A stretch of 49,718 nucleotides of DNA from an uncultured cyanobacterium (lineage in GTDB: Bacteria; Cyanobacteriota; Cyanobacteriia; CACIAM-69d). The position numbers and the translations under genes were made by a program. The stretch's first letter is position 1. Every line of letters begins with the position of its first letter. Below are positions 1 through 49,718 of this stretch, in pieces. The DNA lies in contig CALGDE010000097.1 of NCBI GenBank assembly GCA_937883785.1, positions 1 to 49,718 of the forward strand, in the 5' to 3' direction. The notes under the pieces were generated by a model. That model was not told where the DNA came from, did not search any database, and saw nothing but the letters and a program-made list of their open reading frames with translations.

Positions 1-289
1 GATGCTGTAAGTCATGGCTAAAAAGGCTTTCACCTACTCTGTCACCCCGTCAGCCTAAATTGTTTGACCTAAGTCTTCTTCCTTGAGTGGATGCGTTGGG
101 GGATGAGGGACACGGAATTTTGCGTTGGTTTTGAAAAGGAGTCAAGAAAAAACTAGAAAGGGTCCGGATGAGTTCGGTCAGTGGCGTAAGAACGTAATGG
201 TAGATGCACCCTGACGATTAAGCCCCGCAGTTCTTTGAGCTGAGGGGCTTTTATTTTGCCTATTTTGGGATGCCCTTTTTGGGATGCCC
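1..289. other. left-edge non-coding stretch
   Basis: I see no convincing gene here. A short open stretch reads rightward to a TGA near position 213, but it has no good start and no family I recognise. The clearest element is the terminator at 220-257. A 13-base direct repeat, TTTTGGGATGCCC, occurs twice in tandem around 263-290, overlapping the 3' end of the leftward gene. The region may hold the 3' untranslated end of a rightward gene that lies outside the window. Confidence 0.4.
220..257 (+). terminator. rho-independent terminator
   Basis: AAGCCCC (220-226) pairs perfectly with GGGGCTT (244-250), with further CAG/CTG pairing inside the loop. It is followed by a T-rich tail, TTTTATTTT. The T-run lies on the + strand, so it would end rightward transcription entering from the left of the window. 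It may also act weakly on the leftward gene that ends at 290. Confidence 0.7.
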
Positions 290-1399
290 TCAAGGAGTCG
301 GCCAAGGAATATTGGAATCTTTGGCTAGGCGGCGGGATAGGTCGGCGGCCCCCCATAGGTTGATATGGCTGGGGTCGGCGAAGTAGTTGTCCCGTGTGGT
401 CCACAGGTCCAAATAGTCCCGCACCATCCACTGGGTTTGATTTTGTACGGAGCCGATAAACTGCCGAAATTGCTGTTCGTAGCGGCGACGGGCAGGGTCA
501 AGAAAGTCGCGGCTTAGGGGTAGGTTAATCAGTACTAGGGACGGCGCGTCGGGGTGGTTGGCAAGGGTTTGGGATAGGGTGGCGATCGCCCGTTGTTGCG
601 GTCCACTTTGCAGCACAAAGGGCACGTAGCTGCCGTCGTACTGTCCGGCAATTTTGGGCACGTCCTGGTAGTAGCGGGCAGGATTGAATTGGCGTTGGTC
701 CCGCAGAAAACCGTTAAAGGTTAGGTCGCTTCCGGGGAAAAAGCTAGCGCGGCTGGGGTCAGGATTTTGAAACGAAGACCACGGTGGGCGCCATCCTTGC
801 TGGAGTTTTTGATAGCCCGGTGAGGTGGCAATGCTTTGGAAAGTGCGATCCGGACGGGCGTTGTTAAAAGCGCGGGAGCCCTTTGCCCACAGGATAAGCG
901 GCGGCAGGGAGTCGCGCCCCAGCAAATCCCCCAGCAGCCAGTTCACCACCTGAGCTGTGGCTCCGTTAATGCCGAAATTGTACACCCGCAGTTTGCCTCG
1001 CCCCTGGCGATTCAGCTGGTGGGACAAAATATGGGGATCCAGCCCTTGAAGGGCGCGGGAACTGCCCACAATAAGCACATCAGGGGTGCCGAGGGTTTGG
1101 ACGTAGCGCCAATAATGTCGCAGTTGTTGGTTGAGGCGGGGGCTGCCAAAGTCGGGCCAATTAACGGAAGATGGCGCAGGTTGCTGGAAAGTTTGCGGGG
1201 AATTTTGTTGAGGAGTTTGGGCGGGCGATCGCCTTACCTCGTCAGCGGTAACATCGCTATCGGGAATCCACTGGGCGAGGCTTTGGATCGGACGTTGGGT
1301 GGCGATCGCTGATGTGGGACTCAGCACAGCCAGACTCAGTCCAGCAAATACGGCACGAAAAACGGATGTTTTCAAAACGTTGTTTAAACTGTGTGTCAA
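290..1399 (-). CDS. secreted SGNH-hydrolase-like (DUF1574-like) protein
   Basis: 369 residues. The N-terminus (about 10-33) is a hydrophobic signal peptide ending near SAIA, so the protein should be exported or periplasmic. A spacer rich in P, Q and S follows. The SGNH fold is suggested by GSSRALQGLDP near residues 112-122, in the position of the nucleophile block, and by DPSHIN near 342-347, which resembles the catalytic Asp-His pair. Related proteins (DUF1574, AlgX-like) are tied to O-acylation or de-acylation of polysaccharides, but no substrate can be read here. The start used is a TTG at 1399. A second TTG at 1375 would also keep the signal peptide. The gene is leftward and stands alone; the 5' side is 388 bases of non-coding DNA. 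The family call is good and the enzymatic role is inference. Confidence 0.72.
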   Translation of the reverse strand: MTHSLNNVLKTSVFRAVFAGLSLAVLSPTSAIATQRPIQSLAQWIPDSDVTADEVRRSPAQTPQQNSPQTFQQPAPSSVNWPDFGSPRLNQQLRHYWRYVQTLGTPDVLIVGSSRALQGLDPHILSHQLNRQGRGKLRVYNFGINGATAQVVNWLLGDLLGRDSLPPLILWAKGSRAFNNARPDRTFQSIATSPGYQKLQQGWRPPWSSFQNPDPSRASFFPGSDLTFNGFLRDQRQFNPARYYQDVPKIAGQYDGSYVPFVLQSGPQQRAIATLSQTLANHPDAPSLVLINLPLSRDFLDPARRRYEQQFRQFIGSVQNQTQWMVRDYLDLWTTRDNYFADPSHINLWGAADLSRRLAKDSNIPWPTP

Positions 1400-1787
1400 A
1401 AAAATGTGTGTTTAAAAAATGTGTGCCTAAAAGGACTTTTTAAAGCATGCCTTGCTTAGGAGCTGTCATCATTTAAATCTCAAATCCAATAATCACCAGG
1501 GTTTTAGCCCCTAATGTGCATTGTTTTGATAGGGCGTGGATTCCCTTGTGTAATACTTCTTTCGCTTAATTGATGACACGCTCTAATGCTCTCACAGGAC
1601 TTACCAGTCAGCCTTCGCTGCTTGGTCGCATGACTGCTAAGCCGAGTGACCATAAACCCAAAGTCGGTATTGGTAAAAGGTCGTGCCCCTAATCTTTTTT
1701 GTTTGCAAGAAGGGAATAGGGACACAGGATTTTGATGCCTAATTGAGCCTATGCCCTGGCACCTGATTTTTCCTTATATATTTTTCC
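1400..1787. other. intergenic region, no gene recognised
   Basis: 388 bases between two leftward genes. A 73-codon open frame at 1504-1725 (minus strand) resembles no family I know and is probably chance or repeat-derived. CAGGACTTACCAG near 1595 looks like one half of the terminal repeat seen at 12460 and 46418, but I find no partner nearby. The promoter of the SGNH-like gene should lie at 1400-1480. Confidence 0.4.
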
Positions 1788-2462
1788 CTACATATTCTCC
1801 GCAACAACCGACGGCCAATTCTCATCTGCCGCCGTAATAAAACCAGGAATATCTCGTTCCCAGCGTCGTTGGATATTTGCGTTGTAGTTCAGAAACAGCC
1901 GATTATTCACAATCTTCCAAGCCGTTGGGTCGATATCTGCTACGTAACCCTGTGCCGCTGCCCAGGCACAATGTCCGCCATATTGGGGTGCGTATTGTGT
2001 GGGATTCGCTGAGAACAGATCGCGATTTTCAGCACTGGCAAAATGCCACCGTACGCCGTTCCAACGATGGGAGAATTCCTTAGAGCCCTCCACTGGCTTA
2101 CCTTCGGTAAAGTAAGCCACCGGGTCCGTTCCTTGAATGGCGACCCCTGCTGCCGTGTTGATAAAACGCGCTACGGCATCATCAATGCCTTCCGTACTGG
2201 AACTCTTGGTTCTGTCTTCTTCCGCCGTTTCCACTGGGGCCGCCGCTGAATTCACCGCCGCTGAATTCGCCGTTTCTGAATTCGCTGCCTCTGGATTTAG
2301 GTTCGCCTCCACATTTGGGTCTACGGGGGCGTCCCCAGGGGCGATCGCCGCCCCATCAGATTTCGTGGAATTTGCTGTGCCCTGTCCAGGCTGTCCGCAA
2401 GCTCCCAGTAAGGCGGCCGTAAGCGCCACGGCCAATAGCGTTGTTTTCTTCAGGGAAATCAT
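1788..2462 (-). CDS. YHS-domain lipoprotein
   Basis: 224 residues from the ATG at 2462. Basic residues, a hydrophobic stretch and the lipobox LLGAC (Cys about residue 21) mark a lipoprotein, so it should be anchored on the outer face of the inner membrane or in the periplasm. Residues about 25-85 are low-complexity (A, S, E, N, P), a flexible tether. The C-terminal half is a YHS domain: GTDPVAYFTEGKPVEGS, then WHFASAENRDLFSANP and YAPQYGGHCAWA. YHS domains occur in metal-handling proteins, and free-standing ones with this layout are common in bacteria, but the ligand is unknown. I chose 2462 because it places the signal peptide at the N-terminus. An upstream ATG adding 10 residues is possible. 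It stands alone, leftward. Confidence 0.8.
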   Translation of the reverse strand: MISLKKTTLLAVALTAALLGACGQPGQGTANSTKSDGAAIAPGDAPVDPNVEANLNPEAANSETANSAAVNSAAAPVETAEEDRTKSSSTEGIDDAVARFINTAAGVAIQGTDPVAYFTEGKPVEGSKEFSHRWNGVRWHFASAENRDLFSANPTQYAPQYGGHCAWAAAQGYVADIDPTAWKIVNNRLFLNYNANIQRRWERDIPGFITAADENWPSVVAENM

Positions 2463-2591
2463 AGGGATGGATGATGTTTTGTTGCCCACCATTTGAGTAT
2501 GGCAAATACACCAACTGGTCGGACAAACTAACCGAACCACATCCCCCACTGAAGCGATCAAACAGTTATCAAAGAACCTAGAGCTAACGCC

Positions 2592-3065
2592 TTAACCAAT
2601 CCAGCGTTCTAGCAGCCAGCCAATAACCACCCCCAGTCCCCCAAAGCGCACTGCTTGCCAAAACACTTCGTTAAATCCCGACTCGGCAAATAGGCGACTT
2701 TCCATGGCTAAATCCAGTTCAGCGATGTTCTCCTGCAAAGCTTTTAACTGGTTAGTCAACTGCTGGCGAACGGCTTTATTTTTTGCGAGATCGCGGTCGG
2801 GGCGCACAATATCAACTTGATTGCCCAACGCCTTCCGTTTTTGGCGATCGCGAATCACCTGGGCATGGCGATCGCGAATTTGGGACAGTTCCTGCTCCGC
2901 TTCCTCTAGTTCACCGCCAAACTGTGCCAAAAATTCATCCAGTTCCCCAAGTTCAGCCTTTTCCTCTGCCACAGCCTGTTCTAAACTTTCGCTCGCGATT
3001 TTGCCCCCACAACCTAACCTAAAATTGCCTAATATTAAGACAACTTTTCGCTGATCCCAACCCAT
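2592..3065 (-). CDS. coiled-coil protein with C-terminal membrane anchor
   Basis: 157 residues. From about residue 25 to 125 the sequence is charged and heptad-like (repeated E, L, Q, R), typical of a coiled coil. The last 25 residues (AVRFGGLGVVIGWLLERWIG) form one hydrophobic tail segment, so it is probably a tail-anchored inner-membrane or thylakoid protein. I recognise no named family. The start is uncertain: ATG at 3065 and ATG at 3086 are in frame, and a TTG lies at 3104. All of them touch the divergent DUF6439 gene, whose ATG is at 3064, so the two start codons share the tetramer CATG. The coding call rests on the amphipathic pattern and the downstream tail segment. Confidence 0.55.
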   Translation of the reverse strand: MGWDQRKVVLILGNFRLGCGGKIASESLEQAVAEEKAELGELDEFLAQFGGELEEAEQELSQIRDRHAQVIRDRQKRKALGNQVDIVRPDRDLAKNKAVRQQLTNQLKALQENIAELDLAMESRLFAESGFNEVFWQAVRFGGLGVVIGWLLERWIG

Positions 3066-3399
3066 GCCCCAGTCCCAAAAGTCCATGCCGCTGGTGCCCT
3101 TCAATCCAGTGGCTCAAAATCCCCTAGAGTCTAAGCAATGCAAAGATCTGACCAACCATGAACTGGCGCAGGTGCTAGCGGCGCGGCTGTCGCTAACGGA
3201 TGATCGCTGGCACCAAAAGAAAGGCGATCGCGCCATTCGCGCCCCGGAGCAAGCCGCCGCCGCCTTGGTGTATCTGCTAAATGAAACCCATCCCGACAAA
3301 AAAGCAGCCCAGGCTGAAGCCTTGGACCACCTCAATCAAGCCGTTGGCTGGCTGGACCGCTCGTTAAAAGCGCCTCGCTGTCCTGATCACGGACATTAG
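3064..3399 (+). CDS. DUF6439 family protein
   Basis: 111 residues. The conserved core begins near residue 28 (LTNHELAQVLAARL). It continues through the DRWHQKK and APEQAAAALVYLL blocks to a C-terminal stretch with GWLDRSLKAP and CPDHGH. I recognise this as the small cyanobacterial DUF6439 family; no function is known. The protein looks soluble and helical, with a Cys and His tail. The first 25 residues are not conserved in my recollection, so ATG 3085 is an alternative start. The gene is divergent from, and overlaps by two bases, the coiled-coil gene on the left. It converges on the anti-sigma gene on the right, where a shared hairpin separates them. Confidence 0.7.
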   Translation: MPQSQKSMPLVPFNPVAQNPLESKQCKDLTNHELAQVLAARLSLTDDRWHQKKGDRAIRAPEQAAAALVYLLNETHPDKKAAQAEALDHLNQAVGWLDRSLKAPRCPDHGH

Positions 3400-3410
3400 G
3401 GAGGCGCTTT
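3367..3410. terminator. shared hairpin between convergent genes
   Basis: AAAGCGCCTC (3367-3376) pairs perfectly with GAGGCGCTTT (3401-3410). An inner stem pairs TGTCC (3379-3383) with GGACA (3391-3395). The hairpin spans the stop codon of the rightward DUF6439 gene and that of the leftward anti-sigma gene. It could therefore end transcription in both directions, although neither strand has a long T-run after the stem. Confidence 0.6.
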
Positions 3411-4098
3411 AGCTATTGGGCTTTCCAGAATTAGAGGGCTTGGAATTAGGAAATTCCTTGGCAATCTCTGACGATTCAGAATTGTCAGAGATTGAAGCCC
3501 TAGAAAACTTGGAATCGGGAACATTAAAGAGGACTTCGTATTGCGATCGCAGCCGGTCCGCAAGGGATCCCCAGTGGGTCGCCGCCGTCGCCAAAATCGG
3601 CTTGATGCCCCAGACAGAGTCCACATTCACATGCTTGTAAAGATGCAGTTCGCGACCACAATCGCTCCAAGCTACCTGGTCAAACACATGGTGCAAAATA
3701 AATAGCCCACGCCCGCATGCGGAGTCGCAAATGGGCAGCGCTGCCGGGTTGTCCTCGTTAAAGATTAAATCGCTAGAATCCTCAGGATTATCTAGCTCGA
3801 AGGCGGGCACTTCATCGCAGGTGACCGGCGGATTAAATCCATGCCCCTGGTCGCACACAACCCACCAATAATGCTTACCTGCATGGGCGTGGCGCACCAC
3901 CACCCGCTTGCTGGGATCCAAGGAATTACCGTGCTTCGCTGCGTTGACTAGCGCTTCCTGTAGCCCTAGTCTCACTTCATCACTGTGGTCTCCCGGTAAG
4001 TTTGCCACTAGCAGGTCCACCACCGGATGGAGATGTAGCGTGGAAGCAAAGCTAAGCTTCTGCCACTTTCGCCGGGGAGGGCGCGTTTGAGTGATCAT
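3409..4098 (-). CDS. RsbW-type anti-sigma regulatory kinase
   Basis: 229 residues. This is a GHKL-type ATPase of the anti-sigma (HATPase_c_2) class. The N-box is EALVNAAKHGN, the G1-like box is CDQGHGFNP, and the G2-like box is GRGLFILHHVFDQV. Such proteins bind a sigma factor or phosphorylate an STAS anti-anti-sigma partner; no partner is encoded nearby. After the domain (about residue 150) comes a region without known motifs. The last 40 residues are a Ser/Asn/Glu-rich tail (SDNSESSE) whose DNA forms a perfect hairpin (3462-3494). The start at 4098 is supported by a GAGGA ribosome-binding site about six bases upstream; an upstream ATG at 4125 lacks one. The protein should be cytosolic. The gene is leftward with its own 348-base upstream region. 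Confidence 0.82.
   Translation of the reverse strand: MITQTRPPRRKWQKLSFASTLHLHPVVDLLVANLPGDHSDEVRLGLQEALVNAAKHGNSLDPSKRVVVRHAHAGKHYWWVVCDQGHGFNPPVTCDEVPAFELDNPEDSSDLIFNEDNPAALPICDSACGRGLFILHHVFDQVAWSDCGRELHLYKHVNVDSVWGIKPILATAATHWGSLADRLRSQYEVLFNVPDSKFSRASISDNSESSEIAKEFPNSKPSNSGKPNS
3462..3494. repeat. perfect 11-bp inverted repeat inside a coding tail
   Basis: CAATCTCTGAC (3462-3472) and GTCAGAGATTG (3484-3494) are exact inverted copies around an 11-base loop. They lie within the C-terminal Ser-rich tail of the anti-sigma gene. A second smaller inverted repeat, GGAATT/AATTCC, lies at 3442-3457. Confidence 0.75.
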
Positions 4099-4446
4099 AA
4101 AAATCCTCAGAGCTTTCGCTGACATCGTTAAACGCCTTTAGCCTCAACTAAAAACGCGTACGAACTTACGGAAATCGCAATAAAAAATTTAGCGGGGAAT
4201 TTGATACGTTTTAAACCTGTTCAATTTTGCTGGATTTCAATCAATTACCGCTCCTTTGAAACAATCAAATCGAGATAATTAAATTGAAATAATCAAACAG
4301 GAATCAACAAGGTATTTCCATCACTTTTCATTATCCATTGTATCCGCTTCACCAGGAAATTTACAGGGGCGATCGCCTCCAGGGCATTTACGGCGACTTT
4401 ATTGGGGAATAGGGCAAGAATATGGAGACAGAAGAGCAGAAAATCT
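4099..4446. other. AT-rich intergenic region upstream of the anti-sigma gene
   Basis: 348 bases between the GH57 stop (4447) and the anti-sigma start (4098), both leftward. It should hold the anti-sigma promoter and any terminator of the GH57 gene. It is AT-rich around 4180-4310, with the AATCAAA motif repeated loosely. There is one HIP1 octamer near 4368. I see no gene or clear hairpin. Confidence 0.45.
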
Positions 4447-6780
4447 TTAGGGACGCTGAAGGGAGATTAACCGGTTATCAGGCAAAAATCCTTGATATTT
4501 TCCCTGCTCTGCGGTGATAACAACGAGCTCTAAATGGCTATCTGGCTCCACCGGCAGCTCTTCCCAGGGCACCGCCATCTCCAAGCACTTATCAAACTTT
4601 CCTTGACTTTGGGTTTCTCGCCCTTCCCACTGTCCGTAGTCAATGGCGTACTGGGACCAAACAGTGCCATTAGTAAGATTAATGGCTACCTGGTCGCGGA
4701 ATTGATAAGAACCGGGACCCTCTTCGGGCAGGGAACCGAGGGGGGGCGGACTGTTGTAAATGGAACGGTCGGGGTAGTACCACAGCAGATGAATCTCTGA
4801 AGGGCAGTCTTTCCCTGGCTCGACGCCAGTTTTGAAATCTAGGCGAATGTAGAAGTTGAGATGGTCCACGCCATACCACAGGCGCTGGATGGCGCTGGCT
4901 TGGTGCATGGTTCCCCGGGAGCCGCCCACCTCAATACGTCCGGCGTGGTCCCAATCCTGCTCGTCGCCCCGACCGTTAATAAAGGGGTGGATAAAGCTGG
5001 TGGGAGCGCGGTCGCCCGGCGCATTGTGGTCTTCAACGGGATCTAACAGCACATCAGGGATGGGCTCATCTAGCGCCGTGTATAGGGCCGCTAAATGCTC
5101 CCGAAAAAGCTGGTCAAACATGGCGTCTTGGTTAGACGAATGTCCCGCGCCAAACCACCAAAACCAGTCAGAGCCTTCAGCAGCATAAAGCGCCTCCCAA
5201 GCTTCCGGGTTAGCTTTCTCTGTGGCTTCGGGATGCTTGGCTAATGTGGCGCGGGCATCGGTGAGTAAATCCCAGGCGCGGTTTTTCGCCGGGTCGCCAA
5301 TCCAAGTCGTAAAGGATCCATCCACCCAGGATCCGCTGTGGAGGGAGTCTGCGGGCAGGGTTTCGGTGGGTGGGAATTTGTTCAGAAACTCACCGACGGT
5401 TACCAGACGAATATCGTCGCGATCGCTCAACCGTGAATATAGGTTTTCCAAAAACGGCTTGCCGTCTTCGGGATAATATTCCCAGCAGTTTTCCCCATCC
5501 AGGGCGATCGTCACGAGCCACGGTTCATCTAAAGAATGACCGGTAAACTCTGGCTCATCGGAGGAGGATTCGGAATTATCGTCCACTGCTGGCGCTGGGG
5601 CTAGCGATCGCCCAATGGCATCCAGGTGACCAATCAAATCCTCCGCCGCGTCAATGGGATCCATATTGCCGTAGGTGAATCCAATCAAGTCCGATAGGCG
5701 ATGGTCACGGAAGACGATGGACAAATCTCCCGCATCCGTCTCTAGGCGGTAGGGGCGGTAAAGCAACTGCGGCTCCTGGATATTGCCGTAGCCGTCCCGG
5801 TGGAAAAAGTGCTCCACGGTCCAGCCTAAGGTAGCTTCATCGGTGCAAAGCCACTTAAAGCCAGCCTCCGCCACCGGCTTCAGCATCGCCGGGCTAACAG
5901 ACTGCTCCGACGGCCACAAACCCACAGGCTCTTTGCCGAAGCGATCGCGGTACATCTCCACCGCCTTATCCAAATGGCGAGGAATATCTTCGGGATAGCT
6001 AAACTGCTGCTCTGGCAGATCCATCTGCGGCACAGCCACACGACCCGCATCGGTATCTGCCAACAGGGGCAAAATCGGATGGGTGTAGGGGGTGGTGATC
6101 ACCTCGAGCTGCCCGGCATCCTGCATTTTTTTGTGTTGGGGCAGGATGCGTGCCAGAATTTGCCGCTGTTTTTCCCAGATTTCCTGGCGATCGCTTAATG
6201 AAAATCCCCGATCCTGCTCCAACCACGCAGCAATCTCCGGGTCATCCCAAAACAGCGGATCAATCCACGCTAGGTTATGCCACGCCAGCAAATCACCAAA
6301 TTCACCATCACCCCAATTGTCCAAACACCAGCCTATTCCTTTGTCCTGGCGTTGTTCGTATAGCTCCTTATAGCGAGGATGAGGATCCACCAGGGTGTGA
6401 TGGTTGCCGTCGAAAAAGTGTTCAACAATAAATCGCTTCTCTTCAACGCCTAGCTCTTTTGTGTCAGTCAAGCTCAGCGCCAGGTACGGGTCCATCGCCC
6501 GCCCTTCGATATAGTCCTCAAGCTGTAAAATCAGCGATGGCACCAGGTTCACCGTCTGGTGCAGCTTGGGGTAGTCCGCCAAAATTTGCACTAAGTCCAA
6601 ATAATCTTTAGTGCCATGGAGGCGCACCCAGGGCAGACGGTAATTGCAATTTTCCGGGCTGGTGGGGCTGGGACGATCACCATTCCCGTCCGTCGCGGGA
6701 GCAGGGTTTAAATTGCCTCGGCTTTTGTAAAGGGGCTGATGTTGATGCCAAATAATGGCCACATACAACGGGTGGGTCAT
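4447..6780 (-). CDS. glycoside hydrolase family 57 protein
   Basis: 777 residues from ATG 6780. GH57 enzymes act on alpha-glucans (amylase, amylopullulanase or branching activities) by a retaining mechanism. The family blocks appear in order: HQHQP at residues 14-18, GQLEVITTPYTHPILPL, LWPSEQSVSP with the expected Glu nucleophile, FRDHRLSDLIGF, and DGENCWEYYP. The C-terminal 180 residues look like a beta-rich carbohydrate-binding extension. There is no signal peptide, so a cytosolic role in glycogen turnover is likely. I chose 6780 because members begin just before the HQHQP block; 6801 would add seven residues. GlgB lies 30 kb away and the two are not linked. The exact activity cannot be read from sequence alone. 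Confidence 0.88.
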   Translation of the reverse strand: MTHPLYVAIIWHQHQPLYKSRGNLNPAPATDGNGDRPSPTSPENCNYRLPWVRLHGTKDYLDLVQILADYPKLHQTVNLVPSLILQLEDYIEGRAMDPYLALSLTDTKELGVEEKRFIVEHFFDGNHHTLVDPHPRYKELYEQRQDKGIGWCLDNWGDGEFGDLLAWHNLAWIDPLFWDDPEIAAWLEQDRGFSLSDRQEIWEKQRQILARILPQHKKMQDAGQLEVITTPYTHPILPLLADTDAGRVAVPQMDLPEQQFSYPEDIPRHLDKAVEMYRDRFGKEPVGLWPSEQSVSPAMLKPVAEAGFKWLCTDEATLGWTVEHFFHRDGYGNIQEPQLLYRPYRLETDAGDLSIVFRDHRLSDLIGFTYGNMDPIDAAEDLIGHLDAIGRSLAPAPAVDDNSESSSDEPEFTGHSLDEPWLVTIALDGENCWEYYPEDGKPFLENLYSRLSDRDDIRLVTVGEFLNKFPPTETLPADSLHSGSWVDGSFTTWIGDPAKNRAWDLLTDARATLAKHPEATEKANPEAWEALYAAEGSDWFWWFGAGHSSNQDAMFDQLFREHLAALYTALDEPIPDVLLDPVEDHNAPGDRAPTSFIHPFINGRGDEQDWDHAGRIEVGGSRGTMHQASAIQRLWYGVDHLNFYIRLDFKTGVEPGKDCPSEIHLLWYYPDRSIYNSPPPLGSLPEEGPGSYQFRDQVAINLTNGTVWSQYAIDYGQWEGRETQSQGKFDKCLEMAVPWEELPVEPDSHLELVVITAEQGKYQGFLPDNRLISLQRP

Positions 6781-6869
6781 AGGATCGCCAACAAGAAACA
6801 CAACTACGGTTGCTGGCTAGGGGGCTCTCGCTCTTCTAAAAGCTTTTCAACTGCACCCTGATCGTGTGT

Positions 6870-6914
6870 GCCAAAAAGCCCAACAACCGCCAGTTATATT
6901 TTGGCTTTTTAGGC
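6870..6914 (-). terminator. probable terminator of the DUF3386 gene
   Basis: Read leftward, GCC-T-AAAAAGCC pairs with GGCTTTTT-GGC across a loop of about 20 bases. The U-rich side is on the transcript of the leftward gene that ends at 6909, and the stem includes its stop codon. The tail after the stem is not U-rich, so confidence is moderate. Confidence 0.5.
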
Positions 6915-7550
6915 AACGGTCACGTCGGAAAACGTCAGTTCCGTTACGGTTTCCTCACCGTTTTCTTTCACTCGCAACGTTTGGTGAACCATCAGGTAAT
7001 AATCCCCAACTTTTTCATAGGAATCTTCATAGGTGATTTCCTTGATTAGGTCACCGGAGTCTTTCTTGTAAAAAGCAGCGTCGGTGATGGTAGGCACGTA
7101 ACCGGAGCCGGTGTTCAGGGTTTTACGGGTGTCAATTTCGAAACGCATGGGACCGACGGCGCGGCTGACGTGGCAGATTTCTCCGTTGCGCACCTTGTAG
7201 CCGGAGCCCATGGACTTGCCGGATACTTTGATTTCCACGGCACCGGAGTCGTCAGTGTCGCCGAGGGCAAATTGGTTTTCGCTGTGGACTTTCTCGAAGG
7301 TGGAACTACGGCGGTGGGTGACAATATCTCGCAGTTGGATTTCTAGGGTTTTTGCCACCTCTGGATTTTCAACGCCTTCGACGCTGGTGGAGAAATCTGG
7401 GGCGATCGCCACTTTGCCGTTAAAGACTTCATCTCCCTGGCGCAGCTCGATATTGGCGCTGTAGCCGGGGAAATTGTCGCCCCAGGTGTAGCGATTTTCA
7501 AAGGCGGCGCGGAATAGGGCGCGGGCGTCGGTTTGAACGGTGGTTGTCAT
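6909..7550 (-). CDS. DUF3386 family protein
   Basis: 213 residues. I recognise the N-terminal block RALFRAAFENRYTWGDNFPGYSA as DUF3386, a family found mainly in cyanobacteria and plastid-bearing lineages. The protein looks beta-rich and soluble, with no signal peptide and no membrane segment. No catalytic motif stands out and no function is established to my knowledge. It starts at a clean ATG (7550). It is leftward, downstream of nfu, with 126 bases and two hairpins between them, so the two may be transcribed together or separately. Confidence 0.8.
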   Translation of the reverse strand: MTTTVQTDARALFRAAFENRYTWGDNFPGYSANIELRQGDEVFNGKVAIAPDFSTSVEGVENPEVAKTLEIQLRDIVTHRRSSTFEKVHSENQFALGDTDDSGAVEIKVSGKSMGSGYKVRNGEICHVSRAVGPMRFEIDTRKTLNTGSGYVPTITDAAFYKKDSGDLIKEITYEDSYEKVGDYYLMVHQTLRVKENGEETVTELTFSDVTVA

Positions 7551-7606
7551 GGTTTTTTCGCGACAGTTACATCTAAAGTCTCAAGCTGTGCTGTGGAGAT
7601 ACGGCT

Positions 7607-7654
7607 CAGGGGCGCTGCCCCTGAAACCTTGCTTAAGGGACAGTGCCCCTCAAG
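7607..7654. repeat. double stem-loop between nfu and the DUF3386 gene
   Basis: CAGGGGC-GCT-GCCCCTG (7607-7623) is a perfect 7-bp hairpin. CTTAAGGGAC-AGT-GCCCCTCAAG (about 7632-7654) is a second stem with two mismatches. Neither has a T-run on either strand. They may be a small dispersed repeat, or they may stabilise or attenuate the leftward transcript after nfu. Confidence 0.6.
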
Positions 7655-7676
7655 AATCCCTAAGGTGGGGAGTCTT

Positions 7677-7916
7677 TTACACCACCTGTTCTACTTCAGC
7701 TACTTCGGGGATAAATTCTTTAAGGCGGCGCTCAATACCCATTTTTAGGGTCATGGTGGAGCTGGGGCAGGATCCGCAGGCTCCTTCAAGACGTAGCTTA
7801 ACGATGGGTCCGTCAATTTCCACGAGGCTTACGTTGCCGCCGTCTGCCATGAGGTAAGGGCGAAGTTCTTCCAGCACGTTCTCAACGTTTTCGCTAGTCA
7901 AAGGAAGGGTAGACAT
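7677..7916 (-). CDS. nfu: Nfu-type iron-sulfur scaffold protein
   Basis: 79 residues, the usual length of free-standing cyanobacterial Nfu. It matches the NifU C-terminal domain throughout: [18 protein letters not shown], then the cluster-binding CxxC in [18 protein letters not shown] (Cys47 and Cys50). Nfu dimers assemble a [4Fe-4S] cluster on these cysteines and pass it to client proteins, notably photosystem I in cyanobacteria. It is cytosolic. It is leftward, with a 160-base gap to the divergent VOC gene that should contain both promoters. The call is firm. Confidence 0.93.
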
Positions 7917-8075
7917 AACAAAAGGGGCGTCGTTAGCCCTGGGTAAACGTTTGCTTGATCCAATAGCTTTCAGTGTAGCGCTGGGCTTGACCGGGCGATC
8001 GCCCCATCCAGGTAGGGATTTCCACGACTGATGCCTGGGCTAAATTAAGAGCGCCCTTCACCCATCGCGCCACCC

Positions 8076-8468
8076 ATGAAGTTTGGCTACACCATCATCT
8101 ACGTCCCCAGTGTTCCGGAATCTCTCGCTTTCTTTGAAGCAGCGTTTGGCTTGCCACAAAAATTTCTCCATGAATCCAAAACTTATGGGGAGCTGGACAC
8201 CGGCGAGACCGTCTTGGCCTTTGCTTCCCACGATTTAGGGAATGCAAATTTTCCCAAGGGTTACGTTGCTGCCCATAGTTCCTCCCAGCCTTTGGGATTT
8301 GAAATCGCCCTGGTCACCTCTGACGTTCAAATTGCCCATGATCGGGCGATCACCGCAGGTGCCACCGAAGTTTCTCCACCCGCCCAAAAGCCTTGGGGGC
8401 AGACCGTCTCCTACGTTCGCTGTCCCGATGGCACCCTCGTCGAGTTATGTACCCCTATTCCTTCCTAA
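8076..8468 (+). CDS. VOC/glyoxalase family protein
   Basis: 130 residues. The vicinal oxygen chelate fold is seen in two halves. The first is YTIIYVPSVPESLAFFEAAFGL and the second starts near EIALVTSDVQIAHDRAITAGA and ends with VRCPDGTLVELCTP. The C-terminal Glu in LVELCTP is in the usual metal-ligand position. The expected N-terminal His ligand is replaced by Tyr or Thr near residue 5-7, so metal use is uncertain. Families like this include glyoxalase I, fosfomycin-resistance and bleomycin-binding proteins; the substrate is unknown. It is cytosolic. Its stop overlaps the stop of the convergent EamA-like gene by four bases. Confidence 0.8.
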   Translation: MKFGYTIIYVPSVPESLAFFEAAFGLPQKFLHESKTYGELDTGETVLAFASHDLGNANFPKGYVAAHSSSQPLGFEIALVTSDVQIAHDRAITAGATEVSPPAQKPWGQTVSYVRCPDGTLVELCTPIPS

Positions 8469-8806
8469 TCAGGCTTATTCAATAGATATACTCCCGCCAA
8501 AATCAAAATAAATGCCGCAATTTGTTTCGCCCCAAACGGCTCTTTCCAAATAAAAAATGCCAGCAGTGCCACGATCACATAACTGGCCGACACGCTGGGA
8601 AATGCCACCGATAGGGGCAACTGCTTCAATGCAGTTGTATAAAAAACCGCTGCGACAAAGTAAACTCCCAGCCCACTAATCACAATGGGGTTCAGAAATT
8701 GGGAAGTAATTGTTTCTGATGGCTTTGACACACCCCACTTTAGAAGCACCTGTCCTATTGCCCCCAGTGTTACGGATGTCACCAACATTAAATGAGCTGG
8801 CTGCAT
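8465..8806 (-). CDS. small EamA/SMR-type membrane transporter
   Basis: 113 residues with four hydrophobic segments (about 5-22, 38-58, 66-87, 93-108), the layout of small multidrug resistance and half-length EamA proteins. It ends with the typical FILILAGVYLLNK block. GAIGQVLLKWGVSK in TM1 resembles the start of EmrE-like and undecaprenyl-phosphate-aminoarabinose flippase-like proteins. The SMR proton-coupling Glu of TM1 is absent (Gly-Gln instead), so lipid-linked sugar or metabolite transport is as likely as drug efflux. It should sit as an oligomer in the inner membrane. It is leftward and convergent with the VOC gene. Confidence 0.75.
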   Translation of the reverse strand: MQPAHLMLVTSVTLGAIGQVLLKWGVSKPSETITSQFLNPIVISGLGVYFVAAVFYTTALKQLPLSVAFPSVSASYVIVALLAFFIWKEPFGAKQIAAFILILAGVYLLNKPD

Positions 8807-9166
8807 GATTCAAGTGCTGTGAGGTACTCATGATTTACATCCAACAACAAAGACTTTAAATGTCTCTTACTTCTTCCAATACAAGGATTAACCACAGCCT
8901 TTAGTGCAGGCTTAAAAGGCATGACTTAAACCAAGAAGCGAGTATGCGGAAGGATGTATTGGATATACACAACCTTACTCTTTGCCAAGAGCAATTAATA
9001 CTTTTGGATACTTCTTCGCAAGGAGAAAACATAGAGTTTAGCGTTACAAACTCAAGAGTTTTGGCTGTTAACGTTCATGTATGATTCCTGACCAAGGCAA
9101 TCTGCTGATGGTTACAAGAAGTAGATAGTCTTTTAAAAGTAAGTCGTAAGGCTTACTGCATATCCA
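8807..9166. other. intergenic region between divergent genes
   Basis: 360 bases between the leftward EamA-like gene and the rightward secreted-protein gene. It should contain both promoters. A hairpin, AGTAAG (9138-9143) with CTTACT (9152-9157), lies 9 bases before the ATG at 9167 and could mask the translation start. I see no clear Shine-Dalgarno and no gene. Confidence 0.45.
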
Positions 9167-9832
9167 ATGAACAAGCATCCTGTCAAAGCCTCCCTAATCC
9201 GGATCCTAGGCATTGCACTAGTGTCCTCAAGCACGTTGTTCAATTCACTCCCGTCGTCGGCTTCACCGGTCGCCACTAAAGTTTCAAATGATAATCAATC
9301 GCAAATTCTTCATAATCTAGGCAAGGATTTAACTCGTCGTTTTCGCCGCAGAAGTCCCTCTAAGCAAAGATCCTCCAGTGTAGATAGGGCACAGAGGAGA
9401 CTCAACAGTATGCTTGGGTCAACACCTCTGCGCGCCCGTCTTAGCCGATACCTTAGGGGGCGTAGGGGAATCCTGGTTGATCGCGCGTGGTTTGAGTTCA
9501 GTGATACGGGAGAGACAGTCGATCTCATCATTGTGGGAGAAATGCATAGCGTTCCCGTCAATCTAGTCTTGTCATATAAATCCATTACTAGAAACACTGA
9601 CACTGAGCCAATAATACTGGTCTACAATTTGCAATACTTGAGCTCGCAGGTCTATCACCCTAGGTGTAGATCGAACTCTGTGACAAGGAATACGTGTGAA
9701 CAGAGTCGTCCTTGGTATCTCAGGAATACTAGAGGGCTCATTCAAACACTGAATAGAGTTGGCGGCTATGACCGCGAAATCAATAGCCATTTAAGTAAAT
9801 ACCCAGCACTGTACTGGTTTGCCCCCATGTAA
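9167..9832 (+). CDS. secreted basic protein of unknown family
   Basis: 221 residues. A signal peptide (about 1-33, ending SSASP) is clear. Next comes an Arg/Ser-rich stretch (RRFRRRSPSKQRSSS, about residues 61-75) and a compact domain with ILVDRAWFEFSDTGETVDLIIVGEMHSVPVNLVL. There are two cysteines 11 residues apart near residue 170, which could form a disulfide outside the cell. I do not recognise the family. Codon use contains more AT-rich codons than its neighbours. The start is an ATG without a clear Shine-Dalgarno, behind a small hairpin. It is followed by a rightward DUF2459 gene after 95 bases. Confidence 0.6.
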   Translation: MNKHPVKASLIRILGIALVSSSTLFNSLPSSASPVATKVSNDNQSQILHNLGKDLTRRFRRRSPSKQRSSSVDRAQRRLNSMLGSTPLRARLSRYLRGRRGILVDRAWFEFSDTGETVDLIIVGEMHSVPVNLVLSYKSITRNTDTEPIILVYNLQYLSSQVYHPRCRSNSVTRNTCEQSRPWYLRNTRGLIQTLNRVGGYDREINSHLSKYPALYWFAPM

Positions 9833-9927
9833 AGGTAGGGTCATTTACTTTCTACATAAAGGCACAGTTAGTTGACTGTCTACGATAACTGTGGAAAACA
9901 AGGATAGGGGAAGACAATTGAAGGGTC

Positions 9928-10659
9928 ATGATTACTCGCAGTCAGTGGCGATCGCTCCGCCGTCGTTTCTGTCGCAGTTTTCGCCTTCTTTTTACTCGTG
10001 TTCTGCCAGTGCTGCTCACCCCTATCTTTATCTACCTTGCCATCGTGGCCATCGGACTTATTCCGGTCAATAACGACTTTCAGTCTGACCCCGACGGCAT
10101 TGAGGTGAAATTTACTTCCAGCCTGCTTCACGCCGATATTGTGCTGCCCATCGCCAATGACATCATCGACTGGCGCCAGGAATTTGCACCAGACCTATTC
10201 GCCGGAGACACCAGCGCTGCCGAGTGGGTGGTGCTTGGATGGGGCGATCGCGAATATTTTGCCCAACTTCCCACCTGGCATAATTCCAAATTTCTTAGCG
10301 CCCTGCACGCTTTGTTCTGGCCATCCAAAAGCTGCATGCAGGTGTATTTCACTCGTGGAGTGCGATCGCCCCAGGAAATGCGATCAGTAAAACTTACCCC
10401 TGCCCAATATCGCCAGGTGGTTAAACATATCCAAAACAGCCTGCGTCGCCAAACTGACGGCACCGTGCAGCTTATTCCGGGAGCCAACCGGGGCAAGCAC
10501 GACATATTTCTAGAAGCCAACGGACTCTACAGCGCCCTAAACACCTGCAACAACTGGATTGGGCGTGCCATGCAGTCAGCAGGTATTCGCACCGGCTGGT
10601 TTACTCCCCTGCCCAAAACGGTCTTCCTTTACCTTTCACCCCCCAGCGAAGCCCGCTAA
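9928..10659 (+). CDS. DUF2459 (TIGR02117-like) membrane-anchored protein
   Basis: 243 residues. A basic N-terminus is followed by one membrane segment (about residues 24-44, VLPVLLTPIFIYLAIVAIGL). The DUF2459 domain follows: TSSLLHADIVLPI, then VVLGWGDREYF, LFWPSKSCMQVYF, and the C-terminal Asn-rich block YSALNTCNNWIGRAM. This last block resembles NlpC/P60-like Cys-containing motifs, and the His-Ala-Asp block near the N-terminus is conserved in the family. I know of no established function. The single N-terminal helix suggests the domain lies in the periplasm. It precedes nagA by 51 bases on the same strand, so co-transcription is plausible. Confidence 0.82.
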   Translation: MITRSQWRSLRRRFCRSFRLLFTRVLPVLLTPIFIYLAIVAIGLIPVNNDFQSDPDGIEVKFTSSLLHADIVLPIANDIIDWRQEFAPDLFAGDTSAAEWVVLGWGDREYFAQLPTWHNSKFLSALHALFWPSKSCMQVYFTRGVRSPQEMRSVKLTPAQYRQVVKHIQNSLRRQTDGTVQLIPGANRGKHDIFLEANGLYSALNTCNNWIGRAMQSAGIRTGWFTPLPKTVFLYLSPPSEAR

Positions 10660-10710
10660 ACACGGTAAACTCCCAACAGCCCCCACCGCCAGAGACCGCC
10701 AGAGACTGTT

Positions 10711-11874
10711 ATGGAACGCATTTACACCCACGCTAGGCTGCTGGGCGATCGCCACAAATCTGCCCTAATCCTGGACGATGCCGGCGTGGTGGAAATGACT
10801 GTTCCTATGCACGACCTAGGGGAAATTCCCAGCGATGCGAAAGTGGTGAATTTAAAGGGCGACTGGGTGTCCTTGGGAGGACTGGATTTACAAATTAACG
10901 GCGCGTTGGGGTTGCCATTTCCTGAAGTGCAGCCGAGTGATCGCGACAAGCTCGACGAAATTGGACGGCTTCTATGGGACCAGGGCGTTAACGGTTATTG
11001 CCCCACCATTGTGACTACGTCGGTGGAGAACTTCCGGCGATCGCTCCAAATTCTGCGAGACTATCAGCAAACCCAGCCTAAAAATACCGCCCAAATTCTC
11101 GGCTTACATCTGGAAGGACCATTTCTAGCTCCGAAAAAGCGCGGCGCCCACCCCGAGCAATTCCTACAGTCCCTAAGCCTCGACACCGTTAAAAGTCTTC
11201 TGGGCACTGAAGCCGACTGGGACGCCGTCACCATCATCACCCTCGCGCCAGAGCTGGATCCCACCGGGGACGCCGTTGCCTACCTTCGCGATCGCAACGT
11301 CACCGTCAGCCTCGGTCACTCCCTCGCCACCGCCGACCAAGCGACCCAAGCCTTCGAAGCAGGAGCAAGCATGGTCACCCACGCCTTCAATGCCATGCCC
11401 AGTCTCCACCATCGCGAGCCGGGACTATTGGGAGCCGCCTTAACCCATGATCGCGTCCACTGCGGGTTTATCGCTGATGGTCAACACATTTGCCGCACCA
11501 TGCTGAAATTATTGCTGCGATCCGGTGGTGGGGCTGATAACAGCGATCGCGGTTTATTTCTGGTAAGCGACGCCCTGTCGCCATTGGGGCTCCCCGACGG
11601 CGCCTATCCCTGGGACGATCGCCAAATCACCGTCACCCACGGCACCGCTCGCCTTCCCGATGGCACTCTCTCCGGCACCACATTGCCCCTGCTAGATGGC
11701 GTAAAAAAGCTGGTGGATTGGGACCTGTGTGACAGCGAAACGGCGATCGCCCTGGGCACCGTTGCCCCTTACACGGCTATCAACCAGCCCACCGAAATTA
11801 CTGGGCAACCCATCTCCCACTGCCTACGCTGGCATCAACTTGGGAGATCGCTTAGCTGGACTCGATTGGCGTAA
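10711..11874 (+). CDS. nagA: N-acetylglucosamine-6-phosphate deacetylase
   Basis: 387 residues, the normal NagA length. The enzyme removes acetate from GlcNAc-6-phosphate to give glucosamine-6-phosphate in amino-sugar salvage, and it is cytosolic. Amidohydrolase blocks are present in order: GGLDLQINGALGLPF, LGLHLEGPFLAPKKRGAHP with the metal-binding Glu, VTVSLGHSLATADQA with its His, VTHAFNAMPSLHHREPG with His, and LVSDALSPLGLPDG with the catalytic Asp. It lies 51 bases downstream of the DUF2459 gene, possibly in one transcript. No NagB or transporter is beside it, so it may serve peptidoglycan or surface-sugar recycling. Confidence 0.92.
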   Translation: MERIYTHARLLGDRHKSALILDDAGVVEMTVPMHDLGEIPSDAKVVNLKGDWVSLGGLDLQINGALGLPFPEVQPSDRDKLDEIGRLLWDQGVNGYCPTIVTTSVENFRRSLQILRDYQQTQPKNTAQILGLHLEGPFLAPKKRGAHPEQFLQSLSLDTVKSLLGTEADWDAVTIITLAPELDPTGDAVAYLRDRNVTVSLGHSLATADQATQAFEAGASMVTHAFNAMPSLHHREPGLLGAALTHDRVHCGFIADGQHICRTMLKLLLRSGGGADNSDRGLFLVSDALSPLGLPDGAYPWDDRQITVTHGTARLPDGTLSGTTLPLLDGVKKLVDWDLCDSETAIALGTVAPYTAINQPTEITGQPISHCLRWHQLGRSLSWTRLA

Positions 11875-11890
11875 CCCGTGCCTTGAGCCC

Positions 11891-11924
11891 AATAAAAAGC
11901 GCCCCCTGGATAACAGGACGCGCT
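11891..11924 (-). terminator. rho-independent terminator downstream of psb35
   Basis: Read leftward, AGCGCGTCCTG pairs with CAGGGGGCGCT (11-bp stem, one mismatch, one wobble) around a TTATC loop. It is followed immediately by TTTTTATT. The direction fits the leftward psb35 gene that ends at 12024, giving a 3' untranslated region of about 100 bases. Confidence 0.75.
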
Positions 11925-12023
11925 GGGAAAAAACACTGCGGATGATTTTTCATTCCACCTTTCGCAAGCAGAATTTATTACGTATTCAAAGCTCTCTTTG
12001 GGGCACACTTGCCATCCAGCTAT

Positions 12024-12251
12024 TTACTTGGACAACTGGGCGCTGTGAAAAGGATCAAAGGGTTGAGCCGGTTCGCGATCGCCATAATCCGTAGGTGTAC
12101 CGGTGATCACATTTGCCATTTGATCAAAGGAATCCGAATTCCAGTTGCGATTGTGGATGGGCTTGCGTTGTTCACCGCGGAAGTACGCTTGCGTACCAAT
12201 AACCGATGCTGCAACCCAACCAATTGCCAATAATCCTAAAACTAAAGCCAT
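12024..12251 (-). CDS. psb35: photosystem II assembly protein Psb35
   Basis: 75 residues from the ATG at 12251. One N-terminal membrane helix (ALVLGLLAIGWVAASVIG) is followed by GTQAYFRGEQRKPIH and NRNWNSDSF, which I recognise as the Psb35 (Synechocystis Ssl2148) signature. Psb35 is reported to stabilise the CP47 assembly module and its high-light-inducible proteins during photosystem II biogenesis, in the thylakoid membrane. The start is set by the strong site AAAGGAGG about 10 bases upstream; a longer reading from 12278 would put that site inside the gene. An HLR1-like RpaB site lies 35-52 bases upstream of the start and a good terminator lies downstream, so the gene is probably a monocistronic light-responsive unit. 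I am working from memory of the family, so the symbol is likely rather than certain. Confidence 0.72.
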   Translation of the reverse strand: MALVLGLLAIGWVAASVIGTQAYFRGEQRKPIHNRNWNSDSFDQMANVITGTPTDYGDREPAQPFDPFHSAQLSK

Positions 12252-12285
12252 ATTCACATAGCCTCCTTTCTCAATCAATTTCTTT

Positions 12286-12303
12286 CTTGTAACTAATTGT
12301 AAC
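12286..12303 (-). promoter_or_regulatory. HLR1-like RpaB binding site upstream of psb35
   Basis: Read leftward the site is GTTACAATTAGTTACAAG. The HLR1 consensus is two copies of (G/T)TTACA(T/A)(T/A) separated by two bases. This site fits at every position except the final base. The first copy contains TACAAT, a good -10 box, so bound RpaB would overlap the core promoter, as at high-light genes that RpaB represses in low light. The site lies 35-52 bases before the start codon. Confidence 0.65.
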
Positions 12304-12459
12304 GCAGGGTTGATAAGAGTGTTTGGCTATGCGTTAGTGCAGCCCGTACAAAATATTGGGGCGATCGCCGAAAGTTACTTAAGATTAGCTACCCAAAATT
12401 AGCTACCCAAAATTAGCCGCCCAAAATTGTTCCGTATTCCGTTTCCCAAGCCTTTCAGT

Positions 12460-12548
12460 CAGGACTTGCGCAAAGCCCCCTTGGTAAGAGGGGAAGCCGC
12501 TGCAACGTTTGTTTTTGCCTTCAGGCGACATGTCTTGCGTAAGTCCTG
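12460..12548. mobile_element. small MITE-like element with terminal inverted repeats
   Basis: CAGGACTTGCGCAA (12460-12473) and TTGCGTAAGTCCTG (12535-12548) are inverted copies with one mismatch in 14. The 89-base element codes for nothing recognisable. Related ends occur at 46418-46567. Miniature elements with ends of this CAGGACTTACGCA type are, as far as I recall, widespread in cyanobacterial genomes. I see no obvious target duplication at the flanks. Confidence 0.7.
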
Positions 12549-12939
12549 CCCATGTTTTGGCGGACGCACCCAACTGATTGACCAACCTTTTTTCCAGCGG
12601 TTCTCTTATGCGCGTTGTCCCCCGACTTTTTTCTGGGGGCTGACTTTGCTGAGTCGCCTATGCCTACGCAGGGGAGCTAAATAAAGCCATTGATTAAAAA
12701 TTTCTATAGCTTTGAACCTGTAAACAGACACATTTCAAAAACTGAGCGATTAAAATACAGCATTAAGTTCCAGTCCACGAGGTCACGCTGCAGTCTTTGC
12801 GGTGAGCCCTCGGTGATTGCAACAAAAATTGTGTTTTAAAACCAGTGGCACCTATCGGTGATATTCAGTTGTTCTCTCTGGGTACAACTAACACTGTTTC
12901 TAAATCGTCACTAACATTTCGTACTACTGAGGAGTGATT
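12549..12939. other. intergenic region upstream of the repeat lipoprotein
   Basis: 391 bases between the MITE-like element and the lipoprotein gene. It should contain the lipoprotein promoter, probably in 12840-12920, but I see no clear -35/-10 pair. No RNA gene is apparent. Confidence 0.4.
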
Positions 12940-13215
12940 ATGAAAACTATTTTGCGTACTTTGACCGCAGCCGCTTTGATGGCAGCCCTGGCCGCCTGTG
13001 GTGGTGGCGGCGGCGAAGATGCTCCTGCTGGTGAAGCGTCTCCTGCTGGCGAGGCTGCCCCTGCTGAGTCTCCCGCTGCTGAAGAGCCTGCTGGTGAGGC
13101 GTCTCCCGCTGCTGCTGATGGCGAGGCGGCTCCCAAGGAATCTGCTGAGCCTGAGGCTACCGAATCTGCTGAGCCTGAGGCTACCGAATCTGCTGAGCCT
13201 GAGGCTTCTGAGTAG
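12940..13215 (+). CDS. low-complexity repeat lipoprotein
   Basis: 91 residues from ATG 12940, set by a GAGGAG ribosome-binding site about six bases upstream (a GTG at 12934 would abut that site). The N-terminus MKTILRTLTAAALMAALAAC is a signal peptide with a lipobox ending in Cys20. The rest is almost entirely A, P, E, S and G with no predicted fold. It ends in three near-identical ESAEPEAT units encoded by a 24-base tandem repeat. The mature chain is strongly acidic and probably a flexible spacer on the outer face of the inner membrane or in the outer membrane. I do not recognise a named family. A strong terminator follows, so it is a single-gene unit. Confidence 0.72.
   Translation: MKTILRTLTAAALMAALAACGGGGGEDAPAGEASPAGEAAPAESPAAEEPAGEASPAAADGEAAPKESAEPEATESAEPEATESAEPEASE
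13141..13212 (+). repeat. 24-base tandem repeat in the lipoprotein gene
   Basis: The unit TCTGCTGAGCCTGAGGCT with six further bases repeats exactly at 13141-13164 and 13165-13188, with a third, partly diverged copy at 13189-13212. The period is a multiple of three, so copy-number change would keep the frame. Confidence 0.9.
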
Positions 13216-13297
13216 GTCGCTCAAGGTTATTGCCGTTTCTAGAACTTGATTGGTAGAGCTGGCTTTTTGAGGGCCTCTTTACCAGCATTCGCTTTTG

Positions 13298-13343
13298 AAA
13301 CTCTGCCAAAGTTCCCACTAGGAAATTTTTGGCAGAGTTTTTT
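13298..13343 (+). terminator. strong rho-independent terminator
   Basis: AAACTCTGCCAAA (13298-13310) pairs perfectly with TTTGGCAGAGTTT (13328-13340), followed by TTTTA. It lies 80 bases after the lipoprotein stop codon on the same strand. Confidence 0.88.
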
Positions 13344-13505
13344 AGTGGTCAGGGCTTGGACTCAGTAGCCAGTAGCGTAAGGACCGGCTACTAGTGCCTT
13401 TTTTTAAAAAAGGCGGTGTGTCGCAGGCGGCGTGTTCACTCTGCGGCATCAAGCCTTCGGAGCTTAAGGGATGAGACCGGTTCCAGATTCTTATGTTCCA
13501 GATTT

Positions 13506-15635
13506 TTAGGTCGCGGAGCTTAGGTCGTGCACTGCTGGGGGAAAGCCGGTGTGGCGAGTCAGTAAGGTGCCCAAGGTTTCGTAATTTAGGGGTTTGCTCA
13601 GATAGTCTTGCATCCCGGCGCGAAGGCACCGATCGCGGTCGCGAGTCATCGCCAGTGCCGTGGCAGCTACCACCGGTAATTCCGCCCAGCGATCCTGACT
13701 GCGAATGGCGTCGAGCACCGCAAAACCGTCCATATCGGGAAGCTGAATATCCAACAGCACCATACAAACGGGCTCCCTCTCCAACTGAGCTAACCCTTCC
13801 TCTCCAGTACTGGCAATTACGGCGCGGTATCCCCAGCCCGCCAAAGTATCGTTCAAAAGCTGAGCGTTGTAAGGATCGTCTTCAATAATTAAAATTGTGG
13901 GCTGCTCATCGCCACAGAACGGCGATCGCACTGTTTTGGACAGGGGAGTAGAATCTGATTCGGTGGCGGCTTCAGCCGCGGGACGTAGAGGGGGCGTATT
14001 AAGGGGCAGGTGAATGGTAAAAGTGCTGCCTTCTCCCAAGGTGGACTCGAAATCAACGCTACCGCCGTGAAGTTCTGCCAGTTGTTTCGTTAGCACCAGC
14101 CCTAAGCCGGTCCCTTCGTGGCGACGGGATAGGGAGCTATCCAGTTGCAAAAACGGTTGAAATAATAGCCCTTTCGCCTCTTCGGGGATGCCAATGCCGT
14201 TATCCCAGACGCTGAGGTGTAAGTAGCCTCCGGAGGTGCGGGCCTGTAAACCAATGGATTTATTTTCGCTAGAAAATTTCAGGGCATTAGACAACAGATT
14301 GAGCAGCATCTGCCGCACCCGCAGCTCCTCAGCCATTAGGGTGCCGATATCCTTAGGAATATCGCAATAGATTTTAATATCGCGAGCCTTGGCTTGTTCG
14401 CTGATAATGGCGATCGCCCCCTGGCACACCTCCGCAATATCCACGGTGCCAATTTCCAGCTCCGCTTGACCCGCCTCCACCTTGGACAGATCCAGTACGT
14501 CATTGATCAAGCTCAGCAAATGGTCGCCACTGTTGCGAATGCGATCCACGTACACCGATTGTTTCTCGTTCAGGGGACCATAAAGCTGTTGCCCCAACAG
14601 GGACGAGAAGCCCAAAATTGCCGTTAAGGGCGTGCGCAACTCATGGGACATATTGGCGAGGAACTCCGACTTCATGCGGCTAGCTCGCTCTAGCTCAATA
14701 TTTTTCGCCGCCAGCTCCGCCTGATTTTGCTTTTGGTCGCTGATATCCCGCACAATCGCCGAAAAAGCCACCGGATTGCCATCTTCGTCGGCAACGCCCC
14801 CCACCGACAGCAACGCCGGAAATCGCCGTCCCCCCTTGCGCTGACAAATTACCTCGCCGCTCCAGCCCCCGGACACTGCCTGGCGACTGAGCCACGCCAC
14901 CTGAGCCGGTCCCGCCTCGGGATAAAAACACGCCGTGTTTTCTCCCACTAAGGTGCCCTCTTCATAGCCGAAGGTGCGATGGGTGGCGGCATTAACGTAA
15001 ATAATCTTGCCGTTTAAATCGGAAATTACGGCGCTGTCATGGCTAGATTCCAATGCCCGCGACAGCATTTTTAGCTGCCGTTCAAAGCGCTTCCGCTCCG
15101 TAATATCCCGCGCAATACCCAAGCCGCCAATTAACTGCCCATCCTGGTGCAAAAGCTGTCCATTGACCTGCACCTGGATCTCTTCGCCGTCCTTATTGAC
15201 TAGGGCAAATTCGAAATCCACCACCTCCCCAGTGGTGAGTAGCTTCTCAAAAATCTTTGCCGTACTTTCCCGAAAGCGCGGCGCCACAAAATCCATGTAG
15301 GGTTGCCCTTCCCACTCGTCGTGGGTGCGCCCCAGTAACTGTTCGCCGTAGGGATTAATAAACGTTAGGCAGCCCGTTAGGTCCACCGTGTACACCATAT
15401 CGTTGGCGGTTTCCACGTAGGACCGAAACAGGGGATCCACGCCGGGGGGCTGGGGGCGATCGCCTCGAACCGAAGGGGGCGGTGGCGGGGCTGGTGGCGC
15501 GGCTGCCTGGAGGGATTCTTCAAGCTGGTTCAGGCGATCGCGCAGGGCATTGTACTCCCGCTTTAGGTCCTGGTAGTCATGGGGCGATGGTGCAGAGAGG
15601 TCGGTGGGAGCGTCGGTGGGGATATCGGTAGACAT
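13506..15635 (-). CDS. PAS-PAS hybrid histidine kinase with C-terminal receiver
   Basis: 709 residues from ATG 15635. In order it has a short coiled coil (about 20-45), a Pro-rich linker (46-66), PAS domain 1 (about 68-185, ending in the PAC block IARDITERK), PAS domain 2 (about 190-303), and HisKA with the phospho-acceptor His331 in NMSHELRTPLTAILGF. An ATPase domain follows, with N-box NLLSNALKFS, G1 DNGIGIP and G2 GTGLGL. A receiver comes last, with IIEDD and the phospho-Asp in LLDIQLPDMDGF. No membrane segment is seen, so it senses a cytosolic signal. It passes phosphate from His to its own receiver and probably on to an unlinked His-phosphotransfer protein. The signal is unknown. It is leftward and stands alone. 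Confidence 0.92.
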   Translation of the reverse strand: MSTDIPTDAPTDLSAPSPHDYQDLKREYNALRDRLNQLEESLQAAAPPAPPPPPSVRGDRPQPPGVDPLFRSYVETANDMVYTVDLTGCLTFINPYGEQLLGRTHDEWEGQPYMDFVAPRFRESTAKIFEKLLTTGEVVDFEFALVNKDGEEIQVQVNGQLLHQDGQLIGGLGIARDITERKRFERQLKMLSRALESSHDSAVISDLNGKIIYVNAATHRTFGYEEGTLVGENTACFYPEAGPAQVAWLSRQAVSGGWSGEVICQRKGGRRFPALLSVGGVADEDGNPVAFSAIVRDISDQKQNQAELAAKNIELERASRMKSEFLANMSHELRTPLTAILGFSSLLGQQLYGPLNEKQSVYVDRIRNSGDHLLSLINDVLDLSKVEAGQAELEIGTVDIAEVCQGAIAIISEQAKARDIKIYCDIPKDIGTLMAEELRVRQMLLNLLSNALKFSSENKSIGLQARTSGGYLHLSVWDNGIGIPEEAKGLLFQPFLQLDSSLSRRHEGTGLGLVLTKQLAELHGGSVDFESTLGEGSTFTIHLPLNTPPLRPAAEAATESDSTPLSKTVRSPFCGDEQPTILIIEDDPYNAQLLNDTLAGWGYRAVIASTGEEGLAQLEREPVCMVLLDIQLPDMDGFAVLDAIRSQDRWAELPVVAATALAMTRDRDRCLRAGMQDYLSKPLNYETLGTLLTRHTGFPPAVHDLSSAT

Positions 15636-16298
15636 GGGCAAGTAGAGATAAACGGGCGGGGAGCGAGTGCGTCAGACTGCGAGGCTTGAACTTAGAATTT
15701 GCCTTTCAGAGAATTTGCTTTTCAGAAAGTCTGCTTTTGGTGACTCTTTGGGCGATGGAAGGGGAGGGGTTATTAAAGCGGGACAATAAAAGGTATCTTG
15801 TCTAGGGTCCGGTAATTTGCCGTAACTGGTAGGGACTTTCAAAAGGTTATTGAAAGAAAGCTAGTCGCTACTCTCGTGTTTTTTTTGTCTTCACAAACAC
15901 TTTTTGCATAGCCAAACCTTGGATTCACAAGCGCTCAAGATGCAATTCCCAAGGAGCGAGTCTTGGGGTGGAAACCTCGAAAGGTAAATTTCAAAAGGCA
16001 CCATTGCTTTAGTTGTGATGTTTGCCCCATTGCTTGTTTCCTCCAAAGATCACCACTACGACTTAAATCTATTTTTTGCACTGTTCCTCTTTTCAGAGGG
16101 CAATTCTTTCAATCCGTACGTTTAGTTTCTGAGCCCTCAATCTGCATTCCTATCGGCACTTGATATCCGCACTTTGATATCCACACTTTCGATATCCACA
16201 CCCTAAATTCGCGCTCATAGACGTACCGTCTTACACTTCTAGTGTGCCCGCTTTTGGGATGAACCATTCCTTCCGTTTTCTAGACTTTTTCGGCTGCC
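15636..16298. other. long intergenic region between kinase and rlmN
   Basis: 663 bases between divergent genes, so both promoters should be here. An inverted repeat, CTTTCAA (15836-15842) and TTGAAAG (15850-15856), lies upstream of the kinase. The right end holds three copies of a GATATCCACACTTT-like unit (16158-16202). A 66-codon open frame at 15963-16163 is Cys-rich but matches nothing I know. Confidence 0.45.
16158..16202. repeat. three short direct repeats upstream of rlmN
   Basis: Three copies of a unit reading about CACTTTGATATCCA occur in series with small changes, each carrying the palindrome GATATC. They lie about 100 bases before the rlmN start and could be operator-like sites or a slippage product. 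Confidence 0.6.
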
Positions 16299-17546
16299 AT
16301 GACTGTTACCACTTCCACAACTCGAATCCTTGGTAGAGCTTCCGGGAAAGCGCCCCAAAAGGCTATTGATAAACATCCTGCACCTCAGGGAACAGCGGAG
16401 GATGGTTCCCATAAGTTTAATAACGATTCCAGGGTTGATGGGGGTGTTGATTCACACCATGGTTTTCGATCCAAGGTGCGATCGCCCAAGCCCTGCGGTG
16501 CACCGCCGCTCGTGGGAGCATCCCTAGAAGAAATTGAAGCATGGGTGGTGGATCAAGGACAGCCCAAGTATCGCGGGAAACAGGTTTATCAATGGATTTA
16601 CGACCGCGGCGTGCGGTCCTTTGGGGATATTTCCGTGCTGCCGAAGGCGTGGCGACAGGCGGTGGAGGATGTCGCCGAGAACGCTGGCAGGGATGTGGTG
16701 GGGCGATCGCCCATCCATTACCGTAGCGACGCCCCCGATGGCACCATTAAACTGCTGCTGCAGCTATCGGACGGCAATATTGTGGAAACGGTGGGCATTC
16801 CCACTGACAAGCGCCTAACCGTGTGCGTATCTTCCCAAGTGGGCTGTCCTATGGCGTGCGATTTTTGCGCTACGGGTAAAGGGGGCTGGCAGCGCAACCT
16901 AAGCCGTGGGGAAATTGTGGAGCAGGTGCTGGCGGTGCGGGAAGTGTTTGACCGCCGGGTGAGCAATATTGTGTTTATGGGCATGGGCGAGCCCCTATTA
17001 AATTCCACGGCGGTGCTGGGGGCGGTGCGATCGCTTAATGAAGATTTGGGCATTGGGCAGCGCAATATCACCGTGTCCACCGTGGGGGTGCCGGGGCAGA
17101 TTCCTCGCCTCGCCCAGGCAAAATTGCAGGCCACCTTGGCAGTGAGTCTGCACGCCTCCAATCAGCAGGTGCGCCAGCAGCTGGTGCCCACGGCAAAGCG
17201 CTATCCCATTGGGGCGCTGCTGGACGACTGTCGTGATTATGTGCGGGAAACAGGGCGACGGGTCACCTTCGAATATATTTTGCTGGCGGGGGTGAACGAT
17301 ACCGTTGAGGCGGCGCGGGAACTGGCGGGGCTGCTGCGGGGATTTCAAAGTCACGTAAATTTGATTCCCTACAATCCCATTAACGAAGTGGACTATCAGT
17401 GTCCCAGTCCGCGCCGCATTGATCAGTTTGTGCGCACCTTGCGAGATCGGCGGGTGGCGGTGAGCGTCCGGCGGGCGAGGGGTCTAGAGTCAGATGCTGC
17501 CTGTGGTCAGTTGCGAGCCTCCCGGGCAAAGGTTACAACCGGTTAA
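16299..17546 (+). CDS. rlmN: 23S rRNA (adenine-2503-C2)-methyltransferase RlmN
   Basis: 415 residues. This radical-SAM enzyme methylates A2503 of 23S rRNA, and often also A37 of some tRNAs. The cluster-binding cysteines lie in CPMACDFC (Cys183, Cys187, Cys190), followed by [11 protein letters not shown] and the VSLHASN block. The methyl-carrying Cys near the C-terminus is present (Cys406 in SDAACGQL). It is cytosolic. The first 66 or so residues are a low-complexity extension not found in the usual family of about 350 residues, so the real start may lie further in. The extension has no in-frame stop, and ATG 16299 is the first good start. A rightward DegT-type gene follows after 36 bases, so the two may share a transcript. 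Confidence 0.93.
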
Positions 17547-17582
17547 GACGTAATCTTACTGCTTCTCACTTAGGTTTTAGCC

Positions 17583-18728
17583 ATGGTTGCCACTCTCTCC
17601 ACCGTTCCTTTTGTGGACCTGTCCCTGCAACACGCCCCCATTAAAGAGGACATTAATCGAGCGATCGCCACGGTGCTGGACCACGGCGGCTATATTTTGG
17701 GTCCAGAGGTGAAAGCCTTTGAGGAAAATTTTGCGGCGGCGTGCGGTGTGCCCCACGGTATTGGCGTGGGCAGCGGCACTGAGGCGATCGCCCTGGGGCT
17801 ACAAGCCATGGGGGTGGGACCGGGGGACGAGGTGATTTTGCCCGCCAACACCTTTATCGCCACGGTGGTGGGGGTGGATAAGGTGGGCGCGAAGGCTGTT
17901 TTAGTGGACTGCGACCCGGATACCGCCCTAATGGATCTGGCGGCGGCTGAGGCGGCGATCACGGATAAAACTAAGGTGGTTTTGCCGGTGCATTTGTATG
18001 GACAACTGGTGTCGCCGAAGGAGTTGCTGGGCTTGGCGGAGCGCACTGGGGTGGAAATTTTTGAGGATGCGTCCCAGGCTCACTTGGCAACGCGGGATGG
18101 TTACAAGGCCGGCACCATCGGCACAGCCACTGCCTTTAGTTTTTACCCAGGCAAAAACTTGGGAGCCATGGGGGACGGCGGTATTGTGGTCACCTCCGAT
18201 GAAACAGTGGCGAAGAAGGTGCGATCGCTGCGAAATTACGGGGCACCGAAAAAATATTTCCACGAAGACCGGGGCACTAATTCTCGCCTGGATACTATTC
18301 AGGCGGCGATTCTCGACGTAAAGCTGCCCCATTTACCCCTGTGGAACGCCCAGCGCAACCAGGCGGCCCAGTGGTACGACGAAAAACTGCAATCCCTTGA
18401 TTCCCATGGGATTCGTCCCATGAAAAACCACTCTGGAGCGGGGCATATTTACCACTTGTATGTGGTGCAGGTGAAGGAAAGTTGCCCGATAAACCGGGAG
18501 CAGCTTCAGGAGCGCCTTAAGGAAAAGGGGGTGATGACGGGGATTCACTACCCTATTCCTTGCCATTTGCAGCCGGGCTATGCGGATATGGGGTGGGGAC
18601 CGGGAAGTTTTCCGGTCGCTGAGGCGTTGGGCAATGAAATTCTGTCGCTGCCCATGTTCCCAGGGTTAGACGAGGACAAGGTGGATCGAGTGGTGGTGGC
18701 TATTAATGAGGCGATCGCCGGAAAATAA
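17583..18728 (+). CDS. DegT/DnrJ/EryC1/StrS-type sugar aminotransferase
   Basis: 381 residues, typical for the family. These PLP enzymes transaminate nucleotide-linked keto-sugars to amino sugars for surface polysaccharides. The PLP lysine is Lys191 in FYPGKNLGAMGDGG. The cofactor-binding Asp lies in EIFEDASQAH, and the GVGSGTEAIALGLQA and LPANTFIATV blocks line the active site. It is cytosolic. The motif set resembles the FdtB/QdtB-like and perosamine synthetase-like branches, but the sugar cannot be fixed from sequence. No other nucleotide-sugar gene is adjacent. The glycosyltransferases at 32-40 kb may use its product, which is inference. Confidence 0.88.
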   Translation: MVATLSTVPFVDLSLQHAPIKEDINRAIATVLDHGGYILGPEVKAFEENFAAACGVPHGIGVGSGTEAIALGLQAMGVGPGDEVILPANTFIATVVGVDKVGAKAVLVDCDPDTALMDLAAAEAAITDKTKVVLPVHLYGQLVSPKELLGLAERTGVEIFEDASQAHLATRDGYKAGTIGTATAFSFYPGKNLGAMGDGGIVVTSDETVAKKVRSLRNYGAPKKYFHEDRGTNSRLDTIQAAILDVKLPHLPLWNAQRNQAAQWYDEKLQSLDSHGIRPMKNHSGAGHIYHLYVVQVKESCPINREQLQERLKEKGVMTGIHYPIPCHLQPGYADMGWGPGSFPVAEALGNEILSLPMFPGLDEDKVDRVVVAINEAIAGK

Positions 18729-18938
18729 CCGCTGTGGACACAAAAGCGCAGAAATCAGTAGGAAACAGGAAGAAGACCCCGTAAGATACTGGATTAAATA
18801 AACGGAATGGCAAAGATGAGACATAAAAAACCTCTGATGCCCCTCTATCGATGGATAATTGCTTATCCGTGGGTTAGAACCGTTTAGTAACCTCCCTTTA
18901 ATACGCCGGCGTAATGGCGATTTAATCACGGCAATCCT

Positions 18939-21900
18939 ATGAATAGCGCAGCGAGCTTCGGTCGTTTTCCTTGGTTTAATTCCGCTTCAGGCGCCCCTGC
19001 CGTTAATCCTCGAGCGATCGCGCGCGGCTTTGACCGATACTTAGCTCCCCACGGCATCCGTACCCAGGCGTTACACCAAGGGGATGGCTGTTTGCAGCTG
19101 GTGGTGGAATGTCAAACTATGCCGGAGCGGGAGCGGCTGGTGCAGTTTATGCTCCACCGCCTAAAGCAGTTGAACGTGGCGGCGATCGCCGGGGTGAAAA
19201 TCATTGCGCGCCTGTCAGGTGGATCCGACGATTTATGGGACCACTCCGTTAGCTTTATGCCGCCGGTGCCCCAGCCTTTGGTGCGACCAACGGCTCCCCC
19301 TCGCCAAATGCCGCCGCCGCCGCCGCCCAACCCGGCCATGGCAAACCGCGCCGTTTATCCTGACGCTGCCCCTGGTGCCCAGTCGCCGAGTCCCCAGTCG
19401 CCAACCCCATTGACCACCTTTGCTGATTCTTTGGTGGCTGAAGCCAAGGCCGCTAAGGCATCGGTATCGTCCCAGGCGAATCGCTACTATCGCCGCTGGG
19501 CAACGGTCAAAAACGAGCGCCGCACCTCCCGGCGCATGGCTGAATTTGTAGATGGCATTGAACGGCGCTGGCGCCAAATGACCTCGGCGGCGGGGCAGGC
19601 TGTGGGTCAATTTACCGATAGGCGATCCTTTGCCGAGGAAGAAGGGGGGCGATCGCCTGAGGTTCAATCCCCCCTTGGCAAGTCTGCGGGGAGAAAGCGC
19701 GTTTCCCTCAATGACATTGCCCAGTGTTTGGAGCCCCTAGCCCTGGAGCGGGGCTGGCAGGTGCGAGTGGGACAAATGGGCGGACGCATGGTGGCGGTCA
19801 CCGTTGACTGCGCCATGGTGCCGCGAATGGCGTCAGAAATGACAGAGTTTCGCCAAAGTATCACCCAGGCGGTGTGTAAGCGGTTGTGGGCGTTAAATGC
19901 ACCGAATATTCGTGGCGTGCGCCTGGGCATTTGTGAGGTGGGTCAAGAGTCCTTGGCTTGGGAGCAAACCATTCGCCTAGCCACACCCGCCAGTCGATCG
20001 CCAATGGCTCAACTTAGCCAGGGCTTTACGGGAATTGGAGCACTGCGGGATCCCGTTTGGGACCGCATTACGCGATCGCTTCTTTTGGGGGGCGCGGCGA
20101 TTGTGCCCTTTGTCTTAGCGCTGTGGCTGGCCCAACAACTGCCCAACCTGACCGAGTCTAGCGATCGCACTCGTACGGTAACCGGCTCTGGCACAACAAC
20201 GCGGGAGCAAACGGAGCAGGTAATTTCCTTCCGTCCCGCCGCGCTGCCCCTACAAAATAACTTTGCCCAGGCTCAGGAACGGCGATCACCTGTGGTGTCG
20301 ACGGCGCTGGAAGTGGTGCCCGCCACCTCCCATCCAGCGGTTACTCCTTCGGACGAAACGGTAACGCTGCTTTTCGGTGGCGATGTCACCCTGTCCAACT
20401 TCTTTGAGACCAAGGTGCGCGGCGACTACGGCAAAACCTTCGCCAAAATGCCTGAGTATGCCCAGGCGGACGTGTCCATGGTGAATTTGGAAAATCCCTT
20501 GACCACCGCTAATACTCGCCGCCCCGGCAAAAGCTTTAACTTCAAAGCTAAGCCCGAGTCGGTAGAAGTGCTCACCAGCGGCGGCGTGGATATTGTCACC
20601 TTGGGCAATAATCACGCCATGGATTACCAGGGCAAGGGGCTGTCGGAAACGATGGAGCATCTGGAAAAAGCGGGGATTTACGCGGTGGGGGCCGGGCGCG
20701 ATTTGAAAGAGGCGCGACGACCCAAAATCGTGGACGTCAAGGGTAAGCGCATTGCCTATTTTGGCTACTACAACGCCTATTGGCATGCGGCAACGGACGG
20801 CGCACCGGGCACTAATCCCCGGGACTTTGATGCCATTAAGGCAGATATGGAAGCGGTGCGGGATCAGGTGGATTGGATTGTGGTGAACTACCACTGGGGT
20901 GAAGAGAATGCCCACTATCCGGCGGGTTACCAGCGTAACCTTGCCCAGTTCACCATTGACCATGGCGCGGATTTAATTGTGGGACACCATCCCCACGTGC
21001 TCCAGGGAGCGGAAGTGTACAAGGGCAAGGCGATCGTTTATTCCCTGGGCAATTTTATTTTTGGCGGTAATTCTCGGCGCAATTACGTAACGGCGGCCCT
21101 ACAGGTGTCTTTGACCGGTGATGAAATGAAGTTGGATTTCTTGCCGCTGGTGGTGCAGGATTATCAACCGGAAATTTTGCCTGGCGATCGCGGCGAGTCG
21201 ATTTTTAATCACCTGAAGCATATCTCCCGCAACTTTGCCGAGCCCTTGCTGTCGGGCACCACTCTTAAGGTGCCTAAAGCGGATAAGCAGGGCAGTGAAG
21301 CGGTGGCGATCGCCCCAGAAAAAGTCCCCGTTGACCCTCCCAAGGGCAATGTCCCTCAGGGGCAAGAGGCTACAGAAAAGACCTCGGATCAGGCGAAGCT
21401 CGAGACCAGGGAGCCCGAGACCAGGGTGTCCAGGACAGTGTCCAGGACAGTGTCCAAAACCAGTGATGCTCTGACCACTGAGGGAGGGACGACAGGGAAA
21501 ATCGCTGCAGAAACGCACGCTGAGCCTTTGGAAGCGGCGCTGACTTTAAAAGCGGGCGCTCCCACCTCCCAGGCTGCACGGGGATTTGACCAAGCGCGTA
21601 ACCATCTAAGCAAGTCTCAAGTTGACCTGGCGGGGCAATTGGCGGCGATTCGACAGAGCGAGGCCAATAGCGCTGATGTTGAGCAGAGCTCCCCTGTCCC
21701 AGCGTCTCCGCCCATTGCTAGTCAGTTGGCTTCGGAAACCCAGCGGCAGTTGGGACAAACTTTGGCAAAGGCAAAGGCGCAGCTAGAGCGGCAGCAGTCC
21801 ATTGCCATCGCCGCTGAAATTGAAGCGGATGAAGCCCTGGGTGGCAGCAGCGATTGGAGAAAGGTGGATATTGAGCCGCTGTTTAGCACGGGGCAGTTCA

Positions 21901-22211
21901 CTGCAGGCGATCGCCCCAGCACCCCAGAGGTTGTTGCTGAGCAAGGGGAGCCAAGTGCGGATCAACAACAAAACGGCGGTCGAACCCAGAAAAATCGGGC
22001 GCCGTCCCTACCTTTTGAGGTGCCCCAGGAACCGTCTTTCGCGATCGCTGACAATGACCGCAGTAAATCTAGCGATTCGTCGGTGTTTAATCGCGCTGGC
22101 TCCGCCAAATCCGGAGGCGATCGCCTGCGCCCGCTGGTTAATGAGGGGCGTCCCCCCTTGCTGCCTTTTATTGAAGGTGCCGTCCAGCGTGCTGAAGCCA
22201 GTTTTTGGTAA
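18939..22211 (+). CDS. membrane-anchored CapA-family protein with duplicated N-terminal module
   Basis: 1090 residues. The core (about 473-720) is the PGA_cap/CapA domain, a metallophosphatase-like fold: LLFGGDVTLSNFFE, VNLENPLT, TLGNNHAMDYQ, VNYHWGEE, GHHPHVLQG and YSLGNFIFGG. CapA is linked to poly-gamma-glutamate capsule formation, but cyanobacterial members have no settled role. One membrane helix (about 380-402) separates it from a cytosolic N-terminal half, so CapA should face the periplasm. The N-terminal half has two related modules of about 75 residues (about 27-100 and 257-340) joined by Pro-rich and basic linkers. The C-terminal 350 residues are low-complexity (Q, A, E, S) with a 12-base tandem repeat. 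No capB or capC lies nearby. The domain call is firm and the role is unknown. Confidence 0.85.
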   Translation: MNSAASFGRFPWFNSASGAPAVNPRAIARGFDRYLAPHGIRTQALHQGDGCLQLVVECQTMPERERLVQFMLHRLKQLNVAAIAGVKIIARLSGGSDDLWDHSVSFMPPVPQPLVRPTAPPRQMPPPPPPNPAMANRAVYPDAAPGAQSPSPQSPTPLTTFADSLVAEAKAAKASVSSQANRYYRRWATVKNERRTSRRMAEFVDGIERRWRQMTSAAGQAVGQFTDRRSFAEEEGGRSPEVQSPLGKSAGRKRVSLNDIAQCLEPLALERGWQVRVGQMGGRMVAVTVDCAMVPRMASEMTEFRQSITQAVCKRLWALNAPNIRGVRLGICEVGQESLAWEQTIRLATPASRSPMAQLSQGFTGIGALRDPVWDRITRSLLLGGAAIVPFVLALWLAQQLPNLTESSDRTRTVTGSGTTTREQTEQVISFRPAALPLQNNFAQAQERRSPVVSTALEVVPATSHPAVTPSDETVTLLFGGDVTLSNFFETKVRGDYGKTFAKMPEYAQADVSMVNLENPLTTANTRRPGKSFNFKAKPESVEVLTSGGVDIVTLGNNHAMDYQGKGLSETMEHLEKAGIYAVGAGRDLKEARRPKIVDVKGKRIAYFGYYNAYWHAATDGAPGTNPRDFDAIKADMEAVRDQVDWIVVNYHWGEENAHYPAGYQRNLAQFTIDHGADLIVGHHPHVLQGAEVYKGKAIVYSLGNFIFGGNSRRNYVTAALQVSLTGDEMKLDFLPLVVQDYQPEILPGDRGESIFNHLKHISRNFAEPLLSGTTLKVPKADKQGSEAVAIAPEKVPVDPPKGNVPQGQEATEKTSDQAKLETREPETRVSRTVSRTVSKTSDALTTEGGTTGKIAAETHAEPLEAALTLKAGAPTSQAARGFDQARNHLSKSQVDLAGQLAAIRQSEANSADVEQSSPVPASPPIASQLASETQRQLGQTLAKAKAQLERQQSIAIAAEIEADEALGGSSDWRKVDIEPLFSTGQFTAGDRPSTPEVVAEQGEPSADQQQNGGRTQKNRAPSLPFEVPQEPSFAIADNDRSKSSDSSVFNRAGSAKSGGDRLRPLVNEGRPPLLPFIEGAVQRAEASFW
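21426..21455 (+). repeat. 12-base tandem repeat in the CapA-like gene
   Basis: GTGTCCAGGACA occurs twice in tandem with a half copy after it, encoding VSRTVSRTVSKT in the low-complexity tail. A related pair, GAGACCAGGG, lies just upstream. The period keeps the reading frame. Confidence 0.85.
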
Positions 22212-22293
22212 AGCAGCATTGGTGCTCCCGCCTACTGTCAATAACGGCAATAACCGGCCAATTTTCTGATATTCACCTACTGAAGGCTCGCTA

Positions 22294-23181
22294 ATGGCTT
22301 TTTCCATCAGCTCCACCCGTGAAGGGAACCATGGAGCCTATGCCCTTGAGGACGATACCAGTGGCGCCCGGGCGGTGGTGGTGCCGGAACGGGGGGGGAT
22401 TGTAACCCGATGGCGGGTGGGCGATCGCCCGCTGTTGTATTTGGATAGCGATCGCTTTGCCGACCCCAGCAAAAGTATCCGTGGCGGCATTCCTATCCTG
22501 TTTCCCATTTGCGGCAACGTGGAAGACGATCAGTACCAGTGGAACGGTAAAACCTATCCCTTGAAGCAGCATGGATTTGCCCGGGATATGGCGTGGGATG
22601 TGGGGGATCAGTCCACCGATAATGGCGCTGCCATAACCCTTAAGCTGGCTAGCAATGAAACCACCCGCAAAGTGTACCCCTTTGATTTTGACGTGGAGTT
22701 CACTTACCGGCTGCTGGGGCGATCGCTGCACATTGAGCAGCAGTACCACAACCGGTCTGATGAGCCTATGCCCTTTTCCACCGGGTTACATACTTATTTT
22801 GCGGTGAGGGAGAAAAACGACCTTAAGCTGGATATTCCCTCTGCGGCTTACACGAAAAAGGGGGCTTCGGAGCACTATCCCTTCGATGGCACCTTGGACT
22901 ATGGGCAGGATGAAATTGATATTGCCTTCGATCAGCTGCAGCGCACCGACGCGGTAATTGACGATGTGGGGACGCGATCGCGCATCAAAACCGACTTTGA
23001 CGATGCCTACAGCACATTGGTTTTCTGGACCATTAAAGGCAAAGACTACTATTGCCTAGAGCCTTGGTCAGCGGGGCGCAATGCCATGAATACCAAAAAA
23101 AATCTGACTATTTTGGAGCCCCAAGCGACCCAAACCTTTCGAATTACCCTTAGCTTTTCTCACCCTGGGGGTATGGGATAA
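22294..23181 (+). CDS. hexose-6-phosphate mutarotase-like (aldose 1-epimerase family) enzyme
   Basis: 295 residues. This is a galactose-mutarotase fold protein. Early blocks are VVPERGGIVTRWRVG and SKSIRGGIPILFPICGN, then LKQHGFARDMAW with the catalytic His. GLHTYFAVRE carries the second His, and the expected C-terminal Glu lies in YYCLEPWSAGRNA. The GGIPILFP and QHGFAR pattern is that of the glucose-6-phosphate 1-epimerase (YeaD-like) branch, which interconverts alpha and beta anomers of hexose phosphates. It is cytosolic. It is rightward, 82 bases after the CapA-like gene, and ends in a strong terminator. The exact sugar is inference. Confidence 0.87.
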   Translation: MAFSISSTREGNHGAYALEDDTSGARAVVVPERGGIVTRWRVGDRPLLYLDSDRFADPSKSIRGGIPILFPICGNVEDDQYQWNGKTYPLKQHGFARDMAWDVGDQSTDNGAAITLKLASNETTRKVYPFDFDVEFTYRLLGRSLHIEQQYHNRSDEPMPFSTGLHTYFAVREKNDLKLDIPSAAYTKKGASEHYPFDGTLDYGQDEIDIAFDQLQRTDAVIDDVGTRSRIKTDFDDAYSTLVFWTIKGKDYYCLEPWSAGRNAMNTKKNLTILEPQATQTFRITLSFSHPGGMG

Positions 23182-23222
23182 AGCCTTCTTAAGCGAAATA
23201 GGGCAGTTCTAAAAACACACGG

Positions 23223-23257
23223 AAGCCGCCCGCGTCAAAAAAGATGCGGGCGGCTTT
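23223..23257 (+). terminator. rho-independent terminator after the mutarotase-like gene
   Basis: AAGCCGCCCGC (23223-23233) pairs with GCGGGCGGCTT (23246-23256), followed by TTTTCC. It lies 42 bases after the stop codon. The stem also reads as a hairpin leftward, but without a good T-run for the receiver gene that ends at 23316. Confidence 0.88.
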
Positions 23258-23315
23258 TCCTATGGGCGAAGCAGGGGCTCGAAGCTAACGGAAGGCAGAA
23301 AACTGCCCACTCCCG

Positions 23316-23711
23316 CTACTGGGGTAACAAGCCTAAGATTTTATCTACGAAGCCCTGATGGTCTACCACGGGCTTGGAAATGTAGTCGTCGGCGCCACTT
23401 TGCTCCAGGAAATTTTCGCGATCGCCCTCCATCGCGTGGGCAGTCACCAAAATGATGGGCAAACTGGCAGTCTTCTCATCTGCTTTCAGCATCTGGGTAA
23501 TTTTGATCCCATCCACCGACTCCCCCTGGTAGGTGCTGTTGGCTAGGGAAACGTCCATCAGGATCGCATCCGCCTCGCCAGCGCGGGCAATGTTTACAAC
23601 TTCTTCCACATCTTCGGTGTGCTTAACATTTAAACCACCACGCTTGGTCAATATCTTCGAGAAGACCCGCGCATTGATCAGGTCATCTTCGACAATTAGA
23701 ACGGTTTTCAT
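23316..23711 (-). CDS. single-domain response regulator (receiver)
   Basis: 131 residues, a receiver domain with no output domain. Acidic residues in IVEDD start the domain and Asp53 in [10 protein letters not shown] is the phospho-acceptor. The conserved Thr is in LVTAHAM and the Lys is in YISKPV. There is a short insertion ([12 protein letters not shown]) after the phospho-Asp. Such stand-alone receivers act as phosphate shuttles or by protein contact. No kinase is adjacent; the hybrid kinase at 13.5 kb and those at 28-32 kb are possible partners by inference. It is cytosolic. It is leftward and divergent from the topoisomerase gene, with 42 bases between the start codons. Confidence 0.9.
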
Positions 23712-23753
23712 CTAGGCAAAGCGACAAACGCGAGGCTAACTACTTGTTATGCT

Positions 23754-26363
23754 ATGCCTCATCCCCCCGTAATTGCAACCTCAAAATCCTCCCCCGAGCC
23801 CATGCCCGAACAACTCAACCTTATGGACGCCGGTCAGGTGATTCCCACCTCCCTCCATTCGGAGATGCAGCAGTCGTACTTGGAATACGCCATGAGTACG
23901 ATTGTGGGTCGGGCGTTGCCGGATGTGCGCGACGGACTAAAACCGGTGCACCGGCGAATTTTGTATGCCATGCACGAGCTGGGATTAACGCCGGACCGCC
24001 CCTACCGGAAATGTGCCCGCGTGGTGGGGGATGTGCTGGGTAAATACCATCCCCACGGAGACAAGGCGGTGTATGACGCCCTGGTGCGGATGGTGCAGGA
24101 TTTTGCTAGCCGTTATCCCCTGTTGCAGGGACACGGGAATTTTGGGTCCATCGACAACGACCCAGCGGCGGCGATGCGGTATACGGAAACGCGGCTGGCT
24201 CCCATTGCCCACGAGGCGGTGCTGGAGCAAATTGGGGAAGCCACCGTTGATTTTGTGGATAACTTTGATAGCTCCCAGCAGGAGCCGTCGGTGCTGCCGT
24301 CCCAGCTGCCGTTTTTGTTGCTAAATGGCTGCTCGGGAATTGCGGTGGGCATGGCCACCAATATTCCTCCCCACAATTTGGAAGAGATTGTGGATGGGTT
24401 GATTGCCATGATCGATCGCCCCAATTTGACCGACGAGGCGCTGATGAAGCTGGTGCCGGGGCCGGATTTCCCCACCGGGGCGCATATTATCGGCAACCAG
24501 GGCATTGAGGACGCTTACCGCAAGGGACGGGGCAGCGTGATTATGCGCGGGGTGAGCCATGTGGAGGAAATTCCTGGCAGTCGGGGGCGGCGTAAGCGGC
24601 AGGCAATCATCATTACAGAGCTGCCTTACCAGGTAAATAAGGCGGGGTGGCTGGAGAAGGTGGCCACTCGGGTCAACCACGGCAAAATTGACGGCATTAG
24701 CGACCTGCGGGACGAGAGCGATCGCGACGGGGTGCGGGTGGTTATTGAGCTAAAGCGCGAGACCGATCCCAACGAGGTTCTGGCGAAGCTTTACAAACAA
24801 ACGGAACTGCAAAGCACTTTTGGCACCATTTTGTTGGCGCTGGTGAACGGGCAGCCCCGGCAGCTAAGCCTTCGGGAGGCACTTCAGGAATTTCTGACAT
24901 TTCGTGAGGAAACCCTCCAGCGCCAGTATCGCTACGAACGGGATCGGGTGAGCGATCGCCTGGAAATCTTAGACGGGCTGTTAATTGCCTTGGATAACCT
25001 GGACGAAACTATTGAAATTTTGCGCAATTCCCCCGACGGGGGCAGCGCCGAAGCCCAGCTAATTGAAATTCTGGAACTGAGTCAGCGGCAGGCACGGGAC
25101 GTGTTGGGGATGCCGTTGCGGCGGCTGACGGGCATGGAGAAGCAGAAGCTGCAAACGGAGCAGCAGGAGCTGCGGGACCGGGCGGCCACGTTGGATAGTT
25201 TGCTAGGGAACCGCCATGAGCTGCTGAAATCCATGAAAAAGGAACTGCGGGCCTTGAAGCGGCGGTTTAAGTCCCCCCGTCGCACCCAGATTATTTCCGA
25301 AGCGGAGGCCACCACCCAGGCGGAAGTGGCGGTGGTGCAGGCGGAAACGCCAGAAACGGGTCCTACGGCAATTCAGCTGACGGAACGGGGCTTTGCGCGG
25401 CGCCTAACGGTGAAGGCCTACCAGCGTCAACAGCAGGAGATCACTGGGGCGGCGGCGGGTAAGCCTGCCTGGGATGAGCATGATGATTTACCTATTTTGC
25501 AGGGGGAAACGGAGGGCGATCGCAAATTGCTGGCCATTACCCGACTGGGGAAGGCTTACAACCTGGGGGTGGACGAGCTGCCGAAGGTGACCCGGCAAAC
25601 CCCCAAAGGGACGCCGCTCATTACCTTGCTGCCGCCAGCGGTGCGGGCCAACGCCCTAGATCGGGGCGATGGGGATGTGGTGGAGCAGTTGAATCGAGAA
25701 ATTATTCAAACGTTTTTGCTGGAGCAAGACTGGCTGGAAACGCCTGAGTGTTCGTTGGTGTTGCTCACCCAGCAGGGTCGCATTAAGCGGCTGCCCCTAG
25801 AGGATTTCACTGAGTTAACTAACCGGGGTTTAACGGCGCTGAAGCTGAAAGCCAAAGATGAAGTTATGGCGGCTACGTTAGCCAAGCCGGGCGATCGCAT
25901 TATTATCGCTACCTCTTCGGGACGGATTATTCCTTTGGCTTTAAACGACACCAGTTTCCCCTTTGCCAACCGGAACTCCCAGGGGCTTGTGGGGGTCAAA
26001 CTGGGACGGCAGGAGCAATTAGTGGGCTGTATCGGGATTGCGCCCCCGCAGGAGCTCTTGCTGGTAAGTGCCCGAGGTTACGGCAAGCGGCTACCAGTGC
26101 AGCATTTACGGTTTGTGGTGCCTGGGCGGCTGGGTAGCGTGGGGATTACCTTTGCCACTAAAGGCGATTCCTTGGCAACGTTGGCCGCGGTTACGGGGGA
26201 CAGCGTGGTCACTTTGGGCAGTGAGCAAAGTCGTAGTTTGCGGATAATGGGCAGTGAAATTCCTTTGCAGCGCCCGGACAATCCAGGGAATCGCCTGGGG
26301 CGTCTACCGGCGGGCGATCAGGTGGTGCGGGTGAGCGTTACGCCCAGCTTTGTGGGATCTTGA
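23754..26363 (+). CDS. gyrA: GyrA-family type II topoisomerase subunit A
   Basis: 869 residues. The N-terminal cleavage-reunion half is intact: [37 protein letters not shown] and [10 protein letters not shown], with catalytic Tyr143 in [10 protein letters not shown] coiled coil follows, and then a C-terminal beta-propeller with repeated units such as [14 protein letters not shown] and [14 protein letters not shown]. The expected GyrA box (QxRRGGxG type) in the first blade is degraded: after [11 protein letters not shown] it reads EITGAAAG. The supercoiling function of this copy is therefore uncertain, and a topoisomerase IV (ParC-like) role is possible. Cyanobacteria commonly carry more than one GyrA-type gene. 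ATG 23802 is an alternative start. It is cytosolic and rightward, with no GyrB adjacent. Confidence 0.85.
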
Positions 26364-26634
26364 GGGCTGAGTTCTTTCCCAATCCTGCCTAAACCTTAAA
26401 AGCCTTGTGACTGGGGCGGGTATTAAACTTTGCTGGGGCGGGGCGGCGATCGCTGAATTCACACAGTAAAACCCCGGAGAAGGTCATATCGGCTACATCT
26501 GGAGTCAATAGGGATTAAGGTGTGACTGTTAGTTAGTCATGGACCGGTATTCCGCTAGTGTTTGTCCGGTCTCTGGCTAAGTTAGCTTTGCGTTTTTTGC
26601 TTCCCCTTTTGCCTCCCCTTGTGCTCGAAGACGA

Positions 26635-28506
26635 ATGCCCGGTAGAAACAGCGATAACAGGGATTCAACGGGGCTCGACCCTCGCCGTCGGTCGGTATTG
26701 AGATCAGTGGCAGAGGGATCGCTGTGGCGACCCTCTGACCGGATATATCTCCAACACACGGCGATCCTGGCCATGGTCTACGGCATTACCGCCTATATTG
26801 CTGTGTCCGTTCCGGGGGTCTACACCATTGGTGCCTCGGTATGGCCGAGCGCTGGCATTGCCCAGGGACTAATGTTGCTGTGGGGATGGCGTATTTGGCC
26901 GGGAATTAGCTTAGGAATTTTTCTATTTGACCTGCTGAACAGTGACGAAACGCTGCCGCTGCTGTCGGTGCTGGGGGTTGCCGGAGCTACCCTACAGGGA
27001 TTAGTGGCATTTTGGCTGTTTAAGCGGTTTCGGGTTAACCCCAAGCTGCACCTTATTTCTGACGTGTTTAAGGTGCTATTTTTTGGGGCGCTGATGGCTA
27101 CCCAAATTAGCTGCACCGTGGGGGCGATCGCCCTGTTTTGGGAGGGCAAAATTCCCTGGGAGCAGGTTGCCTCCGTGCGCTGGTCCTGGTGGCTAGGGGA
27201 CACGGTGGGGGTTATTGTCTTTGCGCCAACGGTGTTGCTGTTGGGAGATATGGGCAATATTTGGCGGCGCTGGTCCCGCTGGTTGCGATCACCCAAGCTA
27301 AGAAAGCTTTCCTGGCAGTCTCTTTTCCAGTTCATTCCCCAACGCCATTCTGCTAATGACGCAGTGTCGCTAGCACCCACGGCAATGGTTGCCACCCTGT
27401 CCAGGGGACGATCCCGTCAAAACTGGACGCGGGAAACTTGGACGCGGGGGATTTGGGTGCTGTGTTTACTGGGAGCAAGCCTGTTTGTCTTTGTGAGCCG
27501 CCCCTCGCCCGCGATCGCCTACTATCCTCTGGAGTACATCCCGCTGCCGTTGATTCTGTGGGCTTCCTTGAGGCTCGGTCCCAAAGAAACGGTGCTTTCG
27601 GCCCTGTTGGTGTCCGTTATTGCGATCGCCGGCACATCCCAGGGACTAGGACCTTTCGCCGTTAAAGCCGTCGATAAACCCCAAACTATTTTGTTGCTCC
27701 AGGCCTTTTTGGGCGTAATCGTTATCACCGCTTTATTTATGGCCGCGGCAGTTTCAGAGCGGGATCGGGTAACAAATTCCCTGCGACGCAGCGAACAGCG
27801 CTACAAATCCCTTAGTGAAGACCTGGAACAGCGAGTTATCCAACGCACCCAGGAACTACAGGAACAGCAGCGCCAAAGCGAGTACTTATTACTGAATATT
27901 TTGCCCCAGGCGATCGCCGAACAGCTTAAACAACGCCCCAACCAAACCATCGCCGAAACCTTCGATCAAGTCACGGTGCTATTTGCCGATATCGTCCAAT
28001 TCACCGAATTTGCCGCCACCGTCCCTCCCCAACAGCTAGTTTCCCTACTAAATCAAATTATTTCCGACTTTGACCGGCTAACGGAAATCTATGGGCTGGA
28101 AAAAATTAAAACTATCGGCGACGAATATATGGTGGTCGGTGGATTGCCCACCCCAAAGGCGGACCAGGTTCAAGCCATGGCGCACCTTGCCCTGGCAATG
28201 CAGGATGTGATTCAACGCCATACCCGCCCCGACGGTCGTGCCTTTCAGCTGCGTATTGGTATTCATTGCGGCAACGTGGTCGCCGGGGTGATTGGCGTAA
28301 AGAAATTTGCCTATGACCTGTGGGGAGACACGGTTAATTTGGCAAGCCGCCTGGAAACCTCCAGTGATCCCGACACCATTCAGGTCTCTGAGGCGGTGTA
28401 TGAAAAGTTGAGCGATCGCTTCCTTCTAAAATTAAGGGGAGAGATCGATTTAAAAGGCAAAGGCTTTACCCGAACCTATTGGTTGTTGGGACCTCAGAGA
28501 TCGTAG
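26635..28506 (+). CDS. MASE1-type membrane adenylate cyclase
   Basis: 623 residues. The N-terminal part (about 40-370) is a MASE1-like sensor with about eight membrane segments, including VWPSAGIAQGLMLLWGWRIWP. A coiled coil (about 380-430) leads into a class III cyclase domain (about 440-615). Metal-binding Asp452 (LFADIVQF) and Asp496 (IGDEYM) are present. The adenine-specifying pair is Lys492 and Asp561, and the transition-state Asn568 and Arg572 follow in GDTVNLASR. These residues point to ATP rather than GTP as substrate. The full set suggests an active enzyme making cAMP in the cytosol under control of a membrane signal. It is rightward and heads a four-gene signalling block; the gap to the next gene is 146 bases. 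Confidence 0.92.
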   Translation: MPGRNSDNRDSTGLDPRRRSVLRSVAEGSLWRPSDRIYLQHTAILAMVYGITAYIAVSVPGVYTIGASVWPSAGIAQGLMLLWGWRIWPGISLGIFLFDLLNSDETLPLLSVLGVAGATLQGLVAFWLFKRFRVNPKLHLISDVFKVLFFGALMATQISCTVGAIALFWEGKIPWEQVASVRWSWWLGDTVGVIVFAPTVLLLGDMGNIWRRWSRWLRSPKLRKLSWQSLFQFIPQRHSANDAVSLAPTAMVATLSRGRSRQNWTRETWTRGIWVLCLLGASLFVFVSRPSPAIAYYPLEYIPLPLILWASLRLGPKETVLSALLVSVIAIAGTSQGLGPFAVKAVDKPQTILLLQAFLGVIVITALFMAAAVSERDRVTNSLRRSEQRYKSLSEDLEQRVIQRTQELQEQQRQSEYLLLNILPQAIAEQLKQRPNQTIAETFDQVTVLFADIVQFTEFAATVPPQQLVSLLNQIISDFDRLTEIYGLEKIKTIGDEYMVVGGLPTPKADQVQAMAHLALAMQDVIQRHTRPDGRAFQLRIGIHCGNVVAGVIGVKKFAYDLWGDTVNLASRLETSSDPDTIQVSEAVYEKLSDRFLLKLRGEIDLKGKGFTRTYWLLGPQRS

Positions 28507-28652
28507 ATCAGGGGGCACGGGTAAGGGATCACGAATACTGGAGGTGGAACTTTAACTCCTTAGTGTGACAGCCAAAACCTATGGACACCCTTTTAAATGC
28601 TTTCTCTTGAGTACTCTCTCAACGTCCTTGGTTCCTCGGCCAACAGCAGCCT

Positions 28653-30566
28653 ATGGCTATCCTCTCTCCCCTGTACCGACGGTTTAAACGTACTCCCGTG
28701 GTGCGGAAATGGGCGCGCATTTTTAACGGGCTAGACAGTGAGCGTGATACTGCTTCCGGCGATCGCCCGGAGCCTGGCAGTGTCGGTCAAGGCTGGGTTG
28801 CATCTGCGAATCAGTCCTATTCCCGTTGGCAACGACGGTTTACCTTGGCCCGCCTAAAGCTAGCCACCTACGTGACGGTTTTTATTGCCTTTAGTTTTAC
28901 CTGGTTAGAAATTGGGCGCAGCCTGATCTATAAACAACCCCTTTCCACCGCTAACCTGATGAGCTATGGGGCGATGGTGCTCACCAATATGGGCGTGTAT
29001 TGGCTACTGAAAACGCCTCTGGGACGACGACATCCCACCTGGAGCTTTGTGGGTTGGAGCCTGTCCCTACAGGTGATTCCTCAGACAGTGATGGTGTATT
29101 TAGGGGGCGGCAGAACCTGGGGAACGCTGACGGATGTGTACGGTTGGGTATTTGCGTTTTTCTTCCAGGCGACGCTAATACCGGTGTGTTGGCCGCGCCA
29201 TGCCTTTGTGCAGACCCTGACGATTTTGCATGACTGGGGCATCCATGAATTTTTAAATGAAAGTCTGCGGGTGGCCCCAACCCAGTCTCGGGGAGGCTTT
29301 GTGCTGGACGTGTTTTGGATTTGCGCCATTTGTAACCTGTCGGTATTTCTTTATGAACGGCTACAGCGCAACCAGTTCAATACCCAGTCAGCGCTAACCC
29401 AAACCTATCGCCAGCTAAGTGAGGCGGAGTCTCGGGCCCAAAGCCTGGTGGAAAACGCGCTGGATGGAATTTTTCGCTCATCGCCGAAGGGGCAATATCT
29501 CAGTGTTAATCCGGCAATGGCGAGGATTCATGGATATGGCAGTCCAGAGGAGCTGATGGCGAAGGTTCAGGATATTGGCACTCAGGTTTATACGGATCCC
29601 CAGCGCCGATCGCAATTTTTGGAGCTTATTGCCCAGCAAGATCAGGTGGTTGCCTTTGAATCCCAGGTGCGGCGGGCGGATGGCTCAACGGCGTGGGTGG
29701 AGGAAAATACTCGGGCGGTGCGCAATCGCCAGGGGGAAATTATTGCCTTCGAGGGCACCATGACCGATATTTCCCTGCGTAAACAGGCGGAGTCGGAAGC
29801 GTTGCGGGCGCTGGAGACGGAACGGGAGCTCAATCACCTGAAGTCACAGTTCTTATCCACCGCGTCCCACGAATTTCGCACGCCGTTGACCACGATTTTG
29901 GCGTCCACTGAAGCGCTGGAACATTATGGCGATCGCTGGGCGCCGGACAAACGCCAGCGTACCTTTAACCGAATTCAAAGCGCCGTCAGCTACATGACCG
30001 GGCTGCTGGACGAAGTGTTAACCCTGGAAAGAGATAGTTCGGGTCCGCTGGAGCTCTCGTTGACGCCGGTGCATTTGCCCCACTTTTGTCAGGACTTGGT
30101 AGATGAGTTGCAGCTAACGGTGCAATCAGGGCAACGCCTTGAACTGCGATGTCGCGCCCAGGATTTTGACACCAGCACCTGCGTCGCTTTGGATATTTCT
30201 TTGCTGCGTCATATTTTGGTGAACCTATTGTCTAACGCTATTAAATATTCGCCGGAAGGAACGCCGGTTAAATTTGAGGTGGTCTATGGCGATCGCGAGG
30301 CAATCTTTCGGGTGCAGGACTCGGGTATTGGTATTCCGCCGGAGGACTGCGATCGCCTATTTGAATCGTTCCATCGCGCCAGTAATGTGGGCACTTTGCC
30401 AGGAACAGGGCTGGGGCTAACCATCGTGAAGCGATCCGTTACCCTTCACCGCGGCACCATTGAGGTGGATAGCCAGGTGGGCGAAGGAACAAAATTTACA
30501 GTGACCCTACCCACGGAATTAGGGCTGGGGAAAAGTGAATCATCTCCCACCTGTGACGAGGGTTAA
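28653..30566 (+). CDS. membrane PAS sensor histidine kinase
   Basis: 637 residues. About six membrane segments lie between residues 70 and 235. A PAS domain follows (about 262-375): DGIFRSSPKGQYLSVNPAMARIHGY, then TMTDISLRK. HisKA has the phospho-acceptor His in TASHEFRTPLTTIL (about residue 408), and the ATPase domain has NLLSNAIKYS, DSGIGIP and GTGLGLTIVKR. It has no receiver of its own. The next gene, a receiver-kinase hybrid 54 bases downstream, is the obvious partner by position (inference). It sits in the inner membrane with the catalytic part in the cytosol; the signal is unknown. Confidence 0.92.
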   Translation: MAILSPLYRRFKRTPVVRKWARIFNGLDSERDTASGDRPEPGSVGQGWVASANQSYSRWQRRFTLARLKLATYVTVFIAFSFTWLEIGRSLIYKQPLSTANLMSYGAMVLTNMGVYWLLKTPLGRRHPTWSFVGWSLSLQVIPQTVMVYLGGGRTWGTLTDVYGWVFAFFFQATLIPVCWPRHAFVQTLTILHDWGIHEFLNESLRVAPTQSRGGFVLDVFWICAICNLSVFLYERLQRNQFNTQSALTQTYRQLSEAESRAQSLVENALDGIFRSSPKGQYLSVNPAMARIHGYGSPEELMAKVQDIGTQVYTDPQRRSQFLELIAQQDQVVAFESQVRRADGSTAWVEENTRAVRNRQGEIIAFEGTMTDISLRKQAESEALRALETERELNHLKSQFLSTASHEFRTPLTTILASTEALEHYGDRWAPDKRQRTFNRIQSAVSYMTGLLDEVLTLERDSSGPLELSLTPVHLPHFCQDLVDELQLTVQSGQRLELRCRAQDFDTSTCVALDISLLRHILVNLLSNAIKYSPEGTPVKFEVVYGDREAIFRVQDSGIGIPPEDCDRLFESFHRASNVGTLPGTGLGLTIVKRSVTLHRGTIEVDSQVGEGTKFTVTLPTELGLGKSESSPTCDEG

Positions 30567-30620
30567 CAGTAATCACTTCACGGGCGTAGCGACATCACTC
30601 ACAGGCAACACTCCAAATCT

Positions 30621-31742
30621 ATGGCGACACGAATGACGGCACGGAAAATTTTGGTAATTGAAGATGAGCTGGATGTGCGGGAAATTCTAATCGATATTCT
30701 CGACGCGGAAGGGTTCGAGGTGGCAGGGGCGGAAAATGGGGCTGCGGGCATTGAGCTGGCGACGCAGATTAACCCGGATTTGATTTTGTGCGACGTGATG
30801 ATGCCTAAGGTGGACGGACTGGGAGTGTTGGAAACTCTGCGTAAACAGGAGGTAACGGCCACCACTCCGTTTATCTTTCTCACCGCAAAAGCTACCAAAG
30901 ACAACCTGCGCGAAGGGATGAATTTGGGGGCGGACGATTATGTCACCAAGCCTTTTACCCGCCAAGAATTGTTGGATGCGATCGCCTCTCGACTACAGCG
31001 ACGGGAAACCTTTGCGGAAGCCTCCCGTGCCCAACTGGAGGAACTGCGTCAGGCAATGACCCTGACCTTGCCCCATGAACTGCATACGCCCCTGAACGGA
31101 ATTATTGCGTCGTCCCAGTATGTGCTCGATGATTTGGATGACTTGGACAAGGATGAAATCCAAGAGTTTATGCAGGACATTAATACGTCGGGGCGGCGGC
31201 TTTATCGACTGGTGCAAAATTTCCTACTGCGCACTGAGTTAACCGCTTTGGCCCAGGATGAGCAAAAGCTGGCAATGTTGCGATCGCTCACCTTGGACCA
31301 ACCGGCAACCACGATAAACAAAGCGGTTCAGGACCATCTACGCCAGCACAACGGTGAGGCGCGAGGGGCAGATCTGGAATTCAAGCTGGCTGATGCAACG
31401 ATCAGAATTGCAGAGACAGGGCTACAAAAAATTGTGGTGGAGCTGGTGGATAATGCCCTCAAGTTTTCCCCACCCGATAGCGCCGTATCAGTTTCAGGGC
31501 AAGTTAAAGGGAATTGCTATTGCCTAACCGTGACGGACCACGGAGAAGGCATGGCAACGGATCAGATGGCGCGCATTGGTGCTTATCAACAGTTCGAACG
31601 GCGCGATCGCGAACAGCAGGGCACTGGCTTGGGGCTTAGCCTGGTGCAGCAACTGGTGGAACTGTATGATGCCCAGTTGAATATCAAAAGCAACCCTGGC
31701 GAGGGAACAACCGTTCAAGTCAGTTTTTCCCTGGCAGGATAG
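30621..31742 (+). CDS. receiver-histidine kinase hybrid response regulator
   Basis: 373 residues. A receiver domain comes first, with VIEDE and phospho-Asp58 in ILCDVMMPKVDG, then Thr in FLTAKA and Lys110 in YVTKPF. A kinase core follows, with His152 in TLPHELHTPLNGI, N-box VELVDNALKFS, G1-like TDHGEGM and G2 GTGLGLSLVQQL. The G1 box is altered from the usual DNGxG, but the asparagine and glycines needed for ATP are present. The order REC-HK is that of a response regulator whose output is a kinase. There is no membrane segment. It starts 54 bases after the sensor kinase and its stop lies 35 bases before the methyltransferase ATG, so the three are probably co-transcribed. Confidence 0.9.
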   Translation: MATRMTARKILVIEDELDVREILIDILDAEGFEVAGAENGAAGIELATQINPDLILCDVMMPKVDGLGVLETLRKQEVTATTPFIFLTAKATKDNLREGMNLGADDYVTKPFTRQELLDAIASRLQRRETFAEASRAQLEELRQAMTLTLPHELHTPLNGIIASSQYVLDDLDDLDKDEIQEFMQDINTSGRRLYRLVQNFLLRTELTALAQDEQKLAMLRSLTLDQPATTINKAVQDHLRQHNGEARGADLEFKLADATIRIAETGLQKIVVELVDNALKFSPPDSAVSVSGQVKGNCYCLTVTDHGEGMATDQMARIGAYQQFERRDREQQGTGLGLSLVQQLVELYDAQLNIKSNPGEGTTVQVSFSLAG

Positions 31743-31777
31743 TGTGTGACGTAACGTCCAGGCAGCGACTCAGTGCA

Positions 31778-32491
31778 ATGTACGAAGCAGAATTTGATCA
31801 ATTTGCTGATGAATACCGGGCAACCCATGCCCAAAATATTCGCGCCTCTGGAGAGGGACCAGAATATTTCGCTGCCTATAAAGTTGCCGACGTGGCCAAA
31901 GTTTGGGCGCAGCGCCATCCCCAAGGCAATCCATCTCCATCGATTCTCGATTTTGGGGGCGGCACCGGTAACTCCGTGCCCTTTTTCCGCCAGCATTTCC
32001 CCCACTCTGACCTCACCTGTTTGGATGTATCCCGCAAAAGTTTGGCGATCGCCCAGGAGCGCTTCCCCGGTCAAGCAAACTACCTAAACTTTGACGGTGA
32101 AACCATCCCGTTTCCTGACCAAAGCCTTGATATTGCCTTCGCTGCCTGCGTTTTCCACCATATCCCCGCCGAGCTGCACCATCGGCTATTGCAGGAACTA
32201 TGGCGCGTCCTAAAACCCGGCGGTTGCTTATTTATCTTTGAGCACAACCCCTGGAATCCCCTAACCGTGAAAGCCGTCAACACCTGCCCTTTTGATGAAA
32301 ACGCGGTGCTAATTACCGGTCCTAGTTTGGGCGATCGCTTCCGTCGCGCCGGCTTTAATCGCTTTCAACTGCGCTACCGGATCTTTTTCCCCAAGCCCTT
32401 GGCAGGATTGCGAATCCTAGAGCCATACTTAACCTGGCTACCATTGGGGGCGCAGTACTACGTCTTGGGGCATAAGTTGGCACAGGCATAA
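31778..32491 (+). CDS. class I SAM-dependent methyltransferase
   Basis: 237 residues from ATG 31778. A GTG at 31742 that overlaps the upstream stop codon by one base is an alternative start, adding 12 residues. The methyltransferase 11-type fold is clear: motif I is ILDFGGGTGNSVPFF, the acidic loop is TCLDVSRKSL, and motifs II-III are DIAFAACVFHHIP with LWRVLKPGGCLFIFEHNPWNP. The substrate is unknown. The HHIP and EHNPWNP blocks resemble small-molecule or quinone-type methyltransferases. It is cytosolic. It closes the four-gene signalling run, which is an odd place for a metabolic enzyme. Confidence 0.85.
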   Translation: MYEAEFDQFADEYRATHAQNIRASGEGPEYFAAYKVADVAKVWAQRHPQGNPSPSILDFGGGTGNSVPFFRQHFPHSDLTCLDVSRKSLAIAQERFPGQANYLNFDGETIPFPDQSLDIAFAACVFHHIPAELHHRLLQELWRVLKPGGCLFIFEHNPWNPLTVKAVNTCPFDENAVLITGPSLGDRFRRAGFNRFQLRYRIFFPKPLAGLRILEPYLTWLPLGAQYYVLGHKLAQA

Positions 32492-32590
32492 ATTTTGCCA
32501 AGTACTTTTAACTCTCAATCAATAACCAAAGTGGCTGCTATCGATCTGATTTTTGATCATTAGCCCACGACTAGAAAGAGCAACTTAAAC

Positions 32591-34126
32591 ATGCACAAAA
32601 CATGTGTTCATTTCTTATTGACTCGCTTCAATGTGGTGAGACCTTTCACTGCAAACAAGCCGATCCTAGATCATGACTGGCTTAATAGAAGATTCGAACT
32701 GTTTGAGAGATTTTGCTTCCCCTCAGTAGCAGGTCAAACTAACAATGATTTTTATTGGATTATCCTATTTCATCCTCAAACGCCGGATATCTTTATGCAG
32801 CGTTTAGACAGGCTCTGTAAAAGTGCCCCTCACTTGAAAGTGCTTGTTGGAAAAACGTTTAAAGGGTTGATTAAAGAGAGAATCTTAGACCTTGGCTCAT
32901 CCAATGAGTTGAATGCATTGATAACAACTCGCTTGGATAATGATGATTCAATTTGCCAAGACTTTGTTTCAGAGATACAGAGGCAAACACATCAAAATCT
33001 TTCATCCGAAAATCACTCTATATCTAGGGAAAACCCTCTCTTTCTTGATTTTTCTAAAGGATATTATGTGGCTGGAGACTATCTTTATCAGATAAACAGC
33101 TTTGCAAACCATTTTTGTTCCTTAGCATACCCGTTAACCCAGGAAGAAAAATCGGGAAAGCAAGAGGTGCAAACTGTTTTCTTGATGAACCATACTTTAA
33201 TTGTAGACCAGCCTGGATATAAGGAAATTTATGATTATCCAGCTTGGATTGAGGTTATTCACGAGGGCAACTCTCGAAATTGCCTACGCGGAAAATTTAC
33301 ACCTTGCAGCCGCTTTGAGTCTTCATTTTCTATTGATTGGTCACCGTCCACCATTCCAGAGGAGCAACGAAAAGCCAGGAATGTATTAGACCTACCATTC
33401 TCTGTAAAGATAGCGAATTCAGCGGGCAGAATTAGTTATCTACGACAGATCAACTCTGCCAGGTCTTACCTGGAAATTGGTGATTTTGGATGGAAGAGTG
33501 GCATCGGCGCAAAAAGGTTTAACCGTAAAGTGCTTGTTTCGCCTTGCCATGTTTCGAAAAAGCCAGACGAGAAATCCAAGAAGGTATTCCACCCCATAAC
33601 AGGACATGAATTTTTTGAAGAATGCGCTGCACAATACGACTCCTTTGGCGTGGTTCGGCTGGGCGAGTCGCGAGACTTTGATGAGTTTTTTAAGTTGTTT
33701 GATAAAGCGCTTGTAAGGAGTAGTTTGTCGACAATATTTGTTTTTGAGAACACCTTTCCCATCAGCAAGGCTGCATCGATACCTGACTATGAAGAGCATA
33801 AGAACGCGCTGAAGGAAACGAGAGATTCTCGTATCTCATGGATGGGCGACAACTATAAGCTCGTGTTCGCACTGCATGACTTTTTTCCACAGTTGAATTA
33901 CGTGACCATGTCGCAGTTCAGTCAGACAATCGCCTGGTTCAAAGATCGTGAATCTGTTAAGCCGGCCTTTGACTCGATGGAGGCGATCGCCGCCCTAACC
34001 TATGACGATTTCCTGGGTCTGCAAAATTACCTCAATATCGAGGAAGATTTCAAGTCTATCCTGAAAAAGATTGACCATGACCTCAATGGCAATAATGATA
34101 TTTTTAATGCGCTAAATACTGATTAA
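32591..34126 (+). CDS. putative rhamnosyltransferase, first tandem copy
   Basis: 511 residues. It matches the Rhamno_transf (PF11316-like) family at its N-terminus: HFLLTRFNVVRPF, WLNRRFELFERFCFPSVAGQ and FYWIILFHPQTPD. A metal-binding-type TTRLDNDDSICQDF motif is present (Asp116 to Asp119). The C-terminal 150 residues, including ISWMGDNYKLVFALHDFFPQL and AIAALTYDDFLGLQNYLNI, are strongly conserved with the next gene but match nothing I know. No signal peptide is seen, so it acts in the cytosol on lipid-linked or surface glycans. It is clearly more AT-rich than its neighbours, which suggests recent transfer or relaxed drift. The donor sugar is unproven. It is 71 bases from the second copy and on the same strand. 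Confidence 0.78.
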   Translation: MHKTCVHFLLTRFNVVRPFTANKPILDHDWLNRRFELFERFCFPSVAGQTNNDFYWIILFHPQTPDIFMQRLDRLCKSAPHLKVLVGKTFKGLIKERILDLGSSNELNALITTRLDNDDSICQDFVSEIQRQTHQNLSSENHSISRENPLFLDFSKGYYVAGDYLYQINSFANHFCSLAYPLTQEEKSGKQEVQTVFLMNHTLIVDQPGYKEIYDYPAWIEVIHEGNSRNCLRGKFTPCSRFESSFSIDWSPSTIPEEQRKARNVLDLPFSVKIANSAGRISYLRQINSARSYLEIGDFGWKSGIGAKRFNRKVLVSPCHVSKKPDEKSKKVFHPITGHEFFEECAAQYDSFGVVRLGESRDFDEFFKLFDKALVRSSLSTIFVFENTFPISKAASIPDYEEHKNALKETRDSRISWMGDNYKLVFALHDFFPQLNYVTMSQFSQTIAWFKDRESVKPAFDSMEAIAALTYDDFLGLQNYLNIEEDFKSILKKIDHDLNGNNDIFNALNTD

Positions 34127-34197
34127 GAGTTTGACGATTGAACTAGGAAGTTAACTGAATAATTCAGAAAATGATGCTCTTGTAGGTCGGCAAAAAT

Positions 34198-35730
34198 ATG
34201 GACCATAGTTTCACTCACTTTCTTCTTACGCAATTCAACGTAATGAGAACGTTCACTGAAAATGCGCCGATTCTAGAGCACGATTGGCTTGACTATCGAT
34301 TTAAGTTGTTCGAGAAATTTTGCTTTCCTGCCGTTGCGGGACAAGTGGATAACGATTTTTATTGGGCGATTTTATTCCACCCCAAAACTCCTGATGTGTT
34401 TATGGAGCGAGTTGCGGAACTTCAACGGCGATCGCCCCGCCTCAAACTATTTATAGGAGAGGATTTTTCCGGAATCTTAGTAAAAGAACTCTCAAAGCTT
34501 AAGCCGACAGAGTTCTTGGTAACTACCCGCTTAGATAATGATGATTCAATTTGCCAAGATTTTATCGGGCAGGTTAAGCAGAAAGCTCGGGAATACATTA
34601 CCCAGGAAAAAGAATTAAATCTGGAAGCCACTCCTCTGCTACTGGATTTCAGCTCGGGATACTTTACGGTTGGCGACTATCTTTATGAAACAACGGTGCC
34701 AGCAAACCATTTTTGTTCCATGGTGTCTCCGCTTACGGATAAAAGACCTATTGCAGAAGAAGATTTAAAAACAGTGTTTTCACTGCGACATCCGCAAATT
34801 CGTAAGCAGCCTGGATATAGGGAAATTGAGGGAAATCCCCTTTGGTTGGAGGTTATCCATGAAACCAACGTTAAGAACTACCTTCGCAATAAACTTACCC
34901 CTTGCGATCGCTTCAAAACGCCATTTTCTATTGATTGGACTCCAAGACCTGTAGAGGATAGTGATAGAAAATCAGGAAAAATCCTGAGGGTTCCATTTTC
35001 CGTGGCATCCAGGAGTGCCCTGGGAAGAACTGAATTCTTGAGACAGATAAATGCGGGAAAGAGATACCTACAGCTGGGTAATTTTGATCTAAAAAACTGT
35101 TTAAAGGCAAAGGGCTTCGATCAAAGAATTGGCGTTTCACCTCACTATCAATCGAAGAAAAAAAAGCAGAGCTCAGCCAGCAAAACTATTCACTACGCAA
35201 TGGTAAGTGATGACTTCTTTCGAGAGCACTCCAGTTTAGATCTTTCCTTTGACTTAATTGGTGTGGGGGAGTTTTATCAATTTAATCGTATTTTGCATGG
35301 CTTTCGTCAAGGTCTTGAATACAGCCACGGGCGAACCATATTTATTCTGAATAATACGTTTCCCATCAGCCGGGCCGCTGCTCTTCCTGACCATGACGAT
35401 TACATGGCGGCACGCCAGGAAACTGGGGATGTGCGTAGGGCGTGGATGGGGGATAACTATAAGCTGGTTTTTGCGCTGCGCGACTTCTTTCCCCAGCTAA
35501 GTTTTGCTACCATGCCTCGCCACAGCCAAACGATCGCCTGGTTTAAAAGCCGTGAGCCTGTGGAGCCAGCTTTTCAATCCATAGAGGCGATCGCCGCCCT
35601 AACCTACGACGACTTTTTAAATTTGCAGGAGTACCTCAATATTCAGGAAGATTTCAAAGCCATTTTGAAAACGATTGATCGCGATCTCAATGGCACTAAT
35701 GAAATCTTTGATTCGCTCAATACTGATTGA
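34198..35730 (+). CDS. putative rhamnosyltransferase, second tandem copy
   Basis: 510 residues, a full-length paralogue of the preceding gene. The N-terminus reads HFLLTQFNVMRTF and WLDYRFKLFEKFCFPAVAGQ. The metal-binding-type TTRLDNDDSICQDF block is identical. The C-terminus (AWMGDNYKLVFALRDFFPQL, AIAALTYDDFLNLQEYLNI) is nearly identical, while the middle third has diverged and differs in length. The copy is less AT-rich than the first and both keep the same GAGGCGATCGCCGCC HIP1 site near the 3' end, so they arose by duplication. Diverged middles suggest different acceptors (inference). It ends 27 bases before the convergent glgB stop codon. Confidence 0.78.
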   Translation: MDHSFTHFLLTQFNVMRTFTENAPILEHDWLDYRFKLFEKFCFPAVAGQVDNDFYWAILFHPKTPDVFMERVAELQRRSPRLKLFIGEDFSGILVKELSKLKPTEFLVTTRLDNDDSICQDFIGQVKQKAREYITQEKELNLEATPLLLDFSSGYFTVGDYLYETTVPANHFCSMVSPLTDKRPIAEEDLKTVFSLRHPQIRKQPGYREIEGNPLWLEVIHETNVKNYLRNKLTPCDRFKTPFSIDWTPRPVEDSDRKSGKILRVPFSVASRSALGRTEFLRQINAGKRYLQLGNFDLKNCLKAKGFDQRIGVSPHYQSKKKKQSSASKTIHYAMVSDDFFREHSSLDLSFDLIGVGEFYQFNRILHGFRQGLEYSHGRTIFILNNTFPISRAAALPDHDDYMAARQETGDVRRAWMGDNYKLVFALRDFFPQLSFATMPRHSQTIAWFKSREPVEPAFQSIEAIAALTYDDFLNLQEYLNIQEDFKAILKTIDRDLNGTNEIFDSLNTD

Positions 35731-35756
35731 TACGGGGCTGCTAATCCTTGATGCTG

Positions 35757-38117
35757 CTAATCCTCAATTTTTTCGATGGGAATAGCCGCTGCTGGGGCGA
35801 TCGCCGCCCGCCCCGTTTTCGGAGAGGTTTTGGTTTTAGTTTTATCCAGTTTCAGCACCAGAACCCCCAGCGGTGGCAGGCATAAATCGACAGAATAAGG
35901 GCGATTGTGGAACCACCACTCGTCGGAATACTTGCCCCCTAAGTTGCCCATATTGCTGCCGCCGTACTTTTGGGAATCGCTATTGAAAATCTCCGCGTAA
36001 TATCCTGCCTGGGGAACACCAACGCGATAGTGACCGTGGGGTTGGGGCGTAAAGTTGCACACCACCACCACAAAGTCTTCGTAATTTTCATCCCAGCGAA
36101 TAAAGGAAACAACGCTGTGCTGACTGTCGCTGCAATCAATCCACTCAAAACCGTCGTGGGAAAAGTCCTGGCGATATAAGCAGGGCTCAGCGCGGTACAG
36201 CTCGTTTAGCCCAGTGATAAAAGTTTTAAGGTTGATGTGGGTATCGTACTGCAGCAAATCCCAGGATAAGTCAGTCCAAACATTCCACTCATCCCACTGC
36301 CCAAACTCCATGCTCATAAACAGGGTTTTCTTACCGGGATGAGTAAACATATAGGCATACAGACAGCGCAGGTTGGCAAACTTCTGCCACTCGTCGCCGG
36401 GCACCTTGCCCAGCATATTGCTCTTGCCGTGGACCACTTCGTCGTGGGACAGCGCCAACATAAAGTTCTCACTGAACGCATACATGATGCTGAAGGTGAG
36501 GTTGTTTTGGTGGAACTGGCGGAACCAGGCATCCATGCTGAAGTAGTCCAGCATGTCGTGCATCCAGCCCATATTCCACTTCAGGTTGAACCCTAAGCCC
36601 CCCACATAGGTAGGCCAAGACACCATGGGCCAGGACGTGGACTCCTCCGCGATGGAGAGGGTGCCGGGATAGTAGCTAAATAGCAGATGGTTCACCTGGC
36701 GCAGGAAGTCGGCGGCTTCGATATTTTCCCGACCACCGTATTCGTTGGCGACCCACTCTCCGTCCTTGCGGCAATAGTCTAGGTAAAGCATGGAGGCGAC
36801 GGCATCCACTCGAATTCCATCGATATGGTACTTATCGAACCAGAAGAGGGCGTTGGAAACGAGGAAGTTACGCACTTCGTTGCGCCCGTAGTTAAACACC
36901 AAGGTGCCCCATTCTTTGTGCTCCCCTTTGCGGGGGTCTTCGTGTTCGTAGAGGCAGGTGCCATCGAAGGCTGCAAGCCCGTGCCCATCCTTAGGGAAGT
37001 GTCCGGGAACCCAATCGACGATTACACCGATATTTTCCTGGTGGCACCGGTCGATAAAGTACATCAGGTCTTCTGGCGTGCCGTAGCGGGAGGTGGCGGC
37101 ATAGTAGCCGGTCACTTGATAGCCCCAGGAGCCGTCGAAGGGGTGTTCGGCCACGGGCAGCAGCTCAATATGGGTAAAGCCCAGCTCTTTGACGTAGGGA
37201 ATGAGGCGATCGCTCAGTTCCCGGTAGGTTAAAAACCGAGCGCCAGGCTTAAGCTCAGTCACCTCCACAGCGGGAGCGGGAGTGCCATCGTAGTGGGTAC
37301 CAGGCTGGGAAAAGTTTGCGTGAAGCCAGGAGCCCAGATGTACTTCGTAAACGGAGATGGGCTGTTTTAAGGTGTCGCTATTGCGCCGCTGTTCTAGCCA
37401 ATCCGCGTCCTGCCACTCGTAGGCGTCCAGGTTAGTGACAATGGAGGCGGTTTTGGGGCGTACCTCTTGCTGGTAGCCATAGGGGTCGGACTTTTCGTAA
37501 ATGTGTCCTTCCCAGTTTTTGATTTCAAATTTATAGCTGTCCCCGACGTTGACTTCAGGCACGAAAATATCCCAAACGCCCCCTTCCATTTTGCGCATTT
37601 GGTGTTTGCGCCCATCCCAGTGGTTAAAGTCGCACAGCAGGGAAACGTTACGGGCGTTGGGAGCCCATACGGCGAAATAAACCCCAGTGACGCCATCGAT
37701 TTCCGCTTCGTGGGCCCCGAGCTTTTCGTAAATGCGGTGGTGGTTGCCTTCGCCAAATAGATGAATATCGAAGTCGGTAATCAGGGGGGACTTGAAGGCG
37801 TAGGGATCGTAGATGACGCGCTCGTGGTCGCCCTCTTTAAGCTTGAGCTGATAATTTTCAATATTGTCTCGCTCCACGATGCACTCGAAAAAGTGATCGT
37901 TGTGGACGGCGGTCATGGGATAGTCCTGGCGATCGCTAGGGAAAACCACCGACGCAGCATTGGCACTGGGTAGATAGGCACGAATTGCCCATTGGGTTTG
38001 CCCGTCGGCGCTGGTTCCATTGGGCTGAATTAAATGAGGACCCAGAACCTCGAAAGGATTGTGGTGCTGATTGTTAACAATGCGGTCAATCTGGTCGAGG
38101 GCAATGGTCGGGCTCAT
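35757..38117 (-). CDS. glgB: 1,4-alpha-glucan branching enzyme GlgB
   Basis: 786 residues. GlgB introduces alpha-1,6 branches into glycogen, in the cytosol. The N-terminal CBM48-like part starts at HHNPFEVLGPH and a second beta-domain follows. The GH13 barrel has LLPVAEHPFDGSWGYQ, GIRVDAVASMLYLDY with the Asp nucleophile, LSIAEESTSWP with the Glu acid-base, and LALSHDEVVHGKSNML with the third catalytic Asp. The C-terminal beta-domain closes the protein. The first 110 residues or so are the usual extension of the long-type (about 770-residue) branching enzymes. It is leftward, convergent with the rhamnosyltransferases and preceded by 606 bases of regulatory DNA. The call is firm. Confidence 0.95.
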   Translation of the reverse strand: MSPTIALDQIDRIVNNQHHNPFEVLGPHLIQPNGTSADGQTQWAIRAYLPSANAASVVFPSDRQDYPMTAVHNDHFFECIVERDNIENYQLKLKEGDHERVIYDPYAFKSPLITDFDIHLFGEGNHHRIYEKLGAHEAEIDGVTGVYFAVWAPNARNVSLLCDFNHWDGRKHQMRKMEGGVWDIFVPEVNVGDSYKFEIKNWEGHIYEKSDPYGYQQEVRPKTASIVTNLDAYEWQDADWLEQRRNSDTLKQPISVYEVHLGSWLHANFSQPGTHYDGTPAPAVEVTELKPGARFLTYRELSDRLIPYVKELGFTHIELLPVAEHPFDGSWGYQVTGYYAATSRYGTPEDLMYFIDRCHQENIGVIVDWVPGHFPKDGHGLAAFDGTCLYEHEDPRKGEHKEWGTLVFNYGRNEVRNFLVSNALFWFDKYHIDGIRVDAVASMLYLDYCRKDGEWVANEYGGRENIEAADFLRQVNHLLFSYYPGTLSIAEESTSWPMVSWPTYVGGLGFNLKWNMGWMHDMLDYFSMDAWFRQFHQNNLTFSIMYAFSENFMLALSHDEVVHGKSNMLGKVPGDEWQKFANLRCLYAYMFTHPGKKTLFMSMEFGQWDEWNVWTDLSWDLLQYDTHINLKTFITGLNELYRAEPCLYRQDFSHDGFEWIDCSDSQHSVVSFIRWDENYEDFVVVVCNFTPQPHGHYRVGVPQAGYYAEIFNSDSQKYGGSNMGNLGGKYSDEWWFHNRPYSVDLCLPPLGVLVLKLDKTKTKTSPKTGRAAIAPAAAIPIEKIED

Positions 38118-38723
38118 AAGAGGGCACGTAATAGCGTTTTTAAAACAGCGTCATAAAGACAGCGCCGGTAAAGGGCACTTCGCAACGGTTAGAGCAGTGC
38201 TTGCTCGGTGCTTATAAATATGCCTGAAATGTAGCCCATATTTTGCTTCAGATGTCACACCCCATTGGGCGATCGCGCTACTTTTGGGCAAATTTTGGGT
38301 CAAATGACCGCGAAATTATTGACCTGTCCCTCGTAATGGGGCTGAAATTATTGCTAGGTGTCCGCTAATTTGTTGAAAATCTGAAATATGGCGATCGCCC
38401 CTAACCGCCCCTTCTGCCTGGCTTTATTTAAGTCATTTGTCCCGACAAAGCAGTGTTGTTAGGGTAGTCCTGACAAGTGATGCTGAACAACAGAGATACT
38501 TATCGTTGCCTTTAAATACGCTAAGGGCTTGCCCAGTGAAATCTTAAATAAATCTCAAACCTAATGGTGGCTAAGGTTACAGCCCCAATGTTTTTTGATT
38601 TAAAGGGGCGTGTACTTCCCACTGTGTAAAGATTCTGGCGTCTAACTGAGCAAACGCCTTAAGGACTCTCCCAATCAATATCCCAACCAATAGCAACCTA
38701 GTCGTTACTTACCCCGCCGCACC
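38118..38723. other. intergenic region upstream of glgB
   Basis: 606 bases between divergent glgB and the glycosyltransferase gene, so both promoters should lie here. Two GAAATTATTG copies (about 38311 and 38343) form a direct repeat. TTTGTC and GACAAA form an inverted repeat near 38438-38452. A single GTTACA near 38575 lacks a second copy, so it is not an HLR1 site. I see no gene and no RNA. Confidence 0.4.
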
Positions 38724-39722
38724 GTGAATAAGCCTCCCGTTTCCCTTTGGACCCTCGTTGCACGCACCGATGTTCCATATATGCTCGAAACTATTCCTCA
38801 CCAGATTCGAGCCTGTAACTATCCCTTTGTAGAACGGGTTTTGGCGATGGATACGGCTCCTTTAACGGGCGACAAAGTGAAGCGCTACAACACTGGATCC
38901 CAAGAAGAATTGGATCAAGCTTGTCAGAAACTCATTGACTATGGCTGGATAGATCGCATCGTTAAAATTGACTATGATCCTAAGCTAATTAAGCAGATTT
39001 ATACCAAGTACTTTGGTCCTGAGCAAGCGCCACAAATGCTGGATCATACTCACAATTGGAAAGGGTCTACGGTGTATGCCTCGCTGTATTGTATTGAGCA
39101 GGCAAAAAGTGATTATTACTTACATTTTGATGCGGATATGATGCTGTATCAAAAGCCTGGGAACGATTGGATTAGTGACGCTATTAAACTCCAGGATTCG
39201 GTGCCAGAAATTGCTACGGTGCGCCCTCGCTGTGGTCCTCCCCATCCTGAAAATAAAGGGTTTCAGCCTAATCCCTATGAGGTGGATCCCAGGGGCTTTT
39301 GGGCTCATAAGTTCTTTAGCATGCGAGCTTATTTTGTTAGTCGAGAGCGTTTCGCGGAGCTGTCACCTATCCCTTTAAGCTGGTATCACCCGCCGCTGGC
39401 ATCTCGCTATTTGCCCACAAGGTTTTTGCAGCGGGTGGGACGAAAGATTGAAAACAAAATTCGAGGTAAAAATGGTCCCGTGAAAGGGGCGATCGCTTCC
39501 TTTGAGCCAATGACCAGCGAACGCCTTCGTAATAGTAAATACGTTCGTGCTGATTTAGATTCAATGGATGCTTGGACCATTCATCCAGCGAATCATAGCC
39601 CTGAATTTATTAATAGTTTGCCGCGTCTGATCAAGCTTATTGAAAATGGTGAATTTCCCGATGATCAAGCTGGTTACTACGACCTAAAGCTGGATGTTTG
39701 GCAGGATATGCTCAACGGTTGA
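38724..39722 (+). CDS. putative glycosyltransferase
   Basis: 332 residues from a GTG at 38724. The GT-A type signature is the DxD in YYLHFDADMMLYQ (Asp136 and Asp138), preceded by a SLYCIEQAKSD helix as in sugar-nucleotide-binding domains. The N-terminus (SLWTLVARTDVPYMLETIPHQIRAC) and C-terminus (about 260-332) are not from a subfamily I can name. There is no signal peptide and no membrane segment, so it acts on the cytosolic face, probably in surface polysaccharide synthesis. It is moderately AT-rich like the first rhamnosyltransferase copy. A decayed IS1-type element sits 180 bases downstream. The glycosyltransferase class is probable and the substrate is unknown. Confidence 0.7.
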   Translation: MNKPPVSLWTLVARTDVPYMLETIPHQIRACNYPFVERVLAMDTAPLTGDKVKRYNTGSQEELDQACQKLIDYGWIDRIVKIDYDPKLIKQIYTKYFGPEQAPQMLDHTHNWKGSTVYASLYCIEQAKSDYYLHFDADMMLYQKPGNDWISDAIKLQDSVPEIATVRPRCGPPHPENKGFQPNPYEVDPRGFWAHKFFSMRAYFVSRERFAELSPIPLSWYHPPLASRYLPTRFLQRVGRKIENKIRGKNGPVKGAIASFEPMTSERLRNSKYVRADLDSMDAWTIHPANHSPEFINSLPRLIKLIENGEFPDDQAGYYDLKLDVWQDMLNG

Positions 39723-39860
39723 TTTCTCTCTGGGGCGATCGCGGGCAACCATTCACAAGTGGTGCGGCGGCTTCGCGAGTGGGTGCGACGACCATTGGCG
39801 GCGGAATAGGGCGGGCTGGCTATCCTAGAAAGGGGCTAGTGAGGTTGGTGGCGTCGCATT

Positions 39861-39904
39861 ATGGCTGAGTTTTTTCTGGGGTGGGCTGAGGAACAGCGGC
39901 GATT
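39861..39904 (+). pseudogene. possible 5' fragment of a gene cut by the IS1-type element
   Basis: An ATG at 39861 opens a frame reading MAEFFLGWAEEQRRL that runs exactly into the left end of the insertion sequence at 39905; the frame then stops at 39950 inside the element. The 15 residues look protein-like, but the remainder of any such gene is not visible beyond the right end (40636 onward). It may be chance. Confidence 0.25.
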
Positions 39905-40635
39905 GGTAGTGGTGCGACGTAATGGTCAGAGAGCTAAAGACAAGGTGTAGTGATTCAGGAAATACCGCAGTGCCCCTGCATGGTTCTCCACCTTCTTGGA
40001 GAACGATAAGGCACGTCTAACCAACCGTGACATCCTCTGACGCAACGTGTTGTTCAATCGCTCAATATGATTCGTCTGTTCTTGTGCTTTACCCCCAGGG
40101 CACTGGCGTCTGCGGGGCAAGACACAGCTATAGGCATCCCAGAAATCGGTGGGGCACACCGCCCATTGGCGATACACTCCTGGCAAGGACTTCCACCACT
40201 GTTTGGCTGTATGACCACTGCGGTCTCCCAGAGCAAATCCCACCACCTCGTGGGTGTCACGCTCCATCGCCAACCCCACCTACTGCTTCTGCTTCTTGCT
40301 GCCCACGACAGACCACAGCTCGTCCATCTCCACCCTCAGTTTGCCCTTTTTTTCGGGGACACCGATAAATCCTCGGGTACGCTCTCCAGCTTCTGGTTCA
40401 TGTAGGTCTGGAGCCACCGTGGAGAGACTCCAGTGACCCGAGCGATTTCCGCTAGGGGTAGGCGCTCTAGCAAGAGTTTGTCCACAGTCTCGACAGCGGT
40501 ATCGTTGTTTGCCGTAGTGAGTACGTCCATACTTCATGGTGTTCGTAGACTAACAGCGGGGACAAGTCATGAGCACGGGGAGACGTATGGCTGATTCCCA
40601 TCTAACCATCATCACCATTACGTCGCAGCACTACC
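39905..40635 (-). mobile_element. decayed IS1-family insertion sequence
   Basis: The 731-base element is bounded by near-perfect 22-base inverted repeats: GGTAGTGGTGCGACGTAATGGT at 39905-39926, and its inverted copy with one mismatch at 40614-40635. Size and transposase match the IS1 family (about 0.75 kb). Flanks show no 8-9 base target duplication. The transposase reading frame has four inactivating lesions, so the element is dead unless helped in trans. Confidence 0.88.
39926..40570 (-). pseudogene. broken IS1-type transposase
   Basis: Read leftward from ATG 40570 the product starts with a zinc-finger-like MTCPRC and then meets an in-frame TAG. It continues with KYGRTHYGKQRYRCRDCGQT in the same frame, as in the N-terminal InsA part. 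A frameshift then leads to a helix-turn-helix (EIARVTGVSPRWLQTYM) in another frame. A second frameshift returns to VEMDELWSVVGSKKQ. A TAG at 40280-40282 sits where the family has Trp. The last part (LAMERDTHEVVGFALGDRSG to NHIERLNNTLRQRMSRLVRR) is the catalytic DDE-type InsB region with the terminal Asn-His and Glu-Arg motif. Two nonsense changes and two shifts make it non-functional. Confidence 0.9.
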
Positions 40636-40672
40636 CATCTACATTCGCCGCACAATTCGCTGCACATTATCG

Positions 40673-41596
40673 CTATACATTTCGCTTTCTATTTTCCTGA
40701 CCGCTGCTGGGCGATCGCACCGAATCCACCAGAGACGTCATCAAGCCCAGCTCTGCGCCACAGCGTTTACAAAATTGAGCATCGGGGTCATGAAATGCCC
40801 AACCACAGCCAGAACACTTCTGATTCACTTTCTGAACGCTGCGAATTAGCTGACGCACTAACTCACTCACCTGCCACGGAATTAACGTAATTCCTGCCAA
40901 AATCATTAATAGCGTAACCAATCGACCGGCATTGGACAACGGCGTAATATCCCCAAAGCCCACGGTGGTCATGGTGACAACGGTGAAGTAAAACGCATCT
41001 AAAAAGTTATGGATGGCGCTGTTGGGGGTGCTGTGCTCAACGTTATAAATCAGTCCAGCGGCGATAAATAATAAACACAGCAGTGTGAGAATAATCCGTC
41101 CGAGAATTTGACTATCTGCCAGGCTGAGGCGATTTAAAATGCGGCGACGGTCAAAAAACCGCAACAGCAGCAAAATGCGGAAGGATCGCAGCAGGCGCAC
41201 ATACAAAATATCCCAGCCCCCCATCACCATCGGCACTACAGCTACCAGGTCAATAAGCGAGTAAAGCTGAAACGGATAGCGCCATCGGTTGGGGGCGGAC
41301 CACCAGCGCATTCCGTATTCGATTACGAATAAAATTGATAGCCATCGGTCAATGCGGCGCAGGGTTTGGGCGATCGCCGGATCAATATCAAAGGTGGTGG
41401 CAACGAAGGAGGCAGAAGTGCCCAAAATCGCCCCCAACAGCACCAAGTTGACCGCCCAACTGACGGGAGAGTCCAGGTCATCGAGCCAGGCTCGCAGGCG
41501 ATCGCGCCGATTTAAGCGTCCAGCGTCGTCGTCAAACTGCTGGACAGCTTCGGTGTCGCCAGATTTTTCACCCGATTTAAAATCCGCTGGAGCCAT
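40673..41596 (-). CDS. voltage-gated-type potassium channel with C-terminal zinc ribbon
   Basis: 307 residues. Six hydrophobic segments fit S1-S6: about 43-65, 84-99, 112-127, S4 with spaced arginines (RLLRSFRILLLLRFFDRRR, about 134-152), 164-184, and 225-245. The pore carries the K+ selectivity filter TVGFGD (211-216) between S5 and S6. After S6 comes a four-Cys zinc ribbon, CSGCGWAFHDPDAQFCKRC (Cys261, 264, 276, 279). The ion-transport domain is firm; the zinc ribbon is directly visible and could regulate gating by metal or redox (inference). A 41-residue acidic N-terminus precedes S1. It lies in the inner membrane or thylakoid. It is leftward and divergent from an EamA gene 91 bases away. 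Confidence 0.9.
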   Translation of the reverse strand: MAPADFKSGEKSGDTEAVQQFDDDAGRLNRRDRLRAWLDDLDSPVSWAVNLVLLGAILGTSASFVATTFDIDPAIAQTLRRIDRWLSILFVIEYGMRWWSAPNRWRYPFQLYSLIDLVAVVPMVMGGWDILYVRLLRSFRILLLLRFFDRRRILNRLSLADSQILGRIILTLLCLLFIAAGLIYNVEHSTPNSAIHNFLDAFYFTVVTMTTVGFGDITPLSNAGRLVTLLMILAGITLIPWQVSELVRQLIRSVQKVNQKCSGCGWAFHDPDAQFCKRCGAELGLMTSLVDSVRSPSSGQENRKRNV

Positions 41597-41687
41597 AGAA
41601 TCGCGAGGCGGTGTTTTGCGATTGATTTTCCCACTAATGCTATCTTCTCTCGAAGGTTGCTTGGTGTCTTAAGGGGTAGGAAAGGGG

Positions 41688-42647
41688 ATGACGGATAGCG
41701 GTTTTGGGATTGCAGCGGCGTTAACGGCGGCCCTGTGCTGGGCGATCGCCACGCGGCTATTTGGCACACTGGGAAAAAATCTCAGCCCCGCTTGGTTGAA
41801 CTGCGCCAAGGGGGCGATCGCCATGACCCTGCTGCTGATCACCTTGGGGGGGCGATCGCTGGTAACGGGAAAAGAATTTCTAAATTTGCAAACGGCGGAT
41901 ATGGGATTTTTGGCGCTCAGTGGGGCGCTGGGAATTGGGGTGGGCGATACGGCTTACTTTGGATCTCTAAATCGGCTGGGACCGCGGCTGTCTTTACTTT
42001 TGGAGGCGGGGGCTCCCATTGTGACCGCGTCGCTGGCGTGGCTATTTTTAAACGAGGAATTAACGGCGACGACACTGCTGGGGATGGGCATCGCGATCGC
42101 CGGTATCACCTGGACCTTGGCGGAGCAAACGGCGGCATCGAGCACCCTTACCAACTCGCGCACCAAGATGCAGGGGGTGCTTTGGGGTGTTGTGGCGGCG
42201 CTGGCTCAGGCGGGCAGCTCGGTAATTGCGCGGGGAAGGCTGGTGGCGGGGGATGTGGATCCGCTGGAAAGTGCGTTGGTTCGGTTAGTGGCAGGTTCGG
42301 CGCTGGCGTTGGCGATCGCCACAATATTCCAGCCGTTCAAATCCGCTAAACCGTCGGAGCTATCCCCAAAACAAACGGATATTCCAAATCCCTCTTTCAA
42401 AAGTCTTCTATCACTAAATGCAGGATTTCGATTGGTGTTGGCAACATTCCTGGGCACCTATTTGGGAATTTGGCTGCAACAAACCGCTTTGAAATATACC
42501 TTAGCGGGCATTGCCCAAACTTGCTTAGCAACAACGCCGCTGTTTATTTTGCCGGTGCTTTATTTCACCGGTGAACGGTTTAGTAAACGGGCGATCGCGG
42601 GAGCAATGGTTACGGTGCTGGGCATTGTGGTGCTGCTGCAAAGCTAG
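41688..42647 (+). CDS. EamA-family (DMT) transporter
   Basis: 319 residues with about ten membrane segments in two EamA repeats. The first (about 5-140) ends with LGMGIAIAGITWTLAEQ. The second (about 160-315) ends with AGAMVTVLGIVVLLQS. Such proteins export metabolites or amino acids; no substrate can be assigned. The loop between the two halves (KPSELSPKQTDIPNPSFK) is hydrophilic. It should sit in the inner membrane. It is rightward, starts divergently from the channel gene, and ends two bases before the stop of the convergent STAND gene. Confidence 0.87.
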   Translation: MTDSGFGIAAALTAALCWAIATRLFGTLGKNLSPAWLNCAKGAIAMTLLLITLGGRSLVTGKEFLNLQTADMGFLALSGALGIGVGDTAYFGSLNRLGPRLSLLLEAGAPIVTASLAWLFLNEELTATTLLGMGIAIAGITWTLAEQTAASSTLTNSRTKMQGVLWGVVAALAQAGSSVIARGRLVAGDVDPLESALVRLVAGSALALAIATIFQPFKSAKPSELSPKQTDIPNPSFKSLLSLNAGFRLVLATFLGTYLGIWLQQTALKYTLAGIAQTCLATTPLFILPVLYFTGERFSKRAIAGAMVTVLGIVVLLQS

Positions 42648-42649
42648 GG

Positions 42650-45600
42650 TTAAGTTTTTGCGCCAAGGCGTCGTAGCGTTGCTAGCTGAGTTGCCGTTAG
42701 CCCGTTAGCACCGTTAACAGTCATGGCTTCGTAGGGGCGCGGGATAGTGAGGGTGCGATCGCGCCGCTGAGTTGGGATGTCGTAAACATGCAAAGTTTCA
42801 TCGAAGCAGCCGCAAATTAGCTTTTTCGACCCTGGGCGTTTTGAGTGACTGGGATAAAACTTCACTGCTCCTACGGCGGTATTGTGCAAAAAGCTTGCCG
42901 CCGCCGAGAGGGTGGTTGTTTGGTGATTCCACTGCCACAACTGCAAGGTTTGATCTTGGCTGCCGCTGGCGATCCACTGACCATCAGGGCTGAAGGCAAC
43001 GCACCAAATTAAATTGCGCTGTTTTTGCTGGGTTGCCACGCAGGTTAAAGCAGTATCGGACGCGAGATGCCACAGCTTTAGGACGCCTTGGTTATCACCG
43101 GTGGCCAGATAAGGTTCCGTGGGATGGAGCGCTAGGGTTTGGATGGGGTGGGGGCTGGCGGTCCAGGTGTGCAGCAGTTCTCCCGTTGCCCCGTCCCATA
43201 AACGCAGGGTGCCATCGTTGCAGGTGCTGATTAGGCGATCGCCCCCAGGCAAAAATGGCAAAAAGGCAATGGACTGCACAATGCCCCCATGACCTGACAA
43301 GGTTTGCACACAGTGCCCGGTATGCGTCTCCCAAATTTTGATTCGGGCGTCGGCGCTGGCGGTGGCAACCCAGGGTTCGGTGGGGGCAAAGGCGATCGCC
43401 CGAATCATGTCCGAGTGGGCGGTCCAGGTGCGGATCGGTCGCTGTTCGTGAATATGCCAAAGTCGGGCGGTGCCGCTGTAGTCGCCGCTGGCTAGTAGTT
43501 TTGACGAGGGGTTGATGGCGAGGGTCCAAATATTGCTGCGGTGGCGTTGCAACGATTGAGGTGACGGCGAGTTTTCAAAATCCCAGCGCCAAATGTAGTG
43601 ATCTAAGCCGCTGCTGAACAGGGTTTTGCCCCCGTTAGCGAAGGCGAGGGCTTTAGTGCCGCAGACAAATCCCTGGAGCGATCGCCCGCAGCGTTCGGTG
43701 GCGAGGTCCCAAAATTGCAGGGTCTGGTCCTTGCTGCCAATCATCAGACGATTCCCCGCCAGCGCCATCACGTCCAAACGCTGGGAGCCGGTGCTTAGCA
43801 AGGTTTTCAAGCACCGCCCCGTTTCCACGTGCCAAACTTTTGCGGTGCCGTCATAGGCGATGCTTACCAACCACGGCTGTGACCAGTGAAATGCCACAGC
43901 TTGCACAGCGGCACCATGACCACGTGAGGTGCGCACCAGCTCGCCAGTTCTCTTCCAAAGCTGAATGTTGCGATCGCTACTGACGCTGGCAATATGCCCC
44001 TGGGCATCAATGGCAATGGATCGAATTCGTCCCGGCTGTGACGGCAAAGTTTTTTGCAATTTTCCTGTGGCGGTGTCCCAGCACCCCAGGTCGCCATTGT
44101 CGCCACCAGTAATTACGCAATTGCCATCAGGGCTAATCGCCAAACTCCACAGGGCACTGGCGCTGGCAGTCCATTGCATAATCGGTGTTGCGCTCTGGGG
44201 ATATCCACCTTGCTCCGCATCCCAAATACACACCTGACCATTGCGATGGGCCGTTACCCACCGTTGGTGAACCGGGCTGAAAGCGATCGCCTGTGCCGAA
44301 CTATCCAGGGAGATTTCCCTCAGCATCTTCCCCGTTGCGCAGTGCCAGAAACGCAGGGTTTTATCCAAGCTGCCGCTGGCGAGAACGGTGTCGTTGGGGT
44401 GGAATGCAAGCCCGTAAATCCAGGCTTGGGTTTGGCGATCGCCCAGAGTACCCACCTGTTTGGCGCTGGCGGCGTCATACAGCTGAATGGTGCCGTCGGA
44501 GCTGCTGGCGGCGAACCATTTGCCCGACTCGCTGGCGGCTACGGCAAGGATTGCCTGGATGGACTGGGTAAAGGTGACGTTCTCAAAATGACAAGCGGCA
44601 AAGTTCGCCCCCTGAAGAGCACAACCCTGCAAGTCCACCTCCCGCAGCGTTAATCCTGAAAAATCCCCCCGCCTCAAATCCCCATCCAGCGAAACCAGCA
44701 GGTTGAGAAGGTTTCCTGCAGCGTATCCCTGTAGGGGGTTTTGCTGAAGCTGGGCGAGGTGGCGGAAGAGGTGGTCAATTAGGGCGGCTTTCGGTTGATG
44801 GGTTAGGCAGCGATCGCCCACCCCCTGCAAAATCACCCGCCGTTGAATGAGCCGTCGCCCATCGGGAGCCGACCCTTGCATCAAGCAAATTTGGTCCAAA
44901 CGCTTTAAATCGCCCTGAAGAATTGCTTTGCTGGCAGCCCCAATCAACCGCTCCGTCACGTATTCCAAAAGCACCGGTTGCAGCGTAAAAGATCGATCTT
45001 GACGCACCAGAGGAATTCGTCGCTGTAGGGTTTGTAGGGTTGAGGCGAGGGTGGAACGGGTTTGGCGATCGCGTATGCAGGCTTGTAGCTGAGTTAGGGA
45101 TACCGGGTGACGATGAACTGCCAGCCAAAATAAAATTTCTTGTTCTGCCGCCGATAGCCGCCCAAAGTGCCATCGCAGCAACATTTCCAGGTCCGCAAAA
45201 ATCCACTGATCCTGCCGCAAAAACGCCGCCACGTCCCCAAAAAACACCTCCTCAATATGCTTGGCCACCAACACCAAAACCAGCGGATGCCCTTGATAAC
45301 GGTCCACCAAGCGCTGACAATCCTGCGGCGTCCCGTCCAGCGGCTTTAGCCTTTGCAGCATTTTTTGCGATGTGGGCGAATCCAGTCCCCCCAAGGAATA
45401 TGTGCGCATGGGCGACCCTTGTGCAGCGTGCCGAGCGATCGCTGGAGGCTGTTCTCGACTGGTCAGCAACAAACAGCTTTGATGGGACGCTTCCCCTAAC
45501 CGTCGAAAAAGCTGGTTGTACTGGTCGTGGTGGCGATCGCCGTTAAGGGAAACCGCCCCCGCCAGAATCGTCTCCACGTTATCAAGAACAATCAAACAGC

Positions 45601-46309
45601 GGTGCCGTTGCAGAAATCCCAAAAGCTGAAGCAGTTGACTATCAAAATCTGTTGAAGTGATACCGGGTTTATCAGTTTCAAAACACTGCTCAACAAACGA
45701 AATAAGCTGCTTGAGTAAGTCCTGCACCGGGAGGGCGTTAATCAGCGATCGCCAAATCACCACATCAAAGTTGGGGGCGATCGTCCGCGCCAGCCGCGTA
45801 GCCAGCGCCGTTTTGCCAATGCCCCCCAGCCCTGCCAAAGCCACCAAACGACAGCGATCCTGAAGAATCCACCGGGTCAAAACCTGCTGCTCTTCCTCCC
45901 GCCCATAAAACCGATCCACAGCAGGCGCATCAGCCCAGCTCGCCGCCGCTGCACGAGTTTTTATGCCCGGTAAAATGGCTACTTTTTCAGCGCTTATTTC
46001 CCCGTCACGCTGCGCCCAATGCTGCTCCATCAGCCCTCGGAAAGTGCGCTTGCTGAGCTTAAAGCCGAGGAGAATCGCAAGCTGTTTCCAAAGGTTCGAG
46101 GCTACATCCTTTATATGCCCTTCTGTTAAGTAAAGTCGCTGGGCAACGGTGCCGTAAGCGTCCTGGTCCCAAGCCGCCTGGAGAATCTGCCGCTCCAGGG
46201 GCGTTAACGGTTTTGCTCCCGCCGTTGCGATCGCCGAATCCAGCCCGGTCAATGCATCGGCAAAGGTGATTCTGCCTGACGCGATCGCCTCTGACTTGGG
46301 TTGGTACAT
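42650..46309 (-). CDS. NB-ARC/WD40 STAND protein with vMAP-type N-terminus
   Basis: 1219 residues. The N-terminus (about 15-98) is a helix-turn-helix-like module, LTPLERQILQAAW through LTEGHIKDVASNLWKQLAILLG, of the kind seen in vMAP-class STAND proteins. The NB-ARC ATPase follows, with P-loop GLGGIGKTAL (about 160-169), Walker B RCLIVLDNVETIL, and LLLTSREQP as the sensor block. A helical region and two or three pentapeptide-like units (VDLQGCALQGANFAACHFENV) lead into 14 WD40 repeats, enough for two seven-bladed propellers. In this class the ATPase and HTH act as a switch and the propellers as ligand sensors; defence, regulation or death roles are all known. The effector here would be the N-terminal domain, with no toxin visible. 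It should be cytosolic. Confidence 0.9.
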   Translation of the reverse strand: MYQPKSEAIASGRITFADALTGLDSAIATAGAKPLTPLERQILQAAWDQDAYGTVAQRLYLTEGHIKDVASNLWKQLAILLGFKLSKRTFRGLMEQHWAQRDGEISAEKVAILPGIKTRAAAASWADAPAVDRFYGREEEQQVLTRWILQDRCRLVALAGLGGIGKTALATRLARTIAPNFDVVIWRSLINALPVQDLLKQLISFVEQCFETDKPGITSTDFDSQLLQLLGFLQRHRCLIVLDNVETILAGAVSLNGDRHHDQYNQLFRRLGEASHQSCLLLTSREQPPAIARHAAQGSPMRTYSLGGLDSPTSQKMLQRLKPLDGTPQDCQRLVDRYQGHPLVLVLVAKHIEEVFFGDVAAFLRQDQWIFADLEMLLRWHFGRLSAAEQEILFWLAVHRHPVSLTQLQACIRDRQTRSTLASTLQTLQRRIPLVRQDRSFTLQPVLLEYVTERLIGAASKAILQGDLKRLDQICLMQGSAPDGRRLIQRRVILQGVGDRCLTHQPKAALIDHLFRHLAQLQQNPLQGYAAGNLLNLLVSLDGDLRRGDFSGLTLREVDLQGCALQGANFAACHFENVTFTQSIQAILAVAASESGKWFAASSSDGTIQLYDAASAKQVGTLGDRQTQAWIYGLAFHPNDTVLASGSLDKTLRFWHCATGKMLREISLDSSAQAIAFSPVHQRWVTAHRNGQVCIWDAEQGGYPQSATPIMQWTASASALWSLAISPDGNCVITGGDNGDLGCWDTATGKLQKTLPSQPGRIRSIAIDAQGHIASVSSDRNIQLWKRTGELVRTSRGHGAAVQAVAFHWSQPWLVSIAYDGTAKVWHVETGRCLKTLLSTGSQRLDVMALAGNRLMIGSKDQTLQFWDLATERCGRSLQGFVCGTKALAFANGGKTLFSSGLDHYIWRWDFENSPSPQSLQRHRSNIWTLAINPSSKLLASGDYSGTARLWHIHEQRPIRTWTAHSDMIRAIAFAPTEPWVATASADARIKIWETHTGHCVQTLSGHGGIVQSIAFLPFLPGGDRLISTCNDGTLRLWDGATGELLHTWTASPHPIQTLALHPTEPYLATGDNQGVLKLWHLASDTALTCVATQQKQRNLIWCVAFSPDGQWIASGSQDQTLQLWQWNHQTTTLSAAASFLHNTAVGAVKFYPSHSKRPGSKKLICGCFDETLHVYDIPTQRRDRTLTIPRPYEAMTVNGANGLTATQLATLRRLGAKT

Positions 46310-46417
46310 ACCCGATACAGACCCTGAAAATCCGACTTCTCCGACCGGCTTCCACCATAACCCGACTTATCCGACTGACGGCAGCGTTTGCCCCTTGCCA
46401 CCATGGGCTCACTTAGG

Positions 46418-46567
46418 CAGGACTTACGGACGCCCTCATCCCCCAGCCCCTTCTCCCTGGGGAGGGGGAGCAAGAAAATAATCAGAAGCTATGTCTTACT
46501 TCCGAAGTCCCTCTCCCCGGGGAGAGGGATTTAGGGTGAGGGCCTCAAGTTTTTTGCGCGAGTCCTG
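46418..46567. repeat. foldback repeat with MITE-like ends
   Basis: The ends CAGGACTTACGGAC (46418-46431) and TTGCGCGAGTCCTG (46554-46567) are imperfect inverted copies. Inside, GCCCTCATCCC and CCCTTCTCCC match, inverted, GGGAGAGGG and GGGTGAGGGC (about 46522-46542). This C-rich and G-rich fold-back resembles a repeat I know from many cyanobacterial intergenic regions. It fills most of the 300-base gap between the STAND and FG-GAP/RTX genes, which are divergent. No gene is seen in the gap. Confidence 0.7.
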
Positions 46568-46609
46568 TCGTCATCGTCCGCCATAGAAACTTATCCGCAG
46601 GCAGTGCAA

Positions 46610-49081
46610 ATGATTGAAGTTGAGCAGAATTTAGGGGATATCAACGGTCAAAACGGATTCGTTTTGGTGGGGCTGGAGCGAGGTCAACGCCTGGGATTTT
46701 CCGTTAGCATCATCGGCGATATTAACGGCGACGGCATTGACGATATTGCTTTCGGGGCGATCGACGATGGGCGTTCCGGCGCGGCTCATATAGTTTTCGG
46801 TCGCCAAGGATCCTTTCCCACCTCCCTATTTCCCACGGATCTCAACGGCAGCAACGGCTTTACCCTGCGCAGCAACCAAACCGGTCGGCTGGGCTTTTCC
46901 GTCAGCGGCGCAGGGGATATTAACGGCGACGGAATCGCGGATTTAATTGTGGGAGCCCCAGCCGCAAATCCCCAGGGAGAGTTTGATATTTCGGGGCAAA
47001 GTTACGTTATTTTCGGTCGCAGCCAGGGATTTCCGGCGCTGGCGGATGTGGACCAGCTTAACGGAGCGGCGGGGTTTGCCATTGCTGGGGCGGTGGGCGA
47101 TCGCGCCGGAGCTTCGGTCAGCGCTGCGGGAGACGTGAACGGCGATCGCATCCAGGATTTCATTATCGGCGCACCGGACAACAACCGCGCCTACTTAATT
47201 TACGGACGACAAGGACAGCAGCCCAACTCGCTGGACCTAACCACTTTGGGACCCAGCGGCGTGGTTTTGACCGGTAGAACCGATGATTTTGCTGGTACCA
47301 CTGTGCGCAATATTGGCGATTTCAATGGGGATGGCTTTGGCGATGTGGCGATCGCGGCTCCCTTAGCTCGACGGGACGGCACCCCGGTGGAGCAGACGGC
47401 GCGACAGGAAGGGCGCATTTATGTGGTGTATGGCGGACCGTCCCTGGCGTCGTCGATTGATCTGACCCAGCTTAACGGCAGCAACGGCTTTATTTTCCAG
47501 GGCAACGGCAACGGAAGTGCTCTGGTAGGTTCGTCGGTGGATGGGGCGGGAGATTTCAACGGTGACGGGCTGGCGGATGTGATTATTGGTGCCCGAGGAG
47601 CCGTGAATCAGGGTGGCGGTCAGGCGTACGTTCTGTATGGACAGCGATCGCCCCTGCCCGCCCTTGTGGATCGCAGTATTTTAAATGGGCAAACCGGCAT
47701 CATCCTAGACGGCAAGCCAGACCCCGGCGGCTTTGTGTCCCGAGGCGACCAGGCGGGTACAGCGGTCAGCGGCATTGGCGATTACAACCAGGACGGCTTT
47801 GATGATGTGGTGGTTTACGCTCCCCAGGGCGACGCCAATGGGCTAAGCAATGTGGGTCGCAGCTTTGTGGTTTACGGTCGGGCGAGCGGGGGAGTGGCGG
47901 CGCTGGAGCTGGATAACTTAAGTGCTAGCGATGGTTTTGTGCTGAACGGTATCTCCGAATTTGACGGGGACGGGCTGGGGCTGGTGCAGCAGGATGGGTC
48001 GAGCGGTCGTGTGGATGGCGGCGGCGATTTAAATGGTGACCGGGTGCCCGATTTGGCGATCGGTAATCCTGTAGCAGACCGAGGATCCCTACAGCCCTCC
48101 TCTGGATTTGGATACGCCGTATTCAGCCCTTTTGCCCCATCCAACACGCCCCGCCCCAATCTCCCAGCGCCAAACCCAAACCCAGCGCCAAACCCAAATT
48201 CATCCACACCAACCACCGCCGCTCCGCCCATTCCCACGCCACCGATTGCCACCCCAGCTCCAGGACCAGCTCCAAGCCCCGCACCCAATCCTCCCCAAAC
48301 TCCAAATACGCCACCAGCCCCACCGGTTCCTCCAATCCCCCAACGTCCGGTGGCAACCAATGGCGATGATTTTTTGATTGGTGTCCCTGGAGGCGATTCC
48401 CTCAATGGTTTGGGCGGCAACGACACCCTTGTGGGCAATACTGGCGACGACAGGCTCGCTGGAAACTTGGGCAATGACTTACTGCTGGGGGCAGCGGGGG
48501 ACGACTTTATCCAAGACAGCGCAGGCAACGATTTGCTGTGGGGCGGCGCGGGCAACGACACCCTCGCAGATGCCGATGGCAACAATGGGCTTGCCGGGGA
48601 AGATGGGGATGATGTCCTCGCAAGCGGTGGCGGCAATGATCAGCTATTGGGCGGTGCCGGCAATGACTCACTTGCCAGCGGTTTTGGGCATGACCGATTG
48701 CGCGGTGATGCGGGAGATGATTTTCTCTTTGGCGATCGCGGTAATGACCTGCTTCTAGGAAACTCGGGTCAAGATACCCTGCTGGGCGATCGCGGCAATG
48801 ATCAGCTTGCAGGGGGAGCAGGTGACGATGTGCTGTGGGGCGGTGCCGACGATGACCTGCTAGTTGGCGGAGCAGGAAATGATGTGTTCGTGTTGGTTCC
48901 TGGACAGGGGCGCGACATTATCTTTGACTTCAACACCGACAAAGACCGCATCGCTCTGGTAGAAATTCAGCCATCGGAGCTTCGCTTTGTTGGCAATACA
49001 ATACGACTTGAAGACACAACGCTGGCAGTCTTTCGTAAAGTATTTAACCTAACAGCCATCAATTTTATCCCAGTGCCTTAA
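46610..49081 (+). CDS. FG-GAP propeller and RTX calcium-binding secreted protein
   Basis: 823 residues from ATG 46610. Residues about 5-500 contain seven integrin-like FG-GAP repeats (such as GDINGDGIDDIAFGA and GDFNGDGLADVIIGA), enough for one seven-bladed propeller with calcium-binding DxNxDG loops. A Pro-rich linker of about 70 residues follows. Then come about 17 RTX nonapeptides (such as GGAGNDTL and GDRGNDLLLG), which fold as a calcium-loaded beta-roll. The end, GRDIIFDFNTDKDRIAL, is typical of type I secretion substrates, and there is no N-terminal signal peptide. It should be exported by a TolC-type ABC system encoded elsewhere. Possible roles are adhesion, S-layer or cell-surface contact; no enzyme domain is visible. 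It is rightward and stands alone. Confidence 0.88.
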   Translation: MIEVEQNLGDINGQNGFVLVGLERGQRLGFSVSIIGDINGDGIDDIAFGAIDDGRSGAAHIVFGRQGSFPTSLFPTDLNGSNGFTLRSNQTGRLGFSVSGAGDINGDGIADLIVGAPAANPQGEFDISGQSYVIFGRSQGFPALADVDQLNGAAGFAIAGAVGDRAGASVSAAGDVNGDRIQDFIIGAPDNNRAYLIYGRQGQQPNSLDLTTLGPSGVVLTGRTDDFAGTTVRNIGDFNGDGFGDVAIAAPLARRDGTPVEQTARQEGRIYVVYGGPSLASSIDLTQLNGSNGFIFQGNGNGSALVGSSVDGAGDFNGDGLADVIIGARGAVNQGGGQAYVLYGQRSPLPALVDRSILNGQTGIILDGKPDPGGFVSRGDQAGTAVSGIGDYNQDGFDDVVVYAPQGDANGLSNVGRSFVVYGRASGGVAALELDNLSASDGFVLNGISEFDGDGLGLVQQDGSSGRVDGGGDLNGDRVPDLAIGNPVADRGSLQPSSGFGYAVFSPFAPSNTPRPNLPAPNPNPAPNPNSSTPTTAAPPIPTPPIATPAPGPAPSPAPNPPQTPNTPPAPPVPPIPQRPVATNGDDFLIGVPGGDSLNGLGGNDTLVGNTGDDRLAGNLGNDLLLGAAGDDFIQDSAGNDLLWGGAGNDTLADADGNNGLAGEDGDDVLASGGGNDQLLGGAGNDSLASGFGHDRLRGDAGDDFLFGDRGNDLLLGNSGQDTLLGDRGNDQLAGGAGDDVLWGGADDDLLVGGAGNDVFVLVPGQGRDIIFDFNTDKDRIALVEIQPSELRFVGNTIRLEDTTLAVFRKVFNLTAINFIPVP

Positions 49082-49149
49082 TGCTCGCGCCTTAGTCTCC
49101 ACACCGCACCGCAAAGTCCTGGGAAGCAAAGCTATTTACTATGCCGCAT

Positions 49150-49718
49150 CTAGAAAGTTTTCAACGAACGGTTATTAAACTCTTGCCGCCCAATCAACGT
49201 TGCTATCACATAGCTTTCAGTATCGTTTTTCCTAACCGAATCACGAACCATTGTCTGCCCAGCAAAAGTGCCTAAGAATCCCACATATCCACCAGATTCT
49301 TGAGTGGCGAACACATACAGATCTGGGTCTGCACTACCCATTAGCACCCCATTTTTCTCCCATAGCGCCTTTCCCCAAGCCTCTGCCATTTCTGACGCTT
49401 GCGCCCCATCTCCCCACCATGGGTTTTTCTGGATCTGGCTAGACAGTTCGTCAAAGCTTCCTGACACCACTTCCACCTTATAGATATCTCCAGTTTTGAA
49501 AATATCTACATTCGCAGTATCTTTTTCGTTTTTATTTTCGTCCGCGTAGAATTCTGTCCAATTCGATACAGTTTTCTCAGAAAAAGACTCTTTTTCTACT
49601 GAAGATAATGACCTTGTGGAAGGGTGGGTTAGCAGCATTTTCGACTTGATTTTCTTCTGTTCTTTAAGAGCTAGTTTATAAAGTAAATCTGAAGCACCGC
49701 GCAATGCAGAATCGCCAT
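49150..49718 (-). CDS. hypothetical protein, 5' end beyond the window
   Basis: At least 189 residues are open from the stop at 49150 to the window edge, so the start is missing. The visible start (GDSALRGASDLLYKLALKEQKK) is helical and Lys-rich. The rest is soluble, with GDIYKVEVVSGSFDELSSQI, KNPWWGDGAQASEMAEAW and ESGGYVGFLGTF. There is no signal peptide or membrane segment in the visible part. I do not recognise the family. It is leftward, 68 bases from the RTX gene stop, and convergent with it. Confidence 0.6.
   Translation of the reverse strand, partial: GDSALRGASDLLYKLALKEQKKIKSKMLLTHPSTRSLSSVEKESFSEKTVSNWTEFYADENKNEKDTANVDIFKTGDIYKVEVVSGSFDELSSQIQKNPWWGDGAQASEMAEAWGKALWEKNGVLMGSADPDLYVFATQESGGYVGFLGTFAGQTMVRDSVRKNDTESYVIATLIGRQEFNNRSLKTF

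Follow-up and report, generated by a model that had tools for sequence, protein, structure and literature searches.

A conserved HLR1-type site upstream of a Psb35-related gene in an uncultured cyanobacterium

Described RpaB targets and the site in the window

The published HLR1 consensus is KTTACAWW-N2-KTTACAWW (PMC13421787; PMC11633204). An HLR1 located between -38 and +23 represses, and one at -45 to -66 activates (PMC13421787). HLR1/RpaB repression sites are known at hliA/hliB, nblA, and other high-light genes of this kind, and pgr5 (ssr2016) is among the RpaB targets described in Synechocystis (PMC12850537). In the present study, we analysed a stretch of 49,718 nucleotides from an uncultured cyanobacterium (the window) and found an HLR1-type site, GTTACAATTAGTTACAAG, on the minus strand at 12286..12303. 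Like the sites at hliA/hliB and nblA, it is an 18-bp direct repeat of the type KTTACAWWNNKTTACAWW over a putative core promoter, for which low-light repression would be expected; unlike those sites, its target belongs to an uncharacterised Psb35-related family, NF047380. The mechanism is already known, and the NF047380 target is undescribed in the literature searched. No description of HLR1 at the Psb35-related family was found in that literature, which did not include the Synechocystis RpaB regulon list, and a search for Psb35-like/Psb36 work returned unrelated studies only. Synechocystis pgr5 has HLR1 upstream, and several lineages likewise carry pgr5 just ahead of the NF047380 gene under one HLR1. 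In contrast to these lineages, the NF047380 gene stands alone in the window genome, where the PGR5 model had no match; the same model matched 11 of 96 other cyanobacteria.

Between 12303 and 12286, the minus strand was read directly as GTTACAAT-TA-GTTACAAG, that is, two 8-bp KTTACAWW half-sites with two bases between them. The site agreed with the consensus KTTACAWWNNKTTACAWW at 17 of 18 positions, and the single departure, a G at the last base, recurred in three other loci (L107, L061, and L063). The ATG of the downstream gene was located at 12251, leaving 34 bases between the end of the site and the start codon, and a Shine-Dalgarno-like AAGGAGG was read directly at 12260..12266 on the same strand. 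These readings confirmed the preliminary description, which had reported a site 35-52 bases upstream of the start that fitted the HLR1 rule at all but the final base and contained TACAAT in its first half-site. The two-base spacing given there held for the 8-bp half-sites but not for the TTACA cores, which stand 10 bp apart; for this reason, the pattern TTACANNTTACA misses the site.

To judge the chance level, we counted HLR1 matches in the window and in the 4.84-Mb genome. No other HLR1 with one mismatch or fewer occurred in the whole window, the expectation from dinucleotide shuffles being 0.02 such sites. Two exact matches to the 16-base HLR1 core were found in the genome, the window site among them. 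The other exact core, GTTACAAAGAGTTACATC (L074; G000:C31:6335-6352, minus strand), reaches the start codon of a gene of the PF14251 (DUF4346) family, which is a second candidate RpaB target. A chance match in the window gains some room from the genome-wide count of nine sites at one mismatch or fewer, where about two were expected by extrapolation from the window shuffles, but it is extremely unlikely, because the four other members of the window's own family and dozens of further loci carry the site at a similar position and on the same strand. The evidence from the single genome is good but not decisive, and it is the conservation that decides.

The Psb35-related gene and its distinction from psb35

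The gene at 12024..12251 on the minus strand encodes a 75-aa "photosystem II protein, Psb35-related". The NCBIfam model NF047380 matched residues 1-74 of the product at 118.2 bits, above its curated cut-off of 80. The gene had earlier been named psb35, a name that was close but did not hold: the product reached 13.9 bits against the Psb35 model NF047378, below the curated cut-off of 40, and a genuine psb35 (NF047378) was found elsewhere in the window genome (L001, G000:C103:38661-38792). Like Psb35 (Ssl2148, NF047378), the NF047380 protein is small and has a similar membrane helix, its hydrophobic N-terminal stretch resembling one such helix, whereas Psb35 lacks the conserved GEQxKPIHERNW tail of NF047380. 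The only stretch common to the two families comprised 23 columns over the membrane helix (profile match, 66% probability). Since NF047380 is separate from the Psb35 family, an argument from the cooperation of Psb35 with Hlips is not directly transferable to this gene.

Alignment of the window protein with 21 homologues gave identities of 48-64%. A Pfam match to Cytochrom_B558a was below the cut-off and was disregarded, and no match was obtained among solved structures. Of the 160 cyanobacterial genera sampled, 93 had an NF047380 protein. Among the control genomes, the model had no match in Synechococcus elongatus; the lack of a match in this well-studied organism may explain why the gene was overlooked. 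The window also contains, at 12940-13215 on the plus strand, a small ORF resembling a lipoprotein, with imperfect repeats and a repetitive tail rich in Ala, Glu, and Pro.

Conservation of HLR1 and operon pattern

The preliminary description had proposed aligning the upstream regions of homologues for a conserved HLR1. A protein search yielded 72 loci, a survey of 390 cyanobacterial genomes contributed about 90 others, and removal of near-identical upstream regions left 106 non-redundant homologous loci; redundancy was lowered by upstream similarity alone, and all counts are per locus rather than per independent evolutionary event. Within 150 nt upstream of the gene, 51 of the 106 loci had an HLR1 that departed from the consensus at one position or none, and no such site was present on the reverse strand; control tiles taken from these loci gave 13 hits in 3994 tiles (about 0.3%), and several of these hits stand before linked pgr5/psb34 genes. 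Most of the sites ended 22-39 nt before the start codon, on the sense strand. The window's own family, which comprises the window locus and four others, kept the site throughout. Judged from gene order, the gene was first in its transcript at 82 of the 106 loci, and 54 of these 82 had their own HLR1 within 220 nt at the same tolerance of one mismatch. The site was thus clearly conserved upstream of homologues. A two-mismatch HLR1 was the only one found in 18 of the 82 first-gene loci, and 10 of the 82 had no recognisable HLR1.

The information content was 1.2-2.0 bits at nearly all fixed HLR1 positions and mostly below 0.15 bits in distant flanks, with the qualification that the alignment was anchored on HLR1, so that the motif's own values arise partly by selection and the locus rates are the unbiased measure. 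This difference between site and flanks indicated constraint rather than a lack of divergence. HLR1 was often flanked upstream and downstream by degenerate half-sites, a third and a fourth, that continued the 10-bp spacing (L004, L013, L106, L153, and others).

At 24 loci, the gene was second, after pgr5 (NF049860) or a psb34 paralogue (NF033486), in shared transcripts that were again assigned from gene order. None of these 24 genes had its own HLR1, and in 17 of the 24 loci the HLR1 lay before the leading pgr5 or psb34-like gene. By coordinates, pgr5 was located directly upstream of the NF047380 gene in 5 of the 11 pgr5-bearing genomes (96 searched). Unlike the NF047380 gene, true psb35 (NF047378) had no HLR1 in any of 31 loci, the window genome's own included, and was rejected as an HLR1 target. 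Canonical psb34 had none at one mismatch or fewer in 27 loci, and its candidacy as a general HLR1 gene was likewise rejected. These controls indicated that HLR1 tracks the NF047380 gene and not photosystem II assembly genes generally.

Two forms of psb34 could be told apart in these data. The paralogue starting MYTTxxERGxLNNYA carries HLR1 upstream of the NF047380 gene (L026, L039, L064, L071, L138, and others), and the canonical form (M[RP]YTTEEGGRLNNFA) is without it. A high-light form of Psb34 may exist; a literature search for RpaB and Psb34 together found nothing. The linkage to pgr5, itself an RpaB target in Synechocystis, and to the psb34 paralogue offers a better functional argument than the cooperation of Psb35 with Hlips.

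Overlap with the promoter and the predicted control

The putative -10 box TACAAT lies within the first half-site at 12296..12301 on the minus strand and is supported by the -35/-10 spacing in homologues. Among 65 anchored loci, 29 had a TTGACA-like -35 element 16-19 nt upstream of the TACATT/TATATT hexamer of the first half-site, where 3% was expected (p ~ 1e-25), and the TTGACA box itself stood 17-18 nt upstream of the first half-site. A C-to-T change weakens HLR1 but improves the -10 box. This change, giving TATATT, occurred 16 times in the first half-site versus 3 times in the second (p = 0.001). Both the -35 spacing and this bias indicated that, in homologues, the first half-site also serves as the -10 box. 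The earlier suggestion that HLR1 overlaps a possible -10 box thus gained support from the homologues; in the window, the -35 element was weak (CAAACA at 18 nt), and a simple promoter scan found no promoter. If the first half-site serves as the -10 box, transcription would start in or beside the second half-site, placing HLR1 at about -14 to +4 and within the repression zone of -38 to +23.

Two other explanations bear on this arrangement. The element might be conserved as a core promoter only, TTGACA-N17/18-TACATT followed by an AT-rich region of initiation, and act independently of any regulator. The -35 at the right spacing and the -10 hexamer in the first half-site, both clear in homologues, agree with this explanation, but the second half-site TTTACATA, which lies outside both boxes, was as conserved as the first (0.95-1.00 and 1.7-2.0 bits at positions 11-15). 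The 10-bp repeat also fits HLR1, and the element was missing upstream of true psb35 and canonical psb34. We consider a core promoter without a regulator quite unlikely. A start at some other position, with HLR1 inside the transcribed leader or serving for activation, is very unlikely: the weak -35 in the window would suit such an arrangement, but the 34 bases to the ATG leave no room for an activator at -45 to -66, and a leader would leave the strict spacing of the promoter boxes in homologues unaccounted for.

We also searched the window genome for the regulator. A protein encoded at L199 reached 396 bits against the RpaB model (cut-off 330), indicating that rpaB is present, and among the nine Trans_reg_C proteins of the genome one other, at L201, exceeded the cut-off with 379 bits, so that RpaB has a paralogue in this organism. 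This L201 product, which may resemble SrrA, might replace RpaB or compete with it at the site, as might a different OmpR-type regulator. The number of such proteins in the genome is consistent with this alternative, and SrrA competes with RpaB for phosphorylation in PCC 7942 (FEMS review); nevertheless, RpaB is the established binder of HLR1, and we regard a different or competing binder as unlikely.

Collectively, the Psb35-related gene almost certainly has a conserved and functional HLR1 operator on its promoter, as judged from the sequence comparison. It is likely that this site is an RpaB operator over the core promoter, repressing the gene in low light and allowing its induction in high light. 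Both the binding of RpaB and the direction of repression are predictions. In low or moderate light, RpaB on both half-sites would cover the -10 box and the start site and block RNA polymerase; on transfer to high light, the regulator would leave and the gene would be induced. The gene is probably off in dim light and on in strong light. Where the NF047380 gene is second in the operon, the same logic would apply through the HLR1 that precedes pgr5 or the psb34-like gene at the head of the operon.

The strongest new point is the predicted control common to NF047380, pgr5, and the psb34 paralogue. The protein may have a role in photosystem II or electron-flow acclimation. Through this analysis, an uncharacterised small membrane protein joins the predicted RpaB high-light regulon, and gene order connects it with PGR5 and with a paralogue of Psb34. 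As a tentative interpretation, NF047380 could be an unstudied high-light acclimation protein whose gene underwent several rearrangements, standing by itself or following pgr5 or a high-light psb34 paralogue, without losing RpaB control; it would then mark a conserved module in which the assembly or repair of photosystem II is coupled to cyclic electron flow.
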